Shown here piece after piece: positions 1 to 38,675 of a stretch of DNA of 38,675 bases. The translations under genes were made by a program, and so were the position numbers. Numbering within the stretch: the stretch's first letter is position 1; each line of letters opens with the position of its first letter. Below the pieces are notes generated by a model that did not search any database, was not told where the DNA came from, and saw only the letters and a list, made by a program, of their open reading frames with translations. Source of the stretch: a virus; the IMG/VR virus record IMGVR_UViG_3300046336_000201, positions 1 through 38,675 of that record; one strand, written 5' to 3'.

Positions 1-2
1 AT

Positions 3-266
3 ATTAAAAATGATGATGTTGCAGAAGCGACTGATTGGATAGGTTCGGCAAAAACTCACGCACCTGATCACCTCTTTAGTGACGGATCAATTTCCGAAAT
101 CGTGAAGTGGGCACTATCAGCACATTCTGGTGATTCTAAGAGAGCACTAGCCTCATTGAGTTTCTTCTTGAATCGCAATAGTAATATATCATCAAGAATT
201 GTTGCCAAAGTTGAGGCCGCCAAGGACATCATCAAGCGAGATGCTGAACTAGCTCAATTGAAGTAA
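3..266 (+). CDS. C-terminal part of an unknown protein (5' end outside window)
   Basis: An open frame runs from the window edge to a TAA at 264-266 and gives about 87 residues ending in DAELAQLK. The sequence is soluble and mostly helical, with the segment SEIVKWALSAHSGDSKRALA followed by a charged helix near the end. I do not recognise the family. It converges on the terminase gene, with only 10 bp between the two stop codons, so no separate terminator fits between them. Its codon use looks like that of the other phage genes. The start lies to the left, so length and function cannot be judged. Confidence 0.6.
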   Translation: MKNDDVAEATDWIGSAKTHAPDHLFSDGSISEIVKWALSAHSGDSKRALASLSFFLNRNSNISSRIVAKVEAAKDIIKRDAELAQLK

Positions 267-276
267 CCATCTTCAC

Positions 277-1899
277 CTAAAATACCATCGGCATATCATC
301 AAAGTCGTCCGAATCATCAACCAACTCATCACCAAGTTCACCAACCTCGTAAAGAGCTTGGAATGCATCTGCATCATATGATGCAATCTCTTGAAGAACT
401 CGACAAACCAGTAACCATGCGCTGATCGTATCATCGTGACCACCAGGCTGAGCTGCATAACTACCTTTTGTTTGGACGAAGGTCTTGATTTCTCGGATGG
501 TATCGGCAGAGTTGATTGTGAATTTTCCAGCTTCAACCATCTCTTTGAACGTTTTGCAACTTTGAAGCTTAGTGCGAGCATTGGTGTTCATACCTAATTG
601 CTTACCGCTATCATTGACCATGTCCACATTATTTGGGATTTTTTCATCCGTCTCGTACAGTATGATGATACCCTCACCGACACTATTATTCTCCACCGTG
701 AACATACATTCCCAACCTGCTTCATCCGCCTTTTTCCAAATATAACGAAGTATCTTATATACCTCAGCGGTTTGGCTAATGTTAGATCTGAACTCCATCA
801 TTTGAGTGAGAGATGGATACTCAACAACATTGATTACCGTGTAATCCCCACCAAGTCCCTTACTGGGGTCACATGTTACGATACACTGCTTGTTATAGAC
901 CTTTTCAGGCGCCGCCTGCTCCGCTCGTTGGTAATTATATAAATCCGCCGTTTGGCTTTCGTAAGGATCTCTCTTTACCACAGCAGTGCTACCATAATCC
1001 TTAGAAAAGTTTTTCCAAATTTTAATCCCATGATTCACATCTACGGGGTCTGTAGGTTTTAGGGTCTGGGCGAATAAGCTGCTAATAAGTAGTGGCTCGG
1101 ATGACAAAAATTCAACCTCAAACTCTTGCCGCCAAGTTAACACCCCATTTTTAGAGATTTCTTTGCGCTTGAATTCATCATCTCGCCCTGGTACTTGGTT
1201 CCATAGAATTTTATGGAACGCAAAACCATTGGTTCCTGATTCAGCTCCTCGCCATAGTGTTGCAAATAGATCTGAATCCCCATTTGGTGTTGAAGTTATA
1301 AACAACTTACCACCAGTAGCTAGAGTTGGTGAAATCGAAGCCCACATCATTTCTTGCATCTTGGGCGGCACGAAACCTACCTCGTCAAGATATAGAATAG
1401 AAAAGGATCCACCCCGACCAGTCGTCTCACTGGTAGCATCACTCTCGATTACACTTCCATTATCAAACTTTAAACTCAGTGCATTCCAACCATCATCCTT
1501 CACCCCAGGCTTCAACCACATGGGCATTTTTTCATACATAAACTTGATGCGTGATATCATGGCCCTGGAGTTCTTGTGCTTGTTACTAGCAATGAGGATG
1601 GTCTTGTCCTTGCGAAACACAGAGAACCAAAACAAGTAAGCGCAACTAACCTCTGATTTGCCGGCCTGCCTACTCCAGCGAACAATCACATCTTTATTGT
1701 TGTTGTACATTACAACTAACTCTTGTTGATAATCATACAACTTAAATAGTGTCTGACCCTTCACTGGATGACGGACGTATATGTAGTTTTCAATGAAGTA
1801 TAGTGGATCGTTAAAGCACTTAGTGTACTCAAGTACTTGATCTTCCGTCAGGCTCGAATCATCGCCGGCTTTTTTAATTAGTGGATTTTTTGTGGCCAA
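277..1899 (-). CDS. 17: Terminase large subunit (T4 gp17-like)
   Basis: This is the ATP-driven DNA packaging motor and headful nuclease, which docks on the portal during capsid filling. The 540 residues carry Walker A SRQAGKS at 76-82, Walker B ILYLDE at 168-173 and the coupling motif ITSTPNG at 201-207. The C-terminal RNase H-like nuclease shows D344 in TCDPSKG, E403 in ENN and HDD at 488-490. The order and length match T4 gp17. The start taken is TTG at 1899, preceded by AAGG about 8 nt upstream and a late promoter motif (CGTAAATA, minus strand) at 1930-1937. No ATG precedes it in frame before a stop. It is divergent from the homing endonuclease gene at 1972. The C-terminus is acidic (DDSDDFDDMP). 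Confidence 0.97.
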   Translation of the reverse strand: MATKNPLIKKAGDDSSLTEDQVLEYTKCFNDPLYFIENYIYVRHPVKGQTLFKLYDYQQELVVMYNNNKDVIVRWSRQAGKSEVSCAYLFWFSVFRKDKTILIASNKHKNSRAMISRIKFMYEKMPMWLKPGVKDDGWNALSLKFDNGSVIESDATSETTGRGGSFSILYLDEVGFVPPKMQEMMWASISPTLATGGKLFITSTPNGDSDLFATLWRGAESGTNGFAFHKILWNQVPGRDDEFKRKEISKNGVLTWRQEFEVEFLSSEPLLISSLFAQTLKPTDPVDVNHGIKIWKNFSKDYGSTAVVKRDPYESQTADLYNYQRAEQAAPEKVYNKQCIVTCDPSKGLGGDYTVINVVEYPSLTQMMEFRSNISQTAEVYKILRYIWKKADEAGWECMFTVENNSVGEGIIILYETDEKIPNNVDMVNDSGKQLGMNTNARTKLQSCKTFKEMVEAGKFTINSADTIREIKTFVQTKGSYAAQPGGHDDTISAWLLVCRVLQEIASYDADAFQALYEVGELGDELVDDSDDFDDMPMVF

Positions 1900-1929
1900 C
1901 AGCAGGACCTTAGGTGTACGATTGAACTA

Positions 1930-1937
1930 TTATTTAC
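1930..1937 (-). promoter_or_regulatory. Late promoter motif for the terminase gene
   Basis: CGTAAATA on the minus strand ends 31 nt before the TTG start. It matches the TAAATA core seen before many other virion genes in this window and the TATAAATA core of T4 late promoters. Confidence 0.55.
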
Positions 1938-1971
1938 GATCCACATTTTCTGTGTATTCTCACCACATTCA

Positions 1972-3399
1972 ATGGCAAAACTAACACAAGAACTATTTTT
2001 AGAGAATGCTAGGCAGATCCATGGTACGCGCTATGATTACTCGAACACCCCTAGCCAGTTCACTGACACCACGACAGTATTGACCCACCTGGCAATTATG
2101 TGCCGAACCCACGGGCAATTCAATCAAACGCCTGCAGGACACATTCATAGAAAACAGGGCTGCCCTCAGTGCGCAACAGTAACAAAGTCTAAGAAATCTC
2201 CAACTAAGTGGACACTAGACATATTCTTGGAAAAAGCACGCACAACTCACGACAGCAAGTATGAATATTCTGCAGTAGAGTGGACAGACACCAGCAATTC
2301 AAAGACACGGGTTGTGATTACTTGCCCTATCCACGGGAATTTCTCACAAACTGCTGCAAGTCACGTCAGTGGCGCTGGGTGCCCAAAGTGTTCGGTCACA
2401 GGTACACTAACAAGTGTAGATTTCATCGAAAGTGTTGCTCGAGTACATGGCGATAGGTATGACTACACACGAGCACTGCTTGAGTGGACTGCTACGACAA
2501 AGACGGATTCTAAGGTGATGATCACTTGTAGAACGCATGGAGACTTCTCTCAGAAAATCGCCAACCATATTCACCTGAACAATGGCTGTCCAAAGTGTGC
2601 CAAAACTTCTCGGATCACCCAACAAGGGTTCTTAGATAAAGCACATACTATTCATGGTGATCAATATGACTACTCAAATGTTGTGTGGACACAACAAATC
2701 AACGTCAACAGTAAGATCACAATCAATTGCAGGACGCACGGACCATTCCTTCAAAATATCCGCAACCACACTGTAGGTAAGAATGGTTGCCCGACGTGTG
2801 CAGGCAAAACTAAACTCACAAACGAGTCGTTTATATCCAGAGCTCGTGAGATTCACGGGACCAAATACGACTATTCGCGTGTGTCCATAGGTGACGATTT
2901 CTTCGTCAACAAAACTAAACTCACCATCAGCTGTGAGAAGCATGGGGAATTCAACCAAACTGCGGCGAAACACATAACCGCGAAGAATGGCTGCCCTGGT
3001 TGCAGTGCTAGTAAAGGGGAGAGAGCTGTACAGGTGTGGTTGGATACTCATAAAATTGTGCACCAACCCCAGAAAACATTCGATGGTTGTATTAATACTC
3101 TCACTGGACGCAAGTTAAAATATGACTTCTATGTTCCTGAATATAACACGTGCATTGAATTCCACGGCCAGCAACACTACGAGGCTATATTGATAGGCAA
3201 CAATGATCAGGCTAACTGGACACCACAACATCACACACGTGCTCAAGTGGTATTCGATGAGCAGCGCCGTAGGGACCAAGCGAAAGTCCAATACTGTGCA
3301 GATAATGAAATTAAATTGTTGGTAATTGCATACACCGAACTCAATCGGAGTGATGAGCTGCTCGCTAAGTTTTTCAACACTGCAAGATGTGTTGTCTGA
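1972..3399 (+). CDS. Modular zinc-repeat homing endonuclease (EDxHD/VSR-like nuclease end)
   Basis: A 475-residue protein built from five tandem modules of about 65 residues. Each has the pattern F..A...HG..YDYS, then C..HG.F.Q....H and GCP.C, giving two Cys pairs and His residues likely to bind zinc and DNA. The last 130 residues hold a small nuclease domain with YDFYVPEYN, CIEFHGQQHY and a basic helix with QRRRDQ. This resembles the Vsr-related EDxHD homing endonucleases such as I-Bth0305I. It sits between terminase and tail tube on the opposite strand from terminase, as a free-standing mobile gene. There is no clear Shine-Dalgarno or TAAATA box. Two relatives lie at 26330-27992 and 30735-31943, with six and four modules. 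DNA cutting is inferred from the family. Confidence 0.8.
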   Translation: MAKLTQELFLENARQIHGTRYDYSNTPSQFTDTTTVLTHLAIMCRTHGQFNQTPAGHIHRKQGCPQCATVTKSKKSPTKWTLDIFLEKARTTHDSKYEYSAVEWTDTSNSKTRVVITCPIHGNFSQTAASHVSGAGCPKCSVTGTLTSVDFIESVARVHGDRYDYTRALLEWTATTKTDSKVMITCRTHGDFSQKIANHIHLNNGCPKCAKTSRITQQGFLDKAHTIHGDQYDYSNVVWTQQINVNSKITINCRTHGPFLQNIRNHTVGKNGCPTCAGKTKLTNESFISRAREIHGTKYDYSRVSIGDDFFVNKTKLTISCEKHGEFNQTAAKHITAKNGCPGCSASKGERAVQVWLDTHKIVHQPQKTFDGCINTLTGRKLKYDFYVPEYNTCIEFHGQQHYEAILIGNNDQANWTPQHHTRAQVVFDEQRRRDQAKVQYCADNEIKLLVIAYTELNRSDELLAKFFNTARCVV

Positions 3400-3563
3400 T
3401 TTTAATTCGGAATAATTAAGTCTAGATGATGTGGTGTGCTTATAAGATGTATTGTCAGGAAGCGAACTGGATGAGCAATGAGCGATCAACGAAAAACGTG
3501 GCATCCAACAACACGCAGAAATAGTGGTGTATATGAGCGCGAACACATCTAAAAGTTAAAAGT

Positions 3564-3571
3564 TATAAATA
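3564..3571 (+). promoter_or_regulatory. Late promoter (TATAAATA) for tail tube gene
   Basis: An exact TATAAATA lies 23 nt before the tail tube ATG. It is followed by the strong Shine-Dalgarno AAAGGAG at 3580-3586. It agrees fully with the T4 late consensus. Confidence 0.85.
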
Positions 3572-3594
3572 AGGGAGTACAAAGGAGAAAAACA

Positions 3595-4182
3595 ATGGCG
3601 CGACTTTTAGATGTTGGTGGTGTACCCGATATTGGGACCGGTTTTCTGCAGCCTAAGCAGCAGAACAAATGGCGAGTGCAATTCTTCGGTTTTGGGGACC
3701 TCCCAACGAGCCAGAACTTGTCGATGCAGTGTAAAAAAGTTGATCGCCCTGATCTGACATTCGACAAGCACACTCTCAATCGATACAATTCTTATGCGAA
3801 CTTTTTGGGTAAGCATAAATTTGGCGATCTCCAGATCACATTCGATGATGATATTGGTTCGAGTGCTTCGCGAGTAGTACAAGCTCAGTTACAGCGCCAA
3901 CAACACTTAATCGGCGCCGAAGGTCCGTACTTGGCTGCTGGGCAAGAGGGTTCTGTGTACAAATTCGCTACCGTCCTCGATTTGCTGAACGGCAATGATG
4001 TTGTGCTGGAAACTTGGACATACGAAGGTTGTGTCATTACCCAACACAAAATTGGTGGCCTTGACTACTCCAACAGCGACGGATTAACAATTGACTTGAC
4101 CATTGCTGTTGACCACGCATTTCAGACATTTGCAGATAACATCAAGCCTGGTGTTATGCTGGGCGGTGTTGGCCCATTCTAA
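3595..4182 (+). CDS. 19: Tail tube protein (T4 gp19-like)
   Basis: A 195-residue protein forming the inner tube of a contractile tail. It starts MARLLDVGGVPDIGTGF and contains the typical tube features: NKWRVQFFGFGDLP near residue 25, LTFDKHTLNRYNSYANF near 65, and a C-terminal segment with VDHAFQTFADN. The length is close to T4 gp19 (163) with a small insertion. A perfect late promoter, an AAAGGAG ribosome site and a terminator with a TTCG loop surround it, so it is probably a single strongly expressed late unit. The sheath gene, its partner in the tail, is far away at 28251, unlike T4 where 18 and 19 are adjacent. Confidence 0.93.
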   Translation: MARLLDVGGVPDIGTGFLQPKQQNKWRVQFFGFGDLPTSQNLSMQCKKVDRPDLTFDKHTLNRYNSYANFLGKHKFGDLQITFDDDIGSSASRVVQAQLQRQQHLIGAEGPYLAAGQEGSVYKFATVLDLLNGNDVVLETWTYEGCVITQHKIGGLDYSNSDGLTIDLTIAVDHAFQTFADNIKPGVMLGGVGPF

Positions 4183-4205
4183 TCCTCACCAATGTGCCAA
4201 TGTAT

Positions 4206-4231
4206 AAAAATCTGCCTTCGGGTAGATTTTT
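4206..4231 (+). terminator. Rho-independent terminator after tail tube gene
   Basis: A 10-bp stem (AAAATCTGCC with GGTAGATTTT, one G.U pair) is capped by a TTCG tetraloop and followed by T residues. It lies 23 bp after the tail tube stop. Confidence 0.9.
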
Positions 4232-4238
4232 ATTGTCT

Positions 4239-4299
4239 ACTCAGTCTTGACTGAGTTGTGAAATGTTGTTAGAATAGTGTCCACGGCGTGACACGCCGT
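4239..4299 (+). other. Two small hairpins before a late promoter
   Basis: ACTCAGTC-TT-GACTGAGT (4239-4256) and ACGGCG-TGACA-CGCCGT (4283-4299) follow the tail tube terminator. The second overlaps the first base pairs of a CGTAAATA box at 4297-4304. They could block read-through transcription or insulate the next gene. Their function is not known. Confidence 0.5.
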
Positions 4300-4315
4300 A
4301 AATACACCATAAATA
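4297..4315 (+). promoter_or_regulatory. Two adjacent late promoter boxes
   Basis: CGTAAATA (4297-4304) and CATAAATA (4308-4315) lie before the gene at 4339. A start 6 nt after the second box would give an 18-nt leader without any Shine-Dalgarno. Confidence 0.65.
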
Positions 4316-4338
4316 ACGAACGATAAAATTCACGAACC

Positions 4339-4611
4339 ATGAAAACATCCATCCTCACGCAAATTTTAAATGAACTGGCGGCAGCAGATTCCAAGCTAAA
4401 ATTCAGCCCAAAGGTTGGGAAATCTACCCCATCATTCTGGCACGTGGCGGGCGTAGTTGATGGTGATGGTGAACGACACAGCGTGTCGGTGTACACTCAG
4501 TCAACAAAAAATCTCGATATAGGTACATCATTTGATGGTCCTGGAAAAGTCCAGGCCGCATTACAGCAGCTGATCCACAAACAAGCTCCGGCATCTGGTA
4601 ACCGCGACTAG
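4339..4611 (+). CDS. Small late protein with capsid-targeting-like N-terminus
   Basis: A 90-residue protein of unknown function. It begins MKTSILTQILNELAAADS, an amphipathic segment with L-N-E followed by L. This fits the L/I-x-E cleavage rule of the T4 prohead protease and resembles other gene starts in this window. The remainder is a small basic domain with FWHVAGVVDGDGERHS and VSVYTQSTKNLDIG, which looks like a short beta-sheet fold. Two TAAATA boxes precede it and no ribosome site is visible. My inference is an internal head protein carried in the capsid. The downstream neighbour at 4657 has the same general design. Confidence 0.7.
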   Translation: MKTSILTQILNELAAADSKLKFSPKVGKSTPSFWHVAGVVDGDGERHSVSVYTQSTKNLDIGTSFDGPGKVQAALQQLIHKQAPASGNRD

Positions 4612-4624
4612 TTTATGAATTGCT

Positions 4625-4632
4625 TATAAATA
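4625..4632 (+). promoter_or_regulatory. Late promoter (TATAAATA)
   Basis: A perfect TATAAATA stands 24 nt before the ATG at 4657. The A/C-rich leader between them has no Shine-Dalgarno. Confidence 0.8.
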
Positions 4633-4656
4633 ATCCTGAATAACATAACTCCCAAC

Positions 4657-5118
4657 ATGAATGAACAACAAATCCGCCTCGCTCAAATGGCTGGCATCGT
4701 ACTAAAAGAATCTGACTACCAAGAAGAACCAGGCACCAATAATCCATCGGATCAACCTGATATCACGTCTTCTGAAATTCCTGAGGAACAAACACCCGCT
4801 GACCGTCTGTCTTCAGCGTTGGCTGTCATACCATCTCTTGATGAGTTGGAAGACTGTGATGCAGAGATTGAAGCACTGTGCATTGCAGCCGAAGCTCTTG
4901 CATCTAAGTGTGCCCCTCAGGAAGATGCCGGCGAATCCAGTGAACTAACAGAAGGTGCATCATCGTACATGTTCTCCAAAAAATCGAAAGAACTATTTGA
5001 TATCGACAAAGATACGTACATTATGGTAAAAGCAGACTCTCAAATTCAAGCTGTGATCCAAGCTAAGGAACAGTTCAAGAAAAATGGGTACACCGGTAAA
5101 ATTCACCTGGTTAGTTAA
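4657..5118 (+). CDS. Acidic small protein with capsid-targeting-like N-terminus
   Basis: A 153-residue protein starting MNEQQIRLAQMAGIVLKES. The start resembles MNNQRLAELAGI at 24428 and 24744 and contains L-K-E followed by S, a possible prohead protease site. The middle (about 20-100) is very acidic and probably disordered. The C-terminal 50 residues (from YMFSKKSKELF, with SQIQAVIQAKEQFKKNGYTG) form a compact alpha/beta module. I do not recognise the family. The perfect late promoter and head-gene neighbours suggest a packaged or core protein. It ends just before the promoter-hairpin element of the gp4-like gene. Confidence 0.7.
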   Translation: MNEQQIRLAQMAGIVLKESDYQEEPGTNNPSDQPDITSSEIPEEQTPADRLSSALAVIPSLDELEDCDAEIEALCIAAEALASKCAPQEDAGESSELTEGASSYMFSKKSKELFDIDKDTYIMVKADSQIQAVIQAKEQFKKNGYTGKIHLVS

Positions 5119-5130
5119 TACCACCCAACA

Positions 5131-5158
5131 GCTAAATAACCCCACATCATGTGGGGTT
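5131..5158 (+). promoter_or_regulatory. Late promoter fused to a start-codon-masking hairpin
   Basis: GCTAAATA (5131-5138) runs directly into a 10-bp inverted repeat with arms at 5138-5147 and 5149-5158, around CCCCACAT and ATGTGGGG. The ATG of the gp4-like gene is the first codon of the right arm. A transcript started about 6 nt after the box would lack the left arm and so could not fold, while read-through RNA from upstream would hide the start. Confidence 0.6.
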
Positions 5159-5610
5159 TACTTTTGGCTTCAAAATATCACCAAGGTCGCTACCGACCTC
5201 TCAATCCCAGTAAATTCGAAGGCGATCTAAACAACATTATCTTCCGAAGTTCGTGGGAGTTGCGGTGTCTACAGTTCTTTGATAACAACCCTGGCATTAC
5301 CAAAGTACTATCTGAAGAAATTAAAATTCCATACTGGAATCCAGTGAAGAACAAGCCAGCGAACTATTACCCCGATTTTTATATAGAGATAACCGACTCG
5401 ACAGGGGCTCTTCAACGGAGGTTACTTGAGATTAAGCCTAAGAGTCAAGTAAATGAGCAAAAGAAAGAGAGCACGTATGCTCAACTCACCCGTGCTGTCA
5501 ATTACGCCAAGTGGCAAGCAGCACAAGCCTGGTGTGACGATAGAGGAATTCGATTTCAGATAATAACTGAGGATCAAATATTCGGCGCACCTGTGAAAAA
5601 AGCTAAATAG
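5149..5610 (+). CDS. 4: Head completion nuclease (T4 gp4-like)
   Basis: This is the T4 gp4/50/65 type of head completion protein, thought to trim or protect packaged DNA ends before tail joining. The 153 residues include FRSSWELRCLQFFD near 32-45, YYPDFYIEI near 73-81 and LLEIKPKSQ near 92-100. E37, D76, E94 and K96 fit a PD-(D/E)xK nuclease core. The later NYAKWQAAQAWC and FQIITEDQIFG also match gp4. The start may be ATG 5149, which lies inside a hairpin arm, or TTG 5164, which is just outside it and leaves a start more like T4 gp4. It overlaps the late promoter for the next gene. Confidence 0.85.
   Translation: MWGLLLASKYHQGRYRPLNPSKFEGDLNNIIFRSSWELRCLQFFDNNPGITKVLSEEIKIPYWNPVKNKPANYYPDFYIEITDSTGALQRRLLEIKPKSQVNEQKKESTYAQLTRAVNYAKWQAAQAWCDDRGIRFQIITEDQIFGAPVKKAK
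5602..5609 (+). promoter_or_regulatory. Late promoter motif (GCTAAATA)
   Basis: The box overlaps the stop codon of the gp4-like gene and lies 24 nt before the ATG at 5634, the same spacing as for neighbouring late genes. Confidence 0.6.
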
Positions 5611-5633
5611 ACTACAATCTCATACCTCACATT

Positions 5634-6251
5634 ATGTCAATCCTAAAACAAGTCCTTCAAGAAATGGTGTTCGATACCGGCGGGGCTAGTATCGAACACA
5701 GTCCTACGACTGGTGGATACTGGTCAAATCTCAAGTGGGTAATGAGCCGATCTGGGGTAGGAATGCCTGAGCTGGGATTGTTTGGTGGCCCCACCGGGAG
5801 TTCAAAAGCAGATGCTTACAGAGCAGTGTTTATTAAGTACTCAGATGGTCTAGATCCCAGCATCCAGTTCTCACGAACAGGCGTACACAATCCAGATCGT
5901 GGTTCTTCGACTGTGAGATTTGGAACAAACTCCAAAGACTTCACGACACCTGCGGAAATTAACCCGTATCTGCGGTCCATTGGATTACCAGAACTATCTA
6001 ATTCTGAATTAGAGTACATCACCAATGATGTCGAGAGATTCCATATCCCAGTGCAATATGAGCATAGCACTCGCGGGACGACAGTAGCCTTTCCAAAAGA
6101 ATTCTTTACTGCAATTAAAGCTGGGTCGGAAGATTCTCAATCGTTCGTATTCGCCGCAACCCGTGCAATGAAGAAAAAACTCGACTTCATCCCAGCGCGC
6201 CCAAGTCCCACTATCTCAACTGCTCTAGCAAAACTGTTTACTGAAATCTAA
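5634..6251 (+). CDS. Unknown late protein with MSILKQVLQE capsid-targeting-like start
   Basis: A 205-residue protein beginning MSILKQVLQEM, identical for eleven residues to the next gene at 6278. The L-Q-E/M step fits prohead protease cleavage. The body has no family I recognise. It contains GLFGGPTGSSKADAYRAVF, ELEYITNDVERFHIPVQY and a basic C-terminal part, and looks like a globular alpha/beta domain. A late promoter box overlaps the end of the previous gene and there is no Shine-Dalgarno. I infer a packaged protein whose body was joined to a standard leader. Confidence 0.7.
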   Translation: MSILKQVLQEMVFDTGGASIEHSPTTGGYWSNLKWVMSRSGVGMPELGLFGGPTGSSKADAYRAVFIKYSDGLDPSIQFSRTGVHNPDRGSSTVRFGTNSKDFTTPAEINPYLRSIGLPELSNSELEYITNDVERFHIPVQYEHSTRGTTVAFPKEFFTAIKAGSEDSQSFVFAATRAMKKKLDFIPARPSPTISTALAKLFTEI

Positions 6252-6254
6252 ATA
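6247..6254 (+). promoter_or_regulatory. Late promoter motif (TCTAAATA)
   Basis: The box overlaps the stop codon of the previous gene and is 23 nt before the ATG at 6278. The pattern of a box overlapping the preceding stop repeats at 5602. Confidence 0.6.
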
Positions 6255-6277
6255 CGCGAGTCAACTAAAATATCATT

Positions 6278-6757
6278 ATGTCAATCCTAAAACAAGTACT
6301 CCAAGAAATGTCCACTACCAGTGAATCTGCTGCATATGCTAAGCAGTTGGTGCGCGGTGAAAAATATGGTCCAGGCATCCTCAACAAATTAGATCGCTGG
6401 TTTATGGATGCGATGTTTACAAAGGACAAGGATAGATTCATTCCCGCCGCAGGCTGCCCTCAAACAGCTAAAACAAGCTGGATTTAGTGAAGATCAAATC
6501 TCGATAATCCGCGATGCGGCAATTTCAGCTAGCTATGTTGCTTTGGATAGGATGATAGCAAAATATCCAGAAAGAGTTCCGACAAAGTACGTTGAACGTG
6601 ACAACTCAACATCATTCCAGCTCGGCAACTTGTATCTCAATGTCTCAATGTATCCGAAGAGTTGCATGATGAATATTTAGAATTACTGCAAAAGCTATTT
6701 GACTCAAAGTTAGACAAACAAGCAGTGCATTTGAACATCGCGCCCCCACAAAAATAA
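6278..6757 (+). pseudogene. Frameshifted small head-type protein with MSILKQVLQE start
   Basis: Three consecutive frames can be joined into one protein of about 160 residues. The first frame starts MSILKQVLQEMSTTSES and is lost near 6450. The second carries ALKQLKQAGFSEDQISIIRD and YVALDRMIAKYPERV. The third carries EELHDEYLELLQKLFDSK and ends at 6755-6757. The second shift is explained by an 8-bp tandem duplication, TCTCAATG at 6635-6642 and 6643-6650. Taking out one copy restores LYLNVSEELHDEYL. The first shift needs one extra or two missing bases. The N-terminus is nearly identical in DNA to the gene at 5634. Real decay or sequence error are both possible. Confidence 0.7.
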
Positions 6758-6775
6758 TTATACTGCACCAGAACA

Positions 6776-6797
6776 AAAAAGCCCTCAGGGGCTTTTT
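6776..6797 (+). terminator. Rho-independent terminator
   Basis: AAAAAGCCC-TCAG-GGGCTTTTT, a 9-bp stem with a T tail, closes the small-gene cluster before the 510-residue gene. Confidence 0.9.
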
Positions 6798-6818
6798 CTT
6801 GTCTACATCCAACCTCAC

Positions 6819-6826
6819 AGTAAATA
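6819..6826 (+). promoter_or_regulatory. Late promoter motif (AGTAAATA)
   Basis: The box lies 37 nt before the ATG at 6864, after the terminator. The same variant AGTAAATA precedes the tail sheath gene. Confidence 0.6.
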
Positions 6827-6863
6827 CACAAACCCCTGCTTAATACTATTAGTCCACAATACA

Positions 6864-8396
6864 ATGTCAAAACTGTCCAATATCCACTCAATCATTGCTG
6901 AATTAGACGACCGCAAAATCAAAACTGGATCTGAAATTTTTATTTCGGGGGGCGAACGAGGTACTGTCGTTAACCAAACACCAGATAATTTCAAGAAAGC
7001 TGGGGAAGTGTACTCACGCACTTCTCCGAAAGTAATCTACAAAGTAACCCACTCCCGAGATAATTCACGAGTGGGTACCACCCAAGCTCAACACAATAGT
7101 CGGATTTACCTGAAAGAGTCAGTAGCAGATGTATATAGTAACTTGTATAGTGAACTTGATGACACAATCAGACATTCTGCGTACCGTCGCACTCGGCAAA
7201 ATCTCGAGGTGTCTGAGTACCTATACAATAACTGGATTCAACACTTTTTCCGCACTCAATCTGTCGCGCCGGTAGGCCAGGTTGGTGAAGTGATTGCTCA
7301 ATTCAAGAAGATTCATCCATTATCAGACTATACCAACACTCCAGTAACCGAAGGCTCCTCAATCCATGTTGGTGAGGAAGAGAGTAAGCTGTTTACCAAA
7401 GTGTACAGTCGTACTTGGGACAGAAAGTATGGAGCGATTAATCAATATCGATCAGCGATTGCAGATGCGATTAACCGTGCAATAGGGTATGGTGGTGATA
7501 TGGGCCTTACTGAGTTGGTGGACCTATATGTCAAACAGTATCCATTCGTTGTTAGTGAGGCCCGGAGTGAGTCTACTCGCACTTTGACCGCGGTGATTGC
7601 TCAAGTACAAGATATCATCATTCACCTAATGCCTCGTACATCGATAGTGGGGGACGTCCGAGACTCCCTGAGAGATGTCCTGGATAAGTTGGATCGTGCA
7701 TACTCTATTGCTACTCGATTAACAGAAGATGATTTGGAATCAGGTGACGAAGAAGACTACATCGACGAGGATGAAGAAGCACTGAGTATTAATGATAATC
7801 CCCCAACTAATGATGCAACGGAAGAAATCCACCCACATCGTGAACTAGAACAACCCGAAGAAGTCAAGCCAAATTTGGACTGGATCAGCAACTTTGACTT
7901 GAAAGAAATCAAGTCAGCAATTGACGATATTGTCGGCTTCTTGGCGACTTGTGATGATGATACTCAGATTGAACTATTGCGCAATGATATCCGGATCTTA
8001 GACAATTTGTCAGCGTCACTAAAAGCAAATAATGACGTTGATCAGCACTGGGAAATTGCTACACAACAAGGTTCGTGTGAACACCTGCATCCAGAATTTG
8101 TAAGCAAGATGCACTCAGTGATAGGAACCCGTGCAGTGCATGAGTCACACACCAAGAAAAAAGCTGCTACATTTGGCGACCACAGAGAATGGACAGACAC
8201 TGCCAACACTCGCGAGATGGATATCAAACCAGGTAAGGGTGATTTTGAAGGCGCTTATTGTGGCACCTCAGGTAAACTGATGGGTATGTGGAGAGGCGAT
8301 AAAGGATGGTTGGCACCTGCTATCAAGGAAGGTATGGATGCTACAACATATCGAATTACAGATGATGCGTATAAGCTCAAAGTAATTGCACCATGA
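6864..8396 (+). CDS. 510-residue late protein with capsid-targeting-like start
   Basis: It begins MSKLSNIHSIIAELDDRK, where I-A-E/L fits the prohead protease rule. The body is mostly helical with a strongly acidic stretch near 288-330 (DDLESGDEEDYIDEDEEAL), then a helical part with IKSAIDDIVGFLATCDDD. The last 100 residues form a compact domain with FVSKMHSVIGTRAVHE, DIKPGKGDFEGAYCGTSGK and MWRGDKGWLAPAI. I do not recognise the family. It overlaps the next gene by 4 nt (ATGA), so the two are probably translated together. The position just before the gp16-like and scaffold genes suggests a head role, perhaps an internal or core protein. Confidence 0.7.
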   Translation: MSKLSNIHSIIAELDDRKIKTGSEIFISGGERGTVVNQTPDNFKKAGEVYSRTSPKVIYKVTHSRDNSRVGTTQAQHNSRIYLKESVADVYSNLYSELDDTIRHSAYRRTRQNLEVSEYLYNNWIQHFFRTQSVAPVGQVGEVIAQFKKIHPLSDYTNTPVTEGSSIHVGEEESKLFTKVYSRTWDRKYGAINQYRSAIADAINRAIGYGGDMGLTELVDLYVKQYPFVVSEARSESTRTLTAVIAQVQDIIIHLMPRTSIVGDVRDSLRDVLDKLDRAYSIATRLTEDDLESGDEEDYIDEDEEALSINDNPPTNDATEEIHPHRELEQPEEVKPNLDWISNFDLKEIKSAIDDIVGFLATCDDDTQIELLRNDIRILDNLSASLKANNDVDQHWEIATQQGSCEHLHPEFVSKMHSVIGTRAVHESHTKKKAATFGDHREWTDTANTREMDIKPGKGDFEGAYCGTSGKLMGMWRGDKGWLAPAIKEGMDATTYRITDDAYKLKVIAP

Positions 8397-8812
8397 ATAT
8401 TCAACACCCACTGGAGAATGTGTTCGACTTAGACTCGGGGACGACACTTGCGACGACCCCCACATCTAGTCTGCCACTGGCTCCACCTACTCCTGCAGCT
8501 AACTACGATGAGAAAGATAAGTCCATCGAAGAGCAGTTGCAGGATGTTCAACAACAAGCAATGGACCTCGCTGCTACGCTAAAGCTGAACATCGACTATG
8601 CTGAGCCGCGAAGTCAAGCCCGCCTCGGCGAGGTGTCCATCCAAGCACTCAACACTGCACTAGATGCAATCAAACAAAAAGCTGATATCAAGAAGCACAA
8701 GGACAAGATGAGTACTACTGGTGGGCTAGATTCCTTCAGTAATACTGTAAACAATACAATGATTGTTGATAGAGCTGCCCTCCTTGATAGATTGCTCGCG
8801 GGACAAAAGTAA
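8393..8812 (+). CDS. 16: Probable small terminase subunit (T4 gp16-like)
   Basis: A 139-residue protein laid out like T4 gp16: an acidic N-terminus (ENVFDLDSG), a helical pair with KSIEEQLQDVQQQAMDLA and SIQALNTALDAIKQKADI, then KHKDKM and a tail with NTVNNTMIVDRAALLDRL. The tail parallels the NATVF and TELMDEI end of gp16. Small terminases bind DNA and stimulate the gp17 motor. The gene is 6.5 kb away from gp17 and on the other strand, unlike T4. It overlaps the preceding gene by 4 nt and shares TAATG with the following frame. The call rests on layout and weak motif likeness only. Confidence 0.55.
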   Translation: MNIQHPLENVFDLDSGTTLATTPTSSLPLAPPTPAANYDEKDKSIEEQLQDVQQQAMDLAATLKLNIDYAEPRSQARLGEVSIQALNTALDAIKQKADIKKHKDKMSTTGGLDSFSNTVNNTMIVDRAALLDRLLAGQK

Positions 8813-9175
8813 TGAAACTGATACAATATCTGATAGCTGAAGGGTTCTGGACCCGCAAACAACCTGTCAAACTGACACACTCCAATCACACTTGATGATA
8901 GAAAGCTAATATCCGCCGGCTTTCTGCTCGCTAATATCAAATTTCGAGAAGTCGCTACTGATGGTGGTGACCAAATCAACCAAGATGTTCTCAATGTTTA
9001 CGTTCGGGGTGCGCAAATTCATGGTATGAGATCAGAGGTATCCTTCTGGAAGAGCTCACCCAATCAATACCACTGCATCATTAATTACTACCGCGACCCT
9101 GCATCTACTCGGCCACTAACATCACGAGAACTCAAGTTTTCAACAGCAGAAGAGCTCTCACAGTCACTGAAATAG
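8812..9175 (+). pseudogene. Frameshifted small protein with MKLIQYLIAE start
   Basis: The first frame starts at TAATG with MKLIQYLIAEGFWTRKQPVK and stops at 8893. It is a capsid-targeting-like segment with I-A-E/G. A second frame, shifted by +1, then runs without a start codon from about 8876 to a TAG at 9173-9175. It reads TLDDRKLISAGFLL, NVYVRGAQIHGM and ELKFSTAEELSQSLK. Together they make about 120 residues of a plausible protein. The join lies between 8874 and 8893, around CACTTGATGA, so either an indel or a +1 frameshift at an ACT-TGA stop would connect them. Function unknown. Confidence 0.65.
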
Positions 9176-9204
9176 CACCCTCTAGCCATTTTTTTCACTA
9201 CCAC

Positions 9205-9212
9205 TATAAATA
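9205..9212 (+). promoter_or_regulatory. Late promoter (TATAAATA) for the scaffold-capsid unit
   Basis: An exact TATAAATA is followed by a second, weaker ACTAAATA. It lies 40 nt before the scaffold gene, which has the ribosome site AAAGGA. Confidence 0.85.
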
Positions 9213-9252
9213 ATACTAAATATAGTCGTTAACCATATACAAAGGATAAATT

Positions 9253-10188
9253 ATGTCAGTTGAAGTACTAAAGAAACTATTTGAAAGCGAAGTCCTGACA
9301 GATGATACCAAAGTGTCTATCAAGGAAGCTTTTGATCAGATCGTCACAGAAGCTCGTGAAGAAGCTACCGCTTCTGTTACCCAAGAGTTGACTGAGAAAT
9401 TCGCTCGTGAGTACGTAGCAGATCGTGATACTCTGATCGAATCAGTTGACCAATTGGTAACCGAAGCCCTCACAAAGCACGTGACAGAGCACAAAGCAGA
9501 CATCGAAAGTTTCCGTGATCTGGAAGCAGAATCTGCAGCATCGCTAGTAGAAGCTAAAGAAGAACTCTCTCAAACCGTCAAGGGTGATTTCAAGATGTTG
9601 ATCGAAAAGATCGATTCATTCTTGGACATTGTAATTGCAGAAGAGTTTGAAGAGATCAAAGCTGATCTGGTAGAGTCTCAACGCAATGCTCTCGGAGCTA
9701 AGATGTTTGAAGGTTTCCGCTCTGAATTTGAACAATTCTATGTTCAACAGACTGGCATCGCCGGCCAATTGGAAAAACTAACATCTGCGCTCCAAGAGTC
9801 ACAAGCAGAAAATGCTGCACTGAAAAAGTCGCTCAATGAGTCACAGCGCGCAAATACACTGACAACAATTTTATCATCACTTGGCGGCAAACCGAAACAA
9901 GTGATGGAGACGATTCTCGCAACTGTCTCCACAGACAAGCTGCAAGAAACATACGATCGATTTATTGACCGTGTGATCACAGAGAGTGCTAATATCAGCA
10001 CTAAAGTGGGAAGCAAAGAAACAGAAAAGGAAGTTCAAGTACTGTCTGAATCTAAGGTAGATCCCCGTAAGCTGGAACTGATGACAGGTGACACGACTCG
10101 CAATACCCGCAAGGTAGTAAGCGAATCGACATCTGGAATGTCAGAAGAAGAAAAACGTCGCTTGTTATCAAGCGCGGGTCTAATTTAA
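9253..10188 (+). CDS. 22: Prohead core scaffold protein (T4 gp22-like)
   Basis: A 311-residue, very acidic and almost wholly helical protein directly before the major capsid gene, the position of T4 gene 22. It starts MSVEVLKKLFESEVLTDD, with L-F-E/S as a possible protease site. Long coiled-coil stretches include ASVTQELTEKFAREYV and LEKLTSALQESQAENAALKK. Near the C-terminus are SSLGGKPKQVMETILATVS and SESTSGMSEEEKRRLLSSAGL. In T4 the core protein directs capsid shape and is later degraded by the gp21 protease. Several internal L/I-x-E sites (for example LVE, LTE) fit that fate. It has a strong late promoter and a good ribosome site. Confidence 0.75.
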   Translation: MSVEVLKKLFESEVLTDDTKVSIKEAFDQIVTEAREEATASVTQELTEKFAREYVADRDTLIESVDQLVTEALTKHVTEHKADIESFRDLEAESAASLVEAKEELSQTVKGDFKMLIEKIDSFLDIVIAEEFEEIKADLVESQRNALGAKMFEGFRSEFEQFYVQQTGIAGQLEKLTSALQESQAENAALKKSLNESQRANTLTTILSSLGGKPKQVMETILATVSTDKLQETYDRFIDRVITESANISTKVGSKETEKEVQVLSESKVDPRKLELMTGDTTRNTRKVVSESTSGMSEEEKRRLLSSAGLI

Positions 10189-10210
10189 TATTCAGAAAGG
10201 AAAATTGACC

Positions 10211-11524
10211 ATGAATTTACTAGAAAACTGGAGCGAAGCCAAGTCCACCCTCCTGACCGGTTTGTCCGGCGACAAACGCAAGATTGTTGACCAATTGCTC
10301 GAGAACCAAAAACAACACTTGTCAGAGTCTGCTTCTGGCAGTACTACCCAAGCATCTGATGTTGCTGGCTTCCGTAACATCCTGATCCCTATGGTTCGTC
10401 GTATCATCCCTGGTACAATCGCAACTGAGTTGGTCGGTGTGCAGCCTATGAAGGCACCTGTCGGTATCGTCTATAGCATGCGTTACAAGTATAACGAAAC
10501 TGTCGGCGCTCCAAGCACTGTCAACGCTGGCGATGAAATGTTCGGTAATGCTGAGCCAATCCGCCGTTACTACTCTGGTGACACAGATGCTGGTGCGATC
10601 GCAGCTGGTGCGTCCGGCTTGGGTGCAACCAACGAAGCAAACATCTCTGGTGCTCCTACAGGTGCAGGTTTCGGTGCTAACACCGGATTCTCTAGCTTGG
10701 ATGGTTGTACCGTCGGTGGTTCTGGTGGCCGTATCGAAGGTTCTGGCGGCCGTAAGGTAACCCTGGAAGTTGTGTCACAAGCTGTCGAAGCTAAGTCACG
10801 CAAATTGCAAACTGGTTGGACAATCGAAGCAATGCAAGATTTGAACAGCCAACACGGTCTGAACATTGAGACTGAAATGACTGCTGGTATGTCTGCAGAA
10901 ATTATCCAAGAAATCGACAATGAGGTCATTAGTGACCTGTTGGCCCTTGCTGGTACAACTGCAACCTGGAATGGTGCTCTCGCAGCATCTCCATACACAC
11001 CAACATTTGCTGGTGATCGTTTCGCTGCTTTGGGTACCATCATCAACGCAGTGACAAATGAGATTGGTCGTAAGACTCGTCGTGGTGCAGGTAACTTCAT
11101 CGTCGTGTCTCCAATGATCTTGTCGGTTCTGCAAAGCGCTGCAAAATCAGTGTTCGCACCAGCTGTTGAAGGTTCCTTCAAAGGACCAAATAATACAGCA
11201 CTGGCTGGCACATTGAATGGTTCCATTAAAGTGTACTCATACATGTGGAATCAAGCATCATCAACTACATTTGGTGGTTCAGGTGATGATGAGCTGCTTA
11301 TCGGGTACAAGGGTGGTAATGGGGAACAAGATGCAGGGTACTTTTACTGCCCATACATTCCGTTGATGAGCACTGGTGTGATCATGAATCCAACAACATA
11401 TCAACCATCAATGTCCTTGATGACTCGCTATGCTAAGACCTCATTCACGAACTCTGCTACATCGTTAGCTAATAGTTCGGACTACTATGGTAAAGTCGTA
11501 ATTAACGGTTTGTCATTCGCATAA
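10211..11524 (+). CDS. 23: Major capsid protein precursor (T4 gp23-like)
   Basis: A 437-residue HK97-fold capsid protein. The likely propeptide ends at HLSE/SASGS near residue 43, an L-x-E site equivalent to the T4 gp23 site cut on maturation. After it come MVRRIIPGTIATELVGVQPM near 62-81 and PVGIVYSMRYKY, both signature regions of gp23. Later regions include GWTIEAMQDLNSQHGLNIE and YFYCPYIPLMSTGVIMNPTT near the C-terminus. I chose ATG 10211, which has AGAAAGGAAAA 10 nt upstream, over the TTG at 10205. A strong terminator follows. It is probably cotranscribed with the scaffold. Confidence 0.96.
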   Translation: MNLLENWSEAKSTLLTGLSGDKRKIVDQLLENQKQHLSESASGSTTQASDVAGFRNILIPMVRRIIPGTIATELVGVQPMKAPVGIVYSMRYKYNETVGAPSTVNAGDEMFGNAEPIRRYYSGDTDAGAIAAGASGLGATNEANISGAPTGAGFGANTGFSSLDGCTVGGSGGRIEGSGGRKVTLEVVSQAVEAKSRKLQTGWTIEAMQDLNSQHGLNIETEMTAGMSAEIIQEIDNEVISDLLALAGTTATWNGALAASPYTPTFAGDRFAALGTIINAVTNEIGRKTRRGAGNFIVVSPMILSVLQSAAKSVFAPAVEGSFKGPNNTALAGTLNGSIKVYSYMWNQASSTTFGGSGDDELLIGYKGGNGEQDAGYFYCPYIPLMSTGVIMNPTTYQPSMSLMTRYAKTSFTNSATSLANSSDYYGKVVINGLSFA

Positions 11525-11537
11525 ACCATAATGCACC

Positions 11538-11568
11538 AAAAAGCCCGCATTGAATGCGGGCTTTTTTT
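11538..11568 (+). terminator. Rho-independent terminator after the capsid gene
   Basis: AAAAAGCCCGCAT, a short TGA loop, then ATGCGGGCTTTTT and more T residues form a 13-bp stem, 13 bp after the capsid stop. Confidence 0.93.
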
Positions 11569-11622
11569 ACTCTGAGGGAATTCTGCAGATTAGTATGGAC
11601 TTAAGATCGTGGTGACCATCAT

Positions 11623-11630
11623 CATAAATA
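11623..11630 (+). promoter_or_regulatory. Late promoter motif (CATAAATA)
   Basis: The box lies 46 nt before the HNH gene at 11677. The leader shows no Shine-Dalgarno. Confidence 0.5.
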
Positions 11631-11676
11631 TACCACAATATCGCATATAACTCACAAAGCTGCTACTCAATTTATT

Positions 11677-13314
11677 ATGCTCACCCCACTCGCACCACCA
11701 CCATATGCCACATCTCTACTAGAAGAGAATCAGATTCAACTGTTGGAACCATTCAAAGGAGCCTCAGCACATCACCAAATGGCATGTATGGTGTGTAGTC
11801 ACGTGTGGTCAGCAACACCATTATCTAAGCGGCAGACACTTAAGAAGAACGGAGTCTCGGGGTGTCCAAAGTGCTACAACAACCGAAGATTATCCGCTAT
11901 CCAAGACGCGCAATTGCCAATATTGGATAAGTGGGCAAGCGAGGGGTTAGAGGTGCTTAGTCCTTTCACAGGTCTCAGACAAACAACCCACAAGTTATGG
12001 TTTTATAACAACAAGTGTGGTCATAAATTCGAAACTTACCCAGGAAATTTGATAAACCTGAACTCGGTATGTATTGTCTGCGGCATAAATGACCGCACCT
12101 CAGGTGTAACAGCGTGGTCGAAAGCTAATTCAGTTAAGTGGAGAGAGACAGCTCCCGCATGGGGATCATACAAAGCAATGGTATCCACACTGACTGAAGA
12201 GACTTATCGCAACTACAAACACATCATAAATCCGAACAACCTACCACGTGGTAGGGCTGGTGTCCAGGGTGCGTATCACTTAGATCACTTTGTCCCTACA
12301 AGATACTGCTTCGACAATAACATCCCCCCAGCCGTGTGCGCTGATGTGTCGAATTTGCAGATGTTGGGGTGGAGAGAAAATGTAGGATCTCGCCACAATA
12401 TCAAAGGTGTGATCCCCCCACTATTTTTCAAATATATTTCAGCAAATTCGACAGTCGAATACTTCGCGGATGTGTTACAAAGCATTTTCCCGTCCGGGCA
12501 AAAGTTTATTAGAGTCGGAGAGGTTGTGGTGACGTTTTTTGACCCCTCATCAAATCATGCAGTGGTTGTACTATCGATTCGAGATAAGAATGCTCATCGT
12601 CGCAATGCGCTAGTAACTTCTAAGGCGCTGCAGGCGGCTGGCGTCAAATATACACTATTATTTGAAGATGAATTTAACAATATTAATCTGCTGTCCGCAA
12701 AGTTAAAGCACTACACTCAATCGGGAACTCCTGCCAGGATTCATGCCCGACAGTGTACTATCCGAGAGTGTCAACCCGCCGACAAAAAGCGATTGCTGAA
12801 TAGTAATCACATACAAGGGAATGATACGTGCTCGGTATCTCTGGGTGCATACTTCGAAAATGTGTTGGTTGCGGTGATGACATTCTCTGCTCCACGGGTC
12901 GCGCTCGGGCAGAAGAATAAATCACCAACTGAAAAGCAAGGTGTGTGGGAATTAAGTAGATTCTGTACAGATGTTAATTACCGTATTCCCGGAATTGCAT
13001 CTAAGTTGTTGACCCACTTCAAGCGAACCCAACCCGAGTGGCAGCAGATATACAGCTTCGCAGACAAGAGATGGAGTGTGGGCAATATGTATACCACACT
13101 CGGGTTCAAATTAACGGTGGACAACCCACCATCTTATTTCTACGTCATAGAAGGCGTTCGCAAGCACAGGTGGAACTATCGCAAGGACAATCTCAAAAAG
13201 ATCCTCCCACAGTACAACCCTAAACTTACGGAATATGCTAACATGGAAGTGCATGGGTTTTGGAGAGTCTGGGATTGTGGCACACTAAAATTTGAAATGA
13301 CTCGAGATAGTTAA
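11677..13314 (+). CDS. Zinc-ribbon HNH endonuclease with GNAT-like C-terminal domain
   Basis: A 545-residue mobile-type protein after the capsid gene. The N-terminal third has two zinc ribbons, CMVCSHVW...GCPKC near 38-62 and CGHKFETY...CIVCG near 116-135. An HNH nuclease motif follows: HLDHFVPTRYCFDNNIPP near 200-217 and NLQMLGWRENVG near 227-238. Residues from about 365 form a separate domain with IRECQPADKKRLLNSNHIQG, ELSRFCTDVNYRIPGIASKL and FADKRWSVGNMYTTLGF. Its GIASKLL and NMY..LGF features look like an acetyltransferase (GNAT) fold. The same domain ends the next gene. I expect HNH cutting for homing. The role of the GNAT-like part is unknown. Confidence 0.82.
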   Translation: MLTPLAPPPYATSLLEENQIQLLEPFKGASAHHQMACMVCSHVWSATPLSKRQTLKKNGVSGCPKCYNNRRLSAIQDAQLPILDKWASEGLEVLSPFTGLRQTTHKLWFYNNKCGHKFETYPGNLINLNSVCIVCGINDRTSGVTAWSKANSVKWRETAPAWGSYKAMVSTLTEETYRNYKHIINPNNLPRGRAGVQGAYHLDHFVPTRYCFDNNIPPAVCADVSNLQMLGWRENVGSRHNIKGVIPPLFFKYISANSTVEYFADVLQSIFPSGQKFIRVGEVVVTFFDPSSNHAVVVLSIRDKNAHRRNALVTSKALQAAGVKYTLLFEDEFNNINLLSAKLKHYTQSGTPARIHARQCTIRECQPADKKRLLNSNHIQGNDTCSVSLGAYFENVLVAVMTFSAPRVALGQKNKSPTEKQGVWELSRFCTDVNYRIPGIASKLLTHFKRTQPEWQQIYSFADKRWSVGNMYTTLGFKLTVDNPPSYFYVIEGVRKHRWNYRKDNLKKILPQYNPKLTEYANMEVHGFWRVWDCGTLKFEMTRDS

Positions 13315-13383
13315 AGCTGTGAGCACCTACGTAGCCACCAAAGCAAGAACCCATGTAGAATAATTTATCGAACAACTAACTAG

Positions 13384-13408
13384 AAAAAGCCGCGGGCCGC
13401 GGCTTTTT
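13384..13408 (+). terminator. Rho-independent terminator
   Basis: AAAAAGCCGCGG and CCGCGGCTTTTT make a near-perfect palindrome with a T tail, 70 bp after the HNH gene. Confidence 0.9.
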
Positions 13409-13735
13409 CTTCGCCCCAACCCCAACCCCTAGATGTTGCATGCATGAAATGTAGTACTATAGATAGCCCACCGTGGGCTGCACGAATGTGCATTACACGC
13501 TAGGCTAGATTGGGTACATATTGCAAAGATTTAACTTAGTGGTTCAACACAACCCACAACTGCATTTAGTTGTGCACAACAACCATAACATAGTATAATT
13601 ACTCCAATAATTGACAACACATCCCACAACATATATAATTTCAATAACACCTTACCTGATAAATACAAGGTAACGTTTGAGATTGCTAACTTAACGATCA
13701 CACAACCTTATAAAACAGCAAAGTCCAAAATAGGG
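13409..13735 (+). other. Non-coding stretch before a zinc-ribbon fragment
   Basis: No start-led gene is visible. It holds a short AGCCCA-CCG-TGGGCT hairpin near 13466 and a GATAAATA box at 13658-13665. From 13589 there is an open frame without ATG, GTG or TTG that continues into the zinc-ribbon fragment at 13736 (DKYKVTFEIANLTITQPYKT). That frame may be the decayed N-terminus of the following mobile gene. Confidence 0.5.
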
Positions 13736-13870
13736 ATGAGATGCAGTAGTTGTGGTTCAGTCTTCACACATTGTGTGCTAAAAAAGCATAAATGGATGCT
13801 GGATAATCCTACCAGAACAGGCTGCCCGACCTGCAACAAAATATCATCTACGAAAGCCACACAAAAATGA
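13736..13870 (+). pseudogene. Zinc-ribbon fragment, probable lost N-terminus of the next gene
   Basis: A 44-residue frame, MRCSSCGSVFTHCVLKKHKW followed by GCPTC, has the Cys-pair spacing of the zinc ribbon at the start of the HNH gene at 11677. It ends in an ATGA overlap with the gene at 13867, so translation could be coupled. The open frame extends upstream for about 49 codons without a usable start. The simplest reading is one longer protein broken by a -1 shift at AAAAATGA. A small stand-alone ribbon protein is also possible. Confidence 0.5.
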
Positions 13871-15000
13871 ACATCGTCCAAGCGAATAAAAAATGGCCCT
13901 CAATAGAGGCAGCAGTTCAGAGAATTTCTGGAATCGCACTTGCAGACCCCACAAGCGCTTTTTCGCAATATTGCGCGACAGGTGTACACAGTAAAGTTGC
14001 GGTGCACTGTACCAAGAATTCAGAACACGGGTCTTGGCACACTCGCATCACATCACTGAAGGAAGGGCATGGCTGCCCTCACTGCGGCAAGAAGAAATCT
14101 GGTAAGACTCGTTCGCTTGGAGTGAAATCTGGGCAGACTTATGTAGATGAGTTGTACAGTAGAGTGGGGGGTAAGTTAATCACACTGTTAGCTGAAGGGG
14201 AGAGTGTGCCAGCGCTGAGAGTGACTTCTGAGTTGATTGTGATTATTGCAGATGTAGAGAAGTTTGGGCAAAATTTGGTTCCCAAGAAGTTAGTACAGAC
14301 GCTTATAGCAGAAAACCCAGGCGCCATTCTTTTTTGGTCAGATGAGTGGAAGGCTAATCAGGAGTTAATTGTTACAAAAATCGAACACATATCAAAACGC
14401 AGTAACCTCGATGTAATTTATGCTCGCAAATGCGAAGTACGAGAAATTACCAATAGAATGACTGCAGGGTTGTTGAATAAACATCACCTTCAGGGTTCAG
14501 TCGTAGCTCAGATCAACTTGGGACTATATCACGGTGAACACTTAGTTGCAGTACAAACATTCAGTTCACCTCGAATTCTCATGTCCCAGAATAAGGGGAA
14601 AGATACTACAGGGGAGTATGAACTGGTCCGATATGCTACTGATAGCGATTTCCGAGTGGTAGGTGGTGCGTCCAAGTTAATGAACCACTTTATCAAAGTC
14701 TGGAAACCTGTGAAGATTTTCTCCATGTCTGACAATCGGTGGAGTGCTGGTAATATGTACCAGCAGTTGGGGTTTTCTTGTGCTCGATCTAATAGTATCG
14801 AATACTACTATGTGGTAGATGGTGTACGTAAACATCGTTGGGGGTTCCGCAAGGATATTCTGAAGTTGAAAGTCCCCGACTATGATCCCATACGCACTGA
14901 GTATGACACAGTGTTCAACGTGATGGGCCATGACCGCGTTTGGGGTGCTGGTACCACCAAATGGGAATATGTTTTGACCAACTCGGAACTTGCTGTATAA
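13867..15000 (+). CDS. Zinc-ribbon protein with GNAT-like domain, homing-endonuclease relative
   Basis: A 377-residue protein. The N-terminus has a zinc ribbon (HCTKNSEHGSWHTRI...GCPHCGKKK near 48-77). From about residue 190 it carries the same GNAT-like domain as the gene at 11677, with VREITNRMTAGLLNKHHLQG, ELVRYATDSDFRVVGGASKL and MSDNRWSAGNMYQQLGF. It ends with a tryptophan-rich tail (DRVWGAGTTKWEYV). No HNH or other nuclease motif is visible, so it may be a degraded or dependent relative of its neighbour. It overlaps an upstream zinc-ribbon frame by 4 nt and lies just before GroES. Function is inferred only from likeness to the adjacent mobile gene. Confidence 0.7.
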   Translation: MNIVQANKKWPSIEAAVQRISGIALADPTSAFSQYCATGVHSKVAVHCTKNSEHGSWHTRITSLKEGHGCPHCGKKKSGKTRSLGVKSGQTYVDELYSRVGGKLITLLAEGESVPALRVTSELIVIIADVEKFGQNLVPKKLVQTLIAENPGAILFWSDEWKANQELIVTKIEHISKRSNLDVIYARKCEVREITNRMTAGLLNKHHLQGSVVAQINLGLYHGEHLVAVQTFSSPRILMSQNKGKDTTGEYELVRYATDSDFRVVGGASKLMNHFIKVWKPVKIFSMSDNRWSAGNMYQQLGFSCARSNSIEYYYVVDGVRKHRWGFRKDILKLKVPDYDPIRTEYDTVFNVMGHDRVWGAGTTKWEYVLTNSELAV

Positions 15001-15003
15001 ATT
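14996..15003 (+). promoter_or_regulatory. Possible late promoter box (TATAAATT)
   Basis: TATAAATT overlaps the stop of the preceding gene and lies 18 nt before the GroES ATG. It differs from the consensus at the last base. Confidence 0.4.
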
Positions 15004-15021
15004 AAATTTTAAAGGAAATAT

Positions 15022-15357
15022 ATGACAACACCACTCAACCTGCAACCACTCCACGATTTTGTAGTGATTAAAAAACAAGAAAAAGTTACTCAAACATCAA
15101 CGGGAATTATCATCGCTTCTCAAAAAGAAGATGATACTGACCTAGGCACGGTTGTCGCTGTTGGTCCAGGTACCTACATTAGTGACCGTTTTGATAAGAT
15201 GGTAGTAGCTGTTGGGGACCGAGTGATGTTCAACCGACGAACAGGACAGGAAGTTGAATTCGAGCGAACAAAATATCTTTTCTTGAAACAGAGGGACATC
15301 ATGGGAATTGTACCGAAAGTCACTACTGACCCATCTCGCGACTCCCTACAACCTTAA
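15022..15357 (+). CDS. GroES-family co-chaperonin
   Basis: A 111-residue protein of the GroES fold. It starts LNLQPLHDFVVIKKQE, followed by a mobile-loop-like part with STGIIIASQKEDD, then GTVVAVGPGTY and VGDRVMFNRRTGQEVEF. These are in the order and spacing of bacterial GroES (97 residues), with a short C-terminal extension. T4 uses gp31, a GroES analogue, to help host GroEL fold the capsid protein. This gene probably does the same for the gp23-like protein, in cis with the head genes. It has a good ribosome site, AAAGGAAA. The fold is clear; the client is inferred. Confidence 0.95.
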   Translation: MTTPLNLQPLHDFVVIKKQEKVTQTSTGIIIASQKEDDTDLGTVVAVGPGTYISDRFDKMVVAVGDRVMFNRRTGQEVEFERTKYLFLKQRDIMGIVPKVTTDPSRDSLQP

Positions 15358-15386
15358 AGAGCTAACAATTGTTGGACACATAGACC

Positions 15387-15632
15387 TCATGATTTTGGAC
15401 CATGAATCCTCTTGATTCCCCTCTCGCTGCGCTTGTTACAATCGCTGAAAACTTTTCGGAGTTTGATTATATCTGGATCGCCGTATTTCAATCGACAATC
15501 CTTCATTACTTTAGAGAATGTGAAGTATGTAACCCATAGTTTATCCGGATTTGTGGGGTTTCTGTACTGGCATCCGTAGCACCATCTGTCTAGTGTTGAC
15601 CATCCAATCAAATAGGTGTAAGATGTGCGCAT
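15387..15632 (-). CDS. Truncated GIY-YIG-like homing endonuclease fragment
   Basis: An 81-residue protein with TYLIGWSTLDRWCYGCQYR, DKLWVTYFTFSKVMKDC and DPDIIKLRKVFSD. This is the N-terminal pattern of phage GIY-YIG-type free-standing endonucleases (YLIGWS...YYG.QY, LW..YFTSS). The downstream catalytic and DNA-binding parts are absent, so activity is doubtful. The ribosome site AAGGAG before the ATG is strong. It lies tail to tail with GroES and head to head with denV. It looks like a remnant of a mobile gene; a small independent protein is possible. Confidence 0.6.
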   Translation of the reverse strand: MRTSYTYLIGWSTLDRWCYGCQYRNPTNPDKLWVTYFTFSKVMKDCRLKYGDPDIIKLRKVFSDCNKRSERGIKRIHGPKS

Positions 15633-15688
15633 GTTGCTCCTTAATAATACAATCCTTTAGTTATCAAGCAGAGTACCGAGAACTCAAA

Positions 15689-16108
15689 ATGACCCGAATT
15701 AACTTAATAGATCCAGTATTACTGACAGATCAACACGCGTTTTCGGAATTCAGGGAATTAAAGATGGTACCCAAATCGCTAATCAGAAGCCTACGAGCTT
15801 TTGGCGTAGAACGAGTACTAGAGCGAATGCCTCCACGGTTCACGCTAAACACCGGCCACGTTTCGTGGTTTTACGACAAGGGTCTTTACTTAGCCAAACG
15901 CTTCGATCAAATTAAACGTGAGTTAGATGTCAGGGGCATCAATTACAACAAAGAGTCGCACTTTGATAGTGATACGTTCATAAATGCTGGACTGTACCTA
16001 GATTGGGTACCAGATCAACGGGACATCGATATTGTTACCGAGCGAATAGACGCTCGAATTGCAGAAAAACCTCACTGGTACCGCTATCGTGGCGTCAATC
16101 TTTGTTGA
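15689..16108 (+). CDS. denV: Pyrimidine dimer DNA glycosylase / endonuclease V (T4 DenV-like)
   Basis: A 139-residue repair enzyme that removes UV-induced pyrimidine dimers and nicks the DNA (T4 DenV has 138). It starts MTRINL, placing the catalytic Thr at position 2. R3, DQH (14-16), E20, R22 and E23 align with T4, and GHVSWFYDKG and EKPHWYRYRG match the T4 regions GHVTFFYDK and RPTWYKYYG. The T4 residue R26, which contacts DNA, is Met here. I chose this ATG because it alone gives the required N-terminal Thr, although the frame is open further upstream. The last 14 bp overlap the convergent gene at 16095. Confidence 0.93.
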   Translation: MTRINLIDPVLLTDQHAFSEFRELKMVPKSLIRSLRAFGVERVLERMPPRFTLNTGHVSWFYDKGLYLAKRFDQIKRELDVRGINYNKESHFDSDTFINAGLYLDWVPDQRDIDIVTERIDARIAEKPHWYRYRGVNLC

Positions 16109-16340
16109 GCTCCTCAAAGTACTCTGGTGAAACAGGGTGTTGCTTACCATCATCCTCTATCGGCCCCCAAACTTGAATTGGACAGTATGAGTGCTTAAGG
16201 CGAACTTTTGCTGGCATAAAACACCCACACTGGTTGCACAACATCAAAGAATTCATCTTGTCACAAGTGCGACACGCCTCTAGTCGAGTAGATGCGTCAT
16301 ATTGAGTTGCAATATAACTACTGACAAATCGTTGCATCAT
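16095..16340 (-). CDS. Small zinc-binding protein
   Basis: An 81-residue protein with CRTCDKMNSLMLCNQCGCFM, a four-Cys zinc module, followed by KVRLKHSYCPIQVWGP. Such short Cys-rich proteins recur in T4-like phages without known function. It overlaps the upstream gene by 4 bp on the same strand (ATGA type), so the pair is probably cotranslated. Its 3' end overlaps denV in antisense by 14 bp. Zinc binding is read from the Cys spacing; a nucleic-acid role is only a guess. Confidence 0.75.
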   Translation of the reverse strand: MMQRFVSSYIATQYDASTRLEACRTCDKMNSLMLCNQCGCFMPAKVRLKHSYCPIQVWGPIEDDGKQHPVSPEYFEELNKD

Positions 16341-16618
16341 AGTGGTTCGACAGAAATAGGATAGCCTCGAAAGTGCAATACATTTTCAGTGAGTGAAAAC
16401 TCACTGTTAGGGAGTTCTGCTTGAATTATCACCAGCTCTGGTTGAGTTAACACAATCTCAATTGGTTGTGTGTGGTAATTAGTGTAAAACACATCAAACG
16501 CTCGTGTTAGTGATAGTTGAGCAGATCCGGCAGCGACAGCGTAATTTGTTGACCGTAATTTAACCCCACCAGTTTTGTTGCCGCAACATGCCCCTCGTGT
16601 CGCAAAAGTAAATCTCAT
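16337..16618 (-). CDS. Hypothetical 93-residue protein
   Basis: It starts MRFTFATRGACCGNKTGG and continues with alternating hydrophobic strands (QPIEIVLTQPELVIIQAELP), suggesting a small beta-rich fold. I do not recognise it. It overlaps the zinc-module gene downstream by 4 bp and follows a strong hairpin after phoH, so these two genes may form a unit of their own. No clear ribosome site is seen before the ATG. Confidence 0.6.
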   Translation of the reverse strand: MRFTFATRGACCGNKTGGVKLRSTNYAVAAGSAQLSLTRAFDVFYTNYHTQPIEIVLTQPELVIIQAELPNSEFSLTENVLHFRGYPISVEPL

Positions 16619-16649
16619 ATTTTGGTTGTTTCTGTACTGTGTAATGTAT

Positions 16650-16688
16650 TTCGCGTAGGGTTAAGGATTAACTATCTCCCTACGCGAA
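16650..16688. other. Strong hairpin between phoH and the downstream pair
   Basis: TTCGCGTAGGG (16650-16660) and CCCTACGCGAA (16678-16688) form an 11-bp perfect inverted repeat. The loop contains a second small stem, GTTAA-GGA-TTAAC. No T tract follows on either strand, so it is not a classical terminator. A protein-binding site, an mRNA processing site or a stability element are possible. Confidence 0.6.
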
Positions 16689-16698
16689 TTATATATGA

Positions 16699-17484
16699 TT
16701 AGGAACGTTCGCTAGCGATGATCCAATCTTTTACAAATCCACTTCGTACGATATCATCGTGAGTAAATTTGATGATGTCGAAACTGGATACGTGTCGGGC
16801 TGTGTTGATTGCATACTCAAAGCCACTGACTTCAGTTCCCTTCTTTGAATGCAAGTCATCCTGCCTAGAATCCCCAATCAACTGAATCCGAGAGTTTTTA
16901 CCGAGACGGGTACACACACTATCAATTTCGTGTTGAGTCATCGATTGGATCTCGTCAACTAGAATGATACAGTTATCGAATGTCAATCCCCGAATGTAGC
17001 TGGTAGTAACAAACTCAATCACCCCCGCCTCTAACATGTCTTCGAATGTTGAAGCTCTCTTGAATAACTTGCTGAAAATTTCTTTGTATGGGGCTTGGTA
17101 GATTTCTTCCTTTTCCTCCCGAGAACCAGGTAAAAAGCCACTAGCACGGGTTGGTACAGCACTACGAACGATAATCAATCTCTTTTGTTCAGTCATCGGG
17201 TTTAGCACATCATTTATAGCCAAGTAACACCCAATAAACGATTTTCCTGTGCCGGCACTGCCAGTGAGTGCGAGATGTGAATCGCTCCGTTGGTACCAAC
17301 ATTGAAATACATCACGTTGTGTATCTGTCAATGGCGACACATCAACACAATCTTTTTCTGTCCACGTTTTTCTCCTGCGGGTTGCGTTTAGTTGAGCATC
17401 TGTCTCTACATTAATAAACTGATCGCGCTTGGTAGTACCAGCGGTAGATCTGCGGGAAAGGGGAGAACTAAGTTTTCGTGCCAT
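16699..17484 (-). CDS. phoH: PhoH-family ATPase
   Basis: A 261-residue PhoH-like P-loop protein. Walker A GSAGTGKS is at 75-82, the switch region VRSAVPTRASGFLPG at 106-120, Walker B ILVDE at 174-178 and the sensor QLIGDSRQ at 201-208. Before the core, LTDTQRDVFQCWYQ matches the family's Q-motif-like part. PhoH proteins are common in phages; RNA helicase-type activity has been proposed for the family, but the phage role is not settled. The N-terminal 45 residues are basic and probably disordered. The ribosome site AAAGGA lies before the ATG. No nuclease domain is fused. Confidence 0.93.
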   Translation of the reverse strand: MARKLSSPLSRRSTAGTTKRDQFINVETDAQLNATRRRKTWTEKDCVDVSPLTDTQRDVFQCWYQRSDSHLALTGSAGTGKSFIGCYLAINDVLNPMTEQKRLIIVRSAVPTRASGFLPGSREEKEEIYQAPYKEIFSKLFKRASTFEDMLEAGVIEFVTTSYIRGLTFDNCIILVDEIQSMTQHEIDSVCTRLGKNSRIQLIGDSRQDDLHSKKGTEVSGFEYAINTARHVSSFDIIKFTHDDIVRSGFVKDWIIASERS

Positions 17485-17563
17485 TCTGATCCTTTAAAAG
17501 TTAATGAGGGCATATAAATAAAAGCACGGACCAAGTACTTCTATCACAAAGCCTACATTACTC

Positions 17564-18052
17564 CTAGAGAGTAAGGTTTGGTACAGCTGTCTGAGCCACC
17601 TTATCAATTTCTTGCTTTTCTTGCGCTGTCGTTTTCTCCAGTTCTGCACAAAGAGCTTGAAGCTTTGTGTCTAATTTGGTAATTTGCCCAACTAATTCTT
17701 GCTTCTTTCCTTGATCTAGTTTTTGAAAATCTGTCAGCAGTGTAGTCAGGGCTGTTAGTTGGGATGGAGATTTTTTGGAAATCTCGACAAGTTTCGCTGC
17801 CACTGACGAATCAGATCCTAATTTTGTGATGTAATTCAACACATCTGAATCCGACAATTTTAATGTTTCTTTGAACTTATCATTTGATATAATAGACAGT
17901 GCAGTAATCAGTTGGGCGATCTGAGTGATTGCAGTTGGCTTCATCACCATAAATTTCTCAGGTGTGTTTAGTGTGCTTAGTACGGTAGGTAGATACGTGC
18001 TATATGCTTCCTGGATGCTCTGTCGCATACTTAAAATGTTGACTAGCTTCAT
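17564..18052 (-). CDS. Helical late protein with capsid-targeting-like start
   Basis: A 162-residue helical protein beginning MKLVNILSMRQSIQEAYSTY. The step I-Q-E/A fits the prohead protease rule seen in other genes here. The rest consists of helices with Leu/Ile heptads (IAQLITALSIISNDKF, QITKLDTKLQALCAELEKTT), so a coiled-coil rod is likely. The ATG at 18052 is chosen over the upstream one at 18106 because a minus-strand AATAAATA box lies at 18079-18086, giving a leader of about 21 nt. It is divergent from the neck gene at 18125. Role inferred: packaged or core protein. Confidence 0.7.
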   Translation of the reverse strand: MKLVNILSMRQSIQEAYSTYLPTVLSTLNTPEKFMVMKPTAITQIAQLITALSIISNDKFKETLKLSDSDVLNYITKLGSDSSVAAKLVEISKKSPSQLTALTTLLTDFQKLDQGKKQELVGQITKLDTKLQALCAELEKTTAQEKQEIDKVAQTAVPNLTL

Positions 18053-18078
18053 GTGGTACAGGTAGTTCGACTGTCGTG

Positions 18079-18099
18079 TATTTATTGCAAAGATAAATA
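18079..18099. promoter_or_regulatory. Back-to-back divergent late promoters
   Basis: AATAAATA on the minus strand (18079-18086) and GATAAATA on the plus strand (18092-18099) are only 5 bp apart and point away from each other. Each lies about 26 nt before a start codon (18052 minus, 18125 plus). Confidence 0.65.
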
Positions 18100-18124
18100 A
18101 GATCATACCAACTACACAATACTA

Positions 18125-21007
18125 ATGGCCGTTTCATTCTTCGACACTCCTGGTGCAATTCGGACCGAAGGAAATACTCAAACCCTAACCTTCACACGAA
18201 CGTCCGATACGACTGGTACTGTTTGCTGGTCACCTGTCCCTCCTACACCCCAGACGGGTTGTGGAACTCCTACTGGTCACTACGCAGGTGGGACACTATT
18301 GGTGAGCACCGCCCCTATAACCCAAGGAGACAAACCCAAGGACGGAACGTGTTGCTATTCAGGTGACAGTAATGTGTCACCTGTGATATTTGCTGGCGAC
18401 AAGATAGGTGCTGCAAAAGTAGTCTGGAGCAGCAATAGCGATACCACGACGGGGTGCGTGAGCGTTACTGGTCTTGAGGCCAGCTGTACCGCTTATTATT
18501 TCGGCTTCTTTGCGATTGATAAAGTGTGCCAGTACAACCAAGGCGGCATATACAGCTATGCACAATCCAGCCCAAGTGCTAGTGAAATCAAATGTACTGC
18601 GGGGTACCAGTGTATACAGACTAATGGAGTCGACCCAGCTGCAACCCTTCCGATTACATTACCTGCACTTAACAACTTTCCCGTCAAATTGAAAGTCGAT
18701 GATAAGGTAATAGATCTCGTTCTCAGAGGATCTGCGCTATCTACATACCAGACGCTTGTTGATGAGTTGAACGAGAGTTGGAAGCATACTGCAATCAACC
18801 AATTTGAACAAAACACTGCACCATATTATGGACAATTCTCGTATGTTGGTGGTTTGTGGTCCCAGTGGAATGGTACTCAGTATAATATTGTAAAACCAGT
18901 GATCTCTAACGCTGATCCAACTGCCCCACTTACTAACTCAGCCTGGTTTGACCTTACAACATCTCAGCTGAAACTCTGGTCTGGTACCGCTTGGGTACCA
19001 CCATCACCTTTATCTCCAGTTATATCGTATGCTAGCGACCCATCCCTACCTAAGTGTGATGACTATTGGTATGACGGTACTACCGCCCACCAGTTTGATG
19101 GTGTTGTGTGGAAAGATGTCGCGACCACAGTAACAGCACTCGATCCCAACAAAGCACCAATGCTCGATTGTACTAACTTCTGGAAATCAGGTGATGTATT
19201 TTTCCGTTGGAATGATAATTCTGATACTTGGACAACGCCAACCGTATTGGTGATGAATACAACTCCCCAAACGATCGCAACAGGGTCACTCTGGTACAAC
19301 CCAATGACCATGGTACTGAGCGTTTGGAACGGTAGTATTTGGGTAGCTACCCCAGCAACTCTATCTACTACAGCTCCAGCATCACCAACTAATCACCAAT
19401 ACTGGATTGACCCACTCACAAAACATTTGATGCAGTATAACTCATCATCAAGCACTTGGGTGAGTGTGACAGCAATTGTGTACCATAAGCAGCCAACTGA
19501 CCTGGCTGTAGCAGATGTGTTATTCAACACCACACTCAACACTCTGAGCGAATGGGATGGGACTACGTGGATCGATATTACAAGTAAACTGTTTATCCAA
19601 ACTACCAATCCCGCCACCAAATCACCCATCACCCAAGGGTCTCTCTGGTACAACACAACACTAGGTCTCTGGTTTAAACTAGTAGGGACTGTTGAAAATT
19701 GTAGTTGGGTCGGGGTAAATGTTCTCCAATCCATCGTGAGTCCGTCCGCACTCACTGCTGGATATTGGTTTAATACCATTACGAGACTTTGGTACGAGAG
19801 AGTTGGATCGACGTGGTCGCAAATATATCCAACATCATCTGTAACAGACCCCACCCAGCCCGTGCTCGGCACAACCTGGTACGATGGTAGTCAACTATTT
19901 CAGCGGGACTCGACTACCACTTGGGTAGTAGTACCATTTTCGACCTCACTATTGGTGATCCCAGTCGGCACTCGATGGTTGAACAGTGCTTCTGGTGCCC
20001 TCAACATTTGGACGGGCAGCACCTGGGATCAAATCACAGCACCCTTTATTGCCGCCTGGAACGAAATCAACAATATCAACATTGTATCTCAATTGTGCGG
20101 CGAGCCGTCAATGATTGAAGTGATCTCATCGCCCCTCCTGTTTATAGACCTTACTTTTACTGCAGGCACTCCAATCCTAGGATTGGATGGCTACTCAGGC
20201 CGTCCTATGACAGAAGAGATAGGTGTAGGAACAGACGGTTCAGTTGATGAGCGTAGAAAAATAATAAACAACCTGTTTACCCGGTTAGGTGCACCGACAG
20301 TCAATGTTGAGTTGTCTCGTGAGCAAATGGACCTTGCTGTTCAAAAAGGTTTAGACTATATTCGCCGTGATTCTGGCGCTGGGAACTCTCGTGCATACTT
20401 CTTCTTGGATCTCAAGCGTGGTCAACAAAATTATCTTCTCACTAGCCGCTCAGTTGGATTCAACACAATTGTAGACGTCTTGAATCTATACCGTACACGA
20501 GGGGGTCTACTCACGAACAACAGTGGTGGTAGTGATTTGTACGGACAACAGTTAGTCCAACAACTATACTCTAGCGGCACATTCGACTTACTATCGTTCC
20601 ACTTGATGTCTTCTTATCAATCTCTCGTCAATAAACTGTTTGTGCGTGAGTTCCAATTTCAATGGACAGAACGTAAGCGATTATTATCGATCATGCGAAA
20701 TATCGGCAACAATGAACGAATCCTGGTCGATGCTGTAATCGAACGCACAGAGCAAGACTTGTTGACTGATAGAATGACGAAAAATTGGATCGAAGATTGG
20801 GCACTATCAGAAGCTATGATCATGCTTGGCAATATGCGGGGCAAGTTCAGCTCACTTGCTGGCGCTGGCGGTAGCATCACATTGAATGCTGAATCTCTCA
20901 AGGCTGAGGCGGTGACGATGCAAACATTGCTGATCTCGGAGTTAGATGACTACGTTGCCTCAGATGTTGAGACATGGGGCATCGGCGCCAGCATCACTAA
21001 AGGATAA
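18125..21007 (+). CDS. Neck protein with long N-terminal repeat extension (gp13-like C-terminus)
   Basis: A 960-residue virion protein. The last 265 residues (from about 695) read as a T4 gp13-type neck domain: NNLFTRLGAPTVNVELSREQ, LDYIRRDSGAG, FFLDLKRGQQNYLL and a helical end with RTEQDLLTDRMTKNWIEDWA. In T4, gp13 seals the filled head and joins it to the tail. The N-terminal 165 residues are Cys-containing and Fn3-like (TTGCVSVTGLEASCTAYYFG). Between 235 and 645 come about eleven repeats of 35-45 residues with the core W(Y/F)...T..L..W.G..W. Such surface repeats suggest an exposed appendage. No Shine-Dalgarno is seen. It is followed 2 nt later by the gp14-like gene. Confidence 0.7.
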   Translation: MAVSFFDTPGAIRTEGNTQTLTFTRTSDTTGTVCWSPVPPTPQTGCGTPTGHYAGGTLLVSTAPITQGDKPKDGTCCYSGDSNVSPVIFAGDKIGAAKVVWSSNSDTTTGCVSVTGLEASCTAYYFGFFAIDKVCQYNQGGIYSYAQSSPSASEIKCTAGYQCIQTNGVDPAATLPITLPALNNFPVKLKVDDKVIDLVLRGSALSTYQTLVDELNESWKHTAINQFEQNTAPYYGQFSYVGGLWSQWNGTQYNIVKPVISNADPTAPLTNSAWFDLTTSQLKLWSGTAWVPPSPLSPVISYASDPSLPKCDDYWYDGTTAHQFDGVVWKDVATTVTALDPNKAPMLDCTNFWKSGDVFFRWNDNSDTWTTPTVLVMNTTPQTIATGSLWYNPMTMVLSVWNGSIWVATPATLSTTAPASPTNHQYWIDPLTKHLMQYNSSSSTWVSVTAIVYHKQPTDLAVADVLFNTTLNTLSEWDGTTWIDITSKLFIQTTNPATKSPITQGSLWYNTTLGLWFKLVGTVENCSWVGVNVLQSIVSPSALTAGYWFNTITRLWYERVGSTWSQIYPTSSVTDPTQPVLGTTWYDGSQLFQRDSTTTWVVVPFSTSLLVIPVGTRWLNSASGALNIWTGSTWDQITAPFIAAWNEINNINIVSQLCGEPSMIEVISSPLLFIDLTFTAGTPILGLDGYSGRPMTEEIGVGTDGSVDERRKIINNLFTRLGAPTVNVELSREQMDLAVQKGLDYIRRDSGAGNSRAYFFLDLKRGQQNYLLTSRSVGFNTIVDVLNLYRTRGGLLTNNSGGSDLYGQQLVQQLYSSGTFDLLSFHLMSSYQSLVNKLFVREFQFQWTERKRLLSIMRNIGNNERILVDAVIERTEQDLLTDRMTKNWIEDWALSEAMIMLGNMRGKFSSLAGAGGSITLNAESLKAEAVTMQTLLISELDDYVASDVETWGIGASITKG

Positions 21008-21009
21008 TA

Positions 21010-22797
21010 ATGAGTATTTTTCTAGATCCTTCTGTTGAAAAAACCATACAACCAAATGAGATTCCAACATCTCTCCAGTCGTCGGAATCTAATTTCATTC
21101 CTCGAAATACATGCACTCCGTCCGATGGCGGGTGCGCACCGTTGCCGCACTTAGTAGAGACTGTAATCGACTCCACAATATCAGCTGGTGGTTGTATATT
21201 GGTACATCCCGGTGGTCAACTGACGTGTCCTGATACGGTAGATTCTAGTGCCTGTTCACCAATGCAGTTGCAGAAGCAAACTGCTGACAATTGCTATATC
21301 AATTCGCTGGTAAATGAGAACTTGAACATCAGTGGAGCAGATGCGTGTGTATTCAAAATGTTGGGTGTTCACCAACAAGGGACACTAATAGACGCCGCCG
21401 GCACTGGGTCAGCTATCGCAAGTGACGCGCTTCCTGACTACCCAGCTGCAAATGCATTTGATCGATTTTCTGCTGGTTGGCAGAGTGATGTGTGTGGCGC
21501 TGGGCTGCTATCATCCTGGTTGGGTTACGACTTCGGGGTACTCAAGCGTGATACTGGACTACAGTACTACTCACGTGAGGCCCACGCCGAGGTGCGCAAA
21601 CACATAACCACAATCGCAATTAAGCAAGACGGTGAGCAAACAAATTGGGTGAAGCGTATCCGGGTAGAGCGTAGTGATGATGGAATTACATGGCGGGGAG
21701 TTGATGTAGTCAACCTACCACAAAACAATGTCCGGAATGTAATATCAATCAAGTCTAGTGTCCCTGCTCGTATGTGGAGAATATCACCAGTGGACGCCAC
21801 TGGAACTACCCACTGGCGTGTAGATACTTTAGAGTTGTTTGAATTTATCCAAACGGATATACGCAATATCCAGGACTCACCACTGTTCCAAGAAAACCGA
21901 GATAGATCTTATTGTACCAATCCCGTCAAGTTAAAGATTCAATACGACTTAGTGGATATCAATACAGAATTATCTCGCTTTGGTATAGATTTGCCTTCAG
22001 CAGTATTCACATTTACAGCAAACTTCTCCGAAACAGTAAAACAATTAGGCCGGGGGTTTATCATTGGCGACGTTCTTGAAATTCCTAGTGAAATTCAATT
22101 CACCTCGGATATGAAAATTATTCGAAAGTATGTTGAAGTATCGGACGTCAAGTGGTCTACTACCGGGTACACACCAGGTTGGGTTCCAATGTTTCAGAAG
22201 ATCGTTGCCCGCCCGATGTTGGCTCGTCAAGAAACACTGGACCTTGTTGGCTCGCTGGAAGGTAACCTGGCCTCTGGATCAGGCACAGGATTCTCCCCTG
22301 GCTCAGATCCATTATTCTCCACATTTGCGCTTGAAGCTAATGAACGGATTCAGATCGCAGCTGATTCGATGACACCCCAGTTGGGCCAAGATCAGAAAAC
22401 GGTTGCTGATATTTCAGAAATACCACAAGAGCACATAACAGCTGCCCTAAACAATGGAGTGAATATAAGCAAGTTGACAACGGACTTTGCTAATCTAGAT
22501 GCTCATGGATTGTATAAGGATGCAATGCCACCAGCTGGTACACCACCCGAGCTATTCACCACAGGTGACACTTCAATTGGCTTCCCACAATTCTCAGTCA
22601 ATGGTGCATATCATCGAGTAACATACGAATCTGTTAGTACAGATCAGATCCCACCTAAGCTATATAGATATAGTGCCAAGAAGAATCAGTGGATCTATAT
22701 GGAATCTGACGAACGGGCGGCACACCAGTCGAATAAAACTAATTTGAAAACCTATATGGTAGATGATCAGCGCATTGCGCTTCAGGATATTAAATGA
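21010..22797 (+). CDS. Neck protein carrying a discoidin-type domain (gp14-like)
   Basis: A 595-residue virion protein between gp13-like and gp15-like genes. Residues about 146-278 look like an F5/8 type C (discoidin) sugar-binding domain: AANAFDRF, SWLGYDFG, RIRVERSDDGITWRGV and ARMWRISP. Residues about 300-420 carry PVKLKIQYDLVDINTELSRF, RGFIIGDVLEIPSE and KYVEVSDVKW, which resemble the barrel part of T4 gp14. The N-terminus is Cys-rich. The C-terminus (LYRYSAKKNQWIYMES) is a further small module. It starts 2 bp after the preceding stop and overlaps the next gene by 4 bp. The gp14 call depends partly on gene order. Confidence 0.6.
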   Translation: MSIFLDPSVEKTIQPNEIPTSLQSSESNFIPRNTCTPSDGGCAPLPHLVETVIDSTISAGGCILVHPGGQLTCPDTVDSSACSPMQLQKQTADNCYINSLVNENLNISGADACVFKMLGVHQQGTLIDAAGTGSAIASDALPDYPAANAFDRFSAGWQSDVCGAGLLSSWLGYDFGVLKRDTGLQYYSREAHAEVRKHITTIAIKQDGEQTNWVKRIRVERSDDGITWRGVDVVNLPQNNVRNVISIKSSVPARMWRISPVDATGTTHWRVDTLELFEFIQTDIRNIQDSPLFQENRDRSYCTNPVKLKIQYDLVDINTELSRFGIDLPSAVFTFTANFSETVKQLGRGFIIGDVLEIPSEIQFTSDMKIIRKYVEVSDVKWSTTGYTPGWVPMFQKIVARPMLARQETLDLVGSLEGNLASGSGTGFSPGSDPLFSTFALEANERIQIAADSMTPQLGQDQKTVADISEIPQEHITAALNNGVNISKLTTDFANLDAHGLYKDAMPPAGTPPELFTTGDTSIGFPQFSVNGAYHRVTYESVSTDQIPPKLYRYSAKKNQWIYMESDERAAHQSNKTNLKTYMVDDQRIALQDIK

Positions 22798-23606
22798 AAC
22801 TACAACACGTATTAGAGGCAGCTGTATTCACCGCCCCCGATTCTTCCAACGGCAGGCGAGCATCTAATCCTACAATCATCGATCCTGATACAGCATCCCA
22901 ATACACCGTATCAATTGAAGTTGACCACGCACTTGAGTTAATCAAACAGCGGTGCTCCGACTCTATTCAAAATTCTCCGTTGTTTAGAGGATTACGGAAA
23001 GTAACAACCGAATATTTTGCAAGCGACTCATCACAGATTGAGCGCCGGTCTCTGGACAATCCAAACCACTACACCAAGCTACTTTCAGCGGGTGGGCTAG
23101 ATAGTTGGAAAAATTACCCACCTCGTGATCGCAGTACGATTTGCACAACTGCAGATACTGGCGAATCTAATGAATATGGAGACACATATGTGGTGTTTCC
23201 AGAGAACGGTACAAAAATTGGCATATGCCCGTCTTATGATTTGTGGGGTAGCTTCAAACCACTCATTCGAGCCGCCAGCCAGAATGTTGATGGAGACTGG
23301 GCTCATAATTTGATCGACCTATTTGATACGATAGATCCAACCAGCACTGGGAATGTGACCGCTCAGTTAGACCAGTCTATTCGCAACTTTTACCCCAATG
23401 TGCCGCTATCGGGCTCCCTGCGAGACTTCCTGGAGAAGTACATGGCTCCAGAGTTCAATAACTTTCAATTAGTTACACCCGCGACTCTGCCAACGTTCGT
23501 GTCAACAACTGAGGTGTTTGATCGAGACTCTCACGAGGTGTGGTTCTCTGGTCGTGCTGTATATGTCCGATATGATATCTGGCAACAAATTAAGGACCAA
23601 CTATAA
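22794..23606 (+). CDS. Putative ADP-ribosyltransferase with capsid-targeting-like start
   Basis: A 270-residue protein starting MKLQHVLEAAVFTAP, a leader with V-L-E/A. The body carries SPLFRGLR near 61-68, RRSLDNPNHYTKLL near 84-97, WKNYPPRDRSTICTTAD near 105-121, EYGDTYVVFPENGTKIGICP and a YDLWGSF end. The order of R (LFRG), an S/T-rich RSTICTT strand and later acidic residues resembles ADP-ribosyltransferase folds, though the catalytic Glu cannot be placed with certainty. T4 packages the ADP-ribosyltransferase Alt and injects it to modify host RNA polymerase. This gene overlaps the neighbours on both sides (ATGA and TAATG) inside the neck operon. Activity is inferred. Confidence 0.55.
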   Translation: MKLQHVLEAAVFTAPDSSNGRRASNPTIIDPDTASQYTVSIEVDHALELIKQRCSDSIQNSPLFRGLRKVTTEYFASDSSQIERRSLDNPNHYTKLLSAGGLDSWKNYPPRDRSTICTTADTGESNEYGDTYVVFPENGTKIGICPSYDLWGSFKPLIRAASQNVDGDWAHNLIDLFDTIDPTSTGNVTAQLDQSIRNFYPNVPLSGSLRDFLEKYMAPEFNNFQLVTPATLPTFVSTTEVFDRDSHEVWFSGRAVYVRYDIWQQIKDQL

Positions 23607-24388
23607 TGCAAAGTCACCCATACTTCTACAATCACCAAATAGAACGCTACCTAATCCAATTTGCAAATATCTTTACTGGATTCAAGGTTAAAGTTGGTGT
23701 AAATAACGACAAGTTTGTATCTGTCCCTGTGATGTATGGTAGCTACGACAAAGTAGTTGCCAGCATAGCAAATGAGAATACCCAAAACAAACCAATTCGA
23801 CTACCACTAATGTCTACTCACATGACAGGAATTAAGCAAGCTCCTGAAATGAACAAGAGTATCGGGCAAGAGGATAGGGTTTCTTACCTCCCCAGTGGTG
23901 GTATGCTGCCAAATGACGTTCGAGTGATTCACCGGTATATGCCCATTCCATACAAAGTCACGACAGAAGTGTACTGTTGGGTGAGTAACCAGCACCAACA
24001 AATGCAGCTGCTGGAGCAGATTCTCATGTTGTTCGACCCCTCTCTGACAATCCAGACCAGTGATTCACGATTTGATTGGACTAAGTTAACTTTTGTTGAG
24101 TTGACGGATATTTCGTTGGATGAAGTTGTCCCCGCCGGTACCGATGATAGGAATTTAGTTATCAAGTTGAGCTTCGAGTTTCCGATCTGGATTACTCCAC
24201 CAGCCAAGAATAAGGATGATTTCATCAAGAAGATTCTTGTTCGGCTAACAGCAATTACCGCTACAGGAGCAGACCAGGTGTTTACTCCAGGTGATGCACA
24301 AGAAATTGTTGATTTCCTGGACGGTAACCCAATCGACTACAGCTCGACAGAAATTGACGCTGAGGCATTGTTTCCATCTGCAGAGTAA
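23606..24388 (+). CDS. 15: Tail sheath stabilizer / tail completion protein (T4 gp15-like)
   Basis: A 260-residue protein that in T4 forms the hexamer ending the tail and binding both sheath and neck. The start MQSHPYFYNHQIERYLIQFA matches the gp15 opening YFYN...RY, followed by KFVSVPVMYGSYDKV, a polyproline-like SYLPSGG stretch, IPYKVTTEVYCWVSN, QMQLLEQILMLFDPSL and the strand LVIKLSFEFPIWITPP. All of these parallel T4 gp15 in order. It shares TAATG with the upstream gene and closes the neck operon. The last 40 residues are acidic. Confidence 0.85.
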   Translation: MQSHPYFYNHQIERYLIQFANIFTGFKVKVGVNNDKFVSVPVMYGSYDKVVASIANENTQNKPIRLPLMSTHMTGIKQAPEMNKSIGQEDRVSYLPSGGMLPNDVRVIHRYMPIPYKVTTEVYCWVSNQHQQMQLLEQILMLFDPSLTIQTSDSRFDWTKLTFVELTDISLDEVVPAGTDDRNLVIKLSFEFPIWITPPAKNKDDFIKKILVRLTAITATGADQVFTPGDAQEIVDFLDGNPIDYSSTEIDAEALFPSAE

Positions 24389-24397
24389 TCAGTAACA

Positions 24398-24405
24398 CAT
24401 AAATA
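24398..24405 (+). promoter_or_regulatory. Late promoter motif (CATAAATA)
   Basis: The box is 22 nt before the ATG at 24428 and 10 nt after the gp15-like stop. The leader is A/C-rich with no Shine-Dalgarno. Confidence 0.65.
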
Positions 24406-24427
24406 CTACACAAAACCACCACACCAT

Positions 24428-24718
24428 ATGAATAATCAACGATTAGCGGAACTAGCAGGAATTGTAATTACCGAAGCAGTCGACGTGAACTGGACAAAAT
24501 CCAGACTCGATACTGAATTGGCAAATATATCAACGTCACTAGAACAGATCACATTAAAAACAGATCGACTCAGAAGAAGCGCTACCAGTACATCTGATGA
24601 TACCGCCGACGCGCGTCACTTGGAGCAACTGCTGCAAAAAACAACAGAAGTATCGAATATATTAGCGGGATGCCAACGAACTATTTCTGATGTGATTAGC
24701 GGGAAGTTTTCTGGCTAA
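24428..24718 (+). CDS. Small coiled-coil protein with capsid-targeting-like start (copy A)
   Basis: A 96-residue protein, MNNQRLAELAGIVITEAVDV followed by a two-helix coiled coil (DTELANISTSLEQITLKTDR, LEQLLQKTTEVSNILAGC). I-T-E/A fits the prohead protease site. The first 37 nt of the gene are identical to those of the gene at 24744, while the bodies differ. It is preceded by a late promoter. After cleavage only a small helical hairpin would remain. Function unknown; an internal head protein is my inference. Confidence 0.7.
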   Translation: MNNQRLAELAGIVITEAVDVNWTKSRLDTELANISTSLEQITLKTDRLRRSATSTSDDTADARHLEQLLQKTTEVSNILAGCQRTISDVISGKFSG

Positions 24719-24743
24719 TTACAAACCACCACACCTACACATT

Positions 24744-24971
24744 ATGAATAATCAACGATTAGCGGAACTAGCAGGAATTGCATTAACAGAATCATCTGTC
24801 GACCAGACTGATATTAATGCTATTACCGACTTAGCTGCCGATGCCGACAAAGTAATAAATCAGATTCAACGAGCAATCCGAAAAATTCGCACGCACACAG
24901 ACGTCAAGAGCATGGAAGCTCTCGTGTCGGCGTTGGAAGCCATTGTGGATTCTGTTCCCGATTATGATTGA
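24744..24971 (+). CDS. Small coiled-coil protein with capsid-targeting-like start (copy B)
   Basis: A 75-residue protein starting MNNQRLAELAGIALTESS, with L-T-E/S as the predicted protease site. The body (INAITDLAADADKVINQIQR, SMEALVSALEAIVDSVPDYD) is a short helical pair with no family I recognise. The DNA from ATG to codon 12 is identical to copy A, and the leader (ACCACCACACC) is also shared, so the leader and signal were duplicated together. No separate TAAATA box is evident, so it may be read with copy A. Confidence 0.7.
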   Translation: MNNQRLAELAGIALTESSVDQTDINAITDLAADADKVINQIQRAIRKIRTHTDVKSMEALVSALEAIVDSVPDYD

Positions 24972-24979
24972 GTTATCTC

Positions 24980-25153
24980 ATGAACATCCAACAGCAACTA
25001 AGTGAAATCATCGCATCTCTAAATTCCATAGTAGAGACGCGTGCTGCGACAAAGCAATTACTTGCTGATACCAATAGAGTAATCGAAACCTCAAACGCAA
25101 CACTAGATGCGCTTACACAAACACTAATAGACAAAGAAAAAGCCTCGCATTGA
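24980..25153 (+). CDS. Very small helical protein with capsid-targeting-like start
   Basis: A 57-residue protein starting MNIQQQLSEIIASLNSIVE. L-S-E/I is a possible prohead protease site. The rest (TKQLLADTNRVIETSNATLD) is one continuous helix with heptad spacing. ATG 24980 is chosen over 24968 because it gives the typical leader sequence. The stop codon lies inside the stem of the terminator, so the gene ends the unit. Unknown function. Confidence 0.6.
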   Translation: MNIQQQLSEIIASLNSIVETRAATKQLLADTNRVIETSNATLDALTQTLIDKEKASH

Positions 25154-25161
25154 GGCTTTTT
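25137..25161 (+). terminator. Rho-independent terminator overlapping a stop codon
   Basis: AAAAAGCCTC-GCATT-GAGGCTTTTT gives a 10-bp stem. The left arm encodes the last residues of the small gene. Being symmetric, it could also serve the minus-strand gene that ends at 25185. Confidence 0.9.
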
Positions 25162-25184
25162 GTGTGTCACGTGCCAGAAACTTA

Positions 25185-26000
25185 TTAAACTTGAGCCCCA
25201 CCAGTTGCGCTCTTGGCGTTTAGTCTGAAGTTAGCCATCACGTCGATAGATCCTCGCCCACCACTATTTAATCCTCGGGGCTGAATGCGAACCTCAAGTT
25301 TCGCCTCAATGCTGTGCAACACAGGAATATCGTCTACTCCCAAGCTTTGACTGATTTTTCGCTGCAAGTCCGAAGGAATTTTCTTATCAGCTTGAACTAC
25401 CCACATCTCTGTCCCCATCATCATGATTAGGATAGAGTAGTCCGCCGATCCTCTTGGTTTAAATTTCTTGCGATAGTGATCCAATATTTTATCACCAAGT
25501 ACAGGAGACTCGATATTTGCTAATTGAAAATTATCAGTACCAGCAGCAAAAGCTCGCAATTTGTCCTTGCGCTCAGTCATATCTGATATGAAGTTCAGTG
25601 ATCCGGAGCTAATTTTACCCACCCCTGAGCCAACATAGGTTTTCAAATCAGCCAAAAGCCTCTTCCCGTTTCGGACACACACGTCACTACCATTCATTAA
25701 TTCCAACAATTGCGCCTTATCTTCGGAGTTTTTGTCGGGGGAGGTGAATACTGATCCGTCAAACACCCAATCTCGAACAGACCCCATCTGAGCCTTTTTA
25801 TTCATTTTGTATTCGATATGGAGATCAACAATCTTACCGTCAATTTCAATGCTCAATCCGAAATCAGGAAATGCGGTATCTGAACCACTCGGAGAAGCAA
25901 ATGGAGTAAATCCCTTCGATACTAGTCTATGAAAGGTCGCTGATTCAGCAGCATCAGCATCACTGCTCTCAAACAGCGTAGTGGTGAATAAAGAAGTCAT
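25185..26000 (-). CDS. PD-(D/E)xK-like nuclease candidate with capsid-targeting-like start
   Basis: A 271-residue protein starting MTSLFTTTLFESSDADAAES, with L-F-E/S as a possible prohead protease site. Near residues 45-65 it has PDFGLSIEIDGKIVDLHIEY followed by K, that is a PD and an E-x-K on neighbouring strands, the pattern of a PD-(D/E)xK nuclease core, then NKKAQMGS. The C-terminal half has ADYSILIMMMGTEMWVVQAD and a beta-rich end. ATG 26000 is chosen because a minus-strand AGTAAATA box lies at 26028-26035. If cleaved and packaged it would be an injected nuclease-like protein. Nuclease activity is inferred and not certain. Confidence 0.6.
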   Translation of the reverse strand: MTSLFTTTLFESSDADAAESATFHRLVSKGFTPFASPSGSDTAFPDFGLSIEIDGKIVDLHIEYKMNKKAQMGSVRDWVFDGSVFTSPDKNSEDKAQLLELMNGSDVCVRNGKRLLADLKTYVGSGVGKISSGSLNFISDMTERKDKLRAFAAGTDNFQLANIESPVLGDKILDHYRKKFKPRGSADYSILIMMMGTEMWVVQADKKIPSDLQRKISQSLGVDDIPVLHSIEAKLEVRIQPRGLNSGGRGSIDVMANFRLNAKSATGGAQV

Positions 26001-26007
26001 AGTCGAA

Positions 26008-26340
26008 TCAATTAGTTGTAATATCACTATTTACTTGCGATTGAGGGCACACTCTACTGCAATAGTTGTTATACGCGTTTCGATAACTATTAAACGTTAC
26101 AAATTTACCGCACCCACGACACCCTGGTGGTTCAACAATATCATTTAACAGACAGTGGATTTGCTCGCGAAATGAATCTTCTGTCCATGGACAGAAATCT
26201 CTGAGTGTGTAAAATAGCTTGGGTACGAATTGAATCCTAAACTCCCACTGAGGGTTGATTGTTGTAATACCCTTCTTGTTCTTAATTAGAACTCGCTCAG
26301 CTAATAACAGTGTAATAAATTGTTCTCTCTCAAGTGACAT
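26008..26340 (-). CDS. Zinc-finger protein related to homing endonuclease N-termini
   Basis: A 110-residue protein. The first 70 residues are helical (FVPKLFYTLRDFCPWTEDSF). The last 40 hold CRGCGKFVTFNSYRNAYNNY followed by CSRVC, a Cys4 knuckle typical of the N-terminal region of phage free-standing endonucleases. No nuclease motif follows, so it is either a truncated mobile gene or an accessory DNA-binding protein. Its ATG overlaps the end of the restored frame of the upstream mobile gene by 11 bp, suggesting the two moved together. It ends 8 bp before the ATG of the nuclease-like gene. Confidence 0.6.
   Translation of the reverse strand: MSLEREQFITLLLAERVLIKNKKGITTINPQWEFRIQFVPKLFYTLRDFCPWTEDSFREQIHCLLNDIVEPPGCRGCGKFVTFNSYRNAYNNYCSRVCPQSQVNSDITTN
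26028..26035 (-). promoter_or_regulatory. Late promoter motif for the nuclease-like gene
   Basis: AGTAAATA on the minus strand ends 28 nt before the ATG at 26000 and lies inside the 3' end of the upstream gene. Confidence 0.6.
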
Positions 26341-27992
26341 CGGATAACTCCCGTTTGATTATTCGTTCAACATCGTTGATTTCTGTGTACTTAATCACCA
26401 GCAATCTATACCCTCTAAGATCAGCATACTTTTTCTTAACTTCATCACGTGCGATACTAGCAGCAAACTGAATTTCCGCCTCACGTTGCTTCTCGGGTGT
26501 ACGCCGTAGTTGAGAAGTTGCTGATTATGTAGTGTTGCTTACCATGAAACTCTATTAATAAATTGTGCTCAGGCAACCAAAAATCGTAGCGCAAGAGTCT
26601 GCCAGTGAGTGGGTTAATACAGTCGGCAAATTTGTGTTCTCTTTTGTACATTTGGCCAAGTGAATCTAACAGACGAACTATCCGCTCTTCACCTCTCGAT
26701 GGTGGAGTGCACATCTTACAGCCTGTTCCAGTATCTATGTGCCGCTTGACCGTTAATGAAAAAGGCCCATGCTTGGTACACTCAAGTGTAATATTTTCAC
26801 TTACGCTTGTTACGGCGAGGTGAGAATAATCATATGAATCACCATGCTTCTCTTGTGCTCTTACTAAGAACCGTTCTTGGGTCATTGGCGCATTCTTGGC
26901 GCACTTGGCACAACCAGCTTTATCAAGCAAATGCCAGTTGATTTGTGTCGAAAACTCGCCGTGTGTGCTGCAATTGACTTGAATTCTCGTTGAAATCCCG
27001 TCATGGAATTCAGCAGGAACCTTAGCATAGTCATATCGCCCACGGTGTATTTCCACTGCTCGGCGAATAAAGACATCTCTAGTCAATTTTCTATTCCCAG
27101 CACAATCCACACACCCAACAGCACTACCTCTCTTAGTATGATTGCTAGCAGTGATCAAAAAATCTCCGTGTATGGGGCAGCGCACAGATACCTTGTGGCT
27201 CATCGAAGCAAGTTGGTTTATGTGGGAATAATCATATTTGTTTCCGTGTTCCCTCTGAGCACCTGTTATGAAGTGTGCAATCCGTCTATCCTCCACCTCT
27301 CTTGATGATCTCAAATCGCTTCTGGATTCTCGTCGGCAATTAACACAACCAATGGTTTTATTCACAAATCTCTGGTACGACACCAACCAATCACCGTGAT
27401 TTATGCAAGTGACTGGCACCGCCTTGTCAATTCTACTAACAGTGTCTGGAAGATTGTTGTAGCTATATAGATCCCCATACAGTCTCAACCCATCCCGTAT
27501 AAACTTCATCCTAGTAAGTGGCTCACTAAGTGAACACCGTGGGCACCCACGTGCGCTTGCCAGGTGCCTGACTACAGTTGATGTAAACTGTCCATGATCT
27601 CGGCAGGTGATTATTATTGGTGTATTCTGCCCCATATCAAAGTTGCTTGGTATCTTAGAATAATCAAATTGATCACCATGTTTCGTAGTACAGTGAGTGA
27701 TGAATGATTGATGAGTCCAGGCTACATTACCTGCACAAGCCGGACACCCACTCCGAGTGCGCGTACTACTATGCGCTCGTGCTTGCGTAGTGAATTCTCC
27801 ATGCTTGCGGCAGATTACTACAACTTTATCAGAACCACTTGATATGTTGTGGACTAACGAGTAGTCATATCGATCGCCATGTGCGACACTACAGGCTGCC
27901 AAGAATTTTTCAAGTTTGGTGTTGCAGGTGGTTAAACTGCCATCATTACATGAGCTGAGCTCTAAGGATACACTCTGAGTTGGTTCAATCAT
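26330..27992 (-). pseudogene. Modular zinc-repeat homing endonuclease, frameshifted near its end
   Basis: The first frame gives 503 residues with six zinc modules (HG..YDYS, C..HG.F, GC..C), then RYDFWLPEHN and LIEFHGKQHY, the EDxHD-type nuclease end, and stops at 26481. In the +1 frame the expected C-terminus continues: TPEKQREAEIQFAASIARDE, then GYRLLVIKYTEIND and a TGA at 26330-26332. This matches the ends of the relatives at 1972 (LLVIAYTELN) and 30735 (LLIIKYNQLD). One extra or two missing bases around 26500-26525 explain the break. Without the shift the catalytic basic helix would be lost. It lies next to the sheath gene on the other strand. Confidence 0.8.
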
Positions 27993-28094
27993 AGTGTGTG
28001 GTATACATCAACAGTAAACAACTCTTAATACAGATACGGACTAGGTTTTTATTGGGCATTAAGTTGGATGTGTTGTCAGTAAATATATCAAATT

Positions 28095-28177
28095 AAAGTG
28101 GTAGACTCGAACTACGAATCACCAACCACCTAGACACAAGTTGTTGTTAGCTAACCACCTTGGATATACACCACTAT
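28095..28177 (-). tRNA. tRNA-like remnant (weak)
   Basis: On the minus strand, ATAGTGG at 28177-28171 can pair 6 of 7 with CCACTTT at 28101-28095. A T-arm-like GTAG-TTCGAGT-CTAC lies just before the latter. No D-arm or anticodon arm could be formed. It may be a decayed tRNA or a chance likeness. The region 27993-28250 holds no gene. Confidence 0.25.
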
Positions 28178-28211
28178 TTATGTGATAGTTTATACAAAAA
28201 TATTGGGGTCA

Positions 28212-28219
28212 AGTAAATA
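28212..28219 (+). promoter_or_regulatory. Late promoter (AGTAAATA) for the sheath gene
   Basis: The box lies 31 nt before the sheath ATG, which has the ribosome site AAAAAGGAAAA. Confidence 0.75.
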
Positions 28220-28250
28220 TATTCGCCCTAACACAAAAAAGGAAAATCTT

Positions 28251-30368
28251 ATGGCTTCTTTAGTATCTCCTGGTGTCGTTACACTGCTGGACGATCAGTC
28301 CATGTTCGTACCAAGCATTGCTTCAACCGTTCCGCTGTATTTTATTGCTACCCAAGAGGATAAGCTGCAGTCTGATGGCATTAACACTGCCCTCGGAACA
28401 ATAGAGTCGAATGTTGTTCGCACCGTCACATCTCTACGTCAATCACTGCAGTTGTATGGTATTCCGTCATTCTTGAAAGCCGCAAATGGTGCTCCACTGC
28501 ATGGTTCCGCTCTCAATGAATATGGCTTGTACACACTGAATCGTTATCTCGGCATTGGCGACCTGGCTTATGTCGTTCGTGCCAATGTCAATTTACAAGA
28601 CAACTATACCGTAGTTAGTTCTCGCTGGACCACCAAGCTGGCCACTGCAGCTGCTGAGTTAGAAGCATTGTCGAATGCTTACTTGGCTTCTTACAACATG
28701 CAAAACGGTTACAATATTGGGGATCCGGGGTTTCGCGATTCGATTACTGACTCTGAGTTGCTAACATTTACTCAGCAAGTGATGCAACCCGTACTCTCCG
28801 AGAATACATTCTTGCGTGCTGAGTTTGATTTTTACGATGACAGCGCTACACCTGCGATTACAACTGCTGGCTTCCAAGGTATTGACTTTGCAGCTGGACT
28901 GACGTCCACAGCACTGCCTACTGGACTCAACAATAACGCCAGCGTGTACACAGCCAATATCAGTGTGAATGGTGTTAACCGGGTTATCAGTCTGATTGGA
29001 GCAAATGCCCAAACATATAACAATTTGTTAATTCAAATCAATGCTGATCTGGCAGGCACAGCGACAATTACGATCACGGGTGGTAATTTGATTGTTACCA
29101 GCACAGCAGTCGGCAGCCTCAGCTCAATTGTAATCAATGATACAAACTTGTTCAGCTCACTGAATGGATACCAATCACTTGGCGTACCTGTGGCTGGCGC
29201 AACTGCTGATACAAGCATTGACGTGTACGGGAACGGTTTTAACCAACCAGCTACTACTCAATTCTTGGGTTATACTGGTGCAATCGCCGCTTGGTTGCTT
29301 GCAGCTCCGGGAACTGGTTCGATAGCAAGTGAATGGACAAGTTCGGAAGCAAGCGCATTCTTGTTAGATGCTGGTACAGAATATAAGTTGACTCTAGCAT
29401 TTGCAAATAATACAACTCTCGGTGCTAATGATGCAGCAAAACGCAGCACGATCGTGACTGCACTACAAGCGGTCGTAAGCAGCAATCAAGAAATTCGCTC
29501 TGAATTGTATGAATACAATCTGATCCTGTGCCCAGGGTTTCCTGAGTTGGCTGATGATCTTTTGACTCTGAGTGAAGATATTGGCGAAGAAGCGATGGTA
29601 ATCGGTGATGTGCCTTTTAACCTGGATCCTGAGCAAGCTGCTAACTGGGGTAATGCACCAGCGACCAGCGCTTCAAGCCGCCGTGTTAACCGTAATATTG
29701 CTTACTACTACCCTCACGGAATGGGCACCAATGTTGATGGAAATGATGTGTTTGTCCCATCATCAGCGATTGCTATCCGTACATATACATACAATGATCT
29801 GGCAGGTGAGTTGTGGTTCGCACCAGCAGGCGTACATCGCGGCCAGGTGACCGGCATCACTCGCGTTGGTTATGTAACAGGTACAATGGGCGCACCAACA
29901 ACATTCGTCGACGTTGCTCTGAATAAGGGACAACGCAATGCACTGTACCAGTACTACACCAACATGAATCCGATCGTGAACATGCCAGGCAGGGGTATAT
30001 TAGTATTCGGCCAAAAGACGTCACAAAGCTATGCAAGTGCACTAGATCGAGTGAACGTTGTTCGGTTGTGTGCGTACATTAGACGCCAAGCCCGCAAATT
30101 GGGCTTCTCCTACCTTTTTGAACCTAATGACCAAATCACACGCAACAACTTTAAGTCTGCAATCGAAGGGATGTTGAAGGACATTTTGATCAAGCGTGGT
30201 CTGGTCGATTATTTGGTAGTCTGTGACTCCAGTAACAATTATGGTATCAGGATCGACCGCCACGAATTGTATCTGGACATAGCGATCAAGCCGATGTTGA
30301 GTGTGGAGTTTATTATTATTCCGGTGCACGTCGTAGCACAGGGTGCAAGTTTGACAACTTCATCATAA
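28251..30368 (+). CDS. 18: Tail sheath protein (T4 gp18-like)
   Basis: A 705-residue contractile sheath subunit. It starts MASLVSPGVVTLLDDQSMFV, the usual sheath opening. The variable middle (about 200-350) is a Ser/Thr/Asn/Val-rich insertion domain with repeats of beta-strand type. The conserved C-terminal domain has YYPHGMGTNVDGNDVFVPSS, GELWFAPAGVHRGQVTGITR, NPIVNMPGRGILVFGQKT, DRVNVVRLCAYIRRQARK and a final strand VEFIIIPVHVVAQGA. Length is near T4 gp18 (659). I chose ATG 28251 because of its ribosome site, over an upstream in-frame ATG at 28182. A 13-bp terminator follows. Confidence 0.96.
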   Translation: MASLVSPGVVTLLDDQSMFVPSIASTVPLYFIATQEDKLQSDGINTALGTIESNVVRTVTSLRQSLQLYGIPSFLKAANGAPLHGSALNEYGLYTLNRYLGIGDLAYVVRANVNLQDNYTVVSSRWTTKLATAAAELEALSNAYLASYNMQNGYNIGDPGFRDSITDSELLTFTQQVMQPVLSENTFLRAEFDFYDDSATPAITTAGFQGIDFAAGLTSTALPTGLNNNASVYTANISVNGVNRVISLIGANAQTYNNLLIQINADLAGTATITITGGNLIVTSTAVGSLSSIVINDTNLFSSLNGYQSLGVPVAGATADTSIDVYGNGFNQPATTQFLGYTGAIAAWLLAAPGTGSIASEWTSSEASAFLLDAGTEYKLTLAFANNTTLGANDAAKRSTIVTALQAVVSSNQEIRSELYEYNLILCPGFPELADDLLTLSEDIGEEAMVIGDVPFNLDPEQAANWGNAPATSASSRRVNRNIAYYYPHGMGTNVDGNDVFVPSSAIAIRTYTYNDLAGELWFAPAGVHRGQVTGITRVGYVTGTMGAPTTFVDVALNKGQRNALYQYYTNMNPIVNMPGRGILVFGQKTSQSYASALDRVNVVRLCAYIRRQARKLGFSYLFEPNDQITRNNFKSAIEGMLKDILIKRGLVDYLVVCDSSNNYGIRIDRHELYLDIAIKPMLSVEFIIIPVHVVAQGASLTTSS

Positions 30369-30391
30369 TTCCCCAGCTATAGCGCTTCATT

Positions 30392-30426
30392 TAGGTGAGT
30401 ATCATCGTGATACTCACCTATTTTTT
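30392..30426 (+). terminator. Strong rho-independent terminator after the sheath gene
   Basis: TAGGTGAGTATCA-TCG-TGATACTCACCTA, a 13-bp perfect stem with a TCG loop, is followed by TTTTTT. Confidence 0.95.
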
Positions 30427-30630
30427 GACAACAACTATTCAGTCGTATTGTTCGTGGATCTACCTTGGCCAGACAAAATCAAGGAACAATACTGCAATGA
30501 TCATACCATTAAATAGTTAATAATTAAGTGCGATCAAATCACTCGGGTTAAAGAATTAGTCCACAACTGGTTAGAACCATGAGATATATAGAACAACGAA
30601 AGTTAGCAACTCACCCATTTTTTGACAACA
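30412..30630 (+). repeat. Direct repeat pair flanking a non-coding segment
   Basis: A 22-nt element, ACTCACCTATTTTTTGACA plus ACA, at 30412-30433 recurs at 30609-30630 with one mismatch. The first copy is the right arm and T tail of the sheath terminator. The copies are 197 nt apart. This could mark a duplication created when the mobile gene downstream was inserted. Confidence 0.6.
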
Positions 30631-30734
30631 CATTGTGATGCTACTAAGTGTTGTCAAAAATCAAAGAGGCTACCAAATATCACTACAACTAGAAGTTTGT
30701 TGGCAACACAACACTTAATAAATACAATAATTGT
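30427..30734 (+). other. Non-coding stretch between sheath terminator and mobile gene
   Basis: No gene is visible. It contains the second copy of the repeat and a perfect 13-bp inverted repeat, TTTTTGACAACAC (30619-30631) with GTGTTGTCAAAAA (30648-30660), loop 16 nt. An AATAAATA box (30717-30724) lies at its end. The hairpin resembles a bidirectional terminator or a recombination end. Confidence 0.5.
30717..30724 (+). promoter_or_regulatory. Possible late promoter box (AATAAATA)
   Basis: It lies only 10 nt before the ATG at 30735. If used it would give a leader of about 5 nt, an almost leaderless transcript. Confidence 0.35.
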
Positions 30735-31943
30735 ATGATAGTACGACTAAATTCTAATCAGTTCAAGCAACAGATATCCCAAAAAGCTTTTATCGAACAA
30801 GGTCGTGTGCACCACGGCGATTTGTATGACTACACAGACGTAACACACTGTGAAGACCAGTCGACTAAGGTCACTGTTGTGTGCCAGACTCACGGCCCGT
30901 GGACAAGTTCCTGGGCATCACACATACAATACAAACGCGGTTGCCCAACATGTGGCAGCAATCAGCAGTTACTATCTAGAGATAGTCAAGCAGTAGAATC
31001 TTTTGTTACCAAGTCACAAGCAATTCATGGAGTCAAATATGATTATACCAACACAACCCGCCAAGTGAACCTAGAGGGTAGTAGGTACAACTACCTATTC
31101 TCTGTTATGTGCCCAGAACACGGTGAGTGGTGGACTCGAAGCAAACATCACTTTCGAAAAGATCCGTCAGGATGCCCCAAGTGTGGGATTCGCAAACCCG
31201 CTAAGACAACTGAGTCGTGGATTGCCGCTGCTATATCAGTGCACGGAAACAAGTACACTTATGAGCGAGCAGAATTTGGTGACGGATTGTCTAAAATTAT
31301 CGTGACGTGTCCGACTCATGGAGATTTTGAGGTATATCCATATAGATTTACCAACAAACACAAGACAGGGTGTGCAGGGTGTGCACAAAAAGCTCAACAC
31401 ACTCGTTCTAGTTTCGTCACCAAAGCGACGACAGTACACTTTGGTAAGTATGATTATTCCCTTGTTGGGGAGTTTGCCAATATCAAGTCTAAGATACAAG
31501 TAGTTTGCCCCAAACACGGTGCGTTTACGACGACAGTGCAGCAACATGCAAATAGTCTGGTGGGATGCAAGAAATGTAAAGAGAGTAGGGGTGAGGCAAT
31601 TATATCACACATACTAAAACTCAAATCAATCAACTTCATCCAGGAGCACCGATTTGGCGACTGTCGTAATCCTATGACGAACAAATTACTACCATTTGAC
31701 TTCTGGTTACCCGACCACAACCTTTGTATAGAATTTCATGGTGTTCAGCACTACCAACCGAGTCACTTTGGGAGAAGCGCAGGTGCTCAACCGATGGACG
31801 CTGAAGTTGCATTCTTTCGTGGTGCTCAGAGAGATCGACTAAAGGAAGACTATTGTAGGTCTATGGGTATTGAACTGCTAATCATAAAGTATAATCAACT
31901 TGATGAAATTAGTGAGATTTTGGGTACACTTGGTGCTAAATAA
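30735..31943 (+). CDS. Modular zinc-repeat homing endonuclease (four modules)
   Basis: A 402-residue relative of the genes at 1972 and 26330. It has four zinc modules (for example GRVHHGDLYDYTDV with CQTHGPW and GCPTC), then a complete nuclease end: FGDCRNPMTNKLLPFDFWLP, LCIEFHGVQHYQPSHFG, a basic helix with RGAQRDRLKEDYC and LLIIKYNQLDE. The middle two modules are more divergent (EHGEWW instead of HG.F). It sits after the sheath gene, so sheath is flanked by such genes on both sides. It looks intact. DNA cleavage and homing are inferred from the family. Confidence 0.8.
   Translation: MIVRLNSNQFKQQISQKAFIEQGRVHHGDLYDYTDVTHCEDQSTKVTVVCQTHGPWTSSWASHIQYKRGCPTCGSNQQLLSRDSQAVESFVTKSQAIHGVKYDYTNTTRQVNLEGSRYNYLFSVMCPEHGEWWTRSKHHFRKDPSGCPKCGIRKPAKTTESWIAAAISVHGNKYTYERAEFGDGLSKIIVTCPTHGDFEVYPYRFTNKHKTGCAGCAQKAQHTRSSFVTKATTVHFGKYDYSLVGEFANIKSKIQVVCPKHGAFTTTVQQHANSLVGCKKCKESRGEAIISHILKLKSINFIQEHRFGDCRNPMTNKLLPFDFWLPDHNLCIEFHGVQHYQPSHFGRSAGAQPMDAEVAFFRGAQRDRLKEDYCRSMGIELLIIKYNQLDEISEILGTLGAK
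31935..31942 (+). promoter_or_regulatory. Late promoter motif (GCTAAATA)
   Basis: The box overlaps the stop of the preceding gene and lies 29 nt before the ATG at 31972. Confidence 0.55.
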
Positions 31944-31971
31944 TCACACACATACCCTATACTAACTTCAA

Positions 31972-32409
31972 ATGCGCCTCATATTTTGTTCATCCGACCA
32001 CCTAACCTCTAAGATAATACAAGCAGCGACATTCAGCACGTGGTCGCACGTAGAGTTGTGCTTCTCGGATTCGTGTGTCATAGGGTCAAGTGGGCACTAC
32101 GGTGGTGTCGCTGAGCATACACTCGACTGGGTCAAGGGCGATAATGCGAAGTGGGAAATATTTAATATCGATATTCCCAGACCAGATCTTGTGCGAAAAT
32201 TTGCCCAAGAACAACTCGGTAAAAAATATGATTACACAGCACTGTATGCACTACCATTTGTTGCTCGTGACTACAGTAGCCCGGACAAATGGTTCTGTTC
32301 AGAGCTAGTTTTTGCTGCACTACAAGAAGGTGGTGCAGTAGTGCTGTCTCGAGTGCCGAAGCACCGAGTAACCCCAGCAATGATTTACAGTTCACCACTA
32401 CTGTATTGA
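31972..32409 (+). CDS. NlpC/P60-like permuted papain-fold hydrolase (YiiX/YebB type)
   Basis: A 145-residue protein with the circularly permuted papain-like fold. FSTWSHVELCFS near 21-32 carries the likely catalytic His26 with Glu28, and WFCSELVFAAL near 107-117 carries Cys109. KKYDYTALYALP near 84-95 is also typical. Members cleave peptide or amide bonds, often in cell walls or lipids. In a phage it could act in lysis or in wall passage on entry. No signal peptide or membrane segment is seen. A late promoter box suggests late expression, fitting a virion or lysis role. The substrate cannot be judged. Confidence 0.75.
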   Translation: MRLIFCSSDHLTSKIIQAATFSTWSHVELCFSDSCVIGSSGHYGGVAEHTLDWVKGDNAKWEIFNIDIPRPDLVRKFAQEQLGKKYDYTALYALPFVARDYSSPDKWFCSELVFAALQEGGAVVLSRVPKHRVTPAMIYSSPLLY

Positions 32410-32466
32410 CACCAAACGGTTTTTGTGTTAATCTCCAGAGGTTCAACAACTTTGGAGATTCCACTT

Positions 32467-32721
32467 ATGCCACAGCAACTTACTTTAGCAGACCGACAAT
32501 TCTTAATCCAGCGACTAAGACTAGAATTAGAAACAACAGTAGATAATAAGCGATTCCACAAGCGAACAGCATTAGCCGCTTGGCAGTCCGCGAATATTCA
32601 CGATGCTGGTACACAAGATTATTTCAATTATTTCTCTTCTCACTATGCAGCATACAAACGTGAGAAGAAGTTAGAGTGCAAATTAGCAAGTACCATCGGT
32701 AAATTAAAGAAGATGGGTTGA
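32467..32721 (+). CDS. Hypothetical basic helical protein
   Basis: An 84-residue protein starting MPQQLTLADRQFLIQRLRLE. It is rich in Lys/Arg and almost all helical (KRTALAAWQSANIHDAG, AAYKREKKLECKLASTIGKL). I do not recognise it. The ATG at 32467 has TTTGGAG 7-13 nt upstream, whereas the frame opens at a GTG further left without a better site. A small DNA- or RNA-binding role would fit the charge, but this is a guess. Confidence 0.6.
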   Translation: MPQQLTLADRQFLIQRLRLELETTVDNKRFHKRTALAAWQSANIHDAGTQDYFNYFSSHYAAYKREKKLECKLASTIGKLKKMG

Positions 32722-32792
32722 ATGCCCTGGTTAACTACAATTGTTCAAACAGTGTAATATGCACTACACTTTAACCTTCGTTTAGTAATACT

Positions 32793-33062
32793 ATGATTCA
32801 ACTTCCTGACGGTTCGGGGGCGCACTGCGCATCTCTGCCACTACCAACAGACCACTGGATATATCACCCCGCCTCTGAACCCCCTGTGAGTATCATCGAC
32901 CGATCTCCACAAAACATCGCTGCCATCCGAGAAGCAGCACAGTACGCTATTCGCTGCGCAACGATGGGTGGCACTGCACGAGACTTCGACCCTGATGCTT
33001 TGGTTCAGAATCTTATTGTAGGGTTGTGTGGGTACAATACCGTCACTAGAGTACTTCGGTGA
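32793..33062 (+). CDS. Hypothetical 89-residue protein
   Basis: It starts MIQLPDGSGAHCASLPLPTD and contains QNIAAIREAAQYAIRCATMG followed by GTARDFDPDALVQNLIVGL. The segment ATMGGTARDFD resembles CTMVGGTAQEDFD in the gene at 34488, so the two may be related. I do not recognise the family. No ribosome site is obvious. The frame ends early, and another frame continues with plausible coding (PSLEYFGDGHGLSSNN) into the next gene, so a lost frame is possible. Confidence 0.45.
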   Translation: MIQLPDGSGAHCASLPLPTDHWIYHPASEPPVSIIDRSPQNIAAIREAAQYAIRCATMGGTARDFDPDALVQNLIVGLCGYNTVTRVLR

Positions 33063-33129
33063 TGGTCATGGGTTATCATCCAACAACATTGAAATTTTTA
33101 ATAACACCATAGAACTGCGAGAGAACAAA

Positions 33130-33891
33130 ATGAATATCAATCAAATTATGCAAATCCATTCGTGGCATCTCGGCGGGATGATGAATGTTACCCACGACTA
33201 CTTTGATGAATCTCTATATGAAGAACTTGGTGTACCGAAAGAATACATCACAATTTTGGGGTTCTCTTCCTGTGAGTCCCCTAAGCAATCCGTTGTCGTT
33301 TTCAATAATGTAACATCCGAAGTCTTGATTGCAACAATAGGCGAATGCCTGTATGTATTAACCCCTAATAATGCAATCCTAGACCACTTTGTCAATGAAA
33401 TTGCGCTGGTAGATAGTTCGGAACTCCTAGACCTGATGTGTACCAATGCATCAAAGTCACCAGATTCGGTGATGCAATTTGACATCACACCAGAAGACCT
33501 AGCATCCCTAGATGAGCTTGCGGCAAAGAGTAACCTCACACGGAACGACATCATTGCAAAGGCACTGATTGCTCAGATTGGGTACCAAAAAAAGAAAACT
33601 GTAAATGTTCGTGATTTACCAATTGGAACTCAGACTAACTATGGTAAAATTGTTGGGTTTGTTGATACCATCGACGGTATCATATTCAGGACATTTGAAG
33701 GAAAGTTCGTAGTACACCAACTTCACGAACTGAAAGGTAGTCTTGGTCTATGTCACCCAGACTATCAAGACTGGATCACTCCTGACACGGATGTACCGGT
33801 GATTGAGGGTTTGCACATCACATTAAGTTACAATGGTATTATGTTTCAAGTTCTAGGGTTGGTCGATGGTTATTCGCTAAGTTTTGATTAA
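33130..33891 (+). CDS. Hypothetical protein with a ribbon-helix-helix-like segment
   Basis: A 253-residue protein starting MNINQIMQIHSWHLGGMMNV. Residues about 116-150 (MQFDITPEDLASLDELAAKS followed by NLTRNDIIAKALIAQIG) look like a ribbon-helix-helix DNA-binding unit: a short strand, a helix, an S-N-L-T-R turn and a second helix. The C-terminal 100 residues are beta-rich (VRDLPIGTQTNYGKIVGF, VIEGLHITLSYNGI). A regulator is one possibility. The ATG at 33130 is preceded by a weak GCGAGAG site; the frame is open 34 codons upstream. Confidence 0.55.
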   Translation: MNINQIMQIHSWHLGGMMNVTHDYFDESLYEELGVPKEYITILGFSSCESPKQSVVVFNNVTSEVLIATIGECLYVLTPNNAILDHFVNEIALVDSSELLDLMCTNASKSPDSVMQFDITPEDLASLDELAAKSNLTRNDIIAKALIAQIGYQKKKTVNVRDLPIGTQTNYGKIVGFVDTIDGIIFRTFEGKFVVHQLHELKGSLGLCHPDYQDWITPDTDVPVIEGLHITLSYNGIMFQVLGLVDGYSLSFD

Positions 33892-33916
33892 TCTGTTGCT
33901 CTGTTTGGGCATATCA

Positions 33917-34435
33917 ATGATTACTGTACGCCAGCACACATCACCAAACTACGCACCAGGTGAGAAACTCACACACAAGAGTGCTGGTAAAACACATTGG
34001 GTTTTCATTAACAGATAGCAGTGATGTTGAAGTGATTGCAATGGGTTTGGTGACCTTCACGGAACACCACAACTGTTCGTGTTTAAACATAGCGGGAAAT
34101 GGACTGTCCACGCTTAGTAAACACGGTTGGACACAGACACGAGTTGATAATTTTGTAACAGATGTTCTACGGCGCGTGCTACGTATCTACAATAGAGATC
34201 TGCTGATTGTAACTGGGGACAGGCAGGTGTTGATTTAGCAGGTGCTCGAGCTGCTGTATATTGTGGAGTCACAGCAACGATAACACTCCCATGTGGATAC
34301 GTGCAACGAGGGGCTGATGGTGTGGATCGTACCCACTCACACTCGGATATAGAGAAGCAGATCATAGAAGGTGCAGAGAATATCGAGTTAGATGAGTTAA
34401 CGGATAACTCTTCGGATTTACTTGTTGACCTTTGA
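33917..34435 (+). pseudogene. Frameshift-ridden SLOG/MoCo-carrier-like gene
   Basis: Fragments in two frames join into one protein of about 170 residues. It begins MITVRQHTSPNYAPGEKLTH and passes through VEVIAMGL and LHGTPQLFVFKHSGKWTVHA. It continues with KHGWTQTRVDNFVTDVLRRV and LLIVTG, then QAGVDLAGARAAVYCGV and TITLPCGYVQRGADG. The VTG(G)QAGVDLAGA...LP.GY part matches Rossmann-like SLOG or molybdenum-carrier-type nucleotide-binding proteins. At least four shifts are needed. Two fit loss of one G from a G run (near 34047 and 34215). As read, it cannot make the full protein. Confidence 0.6.
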
Positions 34436-34453
34436 TCTAATAGAGGGTACAAT
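34425..34453 (+). promoter_or_regulatory. Sigma70-like promoter of the early-type region
   Basis: TTGACC (34425-34430), 17 nt, TACAAT (34448-34453), followed by AGACCCTAAG. The ACCCTAAG element recurs after the -10 boxes at 36904 and 37279. Confidence 0.8.
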
Positions 34454-34487
34454 AGACCCTAAGTTAAATAGAACACTGGGGTTAAAA

Positions 34488-34865
34488 ATGACGAAAGCAG
34501 AATTACTAACACGCCTGGCGAACTCACCAGTTGTGTGTACGATGGTCGGCGGTACTGCACAAGAAGATTTTGATGCGGTGGTAGATACGCTAATGAATGA
34601 TGGCTGGCGGTGGCAATCGGGTAGCCAGTGTAGTGTACTGGAGAAAGGTTCGCAGATTGCAATCCGCCCTAAGATAGCACGGACACGCATCGGTAAATTC
34701 ACTCACACCAGTACGAAGTATACACTAGAGTGGGTTGAATTTGGTGGTACCGAGCGCAGCTCTGGGGGCCAAGTCAGTGATTTGAAATTCATTCCAGGCA
34801 ACAGTACAGGACTGCAACTGACAATGATCAATGGTGCGATGCTACAGTACTTGCCTTATAACTGA
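34488..34865 (+). CDS. Hypothetical 125-residue early protein
   Basis: It starts MTKAELLTRLANSPVVCTMV and contains GGTAQEDFDAVVDTLMNDGW, followed by a beta-rich C-terminal half with YTLEWVEFGGTERSSGG and LQLTMINGAMLQYLPYN. I do not recognise it. The ATG has CTGGGG about 9 nt before it and lies 35 nt after a good sigma70-like promoter, so it is probably the first gene of an early unit. The CTMVGGTA segment resembles part of the gene at 32793. Confidence 0.65.
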   Translation: MTKAELLTRLANSPVVCTMVGGTAQEDFDAVVDTLMNDGWRWQSGSQCSVLEKGSQIAIRPKIARTRIGKFTHTSTKYTLEWVEFGGTERSSGGQVSDLKFIPGNSTGLQLTMINGAMLQYLPYN

Positions 34866-34876
34866 AAGACTATAAT

Positions 34877-35134
34877 ATGACATATTCATTAAAAATTTAC
34901 ATGAGGTCTGGTGCGATCATCGAACTCGACAAGGTAGAATCGTGTGATATCGATTTTAGTGAGGAGTCGAGTAAATCGCAATACACAACCACTGCGTATA
35001 CAACGTACAGTCCACCGTTATCTTACCTCACACGAACTATTAGGAATTTTATGCAAGCAGATAGCGCCCACAACCTAATTGAGTTGGAAACGCTTGATCT
35101 GAATGAAGTTGTGGCGATTGTGCGAGTATATTGA
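34877..35134 (+). CDS. Hypothetical 85-residue protein
   Basis: It starts MTYSLKIYMRSGAIIELDKV and reads as a small beta-barrel-like domain (IELDKVESCDIDF) with a Thr/Tyr-rich middle (QYTTTAYTTYSPPLSYL) and a strand LNEVVAIVRVY at the end. I do not recognise it. Only 11 bp separate it from the gene before, so they are probably cotranscribed. No strong ribosome site is visible. Confidence 0.55.
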   Translation: MTYSLKIYMRSGAIIELDKVESCDIDFSEESSKSQYTTTAYTTYSPPLSYLTRTIRNFMQADSAHNLIELETLDLNEVVAIVRVY

Positions 35135-35154
35135 AAACATGGAGGAATCAAATT

Positions 35155-35319
35155 ATGAATAATTATGCAATAGCTTATATTTGTCTACAGATTGTTGGTG
35201 CGTTATCGTTAGCACACATGCATGGTAAGCCGCGAGTTGGAAGTTACAACTTTTGGGTTGGTGTCGTGTATGCGAGCCCTGCTTGGATATGTGTATACTT
35301 TGGTGGATTTTTCAAATGA
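35155..35319 (+). CDS. Small membrane protein
   Basis: A 54-residue protein starting MNNYAIAYICLQIVGALSLA. Two hydrophobic stretches (4-20 and about 33-52, with FWVGVVYASPAWICVYFGG) could cross the membrane. ATG 35155 is chosen because a strong GGAGG lies 9 nt upstream; the earlier ATG at 35131 has none. It overlaps the next membrane gene by 4 bp (ATGA), so the two are probably made together in equal amounts. Function unknown. Confidence 0.65.
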   Translation: MNNYAIAYICLQIVGALSLAHMHGKPRVGSYNFWVGVVYASPAWICVYFGGFFK

Positions 35320-35498
35320 ATCTCTATCAACATGCCTTTATCTTGGCGATCGGCCGGGCCTGTGCAGCTGGGCGCTGGAGTACACATGAAGACGGTAAAC
35401 CAGCTAACGCCTTCCTCTTTTGCACCGCCGCGATTATTGCATTTGGATATGTATTCGCAGGTATCCTCAATTTCTTTTTGTGGCTCGGAACTCTCTAA
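35316..35498 (+). CDS. Small membrane protein, coupled to the preceding one
   Basis: A 60-residue protein starting MNLYQHAFILAIGRACAAGR. The C-terminal half (FCTAAIIAFGYVFAGILNFF) is a clear membrane span and the N-terminus has a shorter hydrophobic stretch. Its ATG overlaps the stop of the upstream membrane gene. Paired small membrane proteins in early phage regions may act on the host envelope, for example against superinfection, but nothing here shows it. Confidence 0.65.
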   Translation: MNLYQHAFILAIGRACAAGRWSTHEDGKPANAFLFCTAAIIAFGYVFAGILNFFLWLGTL

Positions 35499-35513
35499 AT
35501 AAGGAACTTTAAA

Positions 35514-35852
35514 ATGAATCAAATAGAAGTTATTAAAGCCATCCTCGCTGGTGAGGTATTAGACGTTAAGTGGTGGGATTCGGATTGGGGCGCATTTAAC
35601 AACGCAAATTTAAATGTTGAATTTGTTTTACACGCTTTTATTAGTCAATATGACCGATATTCTCTAGCTGAGTTCCGCATCAGACCCAAGGCAGTACGAT
35701 TCCAGACGCGAGCTTACTTGGTTGGAACAACTATATATGTATGGACCAGCTCCTGGGCGCAAACTCAAGAAGAAACAGCTTCGATGTATTCAAAAACAGA
35801 TGGTGGCTTTCGCTGGCTCGAAGAAACTCAAGAAACAGAGTACACAATATGA
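35514..35852 (+). CDS. Hypothetical 112-residue protein
   Basis: It starts MNQIEVIKAILAGEVLDVKW and is rich in Trp and aromatic residues (WWDSDWGAF, YVWTSSWAQTQEE, FRWLEETQETEY). The ribosome site AAGGAAC lies 8 nt upstream. It overlaps the next gene by 4 bp (ATGA). No family is recognised. The middle FRIRPKAVRFQTRAYLVG suggests two beta-strands. It is part of the run of small early-type genes from 34488. Confidence 0.6.
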   Translation: MNQIEVIKAILAGEVLDVKWWDSDWGAFNNANLNVEFVLHAFISQYDRYSLAEFRIRPKAVRFQTRAYLVGTTIYVWTSSWAQTQEETASMYSKTDGGFRWLEETQETEYTI

Positions 35853-36247
35853 TTAAAATCAACACACTACACACAATCGATGTAGGTGATTTTGACCAAT
35901 TGGTCGTGGACACATATGGTCGTGTTTACAATTTTCAACAACAAGATGGTTGTAAATCTCGTGGGTTGGAATATATCACAGTACCATCACCAGAAGAATA
36001 TTTTGGTGATTATGATAATGGCACAATTCCAGATGAAGTCAATGGCAAAGAGCGGGGCGTGAGTTTCAGCGCTTGGCTCGCCCGTGACCCAAAAGAATGG
36101 CACGGTATCCCAGATCAAAATACTCAGTGGTTTATCGATTTATTCTGGGCTCGAAATTTTTATCCGAGTGTTGATATGGTGATCAACGATCTGCATGCCA
36201 AAGGCTTATTGCCTGTGGGTGAGTACGCAATTAATATTGATTGGTAA
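35849..36247 (+). CDS. Hypothetical 132-residue protein
   Basis: It starts MIKINTLHTIDVGDFDQLVV and contains TYGRVYNFQQQDGCKSRGLE, YITVPSPEEYFGDYDNG and a helical part with WFIDLFWARNFYPSVDMVIN. The composition suggests a compact soluble alpha/beta protein. I do not recognise it. It overlaps the previous gene by ATGA and is followed 3 bp later by a zinc-ribbon gene, so all three are probably one operon. Confidence 0.6.
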   Translation: MIKINTLHTIDVGDFDQLVVDTYGRVYNFQQQDGCKSRGLEYITVPSPEEYFGDYDNGTIPDEVNGKERGVSFSAWLARDPKEWHGIPDQNTQWFIDLFWARNFYPSVDMVINDLHAKGLLPVGEYAINIDW

Positions 36248-36250
36248 ATT

Positions 36251-36442
36251 ATGATTAGAATTATTGACACCAAACCACATAAAAGTGTAGTCAAAGAAGT
36301 TGTTTGTAAGAACTGCGGTTCAACATTGGAATATACACCGTCTGATATCAAACGGGATTATTCAACAGATTACACTGGTGACAAAGATTATTATGATTTC
36401 ATTAAGTGTCCCTCATGTTCTCATGAAATTCTAGTGAAATAA
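36251..36442 (+). CDS. Small zinc-ribbon protein
   Basis: A 63-residue protein starting MIRIIDTKPHKSVVKEVVCK. Two Cys pairs, CKNCG at 19-23 and CPSCS at 53-57, are separated by about 30 residues, a typical zinc-ribbon spacing. Such proteins are common in T4-like phages; their role is unknown. It is the last gene before a tRNA-like element at 36456. Confidence 0.75.
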   Translation: MIRIIDTKPHKSVVKEVVCKNCGSTLEYTPSDIKRDYSTDYTGDKDYYDFIKCPSCSHEILVK

Positions 36443-36455
36443 TATGTAAGATTAA

Positions 36456-36556
36456 GGTTTCTTCGTTTAACACGGTAAGACCATTACCCTTCGATTGGTC
36501 AGAAAACAGGCGTCGCTGACTTGGTAATGAAATAGGTTCAAGCCCTATAGAGACCA
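36456..36556 (+). tRNA. tRNA-like gene with an insertion in the anticodon arm
   Basis: A full 7-bp acceptor stem (GGTTTCT 36456-36462 with AGAGACC 36549-36555, one G.T pair), a D-arm GTTT-AACACGGTA-AGAC (36465-36481) and a perfect T-arm ATAGG-TTCAAGC-CCTAT (36532-36548) are present. The anticodon stem ATTACC (36483-36488) pairs with GGTAAT (36523-36528) but encloses 34 nt instead of about 7. The insert has its own stem GTCAG/CTGAC. A repeated TTGGT (36495 and 36521) brackets about 26 nt. Without the insert the loop would read CTTCGAT, with anticodon TCG (Arg). No CCA is encoded. Confidence 0.7.
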
Positions 36557-36575
36557 CAATTATGAGATTTAAAAT

Positions 36576-36781
36576 ATGGCCAGTTTACGTGGTGAATTTT
36601 TAGAGTATTTGTCTGACGCTGTGGGGATTTTATTTTTGTGAACGAACCTTCGTTTATGTCTGAATTTGCGGGTGGTTTATGCAATGAATTGGTCGGCGTT
36701 AGTTTTTCAACATCCGGCGTAAAGATTGTGTATGTGCCGCTGGATGGACAACACGTAAGCAGCACCATAGAAGCCTATTGA
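36576..36781 (+). pseudogene. Small protein gene with a single frameshift in a G run
   Basis: The first frame starts MASLRGEFLEYLSDAVG and would stop soon after. The second, shifted by one, continues DFIFVNEPSFMSEFAGG, then LCNELVGVSFSTSGVKIVYV and ends EAY at 36781. Adding one G to the GGGG at about 36611 joins them into a 68-residue protein with normal alpha/beta character. No family is recognised. An intact second part might start at GTG 36640, giving 46 residues. Confidence 0.55.
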
Positions 36782-36881
36782 TATAATGATTGGGCATGCC
36801 AAGTGGGAACTCTGATCAATTAGTTGATCGCTGGGGTTACCACTATATCTAAAATTCTCAGTAGTTTTTCACTATTTGATG

Positions 36882-36909
36882 TTGACCTTACTCAAATTTG
36901 TAGTATAAT
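36882..36909 (+). promoter_or_regulatory. Sigma70-like promoter with ACCCTAAG element
   Basis: TTGACC (36882-36887), 16 nt, TATAAT (36904-36909), then TGACCCTAAGAGCAA. It precedes the small genes at 36949 and 37038. Confidence 0.85.
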
Positions 36910-36948
36910 TGACCCTAAGAGCAAGTGAAACACAAAAGAAACTTCAAA

Positions 36949-37041
36949 ATGTCAATCAAAGAATTTTTCCAGTGTATTATATTAGCAGCTATTTTTTCAA
37001 CGCCACTATTGGTCGAAATTGTCAAGGAACTAACAAAATGA
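36949..37041 (+). CDS. Very small membrane peptide
   Basis: A 30-residue frame, MSIKEFFQCIILAAIFSTPL followed by LVEIVKELTK. One membrane span covers about residues 6-24. It lies 40 nt after a strong promoter and overlaps the next gene by ATGA, which argues for real translation. The ribosome site is weak (AAAGAAA). It could also be a leader peptide that controls the next gene. Confidence 0.5.
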   Translation: MSIKEFFQCIILAAIFSTPLLVEIVKELTK

Positions 37042-37196
37042 GTAACACATTCAACGTCGTGTCTGAAGTTGGGGAATTTCCCACTGTGTTGTTTTCGTCT
37101 GAGGATTTTGATGAGTGTGTGAGATATATTGGTGACGGCTGTCTATGTGAGGATTTTGATGTGTTCATTCAAGACCCCGCCGGTATCATCTTTTAG
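37038..37196 (+). CDS. Small acidic protein
   Basis: A 52-residue protein starting MSNTFNVVSEVGEFPTVLFS and rich in Asp/Glu (SSEDFDECVRYIGDG, CLCEDFDVFIQDPAG). AAGGAAC lies 9 nt before the ATG. It overlaps the upstream membrane peptide by 4 bp. Such tiny acidic proteins in early phage regions sometimes mimic DNA or bind host enzymes, but nothing in the sequence proves that here. Confidence 0.6.
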   Translation: MSNTFNVVSEVGEFPTVLFSSEDFDECVRYIGDGCLCEDFDVFIQDPAGIIF

Positions 37197-37278
37197 TTTT
37201 AAATATTTTTCAAATAAATGCTGACTTATTTGACTTATAAATAAGCGTAGAAAGCGTAAACTTTTGGCCAAATCTAGG

Positions 37279-37292
37279 TACAATATACCCTA
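37279..37292 (+). promoter_or_regulatory. Probable early promoter -10 with ACCCTAAG element
   Basis: TACAAT (37279-37284) is followed by ATACCCTAAG and AGCAAA, closely like the promoters at 34448 and 36904. No good -35 lies at the right distance; TTGACT at 37230 is too far. Confidence 0.55.
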
Positions 37293-37321
37293 AGAGCAAA
37301 CGCAAAGTGAGAAATGCATAA

Positions 37322-37990
37322 ATGAAACAACAAATTAAAAATCGGTACTCAGACAAAGTTATTTTTGAATGTGAATTGCCTGCTGGGACCAAAAATCCAC
37401 TGCGTGAAGCAGTAATCAAAGCAGTTTCAGAGGGCGTGAGTCTGAAATATGCAAACTTGATAGATACAAATTTGTCAAGTGCAAAAATGGCAAATGCGGA
37501 CTTATATAGTGCAAACCTGAAAGGTGCAAATTTATCAAGCGCAAACTTGAAAGGTGCAAATTTATCAAGCGCAAACTTATCAGATGCAAACTTATCAGAT
37601 GCAAACTTGTCGAGTGCAAACTTATCAGATGCAAACCTGACGAGTGCAAACCTGACGAGTGCAAACCTGACGAGTGCAAACCTGAAAGTTGCGCAAATGG
37701 CAAAAGTGAACTTATCGAATGCAAACTTATCGAATGCAAACTTATCGAATGCAAACTTATCGAATGCAAACTTATCGAATGCAAAGTTAACTCGAGCAGA
37801 TTTGTCCTCTGCAAAACTGAAAGATGCAAAACTGAAAGATGCAGATTTGACAGGTGCATACCTAACAAAAGCAAATTTAACAGGTGCAAACTTGGAAGGT
37901 GTGATTGGATATACCAAAGTATCCGAAGCAGCGACCACGCCAGGAAAATCGGATGAGTGGATGAAGTTATTCAAAATTTTAGTAAAATAA
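37322..37990 (+). CDS. Pentapeptide-repeat protein
   Basis: A 222-residue protein. After a 40-residue head (MKQQIKNRYSDKVIFECELP) come about 31 tandem A(N/D)Lxx units from residue 41 to 195, such as ANLSS, ANLSD and ANLTS, predicted to coil into a right-handed square beta-helix. A short helical tail follows (SDEWMKLFKILVK). Some members, such as MfpA and Qnr, mimic DNA and bind gyrase; whether this one does is unknown. The break AQMAKVN near 124-130 may make a kink. The DNA itself is repetitive (15-nt units). It follows an early-type promoter. Confidence 0.93.
   Translation: MKQQIKNRYSDKVIFECELPAGTKNPLREAVIKAVSEGVSLKYANLIDTNLSSAKMANADLYSANLKGANLSSANLKGANLSSANLSDANLSDANLSSANLSDANLTSANLTSANLTSANLKVAQMAKVNLSNANLSNANLSNANLSNANLSNAKLTRADLSSAKLKDAKLKDADLTGAYLTKANLTGANLEGVIGYTKVSEAATTPGKSDEWMKLFKILVK
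37631..37780 (+). repeat. 15-nt tandem repeats inside the pentapeptide gene
   Basis: GCAAACCTGACGAGT occurs three times exactly (37631-37675) and GCAAACTTATCGAAT four times exactly (37721-37780). Such perfect units in a coding region suggest recent expansion by slippage or recombination. Confidence 0.9.
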
Positions 37991-38035
37991 ACTGTTGACT
38001 TATTCGAATAAATGTTGATAATGGGGTCTAAGTAG
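37984..38035 (+). promoter_or_regulatory. Repeated 52-nt early promoter module, copy 1
   Basis: TTGACT (37995-38000), 16 nt, GATAAT (38017-38022), then GGGGTCTAAGTAG. The whole 52 nt recur exactly at 38398-38449. It directly precedes the structured RNA at 38041. Confidence 0.8.
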
Positions 38036-38040
38036 AGATT

Positions 38041-38205
38041 TTGCACTAAAATCTGAACATAGTAAACGATAGCTTAAATAGTAGAGCTAGTACAAAGGTA
38101 GTGGGAAATATTAGCTATAAAGCCCATGAGAATAGTACGACCTGTAATCATCAGGTGGTAGTTGGTGCGAAACCAACCGAGTACTGTGTTTAGATTTTAG
38201 CGCAA
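38041..38205 (+). ncRNA. Structured RNA 1, tRNA-like with a 24-nt closing stem
   Basis: CTAAAATCTGAACATAGTA (38046-38064) pairs over 19 bp (two G.U) with TACTGTGTTTAGATTTTAG (38182-38200). After one mismatch, TTGC and GCAA add 4 bp. Inside are a D-arm-like AGCT-TAAATAGTAG-AGCT, a TGGG...CCCA hairpin, an arm ACCTG-TAATCAT-CAGGT with a 7-nt loop, a 4-nt GGTA spacer and a T-arm-like GTTGG-TGCGAAA-CCAAC. No open reading frame of note is present. It lies about 19 nt after the promoter -10 box. The order of arms is that of a tRNA, but the closing stem is far too long. Confidence 0.6.
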
Positions 38206-38213
38206 TTCTTGTG

Positions 38214-38388
38214 AAATAAATTCTGAAAGAGTGGTTGCAAGGCAGCCAACTTCGTGCGGGCATAGATTAGTAGACTCCTAATTAGTATTGAGGGTCTGTG
38301 CCGCGGTAGGAGGTAATATTACCTATCGAGAAATCCACTAAGTTGTTAGGGTTCGATCTCCCTTTACCCGCTCTTTCAGAATTTATTT
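38214..38388 (+). ncRNA. Structured RNA 2, tRNA-like with a 21-bp closing stem
   Basis: AAATAAATTCTGAAAGAG (38214-38231) pairs perfectly with CTCTTTCAGAATTTATTT (38371-38388), and TGG/CCG extends the stem. A possible D-arm GTTG-CAAGGCAGC-CAAC follows at 38234-38250. Then comes a long arm, GCGGGCATAGA with TCTGTGCCGC, topped by ATTAG-TAGACTC-CTAAT, then a palindrome AGGTAATATTACCT and an AGGG-TTCGATCT-CCCT element like a T-arm with one extra base. CAACTT and AAGTTG could also pair across the middle. Function unknown. Confidence 0.5.
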
Positions 38389-38397
38389 TTCAACTTG

Positions 38398-38449
38398 AAA
38401 ATAAACTGTTGACTTATTCGAATAAATGTTGATAATGGGGTCTAAGTAG
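38398..38449 (+). promoter_or_regulatory. Repeated 52-nt early promoter module, copy 2
   Basis: Exact copy of 37984-38035, with TTGACT at 38409-38414 and GATAAT at 38431-38436. It precedes the tRNA-like RNA at 38465. Confidence 0.8.
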
Positions 38450-38464
38450 TTAGAAATGTAAAAT

Positions 38465-38572
38465 ATTTTCAAATCAAAGTTTATAGCTCATTGGTAGAGC
38501 AGTCGGAGCGGCGTTCAATTGCTATCCCATTAGATGGAGGTTCAAGTCCTTTTTAAAATTTGATTTGAAAAT
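38465..38572 (+). tRNA. tRNA-like RNA 3 with extended acceptor stem
   Basis: ATTTTCAAATCAAA (38465-38478) pairs 14 of 14 with TTTGATTTGAAAAT (38559-38572). After a G-A mismatch, TTTA and TAAA add 4 bp. Then come TA and a canonical D-arm GCTC-ATTGGTA-GAGC (38486-38500) with A after it, and a T-arm GGAGG-TTCAAGT-CCTTT (38536-38552). The 34 nt between hold an arm AGCGG-CGTTCAA-TTGCT (7-nt loop, but G instead of T at position 33) and extra bases. A mature tRNA would need an acceptor of only 7 bp, so it is either a precursor or a tRNA mimic. Confidence 0.6.
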
Positions 38573-38588
38573 TTTGGTAAAATAATTG

Positions 38589-38617
38589 TTGACTTATATA
38601 AATAAAGCATATATAAT
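38589..38617 (+). promoter_or_regulatory. Sigma70-like promoter at the right end
   Basis: TTGACT (38589-38594), 17 nt, TATAAT (38612-38617). It precedes the gene that starts at 38647. Confidence 0.8.
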
Positions 38618-38646
38618 AGACAGATAGCAAATAAAGAGATCAAGAA

Positions 38647-38675
38647 ATGATTTTGAATTCGTATAATACAGGAAG
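38647..38675 (+). CDS. Start of an early gene cut by the window edge
   Basis: ATG with AAAGAGAT upstream opens a frame MILNSYNTG that runs off the window. It lies 29 nt after a good promoter. Too short to identify. Confidence 0.4.

What the first reader, a model, noticed from the sequence alone, without database searches (positions are those of the whole stretch)
37984..38617. Promoter-driven array of tRNA-like RNAs with very long closing stems
Three consecutive elements (38041-38205, 38214-38388, 38465-38572) are each closed by 18-24 bp stems and carry D-arm and T-arm-like hairpins with abnormal middles. The first and third stand directly behind the same 52-nt promoter. With the element at 36456, this makes a set of four tRNA-like RNAs with altered anticodon regions. 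They may be tRNA mimics acting as decoys for tRNA-cutting defences, or as regulators, or a new RNA class.
Basis: partly seen in the sequence, partly recalled or inferred. Interest (0 to 1): 0.8.

Follow-up and report, generated by a model that had tools for sequence, protein, structure and literature searches.

The report
Jumbo-phage tRNA-like RNAs with terminal stalks
A giant bacterial virus carries a short promoter-driven row of altered tRNA-like RNAs whose two ends pair into one long stem; relatives use the same kind of stem on genuine tRNAs and on several undescribed RNAs, which points to an unrecognised way of making or protecting viral RNAs.

Summary
Three non-coding elements (38041-38205, 38209-38393, 38462-38575) are closed by stems of 24, 26 and 22 bp, and the first and third follow an identical 52-nt promoter. 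None of 1000 shuffles gave two such stems.

The window is a fragment of a jumbo myovirus related to Xanthomonas phage XacN1. A covariance model built only from relatives' tRNAs picks these three elements and the 36456 element as its four best hits in 3 kb. Support is firm for 38462-38575, moderate for 38041-38205 and 36456, and weak for 38209-38393, where it is mostly the stem.

The long stem is not special to tRNA mimics. In relatives the same leader:trailer helix wraps 15 canonical tRNAs, 14 without an encoded CCA, and 12 of its 13 pairs covary. It also closes undescribed 130-220-nt RNAs, including in cultured phages XacN1 and RAS14. I read it as a maturation or protection stalk. Decoy action is possible but untested.

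Element 36456 fits a different pattern: a tRNA-Arg(UCG) interrupted by 27 nt in its anticodon loop, as in several relatives.

My literature searches found neither feature. Function remains inferred, and the window stems themselves could not be tested for covariation.

The parts
37984..38035 (+). Promoter copy 1 (TTGACT-N16-GATAAT, with TTCGAA palindrome in the spacer)
   Evidence: Identical 52-nt repeat of 38398-38449; promoter-like scan hit 37995-38022 (the scan overall is no better than shuffles)
38041..38205 (+). E1: tRNA-like RNA, 24-bp closing stem (38041-38064/38182-38205), D-arm-like 38072-38087, T-arm-like 38161-38177
   Evidence: model R1 19.7 bits, E=0.002 unfiltered; body fold z -3.7
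38209..38393 (+). E2: long-stem RNA, 26-bp closing stem, T-arm-like hairpin with 8-nt loop 38347-38364
   Evidence: R1 17.7 bits but 15.8 bits on the opposite strand, so mostly stem; body fold z -0.4
38398..38449 (+). Promoter copy 2
38462..38575 (+). E3: tRNA-like RNA, 22-bp closing stem, D-arm 38486-38500, T-arm 38536-38552, no canonical anticodon loop
   Evidence: R1 30.7 bits, E=4.6e-6; RF00005 27.4 bits
36456..36556 (+). tRNA gene without CCA; rejoins to tRNA-Arg(TCG) if 36496-36522 (27 nt) is taken out of the anticodon loop
   Evidence: RF00005 40.8 bits; R1 19.6 bits; rejoining search and shuffle control

Best explanation
E1-E3 are non-coding RNAs of a XacN1-type jumbo phage, made from dedicated sigma-70-like promoters. 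Their 5' leader and 3' trailer pair and lengthen the acceptor stem into one helix of 22-26 bp. E3 and E1 are tRNA-derived; E2 is a stem-capped RNA with weaker tRNA features. The helix is best read as a terminal stalk for maturation or protection: it closes both RNA ends in double strand, blocks normal end trimming, and is probably opened by a double-strand-specific nuclease such as host RNase III. In relatives true tRNAs carrying this stalk lack CCA, which the CCA-adding enzymes many of these phages encode could supply after cutting. Since E1-E3 lack a usable anticodon arm, they probably act outside decoding. Shown by computation: the stems, the promoter repeat, the likeness to relatives' stalked tRNAs, and covariation of the relatives' stalks. 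Inferred: transcription, processing and any role.
For: Model R1, built from 15 stalked tRNAs of relatives, returns the four elements as its best plus-strand hits in 2976 bases (30.7, 19.7, 19.6, 17.7 bits); the next hit outside them scores 8.9. In relatives the leader:trailer helix has 12 of 13 pairs with compensatory changes (score 0.72 against 0.19 shuffled and 0.13-0.19 slid), an invariant G-C at bp 2, and G.U at bp 11 in 12 of 15. 13 of 52 CCA-less tRNAs carry it against 1 of 309 with CCA, and that one is inside the helix. Similar stalks close 130-220-nt RNAs in XacN1, RAS14, G018, G022 and G032. 9 of 15 phage records encode a CCA-adding-type enzyme; the XacN1 paper reports one (PMC5852040).
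Against: E1-E3 lack the relatives' outer AGU/AUU signature and bp-2 G-C (one search compared with the window sequence). No homologue of E1-E3 was found, so their own stems are untested for covariation. No RNase III gene is in any of 18 phage records. E2's model score is nearly as good on the other strand. No transcript data exist. The CCA rule is not universal: in Sinorhizobium phage Phosso 2 of 3 stalked tRNAs encode CCA.
Confidence: 0.5

Rival explanations
1. tRNA mimics that work as decoys for host tRNA-cutting defences: the body is bound or cut in place of essential tRNAs, and the long stem makes the decoy resistant to exonucleases.
For: tRNA arms kept, anticodon region replaced, dedicated promoters. 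XacN1 is reported to encode a Pnkp/Hen1 tRNA-repair pair (PMC5852040), and 9 of 15 phage records encode an RNA ligase above the family cut-off, so tRNA cutting is plausibly an issue for these phages. Phage tRNAs are reported to evade tRNA-targeting defences (PMC10264068, PMC11555353, abstracts seen).
Against: The anticodon loop, the usual target, is what is missing. The same kind of stem closes ordinary tRNAs and non-tRNA RNAs in relatives.
Confidence: 0.2
2. Decaying tRNA genes: stalked tRNAs whose bodies have degenerated and that have no present role.
For: E2 and E3 bodies fold no better than shuffles; E1 and E2 score poorly as tRNAs.
Against: 22-26-bp stems with 1-2 mismatches persist next to altered bodies, and two elements have identical promoters; neutral decay should erode the stems as fast as the bodies.
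Confidence: 0.17
3. Interrupted tRNA genes: the abnormal middles are short inserts that are removed and the halves ligated, giving working tRNAs.
For: 36456 rejoins to a canonical tRNA-Arg(TCG) arm. 6 of 12 expanded tRNA-likes rejoin to a canonical arm against 0.17 expected from shuffles, including Lys, Asn, Tyr and Gly cases. RNA ligases are common in these phages.
Against: I found no rejoined form for E1-E3. The inserts (27-73 nt) are too short for group I introns, and no splicing endonuclease was looked for.
Confidence: 0.1
4. DNA-level inverted repeats (mobile element ends, cruciforms or packaging signals), with no RNA function.
For: Long inverted repeats in a phage.
Against: The stem sequences differ from element to element; in relatives the stalk starts exactly at the tRNA ends and keeps a G.U pair with G always on the 5' side, which makes sense only as RNA.
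Confidence: 0.03

Closest known systems
tRNA (Rfam RF00005)
   Same: E3 and 36456 match; E1 and E3 have D-arm-like and T-arm-like hairpins in the right order, with the T-arm next to the closing stem
   Different: Closing stem 22-26 bp instead of 7, no canonical anticodon arm in E1-E3, no CCA, E1 and E2 below any detectable tRNA score
Leader:trailer processing stems of bacterial pre-rRNA (PMC10250234, found; RNase III role from established knowledge)
   Same: Long helix formed by leader and trailer around a mature RNA
   Different: Here around tRNAs and small RNAs of a phage; the nuclease is unknown and no phage RNase III was found
GOLLD and ROOL RNAs (PMC12286853)
   Same: Large unexplained structured RNAs near phage tRNA islands; GOLLD lies in the same arrays in XacN1, RAS14, X1 and G018
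   Different: E1-E3 do not match either family, nor do the 130-220-nt stalked RNAs of XacN1, RAS14, G018 and G032 that were scanned
tmRNA, standard and permuted (RF04321)
   Same: tRNA-like end plus large extra domain; permuted tmRNA hits occur in the XacN1 and G016 arrays
   Different: No Rfam tmRNA match in the window

Membership tests
tRNA (RF00005) | Reaches the Rfam gathering score (29 bits) | tested here: not met
   E3 27.4 bits, E1 and E2 none; 36456 meets it with 40.8 bits
tRNA (RF00005) | Anticodon arm with 7-nt loop | tested here: not met
   Absent in E1-E3 (folds); 36456 has it only after removing a 27-nt insert
tRNA (RF00005) | D-arm and T-arm flanking the acceptor stem | tested here: inconclusive
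   Clear in E3, likely in E1, doubtful in E2
Stalked tRNAs of XacN1-type phages (model R1, this work) | Leader:trailer helix continuous with the acceptor stem, 19 bp or more in all | tested here: met
   24, 26 and 22 bp in E1, E2, E3; not met by 36456
Stalked tRNAs of XacN1-type phages (model R1, this work) | Significant score to the model | tested here: inconclusive
   E3 yes (30.7 bits); E1 and 36456 moderate (about 20 bits); E2 mostly stem
Stalked tRNAs of XacN1-type phages (model R1, this work) | Outer A-U, G.U, U-A pairs at bp 12-10 and G-C at bp 2 | tested here: not met
   Pair table of 15 relatives compared with the window stems; Phosso also lacks it
GOLLD / ROOL / tmRNA | Match to the Rfam model | tested here: not met
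   No such match in the window
Anti-defence tRNA decoy | Protects the phage from a tRNA-cutting defence | not testable with these tools
   Needs infection tests

The most novel reading that the evidence does not exclude
XacN1-type jumbo phages run their own RNA maturation route: a terminal leader:trailer stalk, with a signature that can differ between phages, marks CCA-less tRNAs and a set of undescribed 130-220-nt RNAs for release by a specific nuclease, after which phage CCA-adding enzyme and RNA ligases finish the products, including tRNAs interrupted by short anticodon-loop inserts. The window row is a divergent, promoter-driven outpost of this system making tRNA-derived RNAs with a non-decoding job.
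Probability: 0.25. Interest if true: 0.85.

Novelty: new variant of a known kind. Interest (0 to 1): 0.66.

Why it matters
Why phages carry tRNAs is still debated, and tRNA finders pass over RNAs like these: ARAGORN misses all four elements here, and the stalked 199-nt RNA of XacN1 lies in an unannotated 2.5-kb gap of a published genome. A covarying terminal helix shared by CCA-less tRNAs and unknown RNAs would give a handle on how such RNAs are made and on the contents of phage tRNA islands. It is directly testable in cultured phages (Stenotrophomonas RAS14, Xanthomonas XacN1).

Tried and rejected
DNA search of 35700-38675 in phages, exact promoter search in viral contigs and search of 21 related contigs: no homologues of E1-E3 (one search found only a different promoter type); two contigs with identical proteins end before the region. 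The XacN1 199-nt RNA has no sequence homologue either. RNase III in the phages: none. Pairwise alignment of long-stem bodies: only weak likeness (E1-E2 z 5.9, others lower; alignments short and gappy), not used as proof of descent. My first stem control (reversed sequence) was invalid because reversal keeps pairs; replaced by shuffles. The control reversed the same sequences and is weak for the same reason. Terminator reading: no terminator-like site at E1-E3. The sigma-70 scan as a whole is no better than shuffles (8 found, 7.3 expected), so the promoter claim rests on the identical repeat and its position.

Full report
What is there. The region 38041-38617 holds no ORF of 60 aa or more beyond a six-base overlap with an ORF antisense to the pentapeptide gene. 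Three inverted repeats of 24, 26 and 22 bp close elements E1, E2 and E3. Dinucleotide shuffles of the 634 bases gave one such stem in 7 of 1000 cases and never two. E1 and E3 follow an identical 52-nt segment with TTGACT-N16-GATAAT; E2 follows E1 after 3 nt and is probably co-transcribed. A third, similar promoter at 38589-38617 leads into the next gene. The stems supply most of the folding energy: without them E1's body still folds better than shuffles (z -3.7), those of E2 and E3 do not.

Where it lies. The window is an IMG/VR fragment. Its capsid protein is 58% identical to that of Xanthomonas jumbo phage XacN1 and 53% to Stenotrophomonas phages CM1 and RAS14. Several relatives carry about 20 to 60 tRNA matches each. 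Contigs with identical proteins exist but stop short of the region, so E1-E3 themselves have no known homologue.

The stems in relatives. I measured leader:trailer pairing at 361 ARAGORN tRNAs of related contigs and XacN1. Fourteen have the acceptor stem continued outward by about 11-17 bp. Thirteen of these are among the 52 tRNAs without encoded CCA; one is among 309 with CCA, and there the letters CCA are part of the helix. RAS14 adds a fifteenth. Some contigs are near duplicates, so counts are not independent. Over the 15, 12 of 13 extension pairs show changes on both sides; covariation score 0.72 against 0.19 shuffled and at most 0.19 when slid. Pair 2 is G-C in all 15; pair 11 is G.U in 12 of 15, G always on the 5' side. 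Stems of this kind are rare elsewhere: none at the tRNAs examined in phages X1, CBB, MIJ3, SCTP-2, Vibrio 2.275.O and an uncultured 735-kb phage, although several have many CCA-less tRNAs; Sinorhizobium phage Phosso has three with a different outer sequence, two of them with CCA.

Stalked RNAs that are not tRNAs. A scan of the arrays found 57 long stems against 6 in a locally shuffled control (the 57 include both strands of some elements and the stalked tRNAs). Several close RNAs of 130-220 nt with the same outer letters (A)AGUU/AAUU(U): XacN1 36656-36854, three in RAS14, and others in G018, G022 and G032. Many have about 11-13 bp, a single mismatch, then 8-12 bp. Two, G018 (150 nt) and G022 (220 nt), have a T-arm-like hairpin by the stem, as E1-E3 do. 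The XacN1 example lies in an unannotated gap (36560-39053) that also holds a permuted tmRNA match and a GOLLD match.

Link to the window. A covariance model (R1) made only from the 15 relatives' tRNAs was run unfiltered on 35700-38675. The best four plus-strand hits are E3 (30.7 bits), E1 (19.7), 36456 (19.6) and E2 (17.7). E2 scores 15.8 bits on the minus strand, so its support is mainly the stem. In a filtered search against the whole 38.7-kb record none passed E 0.01. So the link is strong for E3, moderate for E1 and weak for E2. The window stems lack the outer signature and the bp-2 G-C.

The 36456 element. It is a good tRNA by Rfam (40.8 bits) with no CCA and no long stem. If 27 nt (36496-36522) are taken out, the arm becomes TTACC-CTTCGAT-GGTAA, a canonical tRNA-Arg(TCG) arm. 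In a set of 12 expanded tRNA-likes from these phages, 6 rejoin this way against 0.17 expected from shuffled middles; examples rejoin to Lys(TTT), Asn(GTT), Tyr(GTA) and Gly(TCC). The exact insert ends are ambiguous by a few bases. This is a second, separate oddity.

How it might work. Nine of 15 phage records encode a CCA-adding-type nucleotidyltransferase (the NCBIfam scores are below the curated cut-offs, so the naming rests on best match) and nine an RNA ligase above the family cut-off. The XacN1 paper lists a CCA-adding enzyme, tRNA-His guanylyltransferase and Pnkp/Hen1 (PMC5852040). I therefore favour a stalk that is cut by a double-strand-specific nuclease, followed by CCA addition for true tRNAs. 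The nuclease is unknown; no phage RNase III was found, so the host enzyme is the first candidate. For E1-E3 the product would not decode. What it does is open: decoy, regulator or relic.

Literature. Searches for extended acceptor stems, leader/trailer helices and interrupted tRNAs in phages gave no report of either feature; the XacN1 paper's main text does not mention introns. The library covers open-licence papers only.

Verdict. Real RNA-level feature, likely a divergent member of an undescribed set of stalked RNAs in XacN1-type phages; function inferred.

Noticed in passing
36456-36556; L120 6280-6427; L214 3986-4114; L109 896-1014; L209 minus 1434-1537: tRNA genes with 27-73-nt inserts in the anticodon loop whose halves rejoin to canonical arms (6 of 12 against 0.17 expected); too short for group I introns, in phages that often encode RNA ligases.
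   Followed up: partly
L227 8061-10553 (XacN1 36560-39053): Unannotated 2.5-kb gap in a published phage genome holding a stalked 199-nt RNA, expanded tRNA-likes, a permuted tmRNA match (tag reading ANANTFDYALAA by eye) and a GOLLD match.
   Followed up: partly
L228 8867-9909 and 12957-13155 (RAS14): Row of stalked RNAs without annotation in a cultured Stenotrophomonas phage, one just downstream of GOLLD (12515-12940).
   Followed up: partly
L267 1198-1272, 4817-4902, 7978-8073; L269 2161-2270: Sinorhizobium phage Phosso has tRNA stalks; three share their own outer sequence (GAUGUG/CACAUC), suggesting phage-specific signatures.
   Followed up: no
L108 867-1148: Group I intron match (61.5 bits) inside a tRNA array of G018.
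   Followed up: no
1972-3399, 11677-13314, 13867-15000, 26481-27992, 30735-31943: Five HNH/homing-endonuclease-like genes spread among the virion genes of the window.
   Followed up: no
36882-36909; L123 18200-18260, 19330-19380, 19790-19830: A second promoter type followed by GACCCTAAGAGCAA recurs before small genes in the window and in the 87%-capsid-identity relative G006.
   Followed up: no
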